Positions 1-64,000 of a stretch of 64,000 nucleotides of DNA are shown piece by piece. A program made the translations under genes and the position numbers. The notes under the pieces are model-generated. The model did not search any database and was not told where the DNA came from. It worked only from the letters and a program-made list of their open reading frames with translations. Position 1 is the stretch's first letter; each line of letters opens with the position of its first letter. The stretch is from Hydnum rufescens UP504. Lineage: Eukaryota; Basidiomycota; Agaricomycetes; Cantharellales; Hydnaceae. The stretch is from contig MU128964.1 in NCBI GenBank assembly GCA_014904985.1, forward strand, positions 72,582-136,581. The letters run 5' to 3'.

Positions 1-217
1 TCCGAGTATTATCCAGTCGACTCCACAAGCTTAAGGACCGCCATGCTCATTTCCGCCTAGTCCCTTCCGGGCTGCTGGACCACTCCTCCAACACCCTAAC
101 CTCCTTATCTCATTCTTGCCCGGATTCTTGCAGACTTAGCTGGACTTACACTGGACTTAGCCGGAATTATTTGTGTTTACATTTGTTTGGTGCCCTCATC
201 ACAGCGTGGCCCTGACA
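1..217. repeat. Possible 3' end of a retrotransposon LTR, cut by the window edge
   Basis: No coding potential is visible. The segment ends in TGACA at 213-217, the same terminal pentamer that closes the well-supported solo LTR at 13651-14496. It is followed directly by the repeat units of the KDZ leader. I infer an LTR fragment inserted upstream of the KDZ gene. The left end and its target duplication lie outside the window, so this cannot be confirmed here. Confidence 0.3.
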
Positions 218-222
218 AGATC

Positions 223-1008
223 CCATCCTCCCTGAGCTCAATGGTTTCCATCATGCAGAAGGCAGTCATCTGATAAAACATGGTACTGTCACATTGTGAT
301 ACTACCTGTTTTTCAGTATCTTCAAGGCATCATCCTGACATCTGATAAAATGCTGTACCATCACATTGTGATAGTACTCATTTTTTAGTACCTTCAAGAC
401 ATCATTGTCCTCAGTGCTTGGTGAAGTGGGCTGCTGCAGTTTGCTGTGGCACTCATTTCCTGGCTCTTGTTACCATATTTTTTCTTTGTTCTGTCTCATG
501 TCTTGCCACCACCAAGGTAAGTTAAACTAGCACCCTATTCCCTCTCCCCTTGAGCTCAATGATTTCCCAAGTCATTGGGCTACAGAAGCCCGACATCTGA
601 TAAAATGCCATACAATCACATTGCGATAGTACTCGTTTTTCAGTACCTTCAAAATATCATCATCCTTGGTGCTTGGTGAAGTGGGTCACTGCAGCTAGCT
701 GTGGTACACATTTCCTGACTCTTCAAGCATGTAACTGGCTTGTAACACATCACATTGTCGCATTGTGATAGTGCTCGTTGTTCTAGTGTCCTCAAGCTTT
801 GTCCTACTTTCTTTTGTGGAGTGAATCACTGTGGCCAGTCTGTGGTGTCCACTCCCAAATTCCTCAACTACGCATCTTTGGTTGAATGCTGCATTGTCGC
901 ATTGTCATGGTGTCCATTTCTCCAACATCCTCAAGTCCACTCACTCCCTTGTTCAAGTGAATCACTGTGGTTTGTCTAAGTGCTCACTTGTCATCTCCCT
1001 CAAATACT
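223..1008 (+). repeat. Degenerate tandem repeats of the KDZ 5' leader (upstream part)
   Basis: Several diverged copies of one unit follow each other, each with a core like CATTGTGATAGTACTCGTTTTTC, a TTCAAG or CTCAAG tail, and often TGGTGAAGTGGG or GTGAATCACTGTGG. Cores lie near 285, 362, 619, 752 and 890. The last 195 bases (about 815-1008) are nearly identical to 5633-5815 on the other side of the inserted element, so both belong to one leader that was split by an insertion. GTAAGT-like and AG sites are present, so parts may be untranslated exons and introns of the KDZ gene. Confidence 0.65.
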
Positions 1009-1259
1009 GCATGCATCAGCCTGGTCAGCCAATTATCCGTATCTAACTAGATGCTTCAAGGGTTGTATTTATATACTCTAACTAGATATCAGAGCCCGGG
1101 GCCCCAGGGGCCCCTGCAATACAATCAAGGGGCCCCCAAAGCAGCCCAGGGGCCCCTGCCATATTATGCATCATATATTAATATATTATTATTATTGCTA
1201 TTATTATTATTATTATATTATATACATCCATAGGCTCGCCAGTGGGGCTCACCCATGCC

Positions 1260-2724
1260 CAAGAAGAACAGCCCGGGGCTGCTCTTCTTGCGCAATTGTA
1301 GCCAAAGGAAAAAACCCTTACCTTCATGCCAGGGGGTTTGGCTTGGTTCAGCGGGTTTGGGGTTGCGGGGTTTGGCTTGCCGGATCTTCGTTCGCTGGGT
1401 TTGGGTTCGCGGGGTGTTCGTCTGGCAGGTTTGGCTTGGCAGGTGAGGGGTCAGGGGTTCGCGCGGATTCGAGTCTAAGATCTAGAAAAAAAAGCAGTAC
1501 ATTAGTTAGACACGCATTAATAAAAGAAACTTACCTTGTAGTACCACACACCCGCGGCAGTGGGGTGTGTGGTACTTTACATTCCCCGTGTATTGCCGGC
1601 CGGGTTTCGATATGTGGGGTCGCGGGGGTTCTTGCGTTGGTATTTGCTCGCGTGAAAGGTGAAGACCTAATAGAAAAAAAAGTCGGTCAGTTAAGAAATA
1701 AGGGCAGCACAAAAAGAGCAGCTTTCGCTGCTCTTTTTGGCAGGCCGCATCTACTGGGGGGGGGGGACTCACCTTACATAGGACCACACACCCGCCGCAG
1801 CGGGTGTGTGGTTCCTGGGGCTCATCTGGCACGTTGTCGTCTGAGCCCTCGTTGTTTCGCGCGCTTTCGTCATATTGTAGATCAGATCTTGAGCTAGAAT
1901 AATAAAAGACGGGTTAGTCAAACAAGTCCAAAGCAGCGCAAAAAGAGCAGCCTTTGCTGCTCTTTTTGCGCGGCCGTATCTACTGGGGGGGACTCACCTC
2001 ATATAGAGAACCACACCCGCCGTAGCGGGTGCGGTTCGTGCGGCCACTCCTGGGCCCATTGTTGTCCGTCATCGTCGTGTCGTCGTCTGGCTTGGTCGTG
2101 TTTTCGTGTTTCTCTTTGTTGTGTTGCATGGGAAGGGGGGGGGTGGGTCGTTTGGCGTGTCCCCGGGTTCTCGTTCGGCGGTTTCACCTTCATCACATAG
2201 AATAGAAGATGATGTTAGTTAAAAAACATTTACAACCAGCACAAAAAGAGCAGCTTTCGCTGCTCTTTTTGCGTGGCTGTATATATAAGGGGGGGGACTC
2301 ACCCTATATAGAGAATCACACCCACCGTAGCGGGTGTGGTTCGTGCGGCCACTCACTGGGGGCGTTGTCTTCTGTTGTGGTCGTGTCGTTGTCTGGCGCA
2401 GCCGCGTCGTCATCTGTCGTCGTCACATCGTCATCTGGCGCGGTCGCGTCATCGTCTGGCGCAGTCGCGTTACTCGCGTTTCCTTGTCGTGTTGTTGGCT
2501 GGCGTGTTGCCGTTTGGGCCCTGGGCAGTCGGGCCCTCGTCGTTTCGCGTGTTTTCGTCTGGTGCTTAGGACCAGGTCACAATCTAAAGTAATAAAAGGT
2601 GTTAGTAAAAACAATTCAAAGCAGGGCAAAAAGAGCAGCTTTCGCTGCTCTTTTTGCCCCATTGTAGCTACTATGAAAAAAACTCACCTAATGACCACAC
2701 ACCCGCAGCGGCGGGTGTGTGGTC
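1260..2724 (-). repeat. Left array: six hairpin-intron modules reading outward on the minus strand
   Basis: Read on the minus strand from the centre outward, introns with GT...AG signals lie at 2584-2687, about 2188-2302, 1894-1997, 1667-1772 and 1482-1534, plus a terminal donor at 1321. Their donors read GTGAGT or GTAAG and most branch points read CTAAC or similar. Exonic hairpins precede the donors at 2693-2724, 2312-2342, 2008-2037, 1783-1812 and 1541-1575. Intronic hairpins lie at 2624-2659, 2239-2274, 1936-1971, 1710-1739 and 1260-1290. The intron at 1482-1534 is only 53 nt and lacks the intronic hairpin. The acceptor of the intron near 2188 is the weakest assignment. Exon sequence between modules is low in complexity and has no conserved reading frame that I can see. 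Confidence 0.75.
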
Positions 2725-2744
2725 ATGTGTTTCCTTTAATGGGC

Positions 2745-3495
2745 GGTTGCCTTGTTGGGTGGTGGTTGTTGTGGTAGTCGCGAGAAAGAACGCAACTCAA
2801 CGCTGGCAATTGCCGGCATCCCAAAAGCGCCCACGTGCCTGGCACCATGAGTACCGTACGAACTAGCAGCAAGTAAATAGATGTAAAATAAATAATAAAT
2901 AATAACTAGTTGCTCCAAAAAAATGAAGAACACCATGACAATCAGTCAGAGTTCAAAAGAGGCATGATATGATACGTTGCAAAGTGGATTGGGCGATTTC
3001 TATGGTTCAGAACCGGCCCAAATCTGAATATATTGGTGGAATACATGAAGCCTATATGGGCGATTAATTATCTTGGACGTTCTCTCCATTTTCAATTTTT
3101 CCCACCTTCAATTCCCTAAATATAGGGAATTGAAGGTGGGAAAAATTGAAAAATGGAGAGAACGTCCAAGATAATTAATCGCCCATATAGGCTTCATGTA
3201 TTCCACCAATATATTTAGATTTGGGCTGGTTCTGAACCATAGAAATTCGCCCAATCCACTTTGCAATGTATTATATCATGCCTCTTTTGAACTCTGACTG
3301 ATTGTCATGGTGTTCTTCATTTTTTTGGAGCAACTAGTTATTATTTATTATTTATTTTACATCTATTTACTTGCTGCTAGTTCGTACGGTACTCATGGTG
3401 CCAGGCACTTGGGTGCTTTTGGGATGCCGGCAATTGCCAGTGTTGAGTTCCTCGCAACTATGCAACCGCCACCACCCAATAAGTAAGGCAGCCAC
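2745..3495. repeat. Central palindrome of about 0.75 kb, near-perfect core
   Basis: The two arms are reverse complements centred at 3120-3121, where AATTCCCT and AGGGAATT are separated by six bases. Identity is high across about 2770-3470 with scattered single differences. The symmetry continues less exactly into the flanking exonic hairpins (2693-2724 and 3514-3545) and the module arrays, so the whole 4.46-kb element is roughly mirror-symmetric. No gene is visible. If transcribed, the core would form a long fold-back RNA. As the arrays read away from it in both directions, it could also house divergent promoters. Both uses are inference. Confidence 0.9.
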
Positions 3496-3513
3496 CCAGA
3501 TAAGGAGGTACGC

Positions 3514-4869
3514 GACCACACACCCGCCGCTGCGGGTGTGTGGTCCTTAGGTGAGTTTTTTTTTTTTTTTCATTAGTATATATGATGGCGCAAAAAGAGC
3601 AGCGAAAGCTGCTCTTTTTGCGCTGCTTTGAATCACTTTTACTAATATATCTTTTATTATTTTAGGTTATGGCCTGCTCCAAGGTAGCAGACAGAAGCCG
3701 GCCAAACGACAAGGACCCAAATGGCTATACGCCAACCGAAAATACGCCAAATGAAACCACCAGCCGAAAACACGCCAACCGAAAACGCGATAAACGATGA
3801 GAACACGAGGATCGAGTAGCCATGTGAACCGCACCCCCCTCAAAGCGGGTGTGCAGCTCCATATAAAGTAAGTAACGCAATATACCCCAACAACGCAAAA
3901 AGAGCAGCAAATGCTGCTCTTTTTGCGTTGGTTCTTGTTTTAATTTTTAACTAATGTGTTTCTATTATCTTAGGTGATTGTCTGAACCAGAACCGGCAAA
4001 ATGAAGATGCGCCCAACAAGAATGAATAGAACAGACGCCTGCCAAACAACAACATGAAACGACACCGAAAACCCTGGTGGACCCCAACCAAGAACGCGCC
4101 CAATGAACCACACACCTGCCATAGCGGGTGTGTGGTTCTATATAAGGTAAGTATTATTTGTACCCCCAACGGCGCAAAAAGAGCAGCGAGTGCTGCTCTT
4201 TTTGCGCTGGTTTTAATGTCTAACTAATACTTGATTTTTCTAGGTTATCGCCTGAACCTCTACCAACGAAACCAAGAGCCGCCGAATGAGAACAAACGGC
4301 CAAACGAACCCCCCTCCGCAAAGCAACAGCCCGCCGAGCACGGCCCACAAAAGACCCCGCACCGAATGAGACCCCCACAAATAACGAAAACCAAACCCAA
4401 TGAAGACACAAAACGACCTGGCGCCAAGAACCCACATGAGCCACACCCGCTTTGGTGGGTGTGGTGATTTTTAAGGTAAGTATTTCAACTTAGAAGTACA
4501 ACCGCGCAAAAGGAGCAGCACAGGCTGCTCCTTTTGCATGCCTTTTCTTTTTTTTGCTAATGTAGGGTTCATTATTCAAGGTCCCCATAGCCCACACCAA
4601 TCCCCCTCCCCCCAGACTCGAATCCCGTGAACGAAGACCCGCGAACGACCTCGTGCCAAACAAGACCCCCGCGCATGACGAAAACCAATGAAGCCATGAA
4701 ACGATGCAACGCCGAGAACCCACACAAGCCACACCTGCTTCAGTGGGTGTGGTAATTTTTTAAGGTAAGTATTTCATGCTAGAAGTACAATCGCGCAAAA
4801 GGAGCAGCACAGGCTGCTCCTTTTGCGTGGCTTTTCTTTTCTTCACTAACATACTGTTTATTACTCTAG
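3514..4869 (+). repeat. Right array: five hairpin-intron modules reading outward on the plus strand
   Basis: Introns lie at 3551-3665, 3868-3973, 4147-4243, 4476-4565 and 4765-4869 (90-115 nt). Donors are GTGAGT or GTAAGT, branch points CTAAT/CTAAC, acceptors TAG. Exonic hairpins sit 5-12 nt before the donors at 3514-3545 (14-bp perfect stem), 3826-3858 (imperfect), 4105-4138, 4441-4464 and 4729-4752. Intronic hairpins lie at 3588-3623 (16-bp perfect stem with a GAAA loop), 3892-3929, 4172-4207, 4506-4537 and 4794-4827. The last two carry AAAAGG/CCTTTT where the others have AAAAAG/CTTTTT, which is a compensatory change. Exons of about 170-230 bp have no shared reading frame that I recognise. 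Confidence 0.8.
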
Positions 4870-5479
4870 GTGTTCTTCTGACCCCATGGCCTGCACCTAC
4901 CCCCACCCAATCCCCCTCCCCCCGGTCCCAAAACCTGCATGAACACGAACCACCATCTGCAAATCCGCCGACCAAAAACCTGCGACCCCACCGAATAAAA
5001 ACCCGCGACCCCACCAAATATAAACTTACAACCCCCATTGAATACCAGAAGAGGGAGGGGGGGGATAAGCTGTATAATAGTATAAAAATAATAAATGAAT
5101 AATTATGTGTTATAATCCGGGGGGGCAGGGGGATCAATCTGTATAATAGTATAATAATAATAATAATAATAATAATAATGTGTAATAATGAGAACAAACA
5201 GTAATAAATAAACAATCCCAATTGCCGATAAGCCTGTATAGCCCGCTCACCCATTCAGGGACATTCCCAGGTCTGCTGGAGCCCACCCCCATGATTTTAT
5301 TTGCCAGCTCCCTTGCTGCAGTCTAAGGTGGGAGGCAGGGCCCCTGGGGGCCCCTGCCTGAACCACGGAAATCAGGTTAGCCAGCCCCAGGGGCCCCAGC
5401 ATCAAAACCTCTAGTTAGACTATATAAATGCAAGGCTCATAATATCTAACTAGACCTACATTTGTGGCTGACTGAGTTG
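4870..5479. repeat. Right subterminal and terminal region of the non-autonomous element
   Basis: After the last module the sequence holds two near-copies of a GGGGGG-ATAA-CTGTATAATAGTATAA motif (about 5050-5080 and 5115-5150), a run of TAA repeats at about 5150-5178, and GGGGCCCC-type blocks at 5335-5360 and 5385-5400. The terminal inverted repeat follows (TCTAGTTAGA ... TATCTAACTAGA). The mirror position at the left end (1080-1240) has the same order of GC-rich blocks and TAA/TTA repeats. No gene is visible. Confidence 0.7.
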
Positions 5480-5962
5480 GCATGCATACAATCCTTGCTC
5501 ATCAACAAATTTGGTGAACCAGCCCTTTTATTTTGATACCTCACATCAATTCTCAATGTAAGTTGAAGTGTTCAGTGTTCCACTGTAATATCTTCTCAAT
5601 AGCTAACCTCCTTTCTTTTGCAGAGTGAATCACTGCGACCAGTCTGTGGTGTCCACCCCCAAATTCCTCAACTGTGCATCTTTGGTTGAACGCTGCATTG
5701 TCGCATTGTCGCAGTGTCTGTTTCTCCAACATCCTCAAGTCTGCTTATTCCCTTGGTCAAGTGAATCACTGTGGTTTCTCTAAGTGCTCACTTGCCATCT
5801 CCCTCAAATACTATGCCCATACAATCCCTACTCATTGACAAATTTGGTGAACCAGCCCTTTTATTTTGATACCTCGCATCAATTCTTAATGTAAGTTGAA
5901 GTGTTCAGTGTTCTGCTGTAATATCTTCTCAATAGCTAACCCTCCCTTGTAGTGTTTCCAGA
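5480..5962 (+). repeat. Tandemly duplicated 5' leader of the KDZ gene, with candidate leader introns
   Basis: Positions 5488-5613 and 5817-5945 are near-identical direct repeats, each starting at an ACAATCC(T/C)(T/A)... leader sequence and containing a donor-like ATGTAAGTTG, a CTAAC branch point and a CTTTTGCAG or CCTTGTAG acceptor. The second copy leads 10 nt later to the KDZ start codon at 5963. Between them, 5633-5815 repeats the sequence at about 815-1008. The direct repeats flank one leader unit, so this looks like a tandem duplication of an untranslated exon plus intron. Confidence 0.7.
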
Positions 5963-8900
5963 ATGATTCGCAGTGCCATAAGGACTGTAAAAAAGAAGGA
6001 GTCCCGTGCATCTGCCCATGGTCGCATGAAAGCTGGGACCATTCGTGCCTTTGAGGCTCATCAATCAAGGATGAAGGCCTCCAATTCTCGAAAACAAGCC
6101 CATCCAGACACAAACCCAACCATTTCGAGTGATGTACTTCTGAATGCTGTCCTAGGCATTGATGGCATCAACACAGCTCTTCAGGATTCCATCAGCCAAG
6201 AACAGCTCAGTGTTCAGTATGACGTTACCCCTCTCTTGACCAATACTGCCAGTGTCATTGATGATAAATGCTCACGCCATGCCTGTCACAAACATGCCCA
6301 GGCGCATCAGTGGAACAATACCGTACTCCCATCTCTTATTCGTCCTTACATGAAGTTCCGGAGGGAGCAGCACCATTCTTCTTCATTGGACAAGTCTGGC
6401 AGGTTCATTTTCAAGTGCAGCAGCAGGCACCATATGTTGGAGGTGACCTGCATTCATATGGAACAGATTGAGGATGTCGTGTTGGATGTCTGTGAATGCA
6501 GATCTGCCCCTGTCCAGCTAGTCCAACATGGTTTCTTCCCATGCGCCCCAGTTCAGCCTACATTGGCTGTAAGTCTTGATATGCTGGAATTTGTCTCAGA
6601 GCTTTTCCATCACATTGCTCCCAATGAAAGAGGCTGGGCGGCAACTCTTACCAAGTACTTGAAGACCCATGGTTATTGTTTCGCTATGGGGATTCATTTC
6701 GCCACCGTTTTGCAAATGCCCTGGCCCACTATCAGCAGCTTGTCGAGCTCATTGATGCAGAGGTTGAGAAGTTGGTAGACCATTTGCAAGGGCAATCTCA
6801 TGTCTCCCCCCACTCCCCAATATCAATGTCTGCATCCCAGCTTGATGTGAAGACCCCAGTTAATGAGCACTATTATTCAAATGCACAGGGTACAGTCGAC
6901 ACTGTCACCATTCATGATTGTCCTAGCATTTACCTACAATCTCGGTGTCCACTGTGCTTTGGCAGTAACAATGCTGAGATTGGAGGCCTAATGGTTGATT
7001 CCATTGTCTGCATTGATGCGAACTTCCAGCTGAAAAGACAGTGAGACTTGGACAGATGTGTGGGGTATCAAGGAGAGACTGGAACTCAGGACCCACACAT
7101 TACATCACCAAGGACGATTGAGCTGTCACAGGAGGCCTTAGAGGCATGGGAGCAAAAAGTCTGAGGTATCCGACCTGGAAGAGGAGAACCAAGAGCTGGA
7201 CAGAAGCGCAAAGCCCATGAGGTGGTGGAAAGAGAAGATCTGCAAGCAGAGGAAGGAGATAAAGTCGAAAGGAATCTAAACATGCCGAATTCTACATACT
7301 GTGCCTGTGGTGAATCTTTCATTGCTGCCAATGGAGATCGAATAAAGGCATCGACTCAATACTTCAGTGACACTGGCGTCCTTGCCATGCTCTGCCGACA
7401 TGATATTCCCATATTTCTGGCCAACATGTGGACTGCTGGGGAGAAACAATTTTATGTGTTTGCCCTTCTTGATGCCCTTATCAAGCATCTGCCCCATCGT
7501 TGGAGAATTGGTGCCTTATATGATATTGGCTGCCAAATAGACCAATCGCTCAAGAAATGGGACTTTCTGCCAGAGTGGTCGGGGCGTTTGGAGTGGGGTG
7601 TATCGATTTTCCATGCATATGGGCACCAGTGGACCTGTCAACTATGGTACCACCCTCGAAAGAATGAGATCTGGGGTCTTTCAGATGGAGAAGGGTGTGA
7701 GTGGTTTTGGAGTGAGTTACGGTGACTTATCCCTGGGCTTCAGGTGACAGGCTATCACCATCAACTATTCCTTCTGGACTTACAAGTGGAACACATTGAT
7801 GAGGGGAAACGAGAGGGTTTTGGAAAGTGGCTGAGGGATCACACTGATCATGCCCAATGTCATTTGGATGAAGCCCAGGAGAAACTTGGTCTTCAGTCTA
7901 TTGAGTATCTCCTCCAACAATTCAAGGAGCAGCAGCTTTATCACAGTCAGCCAATATCCCAGCAGTCCCAGACCCAGGGTGCCCATGCCATTGATCGTAT
8001 CCTTTCACTACAGTCCACATTAGATTCCCAGTGGGAGAACTTGCAAGACTTAATAAAGGAGGGCAATGATATGGTTGGAGAGGACAGTGCAAGTGAAGCT
8101 GTGCTTATGGAATGGCAGGAAAAGGTTAAATCAACCAAGGCCTCAGTAGTGTGCCTTGAAAACAACATACAAAAGAAGGTCAAGGAGCTGAAACTCCAGG
8201 ATCAGGTTGCTGCCCAGAAGTTGTCAAAGCTGAAGAAGGATAAATGGATTACTCTTCAGCTCAACCTTCGTGTTCTTAGGGAACAACTCCTCCAAAAGTT
8301 AAGGGAGCAAAAATTTGAGCTTGCAACTCTGGATCACACCCATTCCACTCACATACTGGACCAGAAGATGAAGGCACATGTAGAAAAGGCTGTGAAGCAC
8401 TGCTCCTCTGGGATTGAAGGCACTATGAAGAAGTACAATGTGACATTGGTGGAAATGGTTGAATATAGAAGGAGATCAAAAAGTATCTCAAGGGATGCTT
8501 ATATTCCACCAATGCTTTCGAAGGAAGGGTTGTACAGACTGGATGTTGATCAGGATATATGGGAAGATACAAGGGGTGATGTTGCTGACTTCCCTGATGG
8601 TGTCCTTCCTCCATGGTTGGCAGATGCTTCAATCAAGCAAGGGATATGTACCGTGCAGGAGATCATCAACTGTAAAGAGGAGTTGGAATGGTGCAAGGTG
8701 GAACACAGTAATCTTTGGACATGGTTCTCTAAAGAGTATACTGCAGTGGAGAGACTGGTCAACTTCACACAAAATGATGATGTCTCATTCTTTGCCCTTG
8801 TTCGACTGCATCAACTGTATGACTGGTTGGTGACTTGGAGAAAAGATCTTTCTCTCATTAATTCTATGTCAACTACCCCATGCTGGGATGATATCCACCC

Positions 8901-9099
8901 TCCAATACCTCTAGAACATCACCATCTCAGTCAAGTTTCAGGCATATCATCAAGGGGGCATGAGGATGATGGGTTGAGTAGTGTGGTATCATCTGATGAT
9001 GATGATGATGATGATGGAGAACTAGAGGAGGATTGTGACGTAGAGGACCTTGGTTTTATTGCACTCGTAGATAGCACCCTCATAGATAGTGAAGATTAA
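5963..9099 (+). pseudogene. KDZ-family transposase, inactivated by three TGA stops and one frameshift
   Basis: The reading frame spans about 1045 codons. The N-terminal part (about residues 120-235) has the cysteine cluster associated with KDZ transposases (CxC1-like) and the family sequence LEFVSELF...PNERGWA. The core has the expected acidic positions in VCIDANFQLKR, LLYDIGCQID-type (ALYDIGCQIDQS), FHAYGHQW, and LSDGEGCEWFWSELR. The C-terminal half is coiled-coil-like and ends in an acidic stretch. The first 238 or so codons are in one frame; a single-base slip near 6670-6678 moves to the frame used to 9099. That frame has TGA at 7042-7044, 7162-7164 and 7723-7725, each explicable as CGA to TGA. 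I chose the start at 5963 because it follows a clean acceptor. The gene is the likely source of activity for related elements, but this copy cannot make full-length protein. Confidence 0.93.
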
Positions 9100-9362
9100 T
9101 GTACTAGAATTATTATTCATTAATGCATATAGCCCTTGTCTTGAGCTAAATATTGTCAAGTCCTTGAAGTTGAGGCCATTGACAATGGTTGATGTCAAAT
9201 TTGATGTCAAAACCATCAGTACGAGGTCAAAATTCAGTTTTTGATCATCATTTGACATCAACCCCAATTTAAGCCTCTCAGGCCCAGACAAAACATCAAA
9301 ATGGTACTCCTTTTGAGCTAAGGCTATATGGCTGACCAGCCTGTGCCTGGAAAGGCAAGCAC
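9100..9362 (+). other. KDZ 3' flank before the right-end array
   Basis: No gene is visible. The stretch contains short direct repeats (GATGTCAAATTTGATGTCAAAA and GACATCAA near 9190-9265) and runs directly into the first exonic hairpin. It is the expected position of the transposase 3' untranslated region. Confidence 0.5.
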
Positions 9363-10826
9363 ATGACCACACACCCACCACCATGGGTGTGTGGTCATAA
9401 GGTGAGTTTTTCTGCTAGTAGGTATGATGGCACAAAAAGAGCAGCGAAAGCTGCTCTTTTTGGGCTGCTTTGAAACTTTTTACTAACTCAACTTTAATTA
9501 TTCTAGATTGAGGCTTCGTTCAACATACAACAATAGCCTGCAAAATAATGAGAACCCAAATGGCAGCCCAACATGCGACCCACAGCAAGGGGCCAATGTG
9601 TGAAATATGGCAGCACACCAAATGAGGATGTGATGTGGCAATGACGCAAGATACGGCACCATGCCAAAAGAGGACATGACCCACAGCAATGTGGCAACGA
9701 TGCAAAATACAGCACCATGTCAAATGGGGACACGACCCATGGCAATGTGCCAAATGAGGACACGACCATGCCAAATGAGGGCCCCAGGAATCACACACCT
9801 GCCACGGCGGGTGTGTGGTCCCATATAAGGTGAGTCCCCACCCCCAGTAGCTACAACCATGCAAAAAGAGCAGCGAAAGCTGCTCTTTTTGCATGGTGTT
9901 TAATTTTTAACTAATTTAACAATATTATTTTATAGGTATTAACCATTCTCGCAAACCAATACTGATGCAAAACCCCCTGTACCCCCCCCTTATCGACACC
10001 TGAATGACAGGGCACAGGGAGAACCCGTACATACAAGCCAGAGTCCATGCTCCCAGTACCCTACACCTGCCACAGCGGGTGTAGGGTGCTCCAAGGTAAG
10101 TTTTTATTTTTATTTTTTATTTCTGATTCTTGTGGCACAAAAAGAGCAGCATGAGCTGCTCTTTTTGCATTGCTTTGAATATTTATACTAATGATTCGTT
10201 TATTATTCTAGGTTGACTTGTCCAAGACATGACAAAAACCCATGAAACAATGAGGGACTGAGTGGTAATGCAACACATGCCAACATGACATGCAACACAC
10301 GACACGCAACATGCAACATGCAACATGCAACATGCACCAACATGACACGCACCAATGCGAGACATGCAAACATGCCAAATGAGGACCCCAGGTACCACAC
10401 ACCCACTGTAGCAGGTGTGTGGTACGATTTAAGGTGAGTCCCTGCACCCCAGTAGCTACACCCATGCAAAAAGAGCAGCAAAAGCTGCTCTTTTTGCACT
10501 GCTTTGGATATTTGTACTAATATATCTTTTATTACTCTAGATTGTGGCCACAATGAAAACCCGCAAAACAAACAAGGGCCCAAATGGCAACACACCAAAG
10601 GGCAATGCAATGGACAGCAACATGCCAAATGGTGACACAACAAATGGCAATTCACCAGACAAGAACCGAATGCACCCAATGAGTGGCCCTATATACAGTG
10701 AGTCCCCCTGGTATTTATTTTCCTTAGCTACATTGCACAAGAAGAGCAGCCTCTGGCTGCTCTTCTTGGGTGCATGGGTGAGCCTAGTGTATGTAATAAT
10801 AATAAATAAATAATCCTAATGGCTAG
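9363..10826 (+). repeat. KDZ right-end array: five hairpin-intron modules downstream of the transposase stop
   Basis: Introns with donor, branch point and acceptor lie at 9402-9506, 9830-9935, 10096-10211, 10434-10540 and, less surely, 10698-10826. Exonic hairpins lie at 9363-9398, 9790-9819, 10058-10087 and 10392-10425; the last module has none. Intronic hairpins lie at 9433-9462, 9857-9896 (18-bp stem, GAAA loop), 10138-10167, 10465-10498 and 10738-10768. Stem sequences change in compensating pairs: the exonic stem at 10058-10087 has CCCTACACC with GGTGTAGGG, where others have CCACACACC with GGTGTGTGG. The array is on the same strand as the transposase and just after its stop, so it would form a multi-intron 3' untranslated region. 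Confidence 0.8.
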
Positions 10827-10839
10827 GGGCCCCAGGGTC

Positions 10840-10966
10840 CCTGGGCTGCTTGACCAGCCCCCTTGACTGAATTGCAGGGGCCCCCTGGGTCTGATATCTA
10901 GTTAGAGCATATAAATGCAACCCTTGAAGTATCTAGTTAGATACCAATAATTGGCTGACCAGGCTG
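10840..10966 (+). mobile_element. Right terminus of the KDZ element
   Basis: Read in reverse complement, this end starts CAGCCTGGTCAGCCAATTAT and continues through a TCTAACTAGATACTTCAAGGG-like block and GC-rich GGGGCCCC repeats. It matches the left end at 1017 almost base for base. The next eight bases (ATCCTAAT, 10967-10974) do not match GCATGCAT at 1009-1016, so 1017 and 10966 are not the two ends of one insertion. The left end of the KDZ element is not identified and probably lies outside the window. Confidence 0.75.
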
Positions 10967-12249
10967 ATCCTAATCCCATTTTTTTTTAGCTTCCAACCAT
11001 GTCAAACCTGAAGCAATCAAGTAATGGCTCTCAACCTGATGCTCAGAAGTGTGTAAGGCTTGCCATTGATCCTCAATTAATTACCCCAGTACCTTCACTG
11101 TCACCTTCGAATTCAACAATTGGAATTGAAATGGAGATGACTCAGAATGTGGCAGAGAACTCTGGTCTGTGTCCTCCGTCCCCCCTCTTCTGTGGACATC
11201 CTTACTAGAATCACCATTCAGGTAACTCACAAGAAATATTGTTAGCAGTCCAGCCTCAGACACCACTGCCAGCCTGTGGCCAGGGCTCCCAACTTGGCAT
11301 TCAGGCCTCACCTTCTAGCTGTCATCTATCAAAGATCCCACAAAAGGGAACTGTGAAAACTTTGGACATTGACCACTTCTTTCTGCAATACAAATCACAG
11401 CATGGAGAAGCCCGAGGGGAAGCAGTATGTAAATCTTGCAGGTATGCATTATTTTACCTCAGATCCAGGAGGAAATATGATAGTAAACAATGGACAGGAC
11501 TCTCTATAAGGAGTCAAATGCAAAGAAACCTGATGATGGACATACCTGGGTATATGGGAATTCGAGTATGACGACACTCTGGAAGCATTTAGAAGCCTAT
11601 CATTCAGAAGAATATCACGAAGCATGTAGAATGCACAATTGGGAAATTGCAATTGAATCAATTTGGAAGACTCACAAACAAGAAAAGGCTCATATGAATT
11701 CCCAAATCACAAAAGAGGAGTTCACCAAGGACAGATTTGTTGGTCAGCTCATTAGTTGGATCACTGCAGATGATCAGGTGTGTATTTGGAACTTCCCTAA
11801 TGAGGCATGAGTTCAAATCATTCCTCTAGTCTCTAAATGTGATTGAGTGTCCCGAGTTCTGCACCCTTTTACTTTATATGAATGAGGATCTGGCTGACAG
11901 TGACATACCAAGACGTACAGCAGTCCAAAGTGTGATATTTAAGAAATGGCTTGAAGAATTTAGTAGGCTGAAAAAAGATCTCACAGTAAGTCATATTTGT
12001 GAGTTCTCAAGTGTGCTCATTACTAGACTTGCTTGATACATTAGGGTTCCCTTGGGAAAATTTCAACTTTGCCCATACTTGGCCATCACTGCACACTGGA
12101 TACAACACCACAAAGATCGGACACTAAAACTCTGTGCCGACCTGATTGCTTTCCACTATATCCCTGGAAGTCACAATGGAAAATCTCTTTGTGACATTAC
12201 AAAGTGTATGCTTGAATGTTGTAAGCAGGATGGTTATTAAACCAATCCA

Positions 12250-13602
12250 ACCACTGTGCACAATGTTGAGCCGGGGATGAAAGAGGGGATCACAGATCTA
12301 ATCCAGATGTTCAGGTCCGAGTGGGGGAAGGTCTTTTGAACAGGGAAATTGCAGTGAGCCAACAAAGCCCAAGCAATTGAGTGAGAAAATGTGTGTTTCA
12401 GTCAAATTACCACACCCTAAGAATCTCTTCTTGATACCTTAGTCAAAGTGTAGTTAGAATTTTCTTTTTTTAGTGAGAAATCACCCAGGGACCAGCAGCT
12501 GTTCAAGAAGCTTCAAACTGGAGGGAGGGGGAGAACTAATGAATTTGTGTGCTAGCTGCACCTAATATACAATCCAGACTTCGACTCAATAGAAAGTGAA
12601 AAAGTCGGACTTAAGGGACACACAGACAAAAAGAAATAAAGTTAAAATCTTCAAAACTGATGGAGATATTCCAATTTCAAGATAAAAGGGGAGATTGACA
12701 CATTACATGCTATTCCTCCTTCAAACCTGGACAAGTTCCCTTAAGGAAAAGTGGAATAGGTCGCCCCAAGGGTCTTCTCCATTGGACATAAGAGGGCCGG
12801 AAGTAATTCGCTATTTTGAATGGTGGAGCAAAGGGGGAGTCATGGGAGGGAGTTGTCTTGTGAAAAATGGAGTTCGCATCCGCTCGTTTTTCCCTTGGTA
12901 CCTTTCGATGCGCATTTTTAACAGATTTCAGGGCATGGCATTCGCGAACAAATCCGATAAGAATTGGCTTCGAAAATCAAGAAATACTCCTTTAGAGTAT
13001 GAATCATGGCAAGATATTGTTACAGGGACCGCATTTTTGATCCGTTCGTTTCGTGTTTGGTACCGTTCGATAGGTATAATTTGTATCTTTCTGGGAGCAG
13101 TTGTTTCGAGCCGATCTGATCAAAAATGACGGAGAAATTCGAAAAATACTCCTTCAGAGTAGTGCAGCCCCTATCTGGATCATGTGACGAATCCGCAAGT
13201 CCAGAATCAGAACTAGGCCCGGTCTGCATCATTACATAATCACAATTCATTGCCCTTAAGGCAATAGGATGGCTTGGAAGAGCAGGCAAGTCATCCAGTC
13301 TTGAAGAAAAATGGCAAGTTGAATTGCCTTGTCCAAAGAAATTGGACTTGAAGTAGGGCATAAACTGCCCCTTTTTGATGAGGACTGTTGAAGTCTGACA
13401 GATAGTCAATAAATTGACTGGTGGACATAGTAAAGGAATGAGGCAATATTATGGGTTGGAAAGGGGTAGGAATCCAATTGATTTCTTGAATAAACGAATG
13501 GCGATAAAATTAAATGAGTGTGGTGACATATAATTGATTCGTTCGTAGGGAAAATGGCCTCAGATGAGGATTTCTATGGTGTAGGGATTTATCCCTCCAA
13601 CA
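12250..13602. repeat. Degenerate dispersed repeat, copy 1 (probable retroelement remnant)
   Basis: This stretch aligns by eye, with many small differences, to about 56350-57540. Shared landmarks include CAATGTTGA near the start, a GTCTGGGTG/GTCCGAGTG block, TACCACAC-CTAAG, AATATACAA(C/T)CCAG, AAGCTTCAAAACTGA(T/C)(G/A)GAGATATT, and the closing TAGGGATTT(A/T)(T/T)CCCTCCAACA. Both copies begin near TGTTG and end in CAACA, as an LTR read in either direction might, but I found no matching target duplication. No intact coding region is visible. Confidence 0.6.
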
Positions 13603-13650
13603 ACGTGTCAATATCCTACATAAGGTGTGTGCCGAACACAACTTCCTCCC

Positions 13651-14496
13651 TGTCAGGATCGAATTGACATTTGCTTCCGCCTAAGGACTTACCCGTCGGA
13701 GTATCATTCTTCATCGACTCTATCATATGGCACCTACTTCCTCAAATGCTCTTGTCTCCTCTCTCCCTCCATTCACTATGGGGGTTATTGTCATCCTTGC
13801 CATTATTGGCATTTCTCTTATTATTATTGCCCTTGCTCTATCGGGCCTCGGCCAGCGGGCTATGGGCTGGGTAGTCAACCAGTGGCAGCATTGGCACCCT
13901 TGTCAGCACCTGTCATTCCCTCATTCCCCACGTGAGTCCATGGAGTTGCCAATCCAGACTCCCCCTCCTCCTCCTCTACCCCCAGTCCCTGAATCCACAT
14001 CACCTGTCCCAATCCGTACTCCATCCACATCATTACGGTCCTTTGACACTTTGGACACCTTTGGAGTACCCAGGCGTACACTGCCTTGGAAGTACATACA
14101 CTAAGGGGGATACATATGGAAGTTGGGGCATAGCCATGTGGAGGTGTGCACAGGATTCGTAACACGGCTGCATCAGCTTAGTGAGGCTTAGTGATGGTGG
14201 CTGTGGAGGCTGACTGATGGGCTGTGGAGCCGGCATTCTAGGAAGATCCGGAAGGTTATGGAAGACGGCGGAAGGTTCTGGAAGGCTGGAGGCTGTGTGC
14301 AGGAAATAGTATTTATAGCCCTTCACAGTTGGGGATCACCAGTTTCGATCTCTCAGGATTCCCACTGCGATAGGTGCAAGACTTGTGTGTCCCTTGTTGT
14401 GTGGTGTATACTCAGGATTCCCACTGCGATAGCATGTGGTTAATTAATCTCTTTCCTCTTTCTGTTTGTGGCTTCGACGGCAGTGTCACCCTGACA
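13651..14496. mobile_element. Solo LTR, 846 bp
   Basis: The segment begins TGTCA and ends TGACA, an inverted pentamer with the standard TG...CA, and is flanked by a perfect 5-bp duplication CTCCC at 13646-13650 and 14497-14501. There is no internal retrotransposon sequence, so this is the product of LTR-LTR recombination. It contains a 125-codon open frame at 13727-14104 with a strongly hydrophobic stretch (MGVIVILAIIGISLIIIALAL), probably fortuitous, and two copies of CTCAGGATTCCCACTGCGATAG (about 14353 and 14410). It is nested beside the dispersed repeat inside the hAT gene. Confidence 0.85.
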
Positions 14497-16253
14497 CTCC
14501 CCATGAGAGATGTCCCTTTTCCAGGGTCTTGAGACTGTTTAACTCATCTAAAATAACTAACTAGATTGGGTGGTGGAGACTCAACAATGCCAGTAACAAC
14601 AACATGTTTATGGCAGAGTTCAAAAAAATCTTAAAAGTGGAGGGTATACAATTCTCAGCCAACAACAACAGGATTCAGTCAGTAAAATTTATTTGCTTCA
14701 CCTGTCTATTGTGCTAACAAGCAAAATATCCTCCTCTCAGATGTTTTGCCCATATAATCAATATCTCTGTTCAGCATGTGCTCACACACCTGAAGAAAGC
14801 TCCTCAGGGCAATATTTTGGGCCGTCTGTGCCGACTCATCCATGCCATGAGAACATTGAATGACCATCGCATAGCTTTCCAAGAGACCATCAAAAAAGGC
14901 AATGAGGAGGGTGAATTTATTCCCCATGTGCCTGAACTCGAATTGCTTTGAGACGTTGATACAAGATGGGATTTGCAATATGGGATGTTGCATAGAGCGA
15001 TACCAGCATGACCAGTAAGTTCAAGGGGAGGAGTTCATGATATGCTATCTCACTGATTTTCATCTTAGGCATTGGCAGCAATGTTTCAACAATGCAAATA
15101 TCACAATCTCCAAACCAAGAACCTAACAAATGCTGAGTGGAAAATGGTGGAGAAAATATGTGAGATCTTAGCAGTATGCCTTCAACTGTCTTATTTTCAG
15201 TGACTGATTGTGAAACTCATAGTACCCACACTCAGTCCACCAGTTGATGTCCGGCAAGGCCACACCAATCCTCAGTGGTGCATTACCAGCTTTCCAGTCC
15301 CTTCAGAATCAGTGGCAGGACCATGCAATAGCAAACAAGGACATTTTGGAGTATGTATTTGAGGGTATGGAGTGGCTGAACAAATACCATGAGAAGGCTG
15401 GCAAGACTCGCGCATATGTGGTCACAATGGGTGCACTGTCTTTCATTCATATTTTCTTTCACTCATATTTTGCTTCATCTTATATTAATGAGATTCATGC
15501 AGCTCTCAATCCAAATATCAAGTTATTGTTCATTATGAAGAGCTGGGACCCAATAGAACAGGAGACAGCAGTAGAATGGATCAAAGAGGAGGCAAGTCAT
15601 CCTGTGTCTCTCAGGTATGACTCTGACTCGAAATATTTATTTATTTAGCTCAGCAAGTATAGGGAAAAAACTCTGACTACAACTCTGCCCACAAGCTCAA
15701 CAACCACACTCTCTGAAAATGCACACATTATGCTTGGCCTCATTGACAGTGATGATGAAGATGACGAAAGCACAAGTATCAATGATGAATATCTGGCATA
15801 TATTTCGGCAAAGCATGCCCCCACTACAAAGCCCATACTTACATTCTGGCAGGTCCATTGTGTTTGGTTTCAATTTTTGAATGTCGGACAACGAATATTG
15901 ATATTGAGATCATATCCCTATAGGAGCATGAGCATATATATCCAACTTGGTTCCTTATGGCAATGGATTACTTACCGATTCAAGCCTCGTCCATCCCATG
16001 TGAGCGAGTATTCTCATCAAGCTCCGAGACCATGACAAAAAGGCACAACCACATCAAACCCGAGCTCATGGAAGCCTGACAAATGCTCAAGTTTATGCTC
16101 AAGAAGCAGTGGCTGAGCTTTATGGATAGCTGGGAGACTCTGATTGCTGACATGCGGGATGACAAGGACAATGAAACAAGTGTGCTTCAGGATATATTAG
16201 GGGCTCAAGGTTCGGAGTTGGACCAGATTCTGGAAAGACTGGGCAAAGAATAG

Positions 16254-16417
16254 GGTTACACCCATATGTGTACATACAAAGACTCAAGTCCACTTAGAGT
16301 CTAAGTCGACTCCTAAATTGGAGTTGGACTTCGGAGATAAGTCTAGTCTCTCGGAAATCTCACGGAGTCGCCCGAAGTTGACTCTAAGTCAAGCGAAGCT
16401 GAGTCGCGGCATCACTA
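16254..16417. mobile_element. Right subterminal region and end of the hAT element
   Basis: The sequence has repeated motifs of the AAGTC/GACTT and GTCGCC-GAAGTTGACTC kind and ends GAGTCGCGGCATCACTAG, close to the GAGTCACGGCAACACTG end of the MITE at 55384-55589. That gives a terminal repeat close to CAGTGNTGCCG, typical of hAT ends. The left end is not in the window. Confidence 0.6.
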
Positions 16418-17147
16418 GGGCCCATAACCTAATGAGCAACGGTGCTCGGCGGAAGCATAACGCACATGTAGAAGAGAAACACGAAGTATATACATTAGGT
16501 AAGCAAGCGTATATTCCTCCCAACATTCTCGGCGAGATTTGGGGTGTGATTTTTGGGACAAATTCAGGCGAATCTCCGCAGCCGAACGGACCCTAAGTGA
16601 ATGATGAAATTCACGTTCTTTTTTTGCATGCTGATTCACTCGGAGTAACGGGGATATCTTCAGCACACATCCTTTTCTGCGTGCTTTGGATCATGGAGTC
16701 GTTGTGGGTTCAAGAAAGTTCACTGCGACAAAGACCGATATAACTTGTGCCCGGCCGCTGTCACACGTGTTAGGAAAGAAGCGAACCGTCCATATGACAG
16801 AAAATAAAGGATTATGGTACACACCAATAGCAGGATCGCGCCTCGTGTTACTGTTCGATCACAACCGTCGTGTTCTACACGGAATTTTCGTTCCCATGTT
16901 TTTAGTTCTCTTTTCAAACAATTATTCTATACACAAAAGACGCGTCACAACACGCAAAGTGATCGTATGACTGAATCCGTGAGTTAGAGAAGACGAGGTT
17001 AGAGTTGACTTCACATTGGTCTCTGAATCTGTAATTCCGGAGCCCAATATATCGGTGCCGCCTAGATCACCGCTTCCTCATCATTCACCTACAACCTCCT
17101 GACCTCGTCCTTAAGACCAGATGAGAGATTGCATCTTTCCATTTTTG
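16418..17147. other. No recognisable gene
   Basis: Short open frames are present (for example 16686-16970) but none has convincing codon structure or a known motif. I see no repeat structure. Confidence 0.4.
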
Positions 17148-17411
17148 TTAGGGGCTCCAGAGTTCGGTTAGCAATCCAATATGACGTTGTATTTCCGCAG
17201 ACTGTTCCGGGAGGTTCTGGAAGGGTACAGTGGGAGACAGGGGCTCCAAAACAATGACGCTGACGTCAATTCCTTCAACGGCATCTCGTATGGCACCAAT
17301 GGCACCCCTAACACCCGGGATAGAGATACCGTCGAGTGCATTGTAACCCAGTTCCAGTATTGAAAATGAGCCGCATTTCGTGGTCTTCCCGGGCTTGAAG
17401 AATTGTCTCAT
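17148..17411 (-). pseudogene. Possible N-terminal fragment of an NLR-like or related signalling protein
   Basis: The minus-strand frame reads LELGYNALDGISIPGVRGAIGAIRDAVEGIDV, which resembles the LPGLKGAIGAVLEIVEAI-type helix common at the start of basidiomycete NACHT/NWD and related proteins. Only about 85 codons are present and nothing downstream resembles a NACHT domain. It lies upstream of, and divergent from, the TCTP gene. The resemblance is by eye and short; it could also be chance. Confidence 0.3.
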
Positions 17412-17720
17412 CTGGGAAAAGTGTGTAGGTAGACAGGGGTAGATTCGTGGGGAACAAAGTAGGGGAGGATCGCTCTCTTATTTTCGCTGACGGTGTAGTT
17501 GGGAGGTTTGATGAGATCGAAACCGAGTCCATAATGCTTCATTCTCGTCGGGGAAGCGGCCAAGCCAATCCAACACAACCGAGAGGTATCCCGGTGTTTG
17601 CCGTAAATATATCCGCCATCGATCAAAAAACTTTGGCTTGTTGTGCGCTTGGTGCAGAACCCTACGCGACCAATATACTGGGTCTCCCTCTAATAGTTCC
17701 AACTCACCAGCTATTCCAAA

Positions 17721-18463
17721 ATGCTTTTGTATCAAGACATCCTTACCGGCGACGAAGTTGCATCTGATGCGTTCCCTATGTGCGTTGTCCCACGCTTCAG
17801 ATGTGAAAGAGCCTCTCATTCGTATCGTTATATCATTCAGGAAGGAAGTAGATGGTATCGTGTATGAGTTTAATGCGGCTTTGATTACTATCAAGGAGGG
17901 CGAAGTCGATATTGGGGGAAATCCATCTCAAGAGGAGCAGGAGGAGGCTTTGGAACATGGCGCAGTTCAAGTCAACAATATCGTGCACTCTCACCGTCTT
18001 CAACCTACCGCTTTCGATAAAAAATCGTACCTAACGTATCTCAAGGTATCGCCACATATGCATTTCCTCCTAGTCCCCCTATTTATCGTGAGATATTCTC
18101 TCGTCCCGATAGGGGTACATGAAGGCGGTCAAAGCCAAACTTACCGAGACTAAACCCGAGCGGGTTGAGGCCTTTGAGAAAGGTGCTGCGGCATATGCAA
18201 AGAAAATCGTCGCCAACTTCAAGGACTACGAATTCGTAAGGCAGCAAATTTATGCTCAGCCGTTGATTTCACACTGATTTACTTGATGTAGTTTATAGGC
18301 GAGTCGATGAATGTAGATGGTATGGTCCTGTTGCTCAATTACCGCGAGGATGGAACTACACGTACGTGGGCCATCGGGATGTTATTCTATGCATCTAACT
18401 CATTAATGTGTATTAGCCTACTTTACTCTCTGGAAGGATGGGTTGAAAGAAGTCAAATTGTAA
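17721..18463 (+). CDS. TMA19: Translationally controlled tumour protein homologue (TCTP/TMA19)
   Basis: Five exons (17721-17779, 17841-18045, 18113-18235, 18292-18361, 18417-18463) give 167 codons, the usual TCTP length. The protein starts MLLYQDILTGDEVASDAFPM and keeps family hallmarks: VDIGGNPS, EDGAVQVNN-type (EHGAVQVNNIV), FDKKSYLTYLKGYMK, AYAKKIVANFKDYEFFIGESM, and LLNYREDG followed by YFTLWKDGLKEVKL. All introns are GT-AG and 55-68 nt. TCTP is a conserved, abundant cytoplasmic protein linked to translation and growth control; in yeast it associates with ribosomes. The frame is intact. The identification is firm. Confidence 0.96.
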
Positions 18464-19258
18464 ATCAACCAGATCTTGTTGTCTACATGTTCTCTCTAGG
18501 TTGTGTTCGGCGTGGATAAAGTCCGTTATTTGGACGACATGAGCCGGCTTTCATTTGCGATGAAACTTATTGTCGGTCTTGGATCGAATTAAATTTGCAG
18601 GCAACTTCGGATGTGCGTTAATTGGCACAGCCTGGGGATCGCATACCCGATTATTTTATGAGGCCCAGACTTTGGGAGTCGAATCTCTGCTTGTCAGTAT
18701 GAGCGCAGCATAAGGGAGCCCTGTTCTTTCTTTCCGGCAGGTTACAGATAGTCCATTCACATACGGGTCCGGTTTTGGGCGTCGCGCAGGGATACCAGGA
18801 TTGCTTTGGGGGCAGCCCAGACGTGTACAATAGATACGTTGGGAGTCTCTCGCTGCACATGCAAGAAAACGATGGATGGCGTTTGATCTGGAATAAGGTT
18901 CAATATCTGATCCTCCTCCTACCCGTCGGTCCCTTTCTGGAGGTGTGACGACGAGCAAACCTAGTGTTTACTGACTTACACAACCCGAGTGGCCAGGGGT
19001 GCACAGGGACAAAAAAAGGTGATTTCCGTGGCCACACACACCACGATGAATGCATGCTGACACCAAAAGAGGTGGGGGAATCCCAACTTCTGCTCATGTG
19101 CCATTTTGACGCGTACGTCATCGATAGGAACACCTTTCATAATCCAAGAAGGCGTGGAGCGGGTCTCCCGGGGCAAAGTGTAACGCGTAAGTGAGCCTAC
19201 GGTCGCAATAGGATTGTAGATTCAGACGTGTCACCAGAAGGTAATGGCCATCCAAGCC
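18464..19258. other. TCTP 3' flank, no further gene recognised
   Basis: The first part is probably the TCTP 3' untranslated region. The rest holds short open frames on both strands without recognisable motifs. Confidence 0.4.
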
Positions 19259-19363
19259 TAGACTCGTGACCAGTCTTCCTCAGCTCGCTGAGGGACTGGT
19301 ATAATGGGTATTGCCGGCAGGTTCTGTCTTGCGGCAAGCTGAGGAAGACTGGTCACGAGTCTA
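19259..19363. repeat. 27-bp perfect inverted repeat around a 51-bp spacer
   Basis: TAGACTCGTGACC... at 19259-19285 is repeated in exact reverse complement at 19337-19363. The spacer also contains partially paired sequence (GCCGGCAG / TTGCGGCAAG). It could be a miniature element, a terminator-like structure or an RNA hairpin; no target duplication is obvious. Confidence 0.7.
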
Positions 19364-19952
19364 ATCCAAGTCGACGTTTGAATGGATCTTCCGGCCCGTG
19401 CCGATTTCAAATTGTGGAGAGAAAACATTTAAGGTCGCGCGTTTTTCAACATTGCGTGCCCAAATCCGTCCCTTCTGTGCGGTCCCCACAGCAGGCCCCC
19501 GAGGGAAACTATACACAGCTGTCGGGAATATAATGGGAACATATTCGGACGACTTCAATGAAAGATATACTGCAACTGGTGTTGGGCCCCCTCTAAGTTC
19601 TGCTCCGCAACTAGTCATTTTGTCTGGTTCCTGGGATGCTCACGCTGAAACCTCTGAACTCATGGAGTATGAGCTCCTCTCGGCCTCTGTTTCTAATGCT
19701 CTTGGGGAAATGCGGACGATCTGCTGTTTCGAAATGCACGCGCCGGCAGAGATGCTGTATTGGATGACGAGAGCGCGATGATGGAGTGGGAGACGGCTCT
19801 CGGTACTATAATAGGGTGAGTCCGCGTCCATGTACGATGTATCGCGATTCGATCGTGTCTATCATGAATGGGCTCTGATGTCGTCTCTCCTTCATCTACA
19901 TCTCGAATCTGCATCGAATTTGAACAATAATGACGCCAGTCCAATTTCACAG
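19364..19952 (+). other. Probable 5' part of the SWT1-like gene, exons unresolved
   Basis: A plausible coding fragment at about 19735-19815 (RDAVLDDESAMMEWETALG) lies before a strong donor GTGAGT at 19816, but joining it to the next exon puts the frames out of register. I therefore cannot place the start codon. Confidence 0.3.
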
Positions 19953-21534
19953 CACCCTCCCTCCTCACCCTTGTCCCCGATACGAATGTGATGATCTCAT
20001 ACCTCGACCTGCTCGACCTCTTCGCCCAGTTCATTTCCCTGTGCCCGGACCTATCTACCTCTATACTGATACCGGGGATCGTGATGTCTGAATTAGATGG
20101 ATTACGCAAGAATGCCCAACGGACATGTGCTGTTCAAGCACAGAATGCGAACAGGTGGGTAGCAGACAGATTAATGGCGAAGATTCGAGAGGGGGGTGCT
20201 GGGGTGGTGCGCGGCCAAAGGGATGCAGCAACCCTTGTATCCGGGGGTTCGTGGCGACGACATTATTATGAAACTGGGAAGGCAAGTTGCACCCGTTGCT
20301 CCTTCACGTATAGCACTCCTCTTTGAACACCTGTGTGGGCGGGCTTTTCACAACAAATTAGGTCAATCCTGATGGGTACATCATCGATTGCGCATTTTAT
20401 GAAAAGACTGGAGCGTTGCGAGAGGGATATTCAAGCTTATGGGTTGTCCTCACGCTGGATGAGAATTGTGCAGCACAATGCCTTGCGAAATGGTGCGTAC
20501 TCAAGCTTTTCATTTGTTTTTCATGTCCCAAGCCTCGTGTCTCCCTATTCCCGATTGCTAATAAATCAATGGACAGATCTTGCGGTATTGAGACCAAAAC
20601 CAGTATGGACACTCCAAACACTCGTACACGAACTATTTCACGACCGTTCTCCCGGAGACTTCACTTTCACAGAACATCACGATTCCATCCTGCGCCAAGT
20701 CCTATTATCGCAGCAGAAGAGCGCTGCTACATCATCGAGGATTCGCCCGTCGATATCTGCTAACGCATCATCTCAAAATCCGGATTGGGCCCGTTCCTCC
20801 AGCTCGATCCGGGGAGCTCTCGCTCCATTGCCTCTAAACGGCAATACGTCCACAGCCGTCGCAGGGATGGACCTCGATGACGACGAGATGGCTCAATCAT
20901 CGTCAGTACCGGCGGTATCGGCACCATCATTGCTGCCACCTCGACGGATTGACCCGCGGGACGAACTAAAAGACCAATTAATCGTATATCTCACATCTAC
21001 CCTCCCACCATTAATCGAGGCGTCACTCAAAGCACATCAAACTGGCACACAATCATCCTCTCCCTTGCATTCATCGCCAAGAATCATAGTAATTCCAGCA
21101 TAATCTTAAATGGATCTATGCATTCCATTCACGCTCTACGATCCACATCAATACCACGCTCATCTTCATCGCCATATCTCCCCACTACAAGATTCCGACG
21201 ACGCGAACTGCCATCCCCTCACTCTACCGAATGGCGATCATGGCGATTGCACGAATGCATACTGTTCTTGGCCGATTATCCCCCTCCTGCAAAATCACCA
21301 TTACCTTGCTCCGCTGGTGCCACCACGTCATCGCCGCCACTGCCTTTCTCTTCTCAAGAACGCACCCACCTAACCCAGCTATCCACATTCGTCCGTGAAG
21401 AAACACGACGAGGGCGAGAATATGGACGGGGGGACTGGGATCAAGCTTGCAATGGCGTGAAAGTCCTGTTCCCGGAATTGGAAGATGTGATATCCAAGGC
21501 CGTTATCGATGTGTTCGAGGGTGGTCTAGTCTAG
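19953..21534 (+). CDS. SWT1: SWT1-like PIN-domain endoribonuclease, with apparent frameshifts
   Basis: The exon at 19953-20281 encodes LVPDTNVMISYLDLL ... ILIPGIVMSELDGLRKN, the start of an SWT1-type PIN domain with the catalytic Asp of PDTN and the Glu of SELDGL. An intron with a GC donor (AAG|GCAAGT, 20282-20361) follows, then VNPDGYIIDCAFY ... VVLTLDENCAAQCLA with the later acidic PIN positions. A GT-AG intron at 20493-20576 leads to DLAVLRPKPVW and a low-complexity linker. The frames join only if one A is removed at about 20488-20490; a second slip near 21050-21100 would join the C-terminal block at 21118-21534 (WRSWRLHECILFL). SWT1 in yeast cleaves mRNA in nuclear quality control. The frameshifts may be real decay or assembly errors. 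Confidence 0.75.
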
Positions 21535-22313
21535 GACAATGGCGGTGCCGTATACAGTCGATTGTGGGGTGTGCTCGTCTCAATGCTGTGCTGTTGGTAT
21601 GAGCCCGCCTTTTGGGTGTACATTTTTGTCCGCGATATTTTCTCGCACCTTGCTTGAACCCGGACCGAGTACAATGTTTTATGCCGGACGATCAATACTG
21701 CCACTCCCTGTCCGGCCGCCTGGTTGTCGGTTTGGACCCTCATTCCTAGTGTTGGAAAACGAGCAGGGGTTTGGGACTGGAAGATAGTGGTACCACGTTA
21801 TTATTGGAGGCTGAGAGCAGCGGCGAAGACGCTCAGCCGACGGTCTTGGAATAATGTAATAGTCGGCTTGCGTATCCTCCTTGGATTCATCCCTCGAGCG
21901 TCATAATTTCATAATCTTCTTCGCAAGTCTGTAACTCCCCCATCGAAGACAGATATTCATCAAGGCCATCCAGCCTGCCCAGAGAACCATTCAGCGAGTC
22001 TCCCCGCTCAGACGAAGAGCTCGATCTTGATCGGCCGCGTACGGTAATTCGTAGCCCCTTTGATCTCCTACCAGCCGTGACCAGTGACCAGGGGGTGGGC
22101 ATTCTGAAATTTTGTCAAGTAATTGGAAAACAAGGTCCATGAAAATTGTGGTCACGTCCGAAGTGATTATGGGGAAACACGATGTTTTATACTACAGATT
22201 CTACTAATACGATGCAGGGAATGTAACAAAAATCTTGGGATAAACCGTCATGAAACGTGAGTGTCTGCCCCGCAAGACACGGAAGCTGAAGACTCACCTT
22301 TCTATGACAGTCA
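21535..22313 (-). other. Convergent intergenic region with a spliced 3' leader
   Basis: It contains the SWT1 3' flank and the 3' region of the minus-strand gene at 22314-22955. A minus-strand donor (GTGAGT, near 22302) lies 10 bases past that gene's stop, and an acceptor TTTTCAG near 22105 leads into a 71-codon serine-rich open frame (21887-22102). This may be a spliced 3' untranslated region or an alternative C-terminus. Confidence 0.4.
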
Positions 22314-22955
22314 TTATTTCCCCCCAGGGTTGTTGTTCAAGGCTCTCATGAACTCCATCGCAGTCTGAAATTGCAAAGGGATCGCAAGTGAGATTTAATA
22401 ATAATCTTGACGGACGCCAAGGGGAAATTTTATTACCTCTGGATTGATCTCGATGTCGGCGGCACGGAACTCCTCAGCAAGATGTGTCGCAGCTGCTCGG
22501 AATTTCGGTATTCGCAGCGAGCTTCATTACAGTCATTGCCGAGGGTTGTTGGGTTGGATCAACACCTACATGCATATTGACAACAAAGGAAAGGGCATGA
22601 AGGGTACTTTAGCTCAGTATCGTTAAGCAGACCAGAAGGAAAAAATATGCAAGGGTCATACGAGAGAAGACAGGCCAAAAAGACAAACCATTCTTCTGCA
22701 ACACCTCTGCAAGCTTTTTAAGTGCCTCCAACGCTTGCGGTCGAGCAGCCAACTTAGATAACAAATCACTCCCTTGGTTGTAGTGAGGGAGTCGAGGGGT
22801 TCGTCCCTTTGGGTGGCCTCTCTTCGAGAACCAGAGGCGAAAGATCGGCCATAGAATGTCGGTGGTTGGATCGTACTGTATGACACCAACCTCATTGCGA
22901 GTATCCTGCTCGGACGCGTGATGAAGGGCAGAACGAATGCCATAGTAGTGCGCAA
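22314..22955 (-). CDS. Small probable mitochondrial protein, function unknown
   Basis: The start (22955, or the second ATG at 22943) gives an Arg/Ser/Thr-rich leader (MAFVLPFITRPSRILAMRLVSYSTI) lacking acidic residues, as in mitochondrial presequences. Later exons on the minus strand read DLLSKLAARPQALEALKKLAEVLQKNG (about 22690-22770), then RIPKFRAAATHLAEEFRAADIEINPE (about 22440-22510), then TAMEFMRALNNNPGGK and TAA at 22314-22316. The last junction, CCAGAG|ACTGCG, is clean. Repeated amphipathic helices suggest a helical protein. I do not recognise the family. Confidence 0.6.
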
Positions 22956-23035
22956 TCGCTCGGGATTTAGAGTCTCAATTCAAACGACTCGACTTCGGAG
23001 TTTGCCGTCATCGAAAGGTTGGCTCAATATGTCCT

Positions 23036-25341
23036 ATGAACCAGCTCCTGAACATCCACTTGCCCTCTACACCATTCTACTCTGTTGAATATCCTGGATA
23101 CGTCCAGAGCTCTTCTATTCAAAAGGCTGTGCACACTCTGGGAGGCAACCACAAACTCAACGCGTCATTTCGGAAGAATGCGCCAGTGGAATTGAAGTTC
23201 CATCCTGATAATCCATTCTCGCATCCTGTATCAGGGGATGTTGTACGAACGAGTAATTTGGTTCTCAAAGTCACCAAACGGAAGAAGAAGAAACCAGCAA
23301 CAGAGATGATGATGGATATTGACGATGGGCCTGTTGTACCCGAGGTTGCTGGAGAGTACACGACAGAGATAGTGGGCTCCACCGTCCAAAACCATTCGAT
23401 TTCGCAGTATGTTGTGATAATATCTTCTTTCCCTTCGTTTTCGATGGATGAGTACTCAAAATCCACTCAATGCAGGTATGGTGGATTTTCAATATCAACC
23501 TGATCCCAATGATCGCATAACGAAACTTCGTGCTTCAATTGATCAGATGGACGGTGTGTCGCGTAGTATACCGACACTGTCGGTGAAGATCTCACAAGGG
23601 CGCTTCTGCCTTGTTGTATGAAGCTCGGGCCATCCAAAACTTCCAGTTCGAACCAGAGCTTAGAAGACTATACTATATACGAACCATCGACTTCTTCGCC
23701 AGCAGCTGGTCCCTCTACAAATATCGCCATCGATGCGAATCAAGAATCAGAAGGCTGGAACCGCGAAGAGAAGGCCCTTGTGGCACGAAGCAATCTTCGT
23801 ATGTTTCCCCCTCCGTTATTCAGTCGTCAGGGAATACAGCAAAATTACAAGTACGGATCGCGTATCAAATTAATCGTTTCTTTCGTGGCAGCAGACTAAA
23901 GTCGCCTTCAGCTATAAACAGAATCCAGTGTCCGTGCCACAAACTGTGGTCGATGAGGAGACCGGCGTGGAGAAACAGCGCCTCGTTAACAAACATCGAT
24001 GGAAAGGATTGGCGATGATATTCATTTCTGGAGACGATGAGGTACACTTCGCTATACACCTCTGGGTTTGATCCCGTAATGATCAAGATGTTGGGGTTGC
24101 CACAGGTCCCGGAACAACCACCCGAAGCATCGCCAGCGATCAAAGCCAAGATTGACATGGATCTCCTTGAACGTATCAAGCAGGTTTGAATACTAGATTA
24201 CGCGTTCATTCCCACTGTGTTAACGGATCACCGTCAGAAATTTGAGACTCGGCCAGTTTGGAGTCGAATCGGACTCTTCAATCAATTCAGTGCGAAGGAG
24301 GTGAAGGACATCTCGAAGTACCTATCCACCCCCAATGCCGTCATGATAATCCACGCGTCTCATCTTTTTCTGAAGTTATAGCAATAAATCGCTGCTGGCG
24401 CTTGCATGTTACGCTTTCAAAGGTGGACCATTCCATGATCTACTTGTTAGATTCGGGTATGACCCTCGTCTCAGTATTGAAAGTCACCAGTATGTCCCCT
24501 CGCGTTCCCATCATCTTGCCTTCGATCTTTCCCTTTTCATTTCCATTTCCTAGATATCAGCGTCTTTTCTTTCGCGATAAAGACGCCCAAAAAACTGGCG
24601 GACGGAGACGAAAAGGGCTTACCGATGATAGTACCGCGGCCCCTTCAAGAAAGCCGGCGGCTGCAAATTGGCCGTTGCAGGATGACGAACGAAACACGTT
24701 GAGTGGCTTTTCCTCACTCAGGCTTCTCAATGCTCTCCCTAATAGAGCTACGGGCGGCGTGAAACTGACAGGAATTCACATATTTTCGACGGGAAGTCTT
24801 TAAACACCGGAGGGATCGGGCTTTCAAGTGTGCGACGTGACGGATCCTGTGCTCAAGCTCCTGCTAGCCAACGAGTCTCATTGGCGCGACGAGTTCCATG
24901 TGTGTCTGCAACTTTTTCTATTTATTTTAATTTTGCATTTTGAATCAACTCTCTCGAAACCACGCACATCTATGCAGGAGCATGACGGGTGGTACAAGCA
25001 TGAACCGCTGGAGCGTATCAAGGCGCTCATGCGCCTCAAGTTCATCGGACTCAAGGAGGGCCGTTTATATACTGACGAAGAATCTATGCAATTCATTCAA
25101 CAAGCTGGATCGCTGGTTGAAGAGGACGGAGAGAAGAAGCTTCGGCCATATAGAAACCACGGTCACAAGACAAATCGCGCGAAGAAGGGGATGTCGGAGC
25201 CTGAGAAGCAGGTTTGTCGTGCCTTCCCCGTCCTGCCCTTGCTTGTGCTTTGACTTCTGACATGATGTAATGCGTCAGGCTGCCAGGTTACGGGCCGCAC
25301 TACAACGCGATGGTGCAGGTGGTGAAGAGGCGGCTGGGTGA
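23036..25341 (+). CDS. TFC1: Transcription factor TFIIIC subunit 5 (Tfc1/Sfc1 type)
   Basis: The N-terminal exon has the family signature LPSTPFYSVEYPGYV, HTLGGNHKL and LKFHPDNPFSHPVSGD. Later exons contain KHRWKGL-like sequence, FETRPVWSRIGLFNQF (about 24240-24290), the FGYDPRLSIESHQYQRLFFRDKD block across an intron (24440-24590), and TPEGSGFQVCDVTDPVLKLLL (about 24805-24862). The C-terminal region with ERIKALMRLKFIGLKEGRL follows and the protein ends at TGA 25339-25341. At least five introns are needed. TFIIIC recognises A and B boxes of RNA polymerase III genes; this subunit is in the A-box-binding lobe. The first codons are uncertain, because MSYEPAPEHPL in another frame just upstream (23031) also looks natural. 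Confidence 0.92.
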
Positions 25342-25607
25342 AACTAGAGGTGTCTCACGAAGGTAAAGTATCACCTTGCTGTTGTGAAACACCATAATTA
25401 CATTCCTCCATGGAACATGTAAATTGTATCCTTCGAGGCTCAGAGATATTGCGGGCATGCGTGTACAACTTCACAGGGCGACTCCCTCGGTCACGATTGG
25501 AAAGAGTGCCAAGACATGACATATGGTTGGTGTTATATCATAGCAGTAAGATGAAGACAAAATGCCAGCCATGGATCCCGAGGAATACGATTCACACCCA
25601 AGTGCGA
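25342..25607. other. Convergent gap between TFIIIC and RPL29
   Basis: This is short 3' flank for two converging genes. No other feature is seen. Confidence 0.5.
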
Positions 25608-26138
25608 TCATGCTTCTATTGCCTCGGCTTTTGCGTCGGCGATGGCCTTCTCCTAGAGTAGGGAAGGGAAAATAAACGCAATGGGATTAAATCATTGGCT
25701 ATTGCACTTCAGAGAATCGGTCTTACCGTCCCCCTTCGTGCAAACTTTTGGTTACGGCGAAACTGGAAAATGAGAAAATTAGCGGTGAGATCTTTCACGT
25801 CATACGCAATTGAGCATGCCATGCATACTTTTGCGTCAACCTAAGCACAAAGTCTGATGAGCCAAAGAAAAGAGGATCTAAAAGGGGACGGGAAGGGTAC
25901 TTACACCCTTCAAAGACTTAAGGCCCGATCCTTTAGCCTTCTTGATGCCATTCCGGTGCGCCCTGTACGAGAAAAAATTTCAAAGGACGAATGCCCCATG
26001 AGTATATTGTGCAGGATAGGTCCCCGTCAAGACGCACTTGCGAGTCTGGTTGTGCGCTGTGTGGCTATAAGTCGCAGATTAGAATGGATGTTGGACAGCG
26101 TTTTGCACACAGATTCCTTACTTCTTTGACTTGGCCAT
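25608..26138 (-). CDS. RPL29: 60S ribosomal protein L29 (eL29), six small exons
   Basis: Minus-strand exons at 26122-26138, 26038-26064, 25905-25962, 25829-25840, 25727-25762 and 25608-25652 sum to 195 nt. They encode 64 residues beginning MAKSKNHTAHNQTRK and continuing AHRNGIKKAKGSGLKSLKG, VDAK, FRRNQKFARRGT and EKAIADAKAEAIEA. This matches eL29 in sequence and length. All five introns are GT-AG. The fourth exon is only 12 nt and codes VDAK. Because every exon is tiny, no open frame longer than about 20 codons exists and the gene is easily missed. Confidence 0.96.
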
Positions 26139-28117
26139 TGATAATCGGGGCTGGTGTGATACTCCTTAGCGAACGTCTACGAACTACGATAGGAGACAGG
26201 TGCTCACCGAAAGTAGGAGTGGACTAGTTGAGATTTGCTTCCGAAACGACTGGAACTGTACAGTTGTGTTGTTCTCACGACTGGTCTCGTTGTTGTGACT
26301 CTACGATTCTCTTGTTCTACTTATCTACTCTTCACGACGCAGGGATTCGATCATTTGTTCAAAGCCTGGTTCTGTACTGATTGTGGAGAGGGAGCCCTCG
26401 CCTTTGCACCGCCACTCAGGCGACGAGACACTCGTCTCCACGCCGTCCTCCCGCCTGTCTCTCTTTCATCTTTGGCTCTCCGTCCCCAGTGGCTGCTTTT
26501 CCATTCTCCTCGATGTCTTTGGCTCCCATTATCCCACTTTCTTCCTTGTAACAAGAAACCAGCCTTGGAAACAATTATCCACATGCTCCCGCCGCGCATC
26601 TCTCTTCAATTGGATCCAACGTGTGGATATCTCTGTCCTCTTGGGTTGGATACAGGTCCCTCATCAATGACTTGATGTCTAAGTGGCTGCTGGAGATACT
26701 TGTATCCTCCGCGAAGGTGTGAGGAGCGGGGTTCCAATTTCAAGTTTTCCAACGACACGACGCAGTTTTTCTTTCGACAGTGAGACTCTACGACATCTTC
26801 GATCCGGAGGGGTGTAATAATCTCTTTGTACTCACCGTTATCACTGAGCCTATAGTGGTGGCAGGTTGTAATGTTCTTCTGTTCTTGTCCTCACCGCTTA
26901 CTCTCACTTGATTAGGATGCCATGTTCCAACATCTCCCGAAAACAGGACCTTCAAAATGGCCTTTTCCTATAGATGGCTGGAGCTCATTAGCAAGGTGTA
27001 TATCGACAATAATTGGTCTCTATCCCTGTATATTACACCGGGTACCCTTCCGTTCGCCATCAATATCGACTCTGTGGCCCATGAACCTGTCGATAGGGAC
27101 TCGACGGATCTCATCTCACCCAGAGCTTATATCATTCTCACGGACGGTTTGGCTCTCATTTCTTCACTTTTGAGTGCGAACTGATGTTCAGATTCCTCCG
27201 GGAACACTCGGAAGAGATCTGCACTTGAAGTCCTGAGGGATACTCTGGACTCCCAGGAACTGAATCTATTCCTGGCACGTAAGATCCTAACAACTCCACT
27301 TCGTTCATGAATCTGGCCCGCAAAGAGATATCGGCGCAACACCATCATCCATCTCTGGTGATGCGTTCTGCAATATAACAGGAGCATCTCTTACGGACGA
27401 GAACAGAAGCATCGTGCAAATAATCCGGGACAACGGTAATGAAACCATTTGGTCGATCGTACGTGTCTGTTTAAGATGCAAATGCCTCCCCGCCCCCGGC
27501 GTCTCCACATATACGACCAATGACTTGAACTATCTGGAGGAGGGAATATGGCTCTACGAAGGGAACGAGAGGCTCCCAGAACCGAGTGATCCACTATGGG
27601 ATTCGCCTCTCGGGCAAGAGGTGCACCGATCAGCGATGGCTCGGCGCTGTGCATACTCTATTTGGTTCGTGACGGAGTGTCTCCCAGTCTTATGACAGCC
27701 CTATAGTATCTCGCTAGATCCAACACGAAAACCAACTTCCAGTTAGTTGGATTCTTAGCATTTAACAGCATTGCAGAACCTGGAAGAAGGCCCGCTAGTG
27801 GAATTAAATACCCCATTGGTAGTAAATATTATCCAAAGATTTCGAGGTGCAGTGGACCCTGTCTTCCCCACATCAGATCGCACTGTGGATCTATTGTACA
27901 CGCAATGATCTACCCAGACTTTTGAACCACATCTTGAGCGTTTGGCTCTCCGCCCCAGTACCACTGGCCCCATTATCTACCACCACATATTCCTCCACCC
28001 TCGTGCTAGTCGTCCCCTCCGGGCCTGTCTCCCCAATTGACGCGATACACTTTGGTCTGAACTCATCGTCAAATATAATTTCTAGCTGCCTAGATAACCA
28101 TTCCGGCGAACAACGGG
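26139..28117 (+). other. Unresolved coding-like region, no family recognised
   Basis: Plus-strand fragments look coding, for example 26957-27184 (MAFSYRWLELISKVYIDNNWS) and 27340-27695 (SISGDAFCNITGASLTDENRSIVQIIRDNGNETIW ... LYEGNERLPEPSDPLWD). Stops and frame changes lie between them. This may be a multi-exon gene or a decayed one. The region around 26139-26300 is probably the RPL29 promoter. Confidence 0.3.
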
Positions 28118-30404
28118 TCAGCTACCATACATGAACAGAGTCTCCGACGTGAGCAGTGGGAAAACGCACAATGACACAACCTCCCACTCAGCGGTACACT
28201 GCGGGTCGAGACGATCGAGGGACCAACGGCCTCCCCACGTACGTTCGCCTTCGTCCTTCAGACCCATCAACAATCGCATTCCTATTTCTGCAAGCAATAG
28301 CCGACGCATTGTAGACAAGTTGGTGATGGGCAGCGTCGCATGGGGCAAATGGAGAGTGAGCATCGTCGGAGAGGCAAATGTGAATCGCAGAGAGTATCTG
28401 TGTTATTGAGATTCAAACGGCGATCATTCATTTCGGTGAGGGCTCCGGTATTAAAGTGAGACGAACCTGTCATCAATCCACAGTAACGCTTCTCCAGACA
28501 CCTCTAAACCAAGCCAGGCATTCTGACTAGCGGAGGGTTCGTTTTGGGTTAAAGCTGCAGGAGGCCTTACATCCAAAGAGCTCAATACATCCGCGGGATT
28601 TTCTCCAACTCCAGTGAACATTACAATACACGGGATCCCTGCATTCAATAATCCCTTACGAGCCTTGTCGATATCACTTCGCATGGAAAGGCAGAACGAA
28701 CGGTATTGGAGGAGAGAGATTATCGGGGCGAGGATAGCGGGGGGGCGATGGTGTGGTAGGACAAGAGGTGAGCCGGGACCTAGAGGCCGCAGCTGCCCGG
28801 AAGTGGGAAGAACTCGTCGAAGGGCACGTTGATGTCGGTGATAGCGGAGTAGCAAGAGTGTAAAAGTATGTAAGATCAGGGAACAAAGAGATTGCTCTTC
28901 TGAGTGGGGTTCTGGGCTTGAGTCTTCCGCAATGTTGGAAAATCCATCGATATCGACCTTGATAAAAGCCTCAGCACCGCATAAGACGGAAAATGTCCTC
29001 ACAAGAGAGAAACAGACCAATTCCAAGGTTAATTCCACATCCTTTGCGGCTTCAATGCATATTTTTCGCTCGGATACGAAGGCGGCCGCACTTGGGAAAC
29101 TCCCTGCTTCCTTAATTAGCTAAAGAGGAGGCATACGAATGAGTGTTTGTGATAGATGGAGAATATAGGCTCATACCTCCGAAAAGAGTTCCTCTTCCAC
29201 AATCTCACGCTGGGCAGCCGAAAGTCGGGCATTAAGCGGATCCATTCCAAGTTCAGTATCGCGAGCTAGGTCGATCGCACTCATCGCAGAGGATCCATTA
29301 TTCACACCCCCCTTGGACGTCACCCCCACCCTTAGCCGACGGCGGTAAGAAGAGGAAAATACAAGAGCATCAGTATCATCCCATAAAGTCGACTTCTCAC
29401 TCAAGGAAGCTAGAGCTCGTCGCCTGAATTGAGGGGGGGCTGGCGTGGACAATGTAGGGAATATTATCAATGATTGGTGTAAATAGCTGTGAGACAAGAG
29501 GTTACGCACAATCCTCCAGTCCAAAAGAAATTACAAAATCACGGGAACTGTGGTCGACGTCTTTATGCTGGGAGATTGGGATCGTCCCGGGTTGGAGGGG
29601 TTTTGGAAGCAGACCCCAATTTGCTCTGCGGATGAGGATGGCCTGACCCCAGTGAACCTCGCCTCGCTCCACAAAATTCCCCACGGTCTCAGCTGCACGA
29701 GACAGTATATTCGATGCGTTTCGAAGGGCTCTGTCTTTTGTTCCGACAACTAGTTGGGCATTTAGGGCATTGATAGAAGGTTTCTCCGCAGGGGGTGTCA
29801 CGAAAGTGGCCCTAGTGAGGCAGTGGGCAGAACTTGATGGGGGGAGGGGGCTTCAGGATGAGATACAGATAGAATCAAGTTCACGACATCAAGTGCTTGA
29901 GATAATTCGCCCGCAGCAATGCTGTTGTGAATCAGAAGGCATGAGCAAGGCTGACATGAGGCCTCGCCACCCAACTTACTCCAACTTGACCAAGACATCT
30001 TGTCGCATGGTTGCGAGTTCCTCATAGGACATCGTAGTACCGGGTCCCGTCTTGTCCGCCTGGCTCGACGATTTGTCCTTGTTGCCGCCATGGCTTGAAT
30101 CTGGCAGTTCGAAGTCGGAATCGCGGAGGTCATCGATTGTGAGATGAGCAAAATCAGCTCCTTTTTGGGCTACAACGCGTGCTAGAGTCTCCCTTAGATT
30201 TTTGGCAGCCTCTTTCTTTCTTCCTGACAAGTCTAGTCAAACTGCCGAGGTTGAGCCTGATAATTACGCGGCTCACTGTTCGAAAACTGGATTTCCGTCC
30301 ACAATGTCGTGTACAACTCTGTTGCCCTGAAGAAACGAAGGCTCTACCGTGATTTTGAGCGGTGGCGGCATCGCGTCTACTTCTGAGTTCACATTGGCCT
30401 CCAT
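28118..30404 (-). CDS. MED17: Mediator complex subunit 17 (Med17/Srb4)
   Basis: The start at 30404 gives MEANVNSEVDAMPPPLKITVEPS, and an intron joins EQ to LVRKKEAAKNLRETL. Family blocks follow: LNAQLVVGTKDRALRNASNILSRAAE, then ILIRRANWGLLPKPL and FVISFGLEDC (29502-29760); RRRLRVGV with AQREIVEEELFSEV (29171-29360); LQYRSFCLSMRSDIDKARKGLLNAGIP (28600-28720). The C-terminal exon after an intron at about 28397-28466 reads YSLRFTFASPTMLTL ... WSLDRLDPQCTAEWE and ends at 28118. Med17 is a central scaffold of the Mediator head module and essential for RNA polymerase II transcription. The exon order and frame agree throughout. Confidence 0.9.
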
Positions 30405-30500
30405 CGTCACTGATTCGTCAGGGCGCGGTTGGGGCGGGCCGGCACGGGCCGGGAAGGAGTCACTAGACTAAGTCCTGTGGTGGCTTCATTTCTTGCCATT

Positions 30501-33356
30501 ATGGTTTCATCGCCGCCGCCTGAAGACGTTGGCGAGCGCCGTGCAAGCCCCTCCTCCGCCTCGGGAAAAAGAAAGCCCCTCCTGGCTGTCAATGGCGACA
30601 ACAAACGAAAGCGCTCAAGAGGCAAGCAATCGTTTGGTACATGAAGGAGACTTGGGCGCTAATCGAAGAGCGGGAAAATCAGTCTCCTACAGCTGTTCTG
30701 AGTGTCACAGACGCAAGCAGAAGGTAAACTGAATGAGCCTACTCTTCCCACACTCGTTCTGACCTCAAAGCCTGCACCCAGTGTGACAGGCAGCAACCTT
30801 GCGCCCATTGTATCTCCCGCAGAGTCCCAGAGCTCTGCCATGCCTATCAGCCCGGTAAGGGCGAAGGTGATCTCCATTTGAGGCTGGCGCGAGTGGAGCA
30901 TATCTTAGAGATGGCTCTCCCTCAATTCGCAGCTTCAAGATCGCCTGGTGGGAGTGTGGAGCCACCCCAAAGCTCTAATCATCCACATTCTCAGCAAGAG
31001 CACCCCAGTCCCGATTCACGGGAAGAATCAGTCCGCGAAGAGGAGATTCCTAATGCAGTCGGTACGCTGCAGCAGGAGAATGGTCCCTTCTTTGGCGAGA
31101 CTGCCCTAGGGAGCGTGAATTCAACACCCATCCTCGCGCAGGTACGGAATACTTTCCCAGGGCTCCCGGGTGTCCCTCTCATGCACCTCTCGCTCTTGGT
31201 CCTTCATTCTAGTTCCACACCCCTCAGATGCCACAGGCGGATGAGGCCGAACTTGCAGTCGAGAAACTTCGCAGTCTCGTCCAAGACTGTGGTGTCCCAC
31301 CTCATACCCTTGAAGAGTTGGTGCGAGAACTGCCGCCCAAGAGCTATTGCGATGATCTTATCCATCACTACTTCACTGCGATCAACTGGACGCGGTATCC
31401 CATCTTGGAAGCACCGTTCCGAGCGTCATACGAAGTCCTTATATCCAATGGGCACCGCATACACCCATTGGACATACGCTTTCTTCCCCTCCTTTTTATC
31501 GTGCTCGCCATAGCTGCAAAACTTGCTCCGGATCATATCATTAGCGATGAAAGACAACGAAAAATGGCAGGATTGAGGTATTATTGGTCATGTGAGGTTC
31601 CCTTGAATCACTTTCTTGGGATATATTATTGCTGAAACGTACAACAGCAGCCCGCAAATCAATGATGATCGCTGCAGCAGTCGGCGAAGGTCTCGATCTT
31701 GTGATAGCCCGACTGATGATAGCTCGTTTTCTCACATTCCATAGACGAATAACCGAGAGCTGGAATATTCTAGGAACAAGTGTGCGCACCGCCCTTGCCT
31801 TGGGCTTACATCGGGATGGGGCCAAACTGGGTTTGGATCCAATCCAGGCGGAATATCGACGACGAATATGGGCCTATATTTATCATGCTGACCGCTCATA
31901 TGCTCTCGTGTTAGGGAGACCTCCTGGTGTTCAGGACGAATTTTCCGATACGATGCCCCCCACTAACGCTGGGGATTCATTTTTGCTGGGGCAACGCCTG
32001 ACACCTCCGCGTAGCTTGCCACTCTCCCAGCCTACCCCTATGACCTTCGTCATTCTGCGACACAACCTAGCCAAAATTATTGGCCGCATCGTGCGCCACT
32101 TCCAACAAGTACATCCAACTCATTACAGTGATGTTATCGCCCTCGACGAAGAATTGCAAATGTTTGTGGGGACGCTCCCACCCCATTACTCCCTGGAACC
32201 TGATACCACCCTTGATGCTATTCACGAATTCCTCGCACCCCATCGATTCTTGATTATCACGGAAGTGTTCTTTGTTCGGGTATCCCTCCATCGACCGTAC
32301 ATGTTGCGCAAACTCGATTCCGATCGCTTCGCATACTCTCGCAAAGCATGTTTTGAATCCGCCAAATTGGACTTCGAAGTGCGGCAGGCTTTCAAGCATT
32401 CCATGCGTGCTGACATTATTTCGTCTCTGGGTGGTGCGTACCGCGAATTCCAGGCTGCAATGATAAGTGGAATATCCCTGGTAATAGAGTACGTTTCATT
32501 GTTTCCAAGAACGACAAGCGCTTGGTAAATTAAACACCCGACCACCCTTCTCTTCAGTCCTCATGGACCAGACGCAGTCGTAATGCACAAAATCCTCGAT
32601 ACCTTCCTCAGCGATCATGTCAACACGTTCGAGGCAGACGAAACGACTCGACGGGAAGTGAAGATCATCGAACTTCTGAAGACCAAATCCCTCTCCGTCG
32701 CCGCAGGTGAGCCGATCCATTCTCCTCCCAACCCCAAAGCGGAACTTCTAGGGGAGGATCCGGATGCGCACTTGTCTGCGATGCATTCCCCGGCTGGGCC
32801 GCGCCGTAGGGTTGGTAGCTCGGAGGACGCGAACATGCTTCTTGAACTGAGGCAGGCACCGCGTGACAAGAATGGTGTGTTGATATTACCGCCGTTCGCG
32901 GGGAACGTCTCTGGGGTCGATCTGGAGGACTCACCGACGACGTCTGGTCCAGCGTGGGATGGACGATCGCTTCAGGCGATACGACCAGAAAGTTCCGGGG
33001 GATCGCTCGACAACGGCACGACATTACCCACGTCGAATTCAAGTCCAGTGGATGAAGAAGAATCAGCGCAGCGGCTGCTTGACAACTGGGTGAATACTGC
33101 GCAGATTGATTCTGTGGGAAATGCGATGTTTGGACTGTGTGGGATGGACCCGAACGTGCCGAGAGCGGGTAACAGCTGGTCATTGGGGATTGATGGTGAG
33201 GTGCAGCTCTCTGTGTCTCGTCCTGACAGCGTGGACGGGATGATTGGGGGGCCCGCATCTGGGGTCTTCCCGACTGGTGTAGATCTGTCGAGTGGTGATT
33301 GGAATTATTGGGAGAACCTTGTTGATCACATACGGGCTTCTGGAGGTGTGGCGTAA
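30501..33356 (+). CDS. Zn2Cys6 transcription factor with fungal-specific regulatory domain
   Basis: A Zn2Cys6 binuclear cluster is split by an intron at 30724-30786 or so: CSECHRRKQK|CDRQQPCAHCISRRVPELC. A leucine-rich helix (LARVEHILEMAL) follows, as expected for dimerisation. The Fungal_trans-type middle region covers about 31240-32490, with HHYFTAINWTRYPIL, ALALGLHRDG and YRRRIWAYIYHADRS. A long polar C-terminus ends at 33356. The N-terminus from 30501 (GKRKPLLAVNGDNKRKRSRGKQSF) needs a 34-nt intron (30637-30670) to reach AGKSVSYSCSEC; a start at 30592 in the other frame reads straight through. It is a nuclear DNA-binding regulator; the target genes cannot be inferred. Confidence 0.9.
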
Positions 33357-34016
33357 TTCGCCCACTCCATGCTACTACCCCTGTTTTCTTCCCTGGCTCT
33401 TTCATTTCTTCTTTGACTGTTGTTGTAGCTAAGTTTTTTTAAGTCTCTAACGGATCCCGTTGTAATTTAGTGTATTCACATGATTCGTAGATGTCGTAGA
33501 GATTGTTACACTTGCAGCTGGGTTCACAGAGGACTTTAAGGACATGCTGAAGCCACTCTACATCCTGGGGTCCGTTCCAGCTTGGAACGTAGGAAAATAG
33601 CGCTCCAAAATGCTAGCCAGGAAGGGCTCTACATACTCTAATAAAGATCAAAAATTGCCTAACACACCACATTAAAAAGGGACGTGCTCAACATCAAGTC
33701 CAAGCCCCCCTTTCGCTTCCCAAGTTTCAGGTCTATTTTATTGCCAGTACGAAAGTGAGGACATCTAGATAAGAGCCGGAGGATCACCATATTCGGGTGA
33801 GGTACCAGTAGCCCATATTTCCGGATTGAAAGGGGACGGTGCACTGGTCGAGGTTGCTAAAATAACACTGACGATGTGCCATGAGATTGAGATATATGTG
33901 CGTACGGGCTGACAGGTTGGTCACTGGAAATGGGCTAGTGCATTTGAAAGATAGGATGAGAAATAGTGATGCAGTAAGCTCAAGCTGAGGATATTGGCAT
34001 GTGGGTTACGGTCTCC
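33357..34016. other. Intergenic, nothing recognised
   Basis: Mostly the 3' flank of the Zn2Cys6 gene. No repeat or coding motif was seen. Confidence 0.4.
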
Positions 34017-34475
34017 CTAGAGCTTCTTCACTCGCCAATATAGATATTCTCGGTTGGATTCGCTCACAAATAGACTTCGAGGAAGTCCCACGGGGGACAG
34101 AAGACTTTGGCAGATTTTGAGATGTGCCTGCCGTGACACAATCACCGACACATCATGGTTGACTTGTCCGACCTCCAGGTTTATGGACCTTTGAAGACCC
34201 CCGGGACACTTTGGTTGAAAGTCTTCAGGAGCTTGGGGGAGACGGATGGTGCTGCTAGTGTGTTCCCAGTGAGTGTGAGACCCAAAAATTTCGACCACTG
34301 AGTATGGATTCCCGACAAGTGGACCCAACTCTAGAGTATGAGTATCGGCGATCGACTGTAGGTGAATCTCGGCGACTTCCGACGGCGGTCTCCCTGGTAG
34401 ATCGAGTGGATTAAATGGCATTCTACCTTTAATAAACGTACGATGCCAGACTTTGCCATCGGGATCACGTGACAT
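34017..34475 (-). CDS. Hypothetical protein, 152 residues
   Basis: This is a single open frame beginning MSRDPDGKVWHRTF and ending YLYWRVKKL. It has no transmembrane stretch or signal peptide, and no motif I recognise. Composition is protein-like (mixed hydrophobic and charged) and the opposite strand offers no better frame. It is divergent from the RTA1-like gene with about 225 bp between starts. Calling it a gene rests only on frame length and composition. Confidence 0.4.
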   Translation of the reverse strand: MSRDPDGKVWHRTFIKGRMPFNPLDLPGRPPSEVAEIHLQSIADTHTLELGPLVGNPYSVVEIFGSHTHWEHTSSTIRLPQAPEDFQPKCPGGLQRSINLEVGQVNHDVSVIVSRQAHLKICQSLLSPVGLPRSLFVSESNREYLYWRVKKL

Positions 34476-34701
34476 CGAGAAATGGATCGAGAGCGAGACA
34501 GGCGACCCGCAGCACCTTAAGCGCCCCGGTGTGCCTCCTGGCGCTTATACTCCTTATTTCGGTTCCGCATGCTCGTCGGAAACAAAGCAATAAAACAACA
34601 TATGGTGCTTCCATCCGCAAGATATTACGATGGCTTGCATCCTTATATAAAGCCTTCTCTCGCTTGTGATTACAGTAATCTCCCCCTTCCTTTCCTCTCG
34701 C

Positions 34702-36049
34702 ATGTCGGGAGCTTTTGCATGGATGATCCTCGCTGCTTTGGTGGCTTCGTCGTCGGCAGCGGCTACGTCCAACCCTACTCCTGGCGATCCATTCCTCGAT
34801 CCTGCGCATGATATCAACAACCCTCTCCGCTATATTCCCAGGCGAGTCCTCACGGGCACCGGTGTGGGGCTGTATTTCCTTGTGGCCACGGCGATGGCGA
34901 TTCTCATGGTAAAATCGCGATACCGTGCCCGCTACATGATCTGTATCATCATTGGAGGATACTGTGAGCTAGTGCCATGATCATGGCCTCACGGACTAAT
35001 GGAGCTGAATAGGCATGACATTCGGTTTGGCGATGCGGTTCGTATTGGCGAAGAAGCCGGACACCAGTGGGATATACATCGTGGAATATCTGTGAGACGG
35101 AGGACTACTATTAAATCCCACGCGCAAGATTAATTTTGGTACACTGACACACCCTTTCAAGATTTGTTGTTCTTTCACCTTGTGCATTCATCGCGGGGAA
35201 CTACGTCCTCCTCGGTCGCTTGGCCACTTACCTTGGCACCGGACACCACCTACTCGTCCGTCCTTCCCGAATCACTAGAATATTCGTAACGAGCGATATT
35301 ACTACATTCTTAATTCAAGCAACCGGTGGTGGCCTCTCAACCTCGCACGAGGTCAAAACGGCATTGGCTGGTTCTCATGTGCGTTCATCCCCGCTTCCTC
35401 CAGCCTATCCACTGATTGCCCTGACTTACTCGTTCCCGTTCTTTAGATATTCCTTGCGGACTCGCACTCCAACTTGCATCCTATTTCTTGTTCACATGCG
35501 TGTACGTCGTCTTCATTTACAAAGTTCGCACGCTCGAGCCACAAACATGGAGACAAGATAAAACGAAGGGGAAAAAATGGTGGGAAGATTGGCGTGCGCT
35601 GGCAGCCGCGTTGGCACTCAGCTGTGTTGGTATCCTCGTAAGTGTTTAGTTTCAGCGCTCCGATATGGGGCGAATCCCGTATCGCATCGATCTCCCAATC
35701 TAATGAATTCTGTGTGTAGATTCGATCCGTATATCGTACGATGGAATTATCGCAAGGCTACGTGGGCCCTCTCGCCACGAACGAAGCAACGTTCTACGGC
35801 CTAGACACCCTACCACTCTGGATTGCCGTCACTGTGTACGTCTTCTTTTGGCCTGGACGATTTATCGATGATCACGTACACCCTGACGTGTCCGGCGAGA
35901 GGCCAATCGGCCAAGTCCCTGACGGAACCCCTGCACGGTCAGTGGATCGGAAAACGGTAGTTGCAGAGGATCACGATGTGGAAGCTGGGTCCTGGGTCCT
36001 CGCGAAAGACGTCCATGGCTCCGTGGAAGCTGTGGCTGCGGAGAAGTAG
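34702..36049 (+). CDS. RTA1-like multi-pass membrane protein (lipid-translocating exporter family)
   Basis: The start at 34702 gives a clear N-terminal hydrophobic leader (MSGAFAWMILAALVASSSAAA). Four further exons encode membrane segments and RTA1-type sequence: GVGLYFLVATAMAILMV, GGYCMTFGLAMRFV, IYIVEYLFVVLSPCAFIAGNYVLLGRLATYL, FVTSDITTFLIQATGGGL, and CGLALQLASYFLFTCVYVVFIY. RSVYRTMELSQGYVG and a last segment (LPLWIAVTVYVFFWPGRFI) follow before a polar tail. The intron after KTALA needs a weak donor (GTTCTC) to keep frame; the stronger GTGCGT 7 bases later does not. Family members confer resistance to 7-aminocholesterol or transport phytosphingosine-type lipids in yeast. Substrate here is unknown. 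Confidence 0.88.
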
Positions 36050-39000
36050 GGGTGGCTGGTTTATTATAGAAAGTCTGCGCCAGATAGCAGCTCTGCCGAG
36101 CGGAAGTACGCTCGTTTTTGTTTCTGTTCTCTCATTGGTGCTGATTAGATTGCATGGGCTGATGGGTTAGGCTTATAATCCTGGACGATATTGTTCGACT
36201 GTGTTTTTGTAGCGTAAGCTGGAGGGCATGTTTGAGTCCAAAATAAATTGCAAGGTGTGCAGTAATGCACTGTTTCGACAAGCGTATTGTGGGCTGAATG
36301 CCCCGTCACTTTCCCACCTGTGAGCGCTAGTCGGTTATGGTGTAGGGAGGCGCCTCGCTATATATAGAGTTGTGTTATCTAATATGAACTTGGTAGCAGA
36401 TGAGCTGGGAGGTTGGAAGTTGGTGCCATCAGTCGATTGACATGCATACATGGCCGTTACGTTTACTGTTTGGTGAACATCCCAAAAATCACCCAAGGGC
36501 ACTCTAAGGGTACTATAGCCGAATCGGGTTACCCCTAAAATCAGCCGCTGTCCAAGCCACTCCCAGCGTCTCTCACACCCAAATTCAAATTATGCGTGGG
36601 ACATAAACACCGCATGTTCCACGAGGCAAGGTAGCCGCAAGGAAACCCTTGTCACCATCACACTGCACTGCACTACTGCAGCTGCCAGTCATCCAGCTCC
36701 CACTCGTTCCGCATATGTCGCATCCTCCTTTTCAAATCCAAGTTTTAGGGAAAATGTGGACACGGAAATTTTACATCCCGGAACTCTTTGAGGTTAGTTG
36801 CAACGAGGTTTTGAGTCACTACTTGCCAGTCTGCTGGTCGTGCGTTGAGTCATAAATCGGAATTACCCGATCTCGATTTCCAAAAATAGTTGCATTTAAT
36901 ACGATTAAGCTTTCTCCTCCTGGGTCGCCTTTTTCGACCTGTGTACACCCTCCACGGGAACGGTGATGATAGATACTCACCATCAAACTGGACATGTTGG
37001 TGGGCGGTATCAAGCAGGTTCACTTGGTAGGCATGCTCCACCATTAATATCGCCCTATCATTACATGGTTTTTGAGTCAACCCAGATGGCCCCTATCCAT
37101 TCGAATTCTCTAGATTTTGTCCGCCGGTTATATTTGCTCCCATGTATGAGGGCAGCAGAAAGGCCCAACATATCTGACTTGGATATTCTGGCGGGAGAAA
37201 TTATAGAAAAGATCTTCTTGGTGTGACACCTTGCGTTTTCTCTTTCCTCCTTCCCTGATGTTTTTCCAGTCAATTATGCTATTAGTCTTCGCGCTTTCTT
37301 ACGCGTGTTCAGGTGCCGGCGCTGGCAAGATCCAACTCCCTACTCTAATAGTATCTCCTAATGCAGTTGAGACCGCTCCAAAAATTAAGGAGATATTTTC
37401 AGAGGCATCTGCCGACCACCAAATGTGAGTCATTTGGAGGTCAGACTATTCCCAAGAGATTTGCTAATATCTCCCTTGTGGCTCTGATTTGCAGATGGTC
37501 ATGATTCTCTCAAATCTGCGTCCGGAGGCTGGTAGGACAATTTTAATGGATAGAGATCAATAATCGTCGAGTCCGGGTCCACTATGAAGCTCCTGGGGCT
37601 GGATGTCAGTTCCCCTCAACTTTTGTCGCCTTTTTGATTCATAAATCCCGTCTTGCAATTCATTTAATATGGAATCTATTTGCCGATCCCGGATCTTTCG
37701 CCCCTAATGTCGACTCTCCAAAGAAAAAATGTCTCGGATGTTGTGTGAGTGATTCCTGTCGATTATTATTTGATTCGTGAAGCCCACTGTTTATGACGAC
37801 CAGCTTCACAAATGGTCTTTCATATTTCAGCCCCCTCCCGTTTCTTATCCTTCTGCTATTGATATTGCAGCCAAGTACCATGCGATCATCCGATATCCGG
37901 AGCCATGCCCTCTGCCTATATGAACTGAATGGCGAGCAAGAGAAAGTTCTGTTGGAACAGGCCACCAAACTCCGTAACAAGCTCGTGTTCGCGCCAAGTG
38001 CGTCCAGCGATATTCCCTTACGTTTATTTCAGGTGACGGCACGCCCGATGGCGAAACTGTAGCTTCCGTCCTGTGATACTTAGTCTGGGTCTGATGCTTG
38101 TTGTATGTCGTTGATTCAGAATACGATTATGGGTGCTAGCTCCGCCACCTTGGACTTCGGCAAGTTAAACCGAGTCGACTGGGAACCCAAAGTACCAGCA
38201 TTTCGCAGAGAAAGCGATGGAGCGGATCGCCACGAACGTGAGTTTTGTGCCTTGCTCTTTCATTTCTGATTTGTTCATCGAGTGGATGCTGATTGGGTGA
38301 ATTTCTTCCTGGCCTTACAAATCTTAGCCCGCCCCGTATCCAGGTCTACCTGCGCAAAGTATTGATGCTGGGGGCGGTGCGCCCTCTTGCCAATATGTTA
38401 TTTGTCCTCCCTTTCCCCTCTTTCTTCATCGTCATTGCGTACTCGATACCAGTCAACAATATTTTCGTTATACAGACGTGAGGCGCCGGCGGTGCCACGT
38501 ACTTCGACTATCGCATCGAATATGACGAGCTCACGAATAGCGAGGATCCCGTTTGGGTCAATATGGGGGTAGATTCGCCAATGAAATTCCTTGTCAAGAG
38601 CTCCACTGTTAGCCCTTATCTCTACTTGGCGGATTACTCTGGTGTGCGCCGGAGGAATGTTTGTGGCGGATCACATATGATATGTTTTCACGGTACGCTG
38701 GGTTTTTCCTTGAACAAGCACAAGTGAGTGTGTTAAGCGATGCAGGCGGTCATTAGATCATGGACGCTCGGCTCATAGAACTGTGTTGGAACGCATATCA
38801 GGCCGCGACGTACGGGTTCTCTTGCGAACCTGATGTAATGAGAATGACGTGTTAGGGTAGGACCGACCTTGGCGCAGAAGAAATTGCTTTCATCGGCTCC
38901 GATGGTGGTAATTTCATTAATGGAAATCCTCCATCATGTAGGGATATGACATTCTATAATCAGCATAGATTCCAATTCCGGTGGGTTTTCTGCGACCATG

Positions 39001-40941
39001 CACATCACGTTTCTAAATTGATATGGGCGGATACTACCTGTGGCCCAAAGTTGTCGAGGACAGGATCTTCCCTTTTTTTAGTTCTATATGACCCACTGCT
39101 GCGTAGGACATGAGTCGCTGATGTGTTTCGCCATCCGGATAATTTCCTAAGCATGGCGTGCAACCGGCGATCGCAGGTATGTCGGTAGGGCCGCAAACAC
39201 ATACGCTCGTGTCTTCTCGTATTGCAAAGCATATCCGGCCTGGGTGCTCATCGTCGATGCGGGAGTACTCACAATGTGGCATTTCATGGATGCACGATAG
39301 CTCATGCTTTTGTGGTGGCCCACACAATAAGATCGATCAGATGGACCATGGTTCTTTTCGAGAACCTTGGAATTTCTGTACGTCCCGTCTTTATGGCTCC
39401 TTTTGATTTCGTTCTCTTAGAACTTATATACCTCCTATGGGTTTCTCCTCAAGTTACCTGACTTAGATGATCCTGCACTAGTGGACTTGCACAGCCGGGT
39501 CTTCAACGCGGGTGGTGAAGCATATAATAATGGTTCTTATCCAAGTTCATGCAGCCGACTGCCGTCAACTCCCACTGGCTATCTCTTCGTCACTCTACCT
39601 GAAACTCCCTACGTATTAATTCATCACGTGGTGTTGGTGAGGAGGTTCTACATCAGTGTCTTTTCCCGAGAGAACCGGGGTCCGCAGAGACCTCGTCGTG
39701 GCCGAGTGCAATTCCCGTCAGGGGTTGCTGTGTCTTTGTGAATATCAGCCACGACGCCGCGGGCCATAATAGCACTCCACAAAGATCACAGAATAGGAGG
39801 TCGATTTTTTTTTAACGAAAAGAGTTTATCTTCGTCCTTTCAGAGCAGAATCCAAAAAAAAAAAAAGTTTACACCATCCGGTTTAGCGCGGGTCTTCACG
39901 TCGTGACAATGAAATGACATTGTAGTAGTCACGATCTTCCAGCCGTGCCTAATACACAACGAATGAAACATCACAAGTGGATCAGGCAGCTGGAAGACGT
40001 GGGAAGAAAATGAAGAATTACTGTGATATGCTGATAATAAAAATGTGGCTAAAATGAAATTTTTCGCGTGCTTTTGATCCTCAATCCATGTGAACCCAAC
40101 GAAGACAGCGAGGGCTTATGTGGGGGTAGCAAAAGAGGAAATGATTTCGCAGAACAAGGAATAATATAAACATATGCATGAGAATTGCTGAAAACCGAAC
40201 GATATTAATATACCCAGATGGACGGTTCCGCTAGGGTCGGTCCCTTAACTCCGGGCACCAGGGGTAGTGCTGTGGCTGTGGGTCCGTGTGGCCGTGGGAT
40301 TAGTGATGTAATAGATCAAAAAAAAAGAAAGCGGGGTCTTATCGCACCGCTGAAACTTTGACTTGTATTATTCACACTAGACTCTTAGAATAATAAAATA
40401 AGACCATTACACTGCACAGTACATATACGCATCTGCTGTTCGGGAGGAAATTTTCGGTCCCGATTCAGTTGACCTGAGGGTCGCGGTGGGAAATGAAGTC
40501 CGGGGGACGGGTCCGGACGGACCCCCTCCGTGTGGCCTTGACACCGGAACCTGAGCCGCGAGAAATGTTCTGAACGTTTTTTGTAAAAGCCCCATTTCTG
40601 AGGAAGGCCTACTGTACATGACCAAAAATGAGAAAGGATGGGCATACATTTGCCTTGAGAGCTGATTCTTATACGGCATCAGGGTTTGATTCAGAGCTGA
40701 AGCTGTTTTTAGGGCTGGCGAAAGGAAGGCTGTCAGAGGAGCATATGGGACTATCCTGTTGGACATCAGCTGTATAGATGTAGTAGTATCCAGGCTTCTC
40801 GGGCCAAACAGGCTGCTGCTTACGCAAGTGCCGTTCGCAACACCGTACACGATACTACGTACATAGGGAACGTTCTAAGGAGCCCTCTCATCTCTCTCTA
40901 GCGCAAGATACTGCAATAATACAAGAAATCACCCAACCCCC
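36050..40941 (+). other. Long region with one unresolved multi-exon plus-strand gene and no recognised family
   Basis: Coding-like plus-strand pieces occur from about 36715 (MSHPPFQIQVLGKMWTRKFY) through 37100-37200 (LDFVRRLYLLPCMRAAERPNISDLDILAGEI), 37315-37425 (GKIQLPTLIVSPNAVETAPKIKEIF), 37680-37740, 37880-38005 and 38140-38235. The last good piece is 38495-38690 (GATYFDYRIEYDE ... FLVKSSTVSPYLYLADYSGVRRR). Introns of 60-100 nt plausibly separate them. I cannot close a full frame and do not recognise the protein. The part from about 39750 to 40940 is AT-rich with short T and A runs and nothing convincing. Confidence 0.3.
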
Positions 40942-43106
40942 TCACAGCCCTGCAAGCACCTGGGCAGAAGTGTCCGTCGTTATGCCCTCGAGTAAAATTC
41001 CCTCCTGGACGACCTGGTATCCAGCACACCACTCCCTGCCCCTTCTGCAGCACGAATCCATCCTGCTCGAACGTCTCACATCCTCGCCTCCCGCTTGAGT
41101 TCAGAGCCCGGGACATAATCCTCGCCCACGGCAGCCAGCCACTCCAGCACAGGCTGGCGGATCCAGCGATCCGGCCGGCCGAACCAGTCGCCTCCGTGGA
41201 ACCAGCCCAGATGGCCGCCCGAGGGCGTCACTGCGAGTGCGCATGTAGAGCTCTTCTGAGTCTCCACCGTGGGCACGAATCCGACGATTGGATCGTCTGC
41301 GGCGTTGATGGCTAAGTAAGGGAACGCGAATCTTCTGTGGTCGAGTGGTGGCTCGCTGCCCAAATATCTGATTATAATGAGGGAGTGCAATGAGCGGACA
41401 TGGAACAGAAAAAGAAATTAACAGGTCATGGCGGAAAGAAGGTAGGATTGGGATGAAGGCACCAGCCGAAAGTAATAAAATTTTCCACTTACAATATTTC
41501 TCAGGCGTCTCAAAGGGAAAAGGGGGTGAACTTCCACCAATATACTTCGTCAAGACATGGTCAACATCTAGCAATGTTGGGTTCTTAAGTTTCAGAATGT
41601 CGGGGATATGGGGTGTAAGTCGTTCGTCTGGTGGGAACTGAAGAATTCTGTCCACTGATTGTTTAGGAGACCGAGGTATTTCCGGCAGATGAGGGGATAA
41701 TAAATGTATGAGAGAGTTGTGATTAAAATAGAAACGATATTGCGCAATCTACTCACAGTGTCTGGTGAAAACACTCAAGAAATTGCCTCCCAAGGCCTTC
41801 GCATAGAAAGTTTTAGGGATGAACTCATTCTCGAGCCTAAATAAGGGATACGAGGCGTGAGAAGGGGTTAGAATTTCATGTCCCAAACCCAACAGAAATA
41901 GTGCCAAGTGGATTTTGGCCTACCTCCAGCTGTTCTTTGCAGTATCCCAGGCCTAGTGAAGAAAACAACACATCCATCATTCACGTACAGAGCGCTGGTA
42001 GAGAAGTCGGAAAGAAAGAAAAGAAACGTACACATGCAAGGGTGACTCCCGAACTCAAACGGCTGCCCTCACCCTCCTCCCCGAGATAACGCGTCAAGAT
42101 GTTGGCACCAATGGAGAATCCAAGACCGTGAAGCGGGGCCTTGGGGTATTTATCGGCAATGTAAAGCACAGCAGAGCGCAAGTCTTCAGTGTGTCCCGCG
42201 CTGTATAACTGGAGCGGAAGTATAGTATAATCAGGAAGGAGAACGCAGGGAAACAAGGGTCATGGGACAAAACGCGCACCTGAGGACTTGTGAGAGGCAC
42301 ACCAGCACCTGAACAAATGCGCGAACGATATCGTCAGATCAGAGAGTATGGACTAAACAAGGAGAATATAGGCATGTAGGGAGGGTAAGGATACTAACAT
42401 CCGCGGAAATTGACCACGATGCCGCGAAAACCGAGGCCCCCATCGGCTTTAGAAGCGCAGGCACGTGCCAGGATGGTGCGAAGATAGGCTTCAAAAGATC
42501 CACCCGTTAAACCGGTCTGTACAACGATAATGGGGGTATCTTCGGGAAGCTCTGGTGCTTGGGCGGGAGGAGGGCACAAGTCGAGGCCCAGGGTGCCGCC
42601 ATCTGGAGTGCGAATAAGGGTGCTAATGATTGGAAAATTAGCTGGCGTTTGGAAACATGTAGGGGAAAGAATGACGTACCGCTCATAGGTTACTTTGTCT
42701 ACTTTGGAGAAGTCGCCTACAACCACGAAAATCGTTTGGAGGTGTCCGAGGGCAAGCCACCATGTCGGGCGATAGCCCTCAAATAGGCTGCAGGAAGAGG
42801 GCTTGAGTACGAGGAGGAAGACGAAAGTGTGTGACTGGGAATCACTTGCCTAGGGACGCGGGATCTCAAGAAGGCGTTGATGCCCATGAGATCATACTTG
42901 TTTCCATGAGCATCCCCGTTCCCGTTTATTTGCCTGGCATCACCGTTTGAGCTGTGGCCATTTTCCAGATGGTTTTTCCGCTTCACTTGGAGGAGCAGGG
43001 GGGAAGTGGGAAAATAGAACCTAGGAACGTGTGTCGCCTTGAGGCTGCGGACAAGGAGCACTACAGCGAGGATAAGGATCGTGAATATTGGTTGGAGGAG
43101 ACCCAT
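40942..43106 (-). CDS. Alpha/beta hydrolase of the YMR210W/ABHD1-3 family
   Basis: The start at 43106 gives a membrane anchor (MGLLQPIFTILILAVVLLV). Exons then encode TLIRTPDGGTLGLDLCPP, IIVVQTGLTGGS, FRGIVVNFRGCAGVPLTSPQ, and the nucleophile elbow LGFSIGANIL (GXSXG; about 42098-42125). LENEFIPKTFYAKALGGNFLSVFTRH comes next, then INAADDPIVG (catalytic Asp) and SGGHLGWF (catalytic His). Relatives are membrane-associated acyltransferases or esterases acting on medium-chain acyl and acylglycerol substrates. The last exon is uncertain: a TGA at 41076-41078 could end the protein, but removing a 35-nt GT-AG stretch (41045-41079) opens a frame ending at 40942 with GREWCAGYQVVQEGILLEG, which looks natural. 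Confidence 0.9.
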
Positions 43107-43566
43107 TGTCTACTCGTTGTCCTCGGCAACGCTAAAGAGGCGGAAGTGTTGGTCGGAAGGAACTAAAAACATCCAAGCCGTATAAGGGGTAAGGGTAGGC
43201 ACAGCTATATAGTAACCGAATGAATGGATTGATACAGACGGAGCTTCTGTCGGGGTCCCACGCAAACTGCCGATGCTGTAAAGGCAATCAAGCCCTGAGC
43301 CTGCACGAAGGCAGGATGCATGGCATGCACTCTTTAGGCCTTCTCCGCATAAGAAGATCAGGGCTCAAAGCTCTCAAACCCAACTCCCTGATTCACTTAT
43401 TGAGGAGAAGCAACTTCTAGCGTCGAGACAAGATCCGTAAGCCGCGGCTAGGTCCCTTTTGGCCCAAAAGTCAACACCTTTTTTTTTGTTAGAAATCTTC
43501 ACAAAGTGCCCTGGGAACGCGGTTGACAGTACCACATCGTCGCATCGTCAGCAAGCGCGACCAAGG
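43107..43566. other. Promoter side of the hydrolase gene, nothing else recognised
   Basis: This is the 5' flank of the minus-strand hydrolase gene. A plus-strand 66-codon frame (43220-43420) has no support. Confidence 0.35.
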
Positions 43567-43959
43567 TCACCGCGTATTCCTTCGTGCCGAACTCGCTCTT
43601 GAGCCCGTAAAGTTTTGACCCAAGTCGTGAGAGGCCGCCCGTCCTCCCTGGACCCGGCTCTCAGATTCGACTTGCGCTTTCTCGAAAAACCATTGCCCCG
43701 GAACTGTCTTATATGTGCATAGAAATTCACAGGTGGCCGTCACTCCTAAGGATCCTCCCCTCCGGATTGGCTTTACCTTTGCGGTCGATGTAGTTCCGCG
43801 AATCACAAAGTCGGATGTTCTACTTCCTATCTCGTCGTCTCCCACGCCTACGAATTCGATTCGCTCCTTTTTTTCAAATTTTATTTTATTTTCAATTGCC
43901 TTTGCAAGGGGCAAAAATTCCCTACGCACCTTGCAAAATCCCACATTCCCCATTTCCAA
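43567..43959 (-). CDS. Hypothetical protein, 130 residues
   Basis: A single frame reads MEMGNVGFCKVRREFLPLAKAIENKIKFEKKERIEFVGVG with a beta-like FVIRGTTSTAKVKPI and CEFLCTYKTVPGQWFFE. No membrane segment or recognised motif. Support is frame length and composition only; a shadow or decayed gene is equally possible. Confidence 0.3.
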   Translation of the reverse strand: MEMGNVGFCKVRREFLPLAKAIENKIKFEKKERIEFVGVGDDEIGSRTSDFVIRGTTSTAKVKPIRRGGSLGVTATCEFLCTYKTVPGQWFFEKAQVESESRVQGGRAASHDLGQNFTGSRASSARRNTR

Positions 43960-45330
43960 GATCCGTGGGACACCGGTTTCCTTGAAGGAGCCCAGGCTGC
44001 TCTTCAGACGGTCCTACAGATGCCTCAAGCAAGGGGCCCCATATTCACGTTACTAATCCTCCAATGCAGTGAGTATCATCACTACAGTACTGAAGTGAGA
44101 ATTGACCGCACGGAGCAGTGAAGAAAAATCCTTGTCACTGCGGGCTCGTAGGCCCAAATTTCGCACCCTATCCCCTTAACCACCCTGATCTCTGAATCCT
44201 TTTCAACAGCCATTTTCAATCCCAGCACAACAAGTGTTGCCACGACTTGGGGCTTGAGCCGACCCAAATCGCCGGTTCGTACTTACGGAAGTCGCTCCGA
44301 AGTTGAGTTCTGACTCTCCGATCCGCTTGAATTGAGTCCCAAAATGTATTACCAATCAAAGGGTCTGCCTCGTACGTAATAAATCAAACCCAAGGGGCAG
44401 TACAGTAATATTAATGTGATTAGCTGTCCGATTAGGGGAAAATCACATTACCAAAACAAGTTATAACCTGATGCGCCCTGACTTTCGACTTGCAAGTACA
44501 GTAGTGCCCGTAAGAACGCACAAGTCGCACGGAGTCGTTCGAAAGTCAAGTCAAGTCAGCAAGAGTTGTCACCATCCTGGTGACTCCAGTCTGCTGTAGT
44601 CTACTCAGTGCTCGGCGCGTACGCTGGATATAAATCAGATTATTTCCCTCTCGTATTCTGTAGCGGAGCAGCCCAGACGAGATTTTGGCATCATACAGTA
44701 GATGGTTGGCATTTCGACAATCCCTGTAGGTACTCATAGAACTTGATTTGTTCATTTAGGAAGCCAACATTCCCATTTTTGGGAGTCCAGAGAAATCGTC
44801 CTGTAAATTAATAAATCAGTTCAATGCCCTCCAATTTTCACTCATACAGTACAGTAATTCTTATGTTCACTTTCTCCAGTGTCCAAATGCCCATACATAC
44901 GTGTACACAGTCCCTTCAACTAGTATTTGTTGGGATGTTGTCCAAGGCATACAGTACAAACTCTACCAATCGTGTGCACCTAAGAACAACGTATTTTCCA
45001 CGTCATTTTGAAAAAGTCTGTAATCGCTCTCGGGTACAGTCCTTTACGCCCTGCTTGGATGTCAACAACACGGGGATGAGTGAAAGTGGCGGCATAATTG
45101 TGCTGCTTTCGGCGTACTTCCTCCGTAATTACATGGTATTACAAGTCCTGGCTGAGCGTCCCACACAAATTTATCGCACGACAGGCCAATATGTCAGAAT
45201 TATATTCTTCATACCCATCAACAAAATGGCGTGAGAAGTCGCCGAAGGGGTGACACTGGCATTCCCCCCCAATGAAGCAGTTGGAAGGCGAACATACCGT
45301 ACTAACACGGTCGTAGTCCATTGCACTGAC
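43960..45330. other. No clear gene; hAT-like short repeats
   Basis: Around 44280-44330 and 44480-44565 there are motifs of the AGTCGCTCCGAAGTTGAG and GTCGTTCGAAAGTCAAGTCAAGTC kind. They resemble the subterminal repeats of the hAT end at 16254-16417 and of the MITE at 55384-55589. This suggests one or more decayed hAT-derived insertions. TACAGTA is repeated several times between 44400 and 44960. A plus-strand 136-codon frame at 44824 lacks coding character. Confidence 0.4.
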
Positions 45331-47528
45331 TTAACAAACATCACTGAGACTCAAGACTTGCAATTGGGTTGCTCGCTTGACCGCGCTCTGGGTATCTAAA
45401 GGAATGGATGATTTGAGTGGCTCCGACATCGACGAAAGGAATCCCTCGGACCTGGCGTGAATCCGTTCTACGAGTTCAGGTTCATAAATCTGGTCATCGC
45501 CAAGTTGATTGCCCAGCGTAAGCCAGCTGTCAGTCACGCCCATCAGCATTGCGTTACATAGGGTGGAATGTAAACAGCAGCTCAAACCCAGGTCTTGTGT
45601 TATGCTTCCTGCCAAAAATCTCAACCTTGCGACCGCCAGGACACATTCTTTCGATGATGCCGTACACCTCGTCGGGTTTTCTGCTAGTCTCGCGGACCTC
45701 ACTGACAATCACGTCTGTGTCGAGTCCTCGATTGACCCATGAGGGCCATTTGAGGTTCCCGTCTTCATCCAGGACTGTTTTGATGCCGACTAACATGTGT
45801 TCTTTTGTATGGCTGAGAATTGGCGATCCGATTAGATCTTTGCATGTATCAGAAACACAAAGGTACTCACTTGAGCCAGTGCCCAGTACGTCCCGTACGT
45901 ATCACCCGTTGAAGCTATTGTTACCGGCCGTTACCAAACAGGAAGAAAAGATACAATATGCAACGAACCTGATTTGTTTTTACCCAAACAACCTCGTCAA
46001 CACGTGTGTATCTAGACACAATGGGGTCATATGGGGACAGTCCAAGAAGTAGAAAATTGGATTACGTACCCCCAAGCCCGCATACAGTCGCGGCCGAGCT
46101 CCATGGCCCGTCCAGTCACCCACAGGAAGAGAAGACCCTCGTCCTGTAGAGCGGGAATTGGCATGCTCATCATCTCTTCATCCGTCATCGTCCCGTACGG
46201 CAACTATCGAGGATATCGCAATTAACACTTAGTCCATGGTTTCGAAAATGAATTGTCTTACGCTCATATGGATATCCCACGGTGGATCAGCCATAATGAC
46301 ATGAAATTTCCCGAGCGCTGTCGCGTCGAATTTGCGAAGATCGCAATTAATCCATTGTGGAGGGTACTGGATGATAGGAATTTAGCACAAGGACTACCAG
46401 AGTCAGCGCTTGTTCTTACAGGTTTTTTTCCTGATGATGCTGAGGGCCCAAGACCAATATCTAATCTGGGCCCGATCGGTGGCTTAAGAGTCTCAACGGG
46501 AAGAGTGCCGTCTTCACGTTCTTCGTAGTCAACTTCAAAGTGCAAATATCGACATGGCACTTTTTCCTTGCCTCGACCACCTGCACCGAGACCTGAAGGC
46601 AGTGCAGCACCAGGGGGACGGGGGACAGTCGGAAGCGGATGGATAGAAGGTGACATCGAGTATGTTGGTTCAGAATAGCAGGTGTTCAGGTAGGAGCAGT
46701 GTCCCAGAGAGGGGTCTGTATGGGGACGTATCAAAGGCCGAAAATGAACCTTGGAACGATTGGGCGTCAGGGGGCGATTGGGCCAAACTGAAGCAAACTG
46801 ACCTTTTCGCAGTATGGGCGCCCCTGTTGCGGTGCTGGCCTCTCGCCCCAGCGCGCTTTGGTACAATCGGCCTTGGTAGTATGTGGGCAGATTGGTTCGA
46901 AAGCTCCGCCGCTCGACATATGCTATCCTCAACAGGTTAGAATATCATGAGGTCACAACGACAATTACATTTCTCACCCGTTCAGCCAGAAGCTTTCCGC
47001 GCGCCGTCCCTTTTTGCAAGAGCCCATATATCTCCTCAAGCTCACCATTGAGAATGGATGACTTATATAGCGCCAAAGACTTTCGTGATGCGGGCTCGGC
47101 ATCTAAGCATCAGTCATCAGTATGCACGGGATACCATTGGACCGGCAATGCATACCGAACGATTGGTCACTTCCAGAATCCACGTCCTGGCTAGTACCTC
47201 GCTTCCGCTTCCTCGCAGCTTCTCGAGTGACATCGATCCCCAACACGTTCACGTCGGAGTGGGTATCAACGTGCGCAGAAGAAGCCTCTGCCGCATCGGA
47301 AATACGCACAGTTCCATGTTTCCAAGAGCTGGCAATGTCCCGCAAAGCCTCATTGAACGTGCTCTGATCAGTGAGTCGTAGGTGGCGATCGCCAGCCCGT
47401 ATCGGGGTCATTTGCACAATGTGCCGCAGAAGGGTAGACGAGCTGATGGGAAATATTAGAGGAATTGCTGTATCGCCGGAGCATAATGCGCGCAAAGCTG
47501 TAGACACCAGTTCTCTACTGTGGTCCAT
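45331..47528 (-). CDS. IME4: mRNA m6A methyltransferase of the IME4/METTL3 (MT-A70) type
   Basis: The start at 47528 gives an N-terminal helical region ([18 protein letters not shown]). [12 protein letters not shown] (about 46530-46560), [15 protein letters not shown] with the catalytic DPPW (46278-46289), and [41 protein letters not shown] (about 46080-46200) follow. [39 protein letters not shown] and [13 protein letters not shown] lead to an intron, then [25 protein letters not shown]. The protein ends at TAA 45331-45333. These are the MT-A70 hallmarks, and the long N-terminal part plus DPPW place it with the catalytic METTL3/IME4 branch rather than METTL14/KAR4. It transfers methyl from SAM to N6 of adenosine in mRNA; in yeast this controls meiotic entry. 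Confidence 0.93.
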
Positions 47529-48581
47529 GACTACTGCACTTACGTGACATAATGATTACATAATCACCTATTACAGCGAGGTATTGAAATGAAAATTGCA
47601 TACTGTACTGTATATTGAAGTGTGGCATGTAAGAGTCATCAGGATCATGGGGATCATAGCTTGCGACTCAACAGCGGCAATGTTTTTCATCAGTTGCCCA
47701 ATGGCCCGCCTAGCCGGGTTTGGGGGGTTTCGGTCGTGGGAACCCTAGACCCCCCATCGTGCTGGAAAAATTACTAAGTTTAACGACACACTAGTCACTG
47801 GAGCATAAGTTCTTACTTCAGCAGCTAGGTGCGAGGCACGAGTACCTAGATGCAAGGCTAGATAAGAGAATGCCGGAATAAAGCGAGATAACCGGAGTAT
47901 TATGTAAGACGATTTCCTTGAGCAAGGAATCGTTACTCCACCACATTCCAGACCCCCTCTGCTTGCCCCCCTCGCTCGCGTTGTCGAGCATCCTTTTCTT
48001 CACCCGCCCACCTCCCTTTTGATTAAAACAAATGCGCTGAGAACAGGGTTGCATAGCCATGCTCCTTAGATTCTCTCGCGCTCCGAGTTCCGAAGAAAGT
48101 CTATCATTACTGAGAACGAAGCGCTGAACGTTAGTGAGGCTCGACGTTCTGGTGCTTACGTAACTCAGACCTTCTTCGGCATTCTCCACCCACACTAAGG
48201 AAGTAGAACATTGAGCGAGATCAAGGATTTATCTGCAAGGCAAGCGAAGCTAAGCTAAGCACGTGTTAAATCCTGATCTTATTCCTCCAAAAGATCTTAT
48301 CTAGCCTGTTGCCAAACGTGGCGTAGCGAATCGCCGGCCGGATGCAAATATTAAATATCAATGTAACTGCCACACTGGAGGCCACCGCCAACCCACGAGG
48401 ATCTCTTTCTGCTTTCTTTCTTCTCCAGCTTCTAAGAATGCACGTGTCACCAGAAATCCGCCTAAGACACCTCCCAGGGCTTCTGCACATCTAGAAATCC
48501 CGATTTTCGGCGGAAGACATTGGGTCACACCTATCCATACTGCCCTGGCGAAAGACTTGCATAGAGTCCAAGATTGATGAC
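47529..48581. other. Intergenic, nothing recognised
   Basis: It is the promoter side for both flanking genes, which diverge. Short minus-strand frames (47818-48195, 48266-48490) have no motif. No repeat was recognised. Confidence 0.4.
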
Positions 48582-50691
48582 ATGCTCGCTGCTAGGTTCC
48601 CCCAAGTGGACTCTGCCCTTGTTCGCGCTGTTATCGACAAACTGAGGTCGAGTGAGAACATCGGTGCTCAAGAGCATTGGAAAGTCTTCGATGTGGAACA
48701 TTCAAGGCAGACAAGAGTCGAAGATGACGTGTACAGCAAAGGGCTTCTTGATACATTCACTCAAATCAATAGTGCCGCCCAGTCCCTTGCCACAAATGTC
48801 CATGTGCCCGTGGCGCTGAAAGTGGCAGGCAGTGAAACTCCGCATTCAGGTCGAACGAATATCTCGGGGCCAGGTGGTTGCTTCCATTTTCAATCTTTAA
48901 AAATCCCCCTTCAAGATTATCATATTCTCAAATTAGGGCCAGATCAGACTCAATGGGCGGACATCGTGTGTCCCATGGAATTCAAGAAGACTGGGGACAA
49001 GATTACTCGATACGATACCAGGTGTCGGGTTTAGATTCATGCGGACCCCTAATTGTCTATTCCAGGACATGCGGAAGGTAGCTTCGTGTTCCTATTGAAT
49101 GCTTCCTTTGTCTGATATTCTTGCTTTTTCTTGAACGACACCGATCTTGTACGTATCCTCCCCGGAATTGCCCTCTCTACGATGAGTCGAGTACCGTCTC
49201 GGGATGGGAATGGCAAATATCGCTACGATATTGCGGTCTGTGATCGCCCCGGGAAGGAGAGGATCTTCCCTACCAAGGACGAGACTCCGACCTACCGCGC
49301 GGATGCGGATGCGGTGCGTGGACGTGGCACAAGGATGTGGTCAGCCTGTGACAAGATAGATGATCCCGATGGCACGAGGCTGTTCGCACTCAAGGAGAGC
49401 TGGGTAAATACGGATCGCCCTCGTGAAGGTGATGTGTTGTGGACTCTTCGCGAGCTTCTCACAGAGAAGAATGGTGTTGCTGCGCTGCAACATTTCCTCA
49501 CGGACGTGACTAGCGGCGATGCTCATATACGGAGTGCACCAGACAATACGGGGGCGCACATCCAAAACGGAAGGCTATTCACTGTGGATTCGATTCTTGA
49601 GACCATTCTTGCATTTGATGGGGTCGGGACAGTGACAGATATAGCACCTGCTCGTACTGGTTCCAAATGGCCAGCCTCCAGCCTGGGCAACGTTCCTAAT
49701 GTCGATCTGTCGTCGGCCGGGGGGACACTGCGAATCGGGAAAATTCTTGGGGAACATCGTGTTCATCATCGGATCGTGTTTGAAGAAGTTGGGACCCTGA
49801 TCCATGAACTGAAAGCCTTCTACGACATCTTTATTGCACTCCGAGATGAAATTGTCGGTGCGTGTTCTTTTTGGTCGCTTTCATTAGGATAACCATAGCT
49901 AAGAGCATGCTCAGCTCCCAGGGCCATGTTTTCCGTTCAGCACATTCACGGAGATGTGAGCTGCAGCGACATTCTTCTTTTCCGAGCGCCTTACGGAAGA
50001 GCACGGGGTTTGCTTGTGGATTTGGAGTATGCGAAGGACATCACTAACAAGACTGCGCCACATGAGTTTCGCACGGTGAGCCATCTAACTCGAAAGAAGA
50101 GACATCCACGTGACTAATGACATGAACATATAGGGAACCCGCGATTTCATGGCAGTGGAGGTTCGCGAGTCCGAGTACCTTTTTGATCCTCCTGATGCGG
50201 GGGATTCATCTGACTCCATAATGCTTCCACCTTTTCGACATAATTGCCTCCATGATGTAGAATCCACTTGGTGGATTGCGCTGTGGACGACGTATGTTTT
50301 GGCCCCTGTTGTCCCATCCGAACAAGATGTCCACCTTTTCCATCAGCTTTTCCCTCCTCCTCATACCCTAGCACCCCGCACTTCCGGCCTCGGACCCTCC
50401 TTGATACGAGGGCATTCCTTGTTGAAAAGGCGCCCTGAGCAAAATCGACCGATTTTCGATGTCCTCTATAAGTGGCGATATAACCTTTATATGGCCTATT
50501 CGAACCTCGAAAAGAATCGAATCGAGGAAGGCAGGCTCGATGAGAGCATCTTCGAGCATGTCTATGATGAAGCCCTAAGTCATCTGGATCCGCTTCTCGC
50601 AAGACTCGAGAAGGACGAGCTAGGCTCAATGCAGCTAGTTCATATGCAGTTTTCAGCACCAGGGAAGAGTAAGAAGGCTCGTCATGATTGA
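48582..50691 (+). CDS. FunK1 fungal-specific protein kinase, with unusual active-site motifs
   Basis: The N-terminal exon from 48582 contains ALVRAVIDKLRSSEN and YDT before a donor at 49021. A tiny exon and a poorly resolved segment follow (49060-49130), then RADADAVRGRGTRMWSACDK ... LFALKESWVNTDRPREGDVLWTLRELL, the FunK1 phosphate-binding lobe. The catalytic lobe has FSVQHIHGDVSCSDILL, LLVDLEYAKD, GTRDFMAVEV and HDVESTWWIALWTTYV, ending at 50691. The usual HRD is HGD and the usual DFD/DFG is DLE. The middle of the N-lobe is shorter than I expect for the family, and one acceptor near 49125 is unclear, so partial decay is possible. FunK1 kinases are expanded in basidiomycetes; substrates are unknown. 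Confidence 0.82.
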
Positions 50692-51835
50692 TAATGCCTT
50701 CGTCACATTCTTGAAGTTAGTGTTCTTAACTACATGGATGCTCGAACAAGTGCTAAAATGGAGCGACGCAATTGATCAACAGGCATTGTGGATTAGGTTT
50801 GGCAAATGAAATTGATATTGCATTTCCTGTCAGAAGAGGGGAGTATGCTAGATTGTGCTTCCCTAGGCGTGTAGCGGCCCTACGCCATTTCAGACGACCA
50901 GAAGTTGAAGTCATAGTGAAGAAGTTGTGATCGTGAGTTCCTCCTACCGCGAGTCACCCCGACTCGATGGAATTGAATATTTATTGATAGCGTGATTCAA
51001 CAGAGCGAGCACCTGGTGTACCATATGCCAATATGCATGACTCTGACATTCTTTGAGAACAGGTGATAGAATCCGATGATAGGGTTGCGAGATCGCCCTG
51101 ACATGGTAACCCTTGGAGTGAACATCTATCGTCGACCCTAAGCGCCTCGAATCGCTTCCGATGTTCACAAACTGAACATTACTTTTACGCACCTGTCTTC
51201 AAGCACATTCCAAACACTATATGCGTTTTACAATGCTGGGGAATGCCCCCGACTGTGGATGAGATTTAGATCTGCGGAGATCGCAGTCCGATGTGCACGC
51301 ATGCTCTCAGAATGGGTCGAGAAGGGAATTAAGGAGCATTAGGAGGCTCCCAAAGCATCCCTCGAAGTGGCGTTGATGAAGTCCCTGTGAATCAGACGTT
51401 CGTGTCTCGAGATTTTTATCCGAGATGCCCACTGGAAACCTGGGTTCTGTAGCCGCGACCAAGCCCCTAAAAGCCATCGCTTGAAGGGAGGCAGTACTAG
51501 GGACCCCCTTCATCGGATGCCCGAGTATGAAGGCGTATGACTTGATGGGTGCCCTAATATACGTTGTACTTGGCCCAATATCGATTGTATGAAAATAAAT
51601 ATTTGTGACCTGTTCACTGTGGTGTGCGCCATGGTCGACCATTGCTTGAGTTGTGCACGCGAAATCAAAATATTATTATGGCAAGGGAAGGTAGGTGGCG
51701 GAATAAACATCGAGCCAATGGGTACGCTGGACCCATGATATCAAATGAGTGGCAATGACAAGACAATAGCAAGACAATAGTGTCAAAAAAAAAAAAAGTT
51801 CAGTAAATAAAGCAAGAGGCATTAGAGCCCCGCGG
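50692..51835. other. Intergenic, nothing recognised
   Basis: This is 3' flank of two converging genes. A 111-codon minus-strand frame at 51307-51642 has no recognisable motif. Confidence 0.4.
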
Positions 51836-54800
51836 TCAGCGCAATGACCGCTTAACACTAGAGCCTCGCATCCCATCACCCTGAGGAAGGTCAATCACGA
51901 AGTTTCGGCTGCCTTCCCCTGGATTAGGCGACTGTGAGATATCCCAGGTGAGTGTGATGGAGACACTCGTCAAGGTCTGACTCGGATCCGATACAGATAT
52001 CTCCCAAGAATCCAATCGTACGATCAGGGCCACAGCCTGATCCGCCTCCACAAGTGGACCCGCAAACGGTATCTTCACAGTACCTCCGCCTGGCGCCCAA
52101 AATACAATGCCAGCCGTTTTGCGGGTGGAATCAAGCACAGCGGAGATAGTGGCATCGTTCTGAATCGTAATTGGCGGGCCTGCATCGCTACCCTTGGACC
52201 CCGCCACCTGAGTAAAATGGGCGAGGCTCACGCCAGGGTATATCGAGTAGGAGACGCGTTTGTCGAGTTGAGGAGGATCTTGGTCAATAGAGGCCGTGAA
52301 TAGCGCCACATTCACATCCGGTTGCTTGGATATCCCGAGTGGCGCCCAACTACCCGTCTTGTTTCCAGTCGCGAGAGTGAGGGAATTGCCACCGAGGACC
52401 GGGGGATCTAAGATATACCCAACATTTGCATGCCATAGTGTCGTCACGTTTGGGAACGTCCCAGACGAGACTAAGGCCCCATCCACATACACTGGTCCAG
52501 ATAGTCTCTTCTGGTCAATCACATTCCGTACCGCCGCCCCCGATGTAGACATGATAGATGACACCAGCACATGCTGCACGTCCCCTTGGAAGAAAAACCA
52601 AGCTTTCTGGAACCCGAATGTTTTTGTGATCGGGTTCGTGTACCGCATTGCGGCCACCCCTACTTTGCCATCCGAGACCCCACCAACGAAGGATTCGACC
52701 CCAGATTGTCCTGCGGTTTGGCATGTCAGGGGGGTGTTGCCGTAGTCAACCGTTGTACCAGGGATAAGATTCCAATCCCACGCGGCAGCAATATCTTCAT
52801 ATTCCGATCCATCGAGGTAAGTGTACAGTGTCCCATCACTGAGATGGAAACCGAAGGGATTTTGGGAATTGGTCTACGTCCATAACTTAGGCGATATTAG
52901 GAATCTTATGAGATATAATCACTTACGCATTCCGTATTCGTCGTGCGGTCGGAATACATCTTTAACGTCGTGACATATTTGGAGCCCCTGTGAACCTAAA
53001 AAAATGATGGATGCCTAAGACATCAACTCGGCGATGAATTTGGAGAGATCCGTACCATATAGTCGGTATCCCAGAACATTCGATTTCCAACCAAGCTACC
53101 GGCATTAGCGCTCTGTGAGGGTTTCTTTAGGCCACGAGCGATAGTAGACATTTCGGGGACACCCCATTGCTGGCCCAGGACGTCGATTTGTGTCAAATTA
53201 ATCTTGATACTGCTTGTTGCTCTGGGAGAAACAATTGGTACAAGACTAAACAGAAAACCTTTCGACTCACTGTTGATCAGCTACCGGAAACGAGATAAAT
53301 CTCCCCAACGTGCTCTGTCAGGCGACGCGTTGCCAATCATCAGCTGCACGATCCTAACGGGAAAAGTGACGATAACTACCAGGTCCCAATGTAGAACACG
53401 GGTGATGACATTCTGAACAATGGCCCACTGAAACCCATCTACGTAACCAGTAAAGGCAGATCGGGAAGGGGTCCCCGCTTCCCATTGTGTGTTCGCAGCT
53501 TGGCTCTCGAGCGCCAGAACGTCATTGGAACTGAAGGACATAGTTCAGAGACTCACATTCCCTTGCACGGAAACAGTGCCCGGACTTACTAATCTTTTCC
53601 GTAGTTGCCTATAATTTAGTGACGTCAGTCCGACGCGACAAGAGAGAAGTACGTTAATTTAAAATACCATCGTAGAGTTGACCATTATGTTGAGCAAAGC
53701 TGAAATCCGGTCGAATCCCATCAGCTCGGGTAGCGGTCTGCACCACGACTTCAGCGTGCACACGACCGTATGCTTGCGTGCACGACGCTGGGATCAGCTG
53801 CTCAATAGCCCAAGCGCAATCCCTATACTGGCGACATCGAGAGTATTTGCACCGGTGAGAGTTCCGAGACCGTTAATGTGTGTGTAGTTGAAGGTGGAGA
53901 AGGATCGGGAAGTGAAGTGAGTGCAGTTGGACAACTGGGTAGACGTGAGGGGATCGGGGGCCTGAAGAAGGAGAAGGCAAGCCTGGCCCACGAGGCGAGG
54001 AATCAGGATGATGTTGCTGAACCAATTGGTGTTCCACATGCCAGCTCTATGATGATCCACCAGTCTCCATGGTCAGTAGATCGTAATTGAATATTTGAAT
54101 ATAGATTCTCAGACGCACGTTCCGCAGGGACACGTAGAATTCCCTCCCGAATCCAAGCAATTGATATTAGTGAAATCATTACTGAACCACCAATTCATAG
54201 CGGATGTGAGGGCTTTCCGAACGACAGGGTCGTGGAGAAATGCGCTGGTATTGGCCTTGAAGTCAGACGCCCCATGGTATGCTGCTGCGAGGGTATCTGC
54301 GAAATGCACATTGTGGAAAGGTCGCTTGTCACTTGAAAAAGACAAGAGACCGACTTATTCGATTCCAGTGGGTTTGAGCAGGCCAGTTTGCCCGCTGTGC
54401 AGTGCAACCAGTCGTATAGTCTACGCTAAAAGCACACAGATATCAGCACCATACACGGCTACTTAGCTTGAACATACTCTGGCCATTTGCCGTCAACCGA
54501 AAGCGTGGATAGCCTGGGAAAATATCAAAGCAACTTATCTATCCACGCTGGGGGATCAAATGGATTTCGATGATGCGCACCAAACAGGAATAGAGTCCAA
54601 CCCCGTTACGCTTGAGATGATAAACGGCAGTCGACGGGTATAAAGGGTTTGTAAGTCACCAGAGGGTTCAGTGGGGGATGGGGTCGGGGGCGTCGTTGTT
54701 GTCGGACCATGGCTTGATGAAGCTGTCGAAGATGTCAGTTGAAGGAGCGTTGATGAATTGGCAAACGAGGGTAAGTGTGCTGGAGCGGGCTTTTGGCCAG

Positions 54801-54882
54801 GCTTATGACTTCGACGATGCCCATGGCTCGCCGAGGCCAAAGACGCCCCCAACAGCAATAATGATAAAACAACAGGCAGCAT
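51836..54882 (-). CDS. Secreted polysaccharide lyase family 8 (PL8) enzyme
   Basis: The start at 54882 gives a signal peptide (MLPVVLSLLLLGASLASA) and a Ser/Thr/Pro-rich linker. The helical toroid domain follows, with NTNWFSNIILIPRLVGQ and the catalytic region SFAQHNGQLYDG|NYGKD (about 53580-53735). The central beta domain has GYVDGFQWAI and NRMFWDTDYMVHRGSKYVTTLKMYSDRTTNTEC. It also has FGFHLSDGTLYTYLDGSEY, WDWNLIPGTTVDYG, and AAMRYTNPITKTFGFQKAWFFF. A C-terminal beta domain ends at 51836. PL8 enzymes cleave hyaluronan, chondroitin or xanthan-type uronate polymers by beta-elimination. At least nine introns are needed. The frame is intact where I can follow it. Substrate cannot be told from sequence alone. 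Confidence 0.93.
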
Positions 54883-55374
54883 CGACCGTGAAAAAAATCA
54901 AAGCCTCGCGGTACTCACGTAATCACCCCAAAGTTCTGAGTCTTCTGACAGGCGCGGGTATCTTACTCCTGATCAAAGTCTTGATGATGCCAAAACAAAT
55001 CAGCTCGGAACGAGAGTCCCAGTGTATATGGGACCCCTGCGAGCGCTGCTATATCCAGTTCCAACGTTCAAGGATTTCGAGGGCGATTTTAGGATTTTCT
55101 TCGAGGCAAAACGGGTGTCAACCGAGCCGAGGGAAGATTCCCGGACCGGGCCCTGAGGAGCAGAATACCTAGATCCAAAGTCCAAGACAACTAGCGTGGT
55201 TGGCTGGTGAAGTGGTTAGAATGGTCTCCGGGTGTACTGGTTTTTTGAATATGGCATGTGTTCGACTCCCATCAGGGGCTTTCTTCAACAGTTTCATTTC
55301 ACCATAAGCATGTGGCTGTGCAGGTGACGAGAGTCGTCGTGCCGGAAGGAAATTGTGTGGCTGTGCTAGGTGTG
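54883..55374 (+). other. 5' flank of PL8, with a tRNA-like RNA polymerase III promoter remnant
   Basis: TGGTGAAGTGG at 55205-55215 fits an A box and GTTCGACTCC at 55260-55269 fits a B box. The T-arm nearly pairs, but a seven-base acceptor stem cannot be formed, so this is not a functional tRNA gene. A tRNA-derived SINE head or tRNA pseudogene is the likely explanation. Confidence 0.4.
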
Positions 55375-55383
55375 ATGAGAGCT

Positions 55384-55589
55384 TAGTGTTGCTGTGACTT
55401 GCAACTCACACTGGCCCAAGTCACAAGTTGAGTCACCAGAAGTTGTTCTGAAGTCCAGTCAAGTTGAGTCATTCCTACAACTCCATAGTAAATGAATGCA
55501 ACAATGTGCAGCTTGAGCTGACTCAAGTTGCAAGTCAAGTCGCCGGAAGTTGCTCCAAAGTCGAGTCAAGTTGAGTCACGGCAACACTG
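55384..55589. mobile_element. hAT-type MITE, 206 bp
   Basis: Terminal sequences AGTGTTGCTGTGAC and, in reverse complement, AGTGTTGCCGTGAC match in 13 of 14 positions. ATGAGAGC(T) is duplicated on both sides (55375-55383 and 55590-55598), fitting the 8-bp hAT target duplication. The interior repeats AAGTTGAGTC and AGTCAAGT motifs and has no coding capacity. The end sequence resembles the end of the hAT element at 16417. Confidence 0.8.
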
Positions 55590-55598
55590 ATGAGAGCT

Positions 55599-56350
55599 GT
55601 CACACCAGAAGCAAAGGAGGGTATGATGAAAGCTGTTGCACTGAAAGTAGTGATGCCACAACTTGGAGTCAATAAAAAAATAACACCTAGTAGTGACCTC
55701 ATTACACCACTTTTCTGCCCACATTCAACAACTCCTGTGTAATATACTTATATATAATTTGATGTGCCTCTCTGAGTCTGTGGCATGTGGTTGGAGGCTC
55801 TCCTTCTCCTGGCAATTTGTGAAATAAAGAACCTCATGCAGAGAACAAAATGCAGAGGTACAAACCTGTGGGGGATTTACATGTAGCACCTATGCTATAT
55901 ATAATAGAAGGGGGTGGCCCTAGAGCAGGCCAGAAGAGTGGGGAGGGGTAGAGGCTGCAGTCTGGGCACATGACACTAATATGCCATAGCCAATAACTGT
56001 CTGCTCCATCATAAGTCATGTGAATTCTATCCATCCCAATGTAAATACAGGTATACTAGCTGATTATGGTGTTGGTGGAGTACTCAGTTGTACTAGAACA
56101 GATGGTACTCAGTCTTCAGAAAAAGAACTGTTGTTGAGAATAGTACCTAGAACAGATGGTACTATAGTAGATCCAAATAAGTAGCTAAACTACAAAGGAA
56201 GAGATAACAGAGCTAACCTCAGTCTTCAGAAAAAGAACTGAGGGGTGCAGGAGCCTCGGAAGTAGCATATACTGAAGTACACAATAGGAATGCATGTTTG
56301 ATCAAGAAGGTGGTGTAAGCAAGAGAAAATGGGGGAATCTCTGCTACAGT
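55599..56350. other. Repeat-rich intergenic sequence
   Basis: TCAGTCTTCAGAAAAAGAACTG occurs twice (about 56107 and 56220) and AGAACAGATGGTACT twice (about 56095 and 56150). No gene is seen. Confidence 0.5.
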
Positions 56351-57540
56351 CTGCAATGTTGAATCAAGAACGAAGAATGGGGGTCACCAAAATAATTCAA
56401 ATATTCAGGTCTGGGTGTAGGAAGGTCTTTGGGATAGAAGATAATCTGCTGTAAGCAGTAATTGCCCAAGCAGATGAATAAAGGGGAAAATGTGCCACAA
56501 ATACCACACTCTAAGGTCCTAATCTTGTGGCCCTAGACAAAGTGCAGTGGGAACAGTGTCCTCAGATGGAATTTTCCCAGGAATCCAGCAGCAATACTTC
56601 AGTGCTTCAGACTGGGGAGGGGGAAGACAATGGAATTTTCAACACAATTCGCTTAATATACAACCCAGCTATGAGATCGAATATCCGACGGAAGCAGGGG
56701 GATAGGGGAAATATGTAGAAAAAGGAATCAAGTCAAAAGCTTCAAAACTGACAGAGATATTTAATTTACAAGTCTGGGGATAGGACATAGCATAAAATGA
56801 CTATTTCTCCTTCCCTTTTGGATAGATTCCCTTGAGGAATGGTGGAATAAGTCGTCCTGAACATCCTATCCTTCAGATATAAGGCTGCTGGACAATATTT
56901 GATATTTGAAAATTGGAAGGGGGAATGATGTTCTCCTGAGACAAGGGGGAAATTTGTATGTAGAACACCGAGTTCTTCTTCGTTTGTGACGCCCTTCATA
57001 CCGTTGGATGGGCATTTTCAATACCTTTCTATGCGCGGTCGTTTCATGCAAATCTGATCAAAACTGACGGAGAAATTCAACAAATACTCCTTAAGAGTGC
57101 CACATTTGCCCCTATTTGATTATGTAAATGTATCCACGAGTAGGAATGAAGGCCCGGGTGTGTAATCCATCGTATTACATAATCCCAATTCATTAGAGTT
57201 GCCCTTAAGGCAACAAGATTCGTATGAGCAGATTGAAGGAGAACTCAAGATGATATACAGAAGGGCAAGTTGAATTGCCGGGTCCACCATATCATGGCTT
57301 ATGGTAGGGCATAGATGAATACAGTCCCTGTGGCCTGTTGAAGACCCCGGGAGATTGACTTGTGTACAAGGGAAATGAGCATTCCATTTACATCTTTTCA
57401 GGCATATGGAATTCATGCTCTTCCATGAACAGATGAAAGGCTTGTTATTGGAATGACACATTGGTACATTTTTAATTTGTTCATCGGAAAATTCAACACT
57501 GAAAGGGAACTCTATGTGGTAGGGATTTTTCCCTCCAACA
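56350..57540. repeat. Degenerate dispersed repeat, copy 2
   Basis: This copy is colinear with 12250-13602. It starts at CAATGTTGA and ends with TAGGGATTTTTCCCTCCAACA. The two copies differ by many substitutions and small indels, so both are old. No intact coding frame. Confidence 0.6.
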
Positions 57541-57768
57541 GCGGGCATAGAAGGAATTAAAGGGGGCATAAATTGCAGGTACCGAAATAGGGGCAACTGC
57601 CGAAATAGGCATAACTGCCAAGGTTTCCATATCCGGCTGCATTGCCAAGCTTACTGCATCTGGCTGTACTCGAACATATGGTTCCCATGTTGCAGGCCTG
57701 CTGTGTTCCTCAAACTAATTCGGCAAACTCCATAAAACCCCAACTCTGCAAACTACGCCCTCACTCCA

Positions 57769-60386
57769 ATGGCATCCTACTCCATTGCACTCCCTAACTT
57801 GGCATCACCCACAGAAAATGTCAGACTTAGTGACAGCATGCTTTTTCAGCTAGAGAAGTGTCGACTGGGGACTATGGTGGTCTGGCTATCACAGCTCAAA
57901 AACCACCCAAGGCAGAGGGAAATATCCCATGCCTGGGTTCAGGAGTTGTTCAACACTCACTTTGATGAGGGCAGAAACCTTCTTAAGGCATCATACCCCC
58001 TGGTGGTACTGGCAGCTGATGATTTCAAGCTTCACTCAGCCCCAGATGCACTTCCAAGGGCCCCAGAGGACCTGGAGCTACTTCTAATTAGTGGCCAACA
58101 TCGGGTTGCTGCTCTGAAGCAGATTATTCAGAATCAACTTGAAAGGGAAGGAGAAGAGGTAGGCACTCAGGACATTTTGGATGATCCCAAGGCAGAATGG
58201 CCTGCCATAGTATATGATCAAAGTATAGTCCTTTTTCCATACAGTTTTTCTGTTTCTTCCAGCTGACTAATGGATTGATCCAGGCCTTGAGGCACACTCC
58301 CCTGTGCACTTCAATATTTTCATGGATTCTCTGAATGTCAGCCCACCAACTCTTGCCAACAATCCTCGGCAGCTTTGGGCATCAGCCTCAGCAATCTTTG
58401 TGACCAAGGGATCTGAGTATGCCAATGATTACTTGAGAACAGTAATCACAGGTTCCTCCAATCTGAAGGCTGTAGTCAAGGCCATCAACCATTCTCAGCT
58501 TCGACCAGCAATTGACCGACTTCTCAAATTCCCTCTCTTTGAGCTTGTTTGGAGTCACATGACTATCTGGACAGGTTACAATTGCTCTACAGTATGGGCA
58601 CAAAATAATTACCAGCTGCAGTACTCACTAACATTCTATCTTTCATCAGTTGTGGGCTGGTCTTTTGCAGGAGGCTGCCCATGCCCTGTCTAGGTTGACA
58701 GGGGGTGATGAAACCCTTCAGGGAAAGGTCACCCCCCAAAACATATTTCCTCTCTCTCCCCAGATATATGGGAGGACGTACCACAAGGGTGATTTTATGG
58801 AGGTGGTGGAGCAGTTGGAAGATAGAGTTCTGTGGGAGGAGTTTGCCCCTCAATTTGCAACCTTTGAGGAGCGATGGCAGACTATGGTCACACGGGACTT
58901 GGACTACACATCCCTGCTCCATTCAAGAGGGACAAAGGAGGCAGTATTACCATGGGTAAGCCAAAATTATTTGTGCTTGATCCAATATTGATGTCATAAT
59001 AGATGTGGACCAAATTTCTCCTTTCGAGTCCTCTAAGCCCGCTTGAGGCATGGGTACTAGGTGTCAAGAGGATACTTCAATCAGTTCGACACCATTTAAT
59101 ATCTCATAATTAGTCTATCTAATTTTTGTTATATCCATAGGCACTTCTAATTCTGTTACGTGATCCTCCCATTCTCCACGCGCAATCAGATATATACAAC
59201 ATTTTCTGCGGAGAATCGGCAGATGAACCCTACAACGCAGCGGACGTAAGTGGTCTTTCACCGGAGGGGGGGTATATTTTCATGGCACTTTTTTCCATTT
59301 GGTTTGGTTCAATGTTCTTAGGTGCTTCATTTCGCTGCCCGATATTATGCGGACCTGACTGCGACCCTAAACCGTGTCTGGGAAGTCCAGGACACAGATG
59401 CAAGGGCTCTGGCCACTACGCAGCTGACGAGGGTTACTCCAAGCCAGTTCATCACTCGAGCCAATAAGAGGGTGGCCACTGTCTTTGAAGGCCTCTCTTA
59501 CCTTGTCCAGATGGACCCTCATTGGTGGACTTTCGCCAAAATCCTTGTGGCCGACCGATTCCAAGAGAAAACACATAGGTTCTCAAGTGGGATCATTGTT
59601 TATGAAGACGGTCCGGACGTTTTTTTGCGCGAGGAGACGAAGGCCCTGGAACTCAAAGACCGGGCGATCGAAGAATCGAAGAAGGCCGCCAAGACCGCGA
59701 GGCAGGTGGCCGGGGTGGAAAAGGATCTAGAGCGTGTGGTCAGTTCTGTCGCCCGGATGCAGGTGGTTGTGGAGTTGCGAACGAGGAAAGTGGCCGGATT
59801 GAAGCGCTCCCAGGCGGTGGCTGAGGCCAATGGGGAAGAGTTGAAAGGCGAATCAATCCAACGTCTCAAGAACATATCAGGTGGGTCCTGTTTCACTGTT
59901 CTGCTTTTGTCTACTTATAACAGTATGTGGTCAGATGGACTGGTGCCCATGACCAATATACGAACTTCGGATCTTGATACCCAGACCGCGGGACCCTCCA
60001 GCTTACCACTCCCTGCCCTCCCCCCGCGTTCTTTAATACCCCTGGTAGAACACTCTGGAATCGCTGGAATTGGATCCGAGGAGAAAGAAGCAGCACATGC
60101 GATAGTCCAACTTCAGGCGGTTAGGAACTTGGTTGGGTCACATAGGATCGCGGCATTCGAAGAATTCCTTGAGAAGGCCCTTCAAGAGGACGCCCTCAGC
60201 AAGATAGGTGATGGCCAAATTGATTTAGACACTGCAGGGTCGAAGGGCAAAGGAAAATCCGTCGTCCGTGGAAAGAAAAGCGCTGGGAAGGGCAAAGGGG
60301 TCAATCATAAGAGGAGTAAAGTCGAAGAGGATGATGAGGATAAGGGTTTTGGAGGCCAACCCTCAAAGAAACGCCGCCAGTCATAG
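57769..60386 (+). CDS. Lineage-specific protein with a ParB/sulfiredoxin-fold-like motif and nuclear-type basic tail
   Basis: The first exon from 57769 contains MVVWLSQLKNHPRQREISHAWVQELF, YPLVVLA-DDF and LLLISGQHRVAALKQIIQ. The GQHRVAALK block resembles the GxHRxxA motif of ParB/Srx-fold domains. Introns with good signals follow: about 58216-58282 with branch CTGACTAAT, 58597-58650, and two near 58956-59140. Middle exons include NPRQLWASASAIFVTKGSEYAND and LLQEAAHALSRLTGGDE. The last long exon holds a helical, coiled-coil-like stretch (LKDRAIEESKKAAKTARQVAGVEKDLERVV) and a Lys/Arg-rich tail (GKGKSVVRGKKSAGKGKG, SKKRRQS). I do not know its function; DNA or chromatin association is inference from the tail. 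Confidence 0.72.
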
Positions 60387-60399
60387 ATCCTTTCTGCAT

Positions 60400-62215
60400 A
60401 TAATTCAACTTAGTATGCGTACTCTGAAGCCGGCGTGATTCGAAATGTCAGAAATATAATCGACGTCGGCATGCCGTAGCGTCCGTGCCCTTGGGAACGT
60501 CCCAGTCGCAAACAAGAATAAGGTCCCATCCACAACCACCGACTCAGATAGCCTCTTCCGATCAATCACGGTCCGCATCGTTACCTCTGATGTGAACGGA
60601 ATAGATAAGACAAGCACATGCGGTACGTCCCCTTGGAAGAAAAACCAAGCTTTCCAGAACTAGAATGTTTTTGTGATCAGATTCATATATCGCGTTCTAG
60701 CGACCCCCACTTCGCCATTAGAGACCACCAACAAACGATTCAATCTCAGATCGTCCTGCGGTTTGGCGTGTTAGAAGGATGTTGTCGTAGTCAACCGTTA
60801 TACCGGGGATGGTATTCTAATCCCAGGGGGTGTGATATCTTCGTATTCCGATCCATGCGATAAGTGTACCGTGTCCCGTCACTAAGATGGAAACCAAAGG
60901 GATTTTGGGGATTGGCCTACATCCACGATTTAAGCGAAATGGACTACCTTGAAGGACATGATCACTTACACATTCTGTATTCGTCGTGTGATCAAAATAC
61001 GTCTTCAACGTACCGACATAATTAGAGCCCCAGTGAAGTTAGAAAATGAAAGATATCTAACAAATCGACGAGACGATGCATCTGCAGAACCATATAGTTG
61101 GAATTCCACAACATTCGATTTCCAAGCAGGCGACCGGCATTGGGGCTCTGTATTGGTTGGTTAAGTCCACGAGTAATCCTAGATACGCCAATCGATTTCT
61201 GTCAAGTTGATCCCAGTCGTGGCTGTGACTCTAGGTTCAAGAGTTAAAACAATATCACGCAGAAATATATGGCTTACTGATTGATCGCTATCGGGAATGA
61301 AATAAATTAAGGCGTTCTACCAGTCCAAAGTATTGCTTCTTTTCAGCTCTGCGATCCCGACGTGAAAAGTGACGATAACTACCAAATCCCAATGCAGAAT
61401 CGCGGTGACGGCGTTGCCAACAACGGCCCACTGAAATCCATCTGCATAGACTGTGAAAATGGTCTGAGAAACTGTCCCGGTTCGATCTCGAGTGCCAGAA
61501 CATCGGTCGTACCGAGGCGGACAGACTTGAAGGATCACATTCTGCCATACGAATAAGCCCACGCAGTAGTGGCCTCTAATCCAAATCCACATCAGTCCGG
61601 ATGCTTGTAAGAGAAGCACACCCAACCCAAAGTACCATCGTAGAGCTGGCTGCTATGGTGGGAAAAGCCCTATCTGGTCGAATCCCATCTGTCCGAATGG
61701 ATCCTTGGGCCAGGACTTCGTCATGCGCCGACCGCACGCTTGTGTCACGATAGTTCGATCACCGCCCAGTCGAACAAGCGTAATCCTGTACTGACGACCC
61801 CGACGGTATTTGCTCCTGAATGAGTCCCCCGGCCATTCACGTACGTGTACGCGAAAGTGGAGAATGATCGGGTGGTGAAATGAGTGCAGTTAGACAGTTG
61901 GGAGGTATGAGAGGTATGAGTGGATCGGGTGCACGTAGAAGACGAAGGCGAGCCTGGCCAACGAGCTAGGCAAGGAACAGCGTTGATATTGCTGGGCAGA
62001 TTCCGGCACTCTATGACGACCCGAAGCTCATCTACGGTCTATAGTCGGCCATTGTTTCTTAGAATCTCGGACTGACGTTCCACACGGGCAAGTAAAGGCC
62101 CCCGAGTTCAAGCAGTTGATGTTGGCGTAATTATTTGGGAAGCAGCAATCCATCGCAGATGTGAGAGTCTCGAAAGGAGGGTCATGCATGACGATATACC
62201 CAAGTATTCTCATGA
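60400..62215 (-). pseudogene. Decayed copy of the PL8 lyase
   Basis: Minus-strand blocks match the intact PL8 gene at 51836-54882 in order: the SAMDCCFPNNYANINCLNSGAFTCPCGT block (62090-62160), TRSFSTFAYTYVNG (about 61850), ADGFQWAVVGNAVTAILHWD (about 61390-61450), NPFGFHLSDGT-YTY (about 60850-60910), and VIDRKRLSESVVVDGTL (about 60520-60590). Stops and frame shifts break every exon, and the 3' end is missing. Intron sequences are also conserved (for example near 61370 versus 53370). This shows a genomic duplication, not a retrocopy. Confidence 0.85.
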
Positions 62216-62488
62216 TATGCGGCCACGAGAGTATCTGTAGAATGGTTATAGATTTAAATCATTAGCGAATTAACAACGCTTGATCGTCGGAGGTTTCAAG
62301 TGCGAACGATTTGCCAAACTGGGAAGTCACGCGCACGTCGCGGAATCGCCCAGAATAGTCTGACGTTCGAGAAGGAACTCAGACTTGCTCCTCCGCGAAC
62401 ATGCGAATATATAATATGGCCACATCCATCTGGAGCTCTTCAGGCTCTCTCTGCCGTATACCTTTCTCCCTACAGCCCATTTCAATCA

Positions 62489-63413
62489 ATGTTTGCTTTC
62501 TATCCATCGCATAACCCTCTCTACGGTGACCCGTATGCGGTGGCCCTCGCTCAGGCCCATGGCCAAATGAGGGCGCAGAAGCGTGAACGACGCCTGGCTG
62601 AAATTCGCCGCAGAGAGGAAGAGGCCCGCTGTCGCATTCGTCACGAACAGCCAATCCTCGACTATTTTGCCTTCGCTTTCCCTCGACCTTCTGAAGCTCT
62701 CCGCGACGACTGGGATCCATGGCGTTCTCACCCCAGCTTTTCCCCCAAACTGCGGTGTTCCTCTCCCCAAAGACGACCGACAAAGTTGAATCACGAGAAC
62801 GTTACTCGTGAGCCTCAGGAGGGCATCACTAGGGTAGATTGTGTCTATAAAGACCTTTTGTCTTCATGGCTAAACTTTGGTTGTTCTTTAGAGACCGTCA
62901 ACCCCTGGCCTCATCGAGATTCCCGTCCGGGAGTTTTCCATTGAATTCCCCACCAAGACCAGGGCGGTCGATCCCGAGGCATACGCTGTGGCTGCATCGA
63001 AGATACAGGCGGCGTGGCGCGCACGATCGCATCGCATTCATGCTCTGGAGCAAATCACATCCATCCACGCAGACTTTTCCTCGCTACGCGAACTATTTAC
63101 TTTCCCGCATCATCTCGACTTTGACCGACATTCTTCCCTGGCCGCAGGTGAACCAGCGAGCCCGTACATCTTGCTATACTCATCCCAGAATGTCTCGCTT
63201 CACTCTCACCTCCACATGCTTGACATATTGCTTACTCGCCTGGATGCCGTTCAATCTTTCGGCGATGCGAAAGTGAGGCATGCGCGAAAACAGACTGCTT
63301 CTGCCATTGAATCATATGCCCGCGAGCTCGAGGAACGTATACAACGTGAGGGTCAGGCGCAATCCATTCAAGAGAGACCGTTGAAATGGACACGGCGGGT
63401 GCACGTCTTTTAG
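62489..63413 (+). CDS. BAG-domain protein with an IQ-like motif
   Basis: The start at 62489 gives MFAFYPSHNPLYGDPYA and a long basic helix (QMRAQKRERRLAEIRRREEEA). After an intron at about 62832-62879 come GLIEIPVREFSIEF and VAASKIQAAWRARSHRIHALEQI (IQ-like). Then come FTFPHHLDF, LLYSSQNVSLHSHLHMLDILLTRLDAVQSFGDAKVRHARKQ and a closing helix, the arrangement of basidiomycete BAG-domain proteins. BAG domains bind the Hsp70 ATPase domain and promote nucleotide exchange. The frame stops at 63411-63413, but the next frame over runs 63386-63532 with an acidic tail ending DEDEWIDVEDHLL. A one-base slip near 63383 or an unseen intron may therefore separate the true C-terminus. Confidence 0.82.
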
Positions 63414-63532
63414 GGGAACAAGACACAGCCCAGTCTGTGTCCTCAGACGAAAGGGCGGTGGAGAGCGAGCTGACAGAAGGCGGAAACAGCGATGAGGATG
63501 AGTGGATAGATGTTGAGGACCATTTGTTGTAA

Positions 63533-63887
63533 TATAAGTGTGTAATGCTCAATGGGATCGACATATCCTACACAAACGTGACCACTGACCACCCCTTGGT
63601 ATTTGGAGTCTGAGGCCCTTCGTGGACGTGAGGGCCACATGAATTTTATCCCACGGATGAAACCGAGCAGTCCGAATGACAGTTGTGATGAACTGGTACT
63701 ACATCAATAATGTAAGGAATTCGGTGCTCGTTGCTGATTAAGAATGTTGGTGGGCCAGTCACGAGTGGAGACCGTGGAGCGCGAGGACACTACTTCGGCG
63801 AACTCCGCACACTACAGACGTATGGCGCTGTTTTACTGCATTCCCTCGGTTTCTTTGTCTAAGTTACTCCCTGACCAGGCCTTGAGA
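63533..63887. other. Intergenic, nothing recognised
   Basis: No motif is seen. The first exon of the ParB-like family is not detectable here, although its later exon follows. Confidence 0.4.
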
Positions 63888-64000
63888 TAAACTGCCCTCT
63901 ACACCTCGGAATGGGTTCACTCAATCCCAGTCCACTGACTCCCAAGAAGACTCCCCAGCAGCTTTGGGCATCAGCCTCGGCAATCTTTGTGGCCAAGGGA
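63888..64000 (+). CDS. Partial second copy of the ParB-fold-like gene, cut by the window edge
   Basis: After CTGACCAG the sequence GCCTTGAG and then QQLWASASAIFVAKG (63950-64000) match the second exon of the gene at 57769-60386 (58283-58410), in frame and without stops. The exon boundary is the same. The first exon with the GQHR motif is not present immediately upstream, so this copy is either 5'-truncated or has a distant first exon. Confidence 0.65.

What the first reader, a model, noticed from the sequence alone, without database searches (positions are those of the whole stretch)
1260..10826. Arrays of hairpin-intron modules, all facing outward, in KDZ-type element ends
Sixteen modules occur in three arrays (1260-2724 minus, 3514-4869 plus, 9363-10826 plus). 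A typical module has a 10-15-bp exonic hairpin ending 5-12 nt before a consensus donor, an intron of about 90-115 nt with a second 13-18-bp hairpin, a CTAAC/CTAAT branch point and a TAG acceptor. All arrays read from the interior towards the element terminus. KDZ elements and subterminal repeats are known; I know of no repeat unit built as a complete spliceosomal intron with paired exon and intron hairpins. Possible roles: splicing-controlled regulation, a small-RNA source, transposase binding sites that happen to mimic introns, or splicing that hides insertions.
Basis: partly seen in the sequence, partly recalled or inferred. Interest (0 to 1): 0.92.

Follow-up and report, generated by a model that had tools for sequence, protein, structure and literature searches.

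The report
Transposons built from intron-hairpin arrays
A fungal genome holds a large group of non-coding jumping DNA elements whose two arms are chains of ready-made introns, all pointing outwards; the splicing signals look preserved by selection, which suggests that these elements make spliced RNAs without coding for a protein.

Summary
The window has 16 outward modules (exon hairpin, 5' splice site, intron hairpin, branch site, acceptor); 12 are complete. Window 1017-5479 is one mobile element with an 8-bp target duplication. Eight relatives fetched from the same 63-Mb fungal genome also have matching 8-bp duplications. All nine are non-coding: a central palindrome, two diverging arms of modules, two different ends. 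One exact form of the intron hairpin occurs 2,112 times in the genome. GGTGAGT lies 20-45 nt before the half-hairpin 782 times, its reverse complement never. In 57 module clusters oriented without using splice signals, donor plus branch/acceptor occur in 25, against 0.3 in shuffles and 0 on the other strand. Core splice positions change less than intron spacer. Correction: the KDZ transposase element ends at 9343 and shows no array there; 9344-10966 looks like half of a separate element that it split. Best reading: non-autonomous, probably KDZ-mobilised foldback elements that make two divergent, multiply spliced non-coding RNAs. Sequence shows mobility, polarity and splice-signal conservation. 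Transcription, splicing and benefit are inferred. Literature searches found no precedent.

The parts
1017..5479 (.). Complete non-coding element 'A' (4,463 bp), ends CAGCCTGG... and ...GAGTTG
   Evidence: flanked by GCATGCAT at 1009-1016 and 5480-5487
1009..1016 (+). 8-bp target duplication, left (GCATGCAT)
5480..5487 (+). 8-bp target duplication, right (GCATGCAT)
2794..3449 (.). Central palindrome; proposed two-way promoter (inferred)
2584..2687 (-). Intron of module L1 (104 nt)
2194..2351 (-). Module L2, donor at 2302, acceptor lost
1894..1997 (-). Intron of module L3 (104 nt)
1667..1772 (-). Intron of module L4 (106 nt)
1482..1534 (-). 53-nt intron without the intron hairpin, preceded by an exon hairpin
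1255..1324 (-). Terminal hairpin module L5, no credible branch site or acceptor
3551..3665 (+). Intron of module R1 (115 nt)
3868..3973 (+). Intron of module R2 (106 nt)
4147..4243 (+). Intron of module R3 (97 nt)
4427..4583 (+). Module R4, donor at 4476, acceptor doubtful
4765..4869 (+). Intron of module R5 (105 nt)
9344..10966 (+). One arm of a K-family element with end 1 at 10966, apparently cut off by insertion of the KDZ element
9402..9506 (+). Intron, K arm module 1 (105 nt)
9830..9935 (+). Intron, K arm module 2 (106 nt)
10096..10211 (+). Intron, K arm module 3 (116 nt)
10434..10540 (+). Intron, K arm module 4 (107 nt)
10698..10770 (+). Terminal donor and hairpin, no credible acceptor
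5963..9099 (+). ORF pieces of a broken KDZ transposase gene (CxC1 at 5963-6775, KDZ domain at 7222-7722); its element ends at 9343 and is not part of the array elements

Best explanation
These are non-coding, non-autonomous DNA transposons with KDZ-like ends and 8-bp target duplications, built as two inverted arms around a palindrome. Each arm is a transcription unit: RNA starts in or near the central palindrome, runs outwards, and the host spliceosome removes about four or five short introns. The intron hairpin is looped out, so that an intron of about 105 nt presents its 5' splice site and branch site at the spacing of an ordinary 50-60-nt fungal intron; one natural module without the hairpin is such a 53-nt intron. 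The T-poor exons end in a hairpin shortly before the donor. Splicing most likely helps the element in cis, by making its long non-coding RNA pass as host RNA, so that the copy stays transcribed, open at its ends and poorly silenced, while a KDZ transposase moves it in trans. Shown by sequence: mobility, architecture, outward polarity, splice-signal conservation, hairpin conservation. Inferred: transcription, splicing, the loop-out role, the benefit, and KDZ transposase as the mover.
For: Matching 8-bp duplications in 9 of 9 elements that have end 1 and end 2 facing outward. Outward against inward signals in 103 hairpins: donor 77 v 0, branch plus acceptor 75 v 9, both 64 v 0. 57 clusters oriented by the exon hairpin alone: GTRAGT 34, branch plus acceptor 43, both 25; shuffle means 1.6, 9.8, 0.3 and maxima 6, 19, 3; other strand 1, 2, 0. 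K copies: 144 of 165 keep ten core splice positions, against a mean of 70% (maximum 81% in 500 draws) for ten random non-CpG spacer positions. Non-CpG change rates: spacer 0.057, donor 0.028, branch 0.027, acceptor 0.012, intron hairpin 0.014. Genome-wide: 782 and 364 donor-hairpin pairs v 0; 1,197 hairpin-CTAAC-TAG. Exons T 10-17%, introns T 32-37%. Stems: 10 of 29 pairs with changes on both sides, 0 of 500 shuffles reach the covariation score. 53-nt intron without hairpin keeps all signals. Palindrome halves alike in every complete copy.
Against: No RNA evidence. Some modules have lost a signal: 4 of 16 in the window, and in K elements the outer modules of the end-2 arm (R5-R7). The stems may act in DNA: inner pairs are almost purely Watson-Crick and the strand test was inconclusive; CpG decay in the intron hairpin hits both strands alike (116 C>T v 99 G>A). 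Exon conservation in non-CpG sites near the exon hairpin (0.026) and beyond the acceptor (0.017) is also below spacer, so low change is not confined to splice signals. In the human case cited for intron protection, splicing itself was not needed. The donor-to-branch spacing of host introns in this genome was not measured.
Confidence: 0.55

Rival explanations
1. The palindromes are binding sites of the transposase or another DNA-binding protein in long subterminal arrays. An intron-bearing unit was amplified early and the splice signals are passengers.
For: Both hairpins are near-perfect DNA palindromes with conserved sequence; inner pairs are 93-100% Watson-Crick. Outermost modules keep hairpins without a complete intron. 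Arrays lie near the ends.
Against: Splice signals change less than spacer in recent copies and are kept between diverged clusters. One module lost the intron hairpin and kept the splice signals. Binding sites do not predict donor, branch and acceptor in order on one strand only.
Confidence: 0.2
2. The arrays feed an RNA-silencing or regulatory pathway: slow splicing or lariat-derived hairpins give small RNAs that act on KDZ elements or on the host.
For: In Cryptococcus, inefficiently spliced transposon RNAs are turned into siRNA templates by SCANR (passages of PMC5851062). Stable hairpins (z-scores -7.8 to -10.1 for 3 modules).
Against: The intron stem has 18 pairs, short for Dicer (recalled). 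Canonical donors, branch sites and T-tracts suggest good rather than poor introns (inference). No small-RNA data.
Confidence: 0.1
3. A neutral relic: an intron-rich fragment caught in a transposon and amplified; conservation only reflects recent copying and conversion between arms.
For: K copies are 91-97% alike per module and decay at CpG. The palindrome halves are kept alike by some exchange.
Against: Spacers between A and K modules are only 56% alike while branch and acceptor positions are identical in the 16 aligned modules (these were chosen for having the signals) and the unbiased 57-cluster test agrees. Conversion would not spare spacers.
Confidence: 0.08
4. The spliced exons code for a repetitive protein.
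For: T-poor exons have few stop codons by composition; single spliced frames of up to 147 codons exist.
Against: The longest frame differs in place and sequence between copies. The exon after L3 has 214, 222, 228, 243, 243, 264 and 292 nt in seven copies, not in steps of three.
Confidence: 0.04

Closest known systems
KDZ (Kyakuja-Dileera-Zisupton) DNA transposons
   Same: End 1 matches the end of the window's KDZ-coding element at 14 of 16 bases; 8-bp duplications as given for Zisupton and CA..TG ends as given for Kyakuja (PMC12730594, passages and section 19).
   Different: The array elements code for no transposase, have two unlike ends and consist of intron modules; the text of PMC12730594 has no match for 'hairpin' or 'subterminal'.
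Introners / introner-like elements
   Same: Mobile DNA that carries splice signals, often with hairpins (the latter recalled).
   Different: An introner is one intron placed in a gene; fungal ones lack target duplications and inverted repeats (PMC9860276, passages). Here one element carries about ten introns with their own exons, and duplications flank the whole element.
Foldback-type elements such as FB and Galileo (recalled)
   Same: Long inverted arms filled with repeats around a centre.
   Different: No intron structure is known to me in their repeats.
HUSH surveillance of intronless mobile elements (human)
   Same: Introns shield long transcripts from a system aimed at mobile elements (PMC8770142, passages); the model for the proposed benefit.
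   Different: Human system; protection there did not need splicing, and spliced stuffers did not protect. No fungal counterpart was tested here.

Membership tests
KDZ superfamily (as non-autonomous members) | Codes for a KDZ transposase (PF18758) | tested here: not met
   tblastn with the window's three ORF pieces against 29 stretches hits only the KDZ element in the window and one fragment in C142; none of the nine complete array elements, so at most a passenger of KDZ
KDZ superfamily (as non-autonomous members) | 8-bp target duplication (Zisupton) | tested here: met
   9 of 9 elements with end 1 and end 2; one pair of two ends of type 1 (C16:254300) has unlike flanks
KDZ superfamily (as non-autonomous members) | Ends like those of a KDZ-coding element | tested here: met
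   ATGGCTGACCAGCCTG (KDZ element) v TTGGCTGACCAGGCTG (end 1), 14 of 16; end 2 is more different
KDZ superfamily (as non-autonomous members) | Moved by a KDZ transposase | not testable with these tools
   needs an excision assay
Spliceosomal intron | Donor, branch site and acceptor in order on one strand | tested here: met
   12 of 16 modules in the window; 25 of 57 clusters under strict rules
Spliceosomal intron | Removed from RNA | not testable with these tools
   no RNA data; no spliced DNA copies found in the 29 stretches
Introner | One element equals one intron, placed in genes | tested here: not met
   target duplications and ends lie at the borders of whole multi-intron elements; single modules inside genes were not looked for
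Foldback-type element | Two inverted arms around a centre | tested here: met
   palindrome and diverging arrays in 9 of 9 elements; both palindrome halves in 36 of 39 loci listed

The most novel reading that the evidence does not exclude
A class of transposon whose body is devoted to being spliced: two divergent non-coding transcripts assembled from self-similar intron modules with their own exon and intron hairpins, so that intron content itself, not a protein, is what selection keeps, for instance as a licence against genome surveillance.
Probability: 0.4. Interest if true: 0.92.

Novelty: new variant of a known kind. Interest (0 to 1): 0.78.

Why it matters
Transposons are usually thought to gain from coding or from their end sequences. 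An element that spends its length on introns and keeps them by selection would show that being spliced is in itself an advantage for selfish DNA. It offers a natural system, with over two thousand exact hairpin copies in one genome, to test how hairpins help short fungal introns and whether introns protect transposons from silencing. It is also a possible stage between a DNA transposon and a mass supplier of introns.

Tried and rejected
Wobble-pair strand test: 25 G.U against 5 A.C cells in the 16 chosen modules looked like proof of RNA-level stems. Over 57 clusters the intron stem has 84 against 40 (34 modules lean to G.U, 11 to A.C) and the exon stem 26 against 32, but the excess sits in badly paired outer positions; within the 13 well-paired positions it is 19 against 9 (p = 0.09) and near what base composition gives. 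Not used as evidence.

Alignment A1 holds only modules that had all three signals by my rule (16 of the 22 hairpin positions of two elements; left out were 2 terminal modules and 4 that lack at least one signal), so its splice-site identities are biased upwards. Searches are the tests that do not choose by splice signals.

Spliced DNA copies: none in the 29 stretches; the 12 hits for one junction were its own acceptor site. Rfam: no match in the window. Same hairpin in viral contigs: 5 stretches; against the module model two of them match over the hairpin only and three near-identical ones reach 32 bits, while 13 window modules reach 119-156 bits; I take them for terminator-like chance matches (recalled). 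Donor plus half-hairpin elsewhere: 27 prokaryotic and 2 viral stretches; in these 29 loci the model finds one lone hairpin, in L068.

Host name: not established. A search with the window's PL8 lyase fragment gave 125 proteins, 120 listed, without organism names. Pfam hits point to a fungus; a mushroom-forming basidiomycete is my inference.

The mirror control for the acceptor pattern did not complete; for only the tool's own backward control (0) exists.
Full report
WHAT IS THERE. The window lies in a 63.2-Mb genome of 539 contigs with fungal gene domains and a KDZ transposase. A typical one, on the outward strand, is an exon hairpin (ACCACACACCCGC....GCGGGTGTGTGGT), a few nt ending in AAG, donor GTRAGT, a spacer, the intron hairpin (GCGCAAAAAGAGCAGC....GCTGCTCTTTTTGCGC), CTAAY and, about 20 nt on, YAG. 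There are 16: eleven between 1255 and 4869, five between 9352 and 10770. Twelve of 16 have all three splice signals. One, at 1534-1482 minus, is a 53-nt intron that lacks the intron hairpin but keeps exon hairpin, donor, branch site and acceptor.

THE ELEMENTS. 1017-5479 is a complete mobile element, 'A', with ends CAGCCTGGTCAGCC... and ...GGCTGACTGAGTTG and the duplication GCATGCAT on both sides. I fetched 30 loci of about 3 kb, 20 stretches of 9-10 kb and 4 kb left of the window; merged with the window's first 12 kb these are 29 stretches, 237 kb. They contain eight more complete elements (the 'K' family, 3.6-5.3 kb) with identical 8-bp duplications on both sides: 9 of 9 counting A. One pair of two type-1 ends (C16:254300) has unlike flanks, and other ends had no partner in the fetched DNA. 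All nine have the plan: end 1, outward array, central palindrome, outward array, end 2. They look non-coding: the longest spliced or unspliced frames differ between copies. K copies are 91-97% alike per module, and CpG sites change about 5 to 16 times as often as other sites of the same class, as expected of methylated, decaying copies (inference).

A CORRECTION. The KDZ ORF pieces (5963-9099) belong to another element, which ends at 9343 with ATGGCTGACCAGCCTG; the same end, followed by other DNA, is seen in L046. The third array (9344-10966) has the module order of one arm of a K element. So the KDZ element seems to have been inserted into a K element, and A in turn lies in the KDZ element's repeated upstream region (repeats 803-1008 and 5607-5812, 90% alike). 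Only the right junction was seen. The KDZ end and end 1 of A/K agree at 14 of 16 bases, so a KDZ transposase is a plausible mover; at least 154 KDZ matches lie in the genome (lower bound).

IS IT MORE THAN CHANCE. The exact hairpin CAAAAAGAGCAGCNNNNGCTGCTCTTTTTG occurs 2,112 times, its backward control 0. GGTGAGT and GGTAAGT lie 20-45 nt before the half-hairpin 782 and 364 times; the reverse complement of GGTGAGT in that place, 0 times. CTAAC and TAG follow the other half-hairpin 1,197 times (my mirror control did not complete). The GGTGAGT pattern is found in 27 stretches of the prokaryotic collection and 2 of the viral one, without a module. In the nine elements 103 hairpins were examined: outward donor 77, branch plus acceptor 75, both 64; inward 0, 9, 0.

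ARE THE SPLICE SIGNALS UNDER SELECTION. One search does not use splice signals to choose or orient modules: 315 hairpins, 235 orientable by the exon hairpin (80 dropped), 57 clusters at 80% identity. One representative each: GTRAGT 34, GTRNGT 53, branch plus acceptor 43, GTRAGT with branch and acceptor 25; shuffled means 1.6, 6.4, 9.8 and 0.3; other strand 1, 7, 2 and 0. Among K copies, 228 module copies were found; 24 A-class copies and 39 that were below 80% identity or did not span the intron were left out; of the remaining 165, 162 keep GT and 144 keep ten core positions exactly, against a mean of 70% (maximum 81% in 500 draws) for ten random non-CpG spacer positions. Between A and K modules, spacer identity is 0.56, donor 0.95, branch and acceptor 1.00, with the caveat that these 16 modules had been chosen for having the signals. 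Exons are T-poor (10-17%), introns T-rich (32-37%). At eight main positions intron length varies by 0-3 nt among copies; exon length varies by 0-78 nt, though five of eight exons vary by 6 nt or less. Exon sites near the modules also change less than intron spacer (0.017-0.026 against 0.057), so constraint is not limited to splice signals.

THE HAIRPINS. RNAalifold on 16 modules gives stems of 11 and 18 pairs, 10 of 29 with changes on both sides; 96.5% of cells pair, and 0 of 500 shuffles reach the covariation score. Folding z-scores of the three modules tried are -7.8, -8.0 and -10.1. Whether the stems act in RNA or in DNA is open.

THE CENTRE. The two halves of the palindrome are 94.7-97.1% alike within a copy, while A and K halves are 70.5% alike, so the halves are kept alike by some exchange. 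With one half of A as query, 36 of the 39 loci in the list (40 of 438 candidates scored) hold both halves side by side in inverted order. It is the natural place for a two-way promoter (inference). AATAAA follows the last hairpin in 8 of 9 end-1 arms and 9 of 9 end-2 arms, within A/T-rich repeats.

MECHANISM. My best account is a divergent pair of non-coding, multiply spliced transcripts. Looped out, the intron hairpin brings an intron of about 105 nt close to the 50-60 nt usual in basidiomycetes (recalled; two Cryptococcus introns of 52 and 49 nt are named in PMC5851062, passages); the hairpin-less 53-nt intron shows the same signals at that length. Why a transposon would keep this is not shown. 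Introns protect long RNAs from a silencing system in human cells, though splicing itself was not needed there (PMC8770142, passages); in Cryptococcus inefficient splicing exposes transposon RNAs to RNAi (PMC5851062, passages). Both make efficient introns a plausible shield.

LITERATURE. Searches on KDZ, introners, subterminal repeats and intron gain listed no title or abstract start that reports intron arrays in transposons; the library lacks most subscription papers. PMC12730594 (passages and section 19) gives KDZ duplications and ends. PMC9860276 (passages) describes introners. No paper was read whole.

Noticed in passing
L051 (C56:68582-72581), just left of the window: A second copy of element A, inverted, its central palindrome 99% like A's; the outer bases of its end 1 are changed.
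   Followed up: partly
2794-3449 and K-family centres: Central palindrome halves stay 95-97% alike within each copy while families differ by about 30%, a sign of exchange between arms.
   Followed up: partly
genome G000: At least 154 KDZ transposase domain matches, many with stops inside (150 of 584 candidates scored).
   Followed up: no
1050-1086, 5410-5454, 10897-10932: Both kinds of element end carry an outward-reading TATAAATGCAA-like box inside TCTAGTTAGA repeats, about 70 bp from the terminus; possible outward promoters at the ends.
   Followed up: no
10698 and the matching place in K copies: The last module at end 1 keeps a good donor (GTGAGTC) without a credible acceptor; it could splice into flanking host DNA.
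   Followed up: no
L040 about 6900-7700 (end-2 arm of a K element): Splice signals fade in the outermost modules (R5-R7), followed by exon-type hairpins without an intron hairpin.
   Followed up: no
window about 19260-19362: Inverted repeat of about 26 bp (AGACTCGTGACCAGTCTTCCTCAGCT and its complement), possibly a small MITE; seen by eye.
   Followed up: no
window about 11000-16260: Broken frames that look like a hAT-type transposase (recalled from the sequence; no search made).
   Followed up: no
L053, L054, L055 (viral contigs): Three near-identical hairpins like the intron hairpin, 32 bits to the module model; probably terminators.
   Followed up: no
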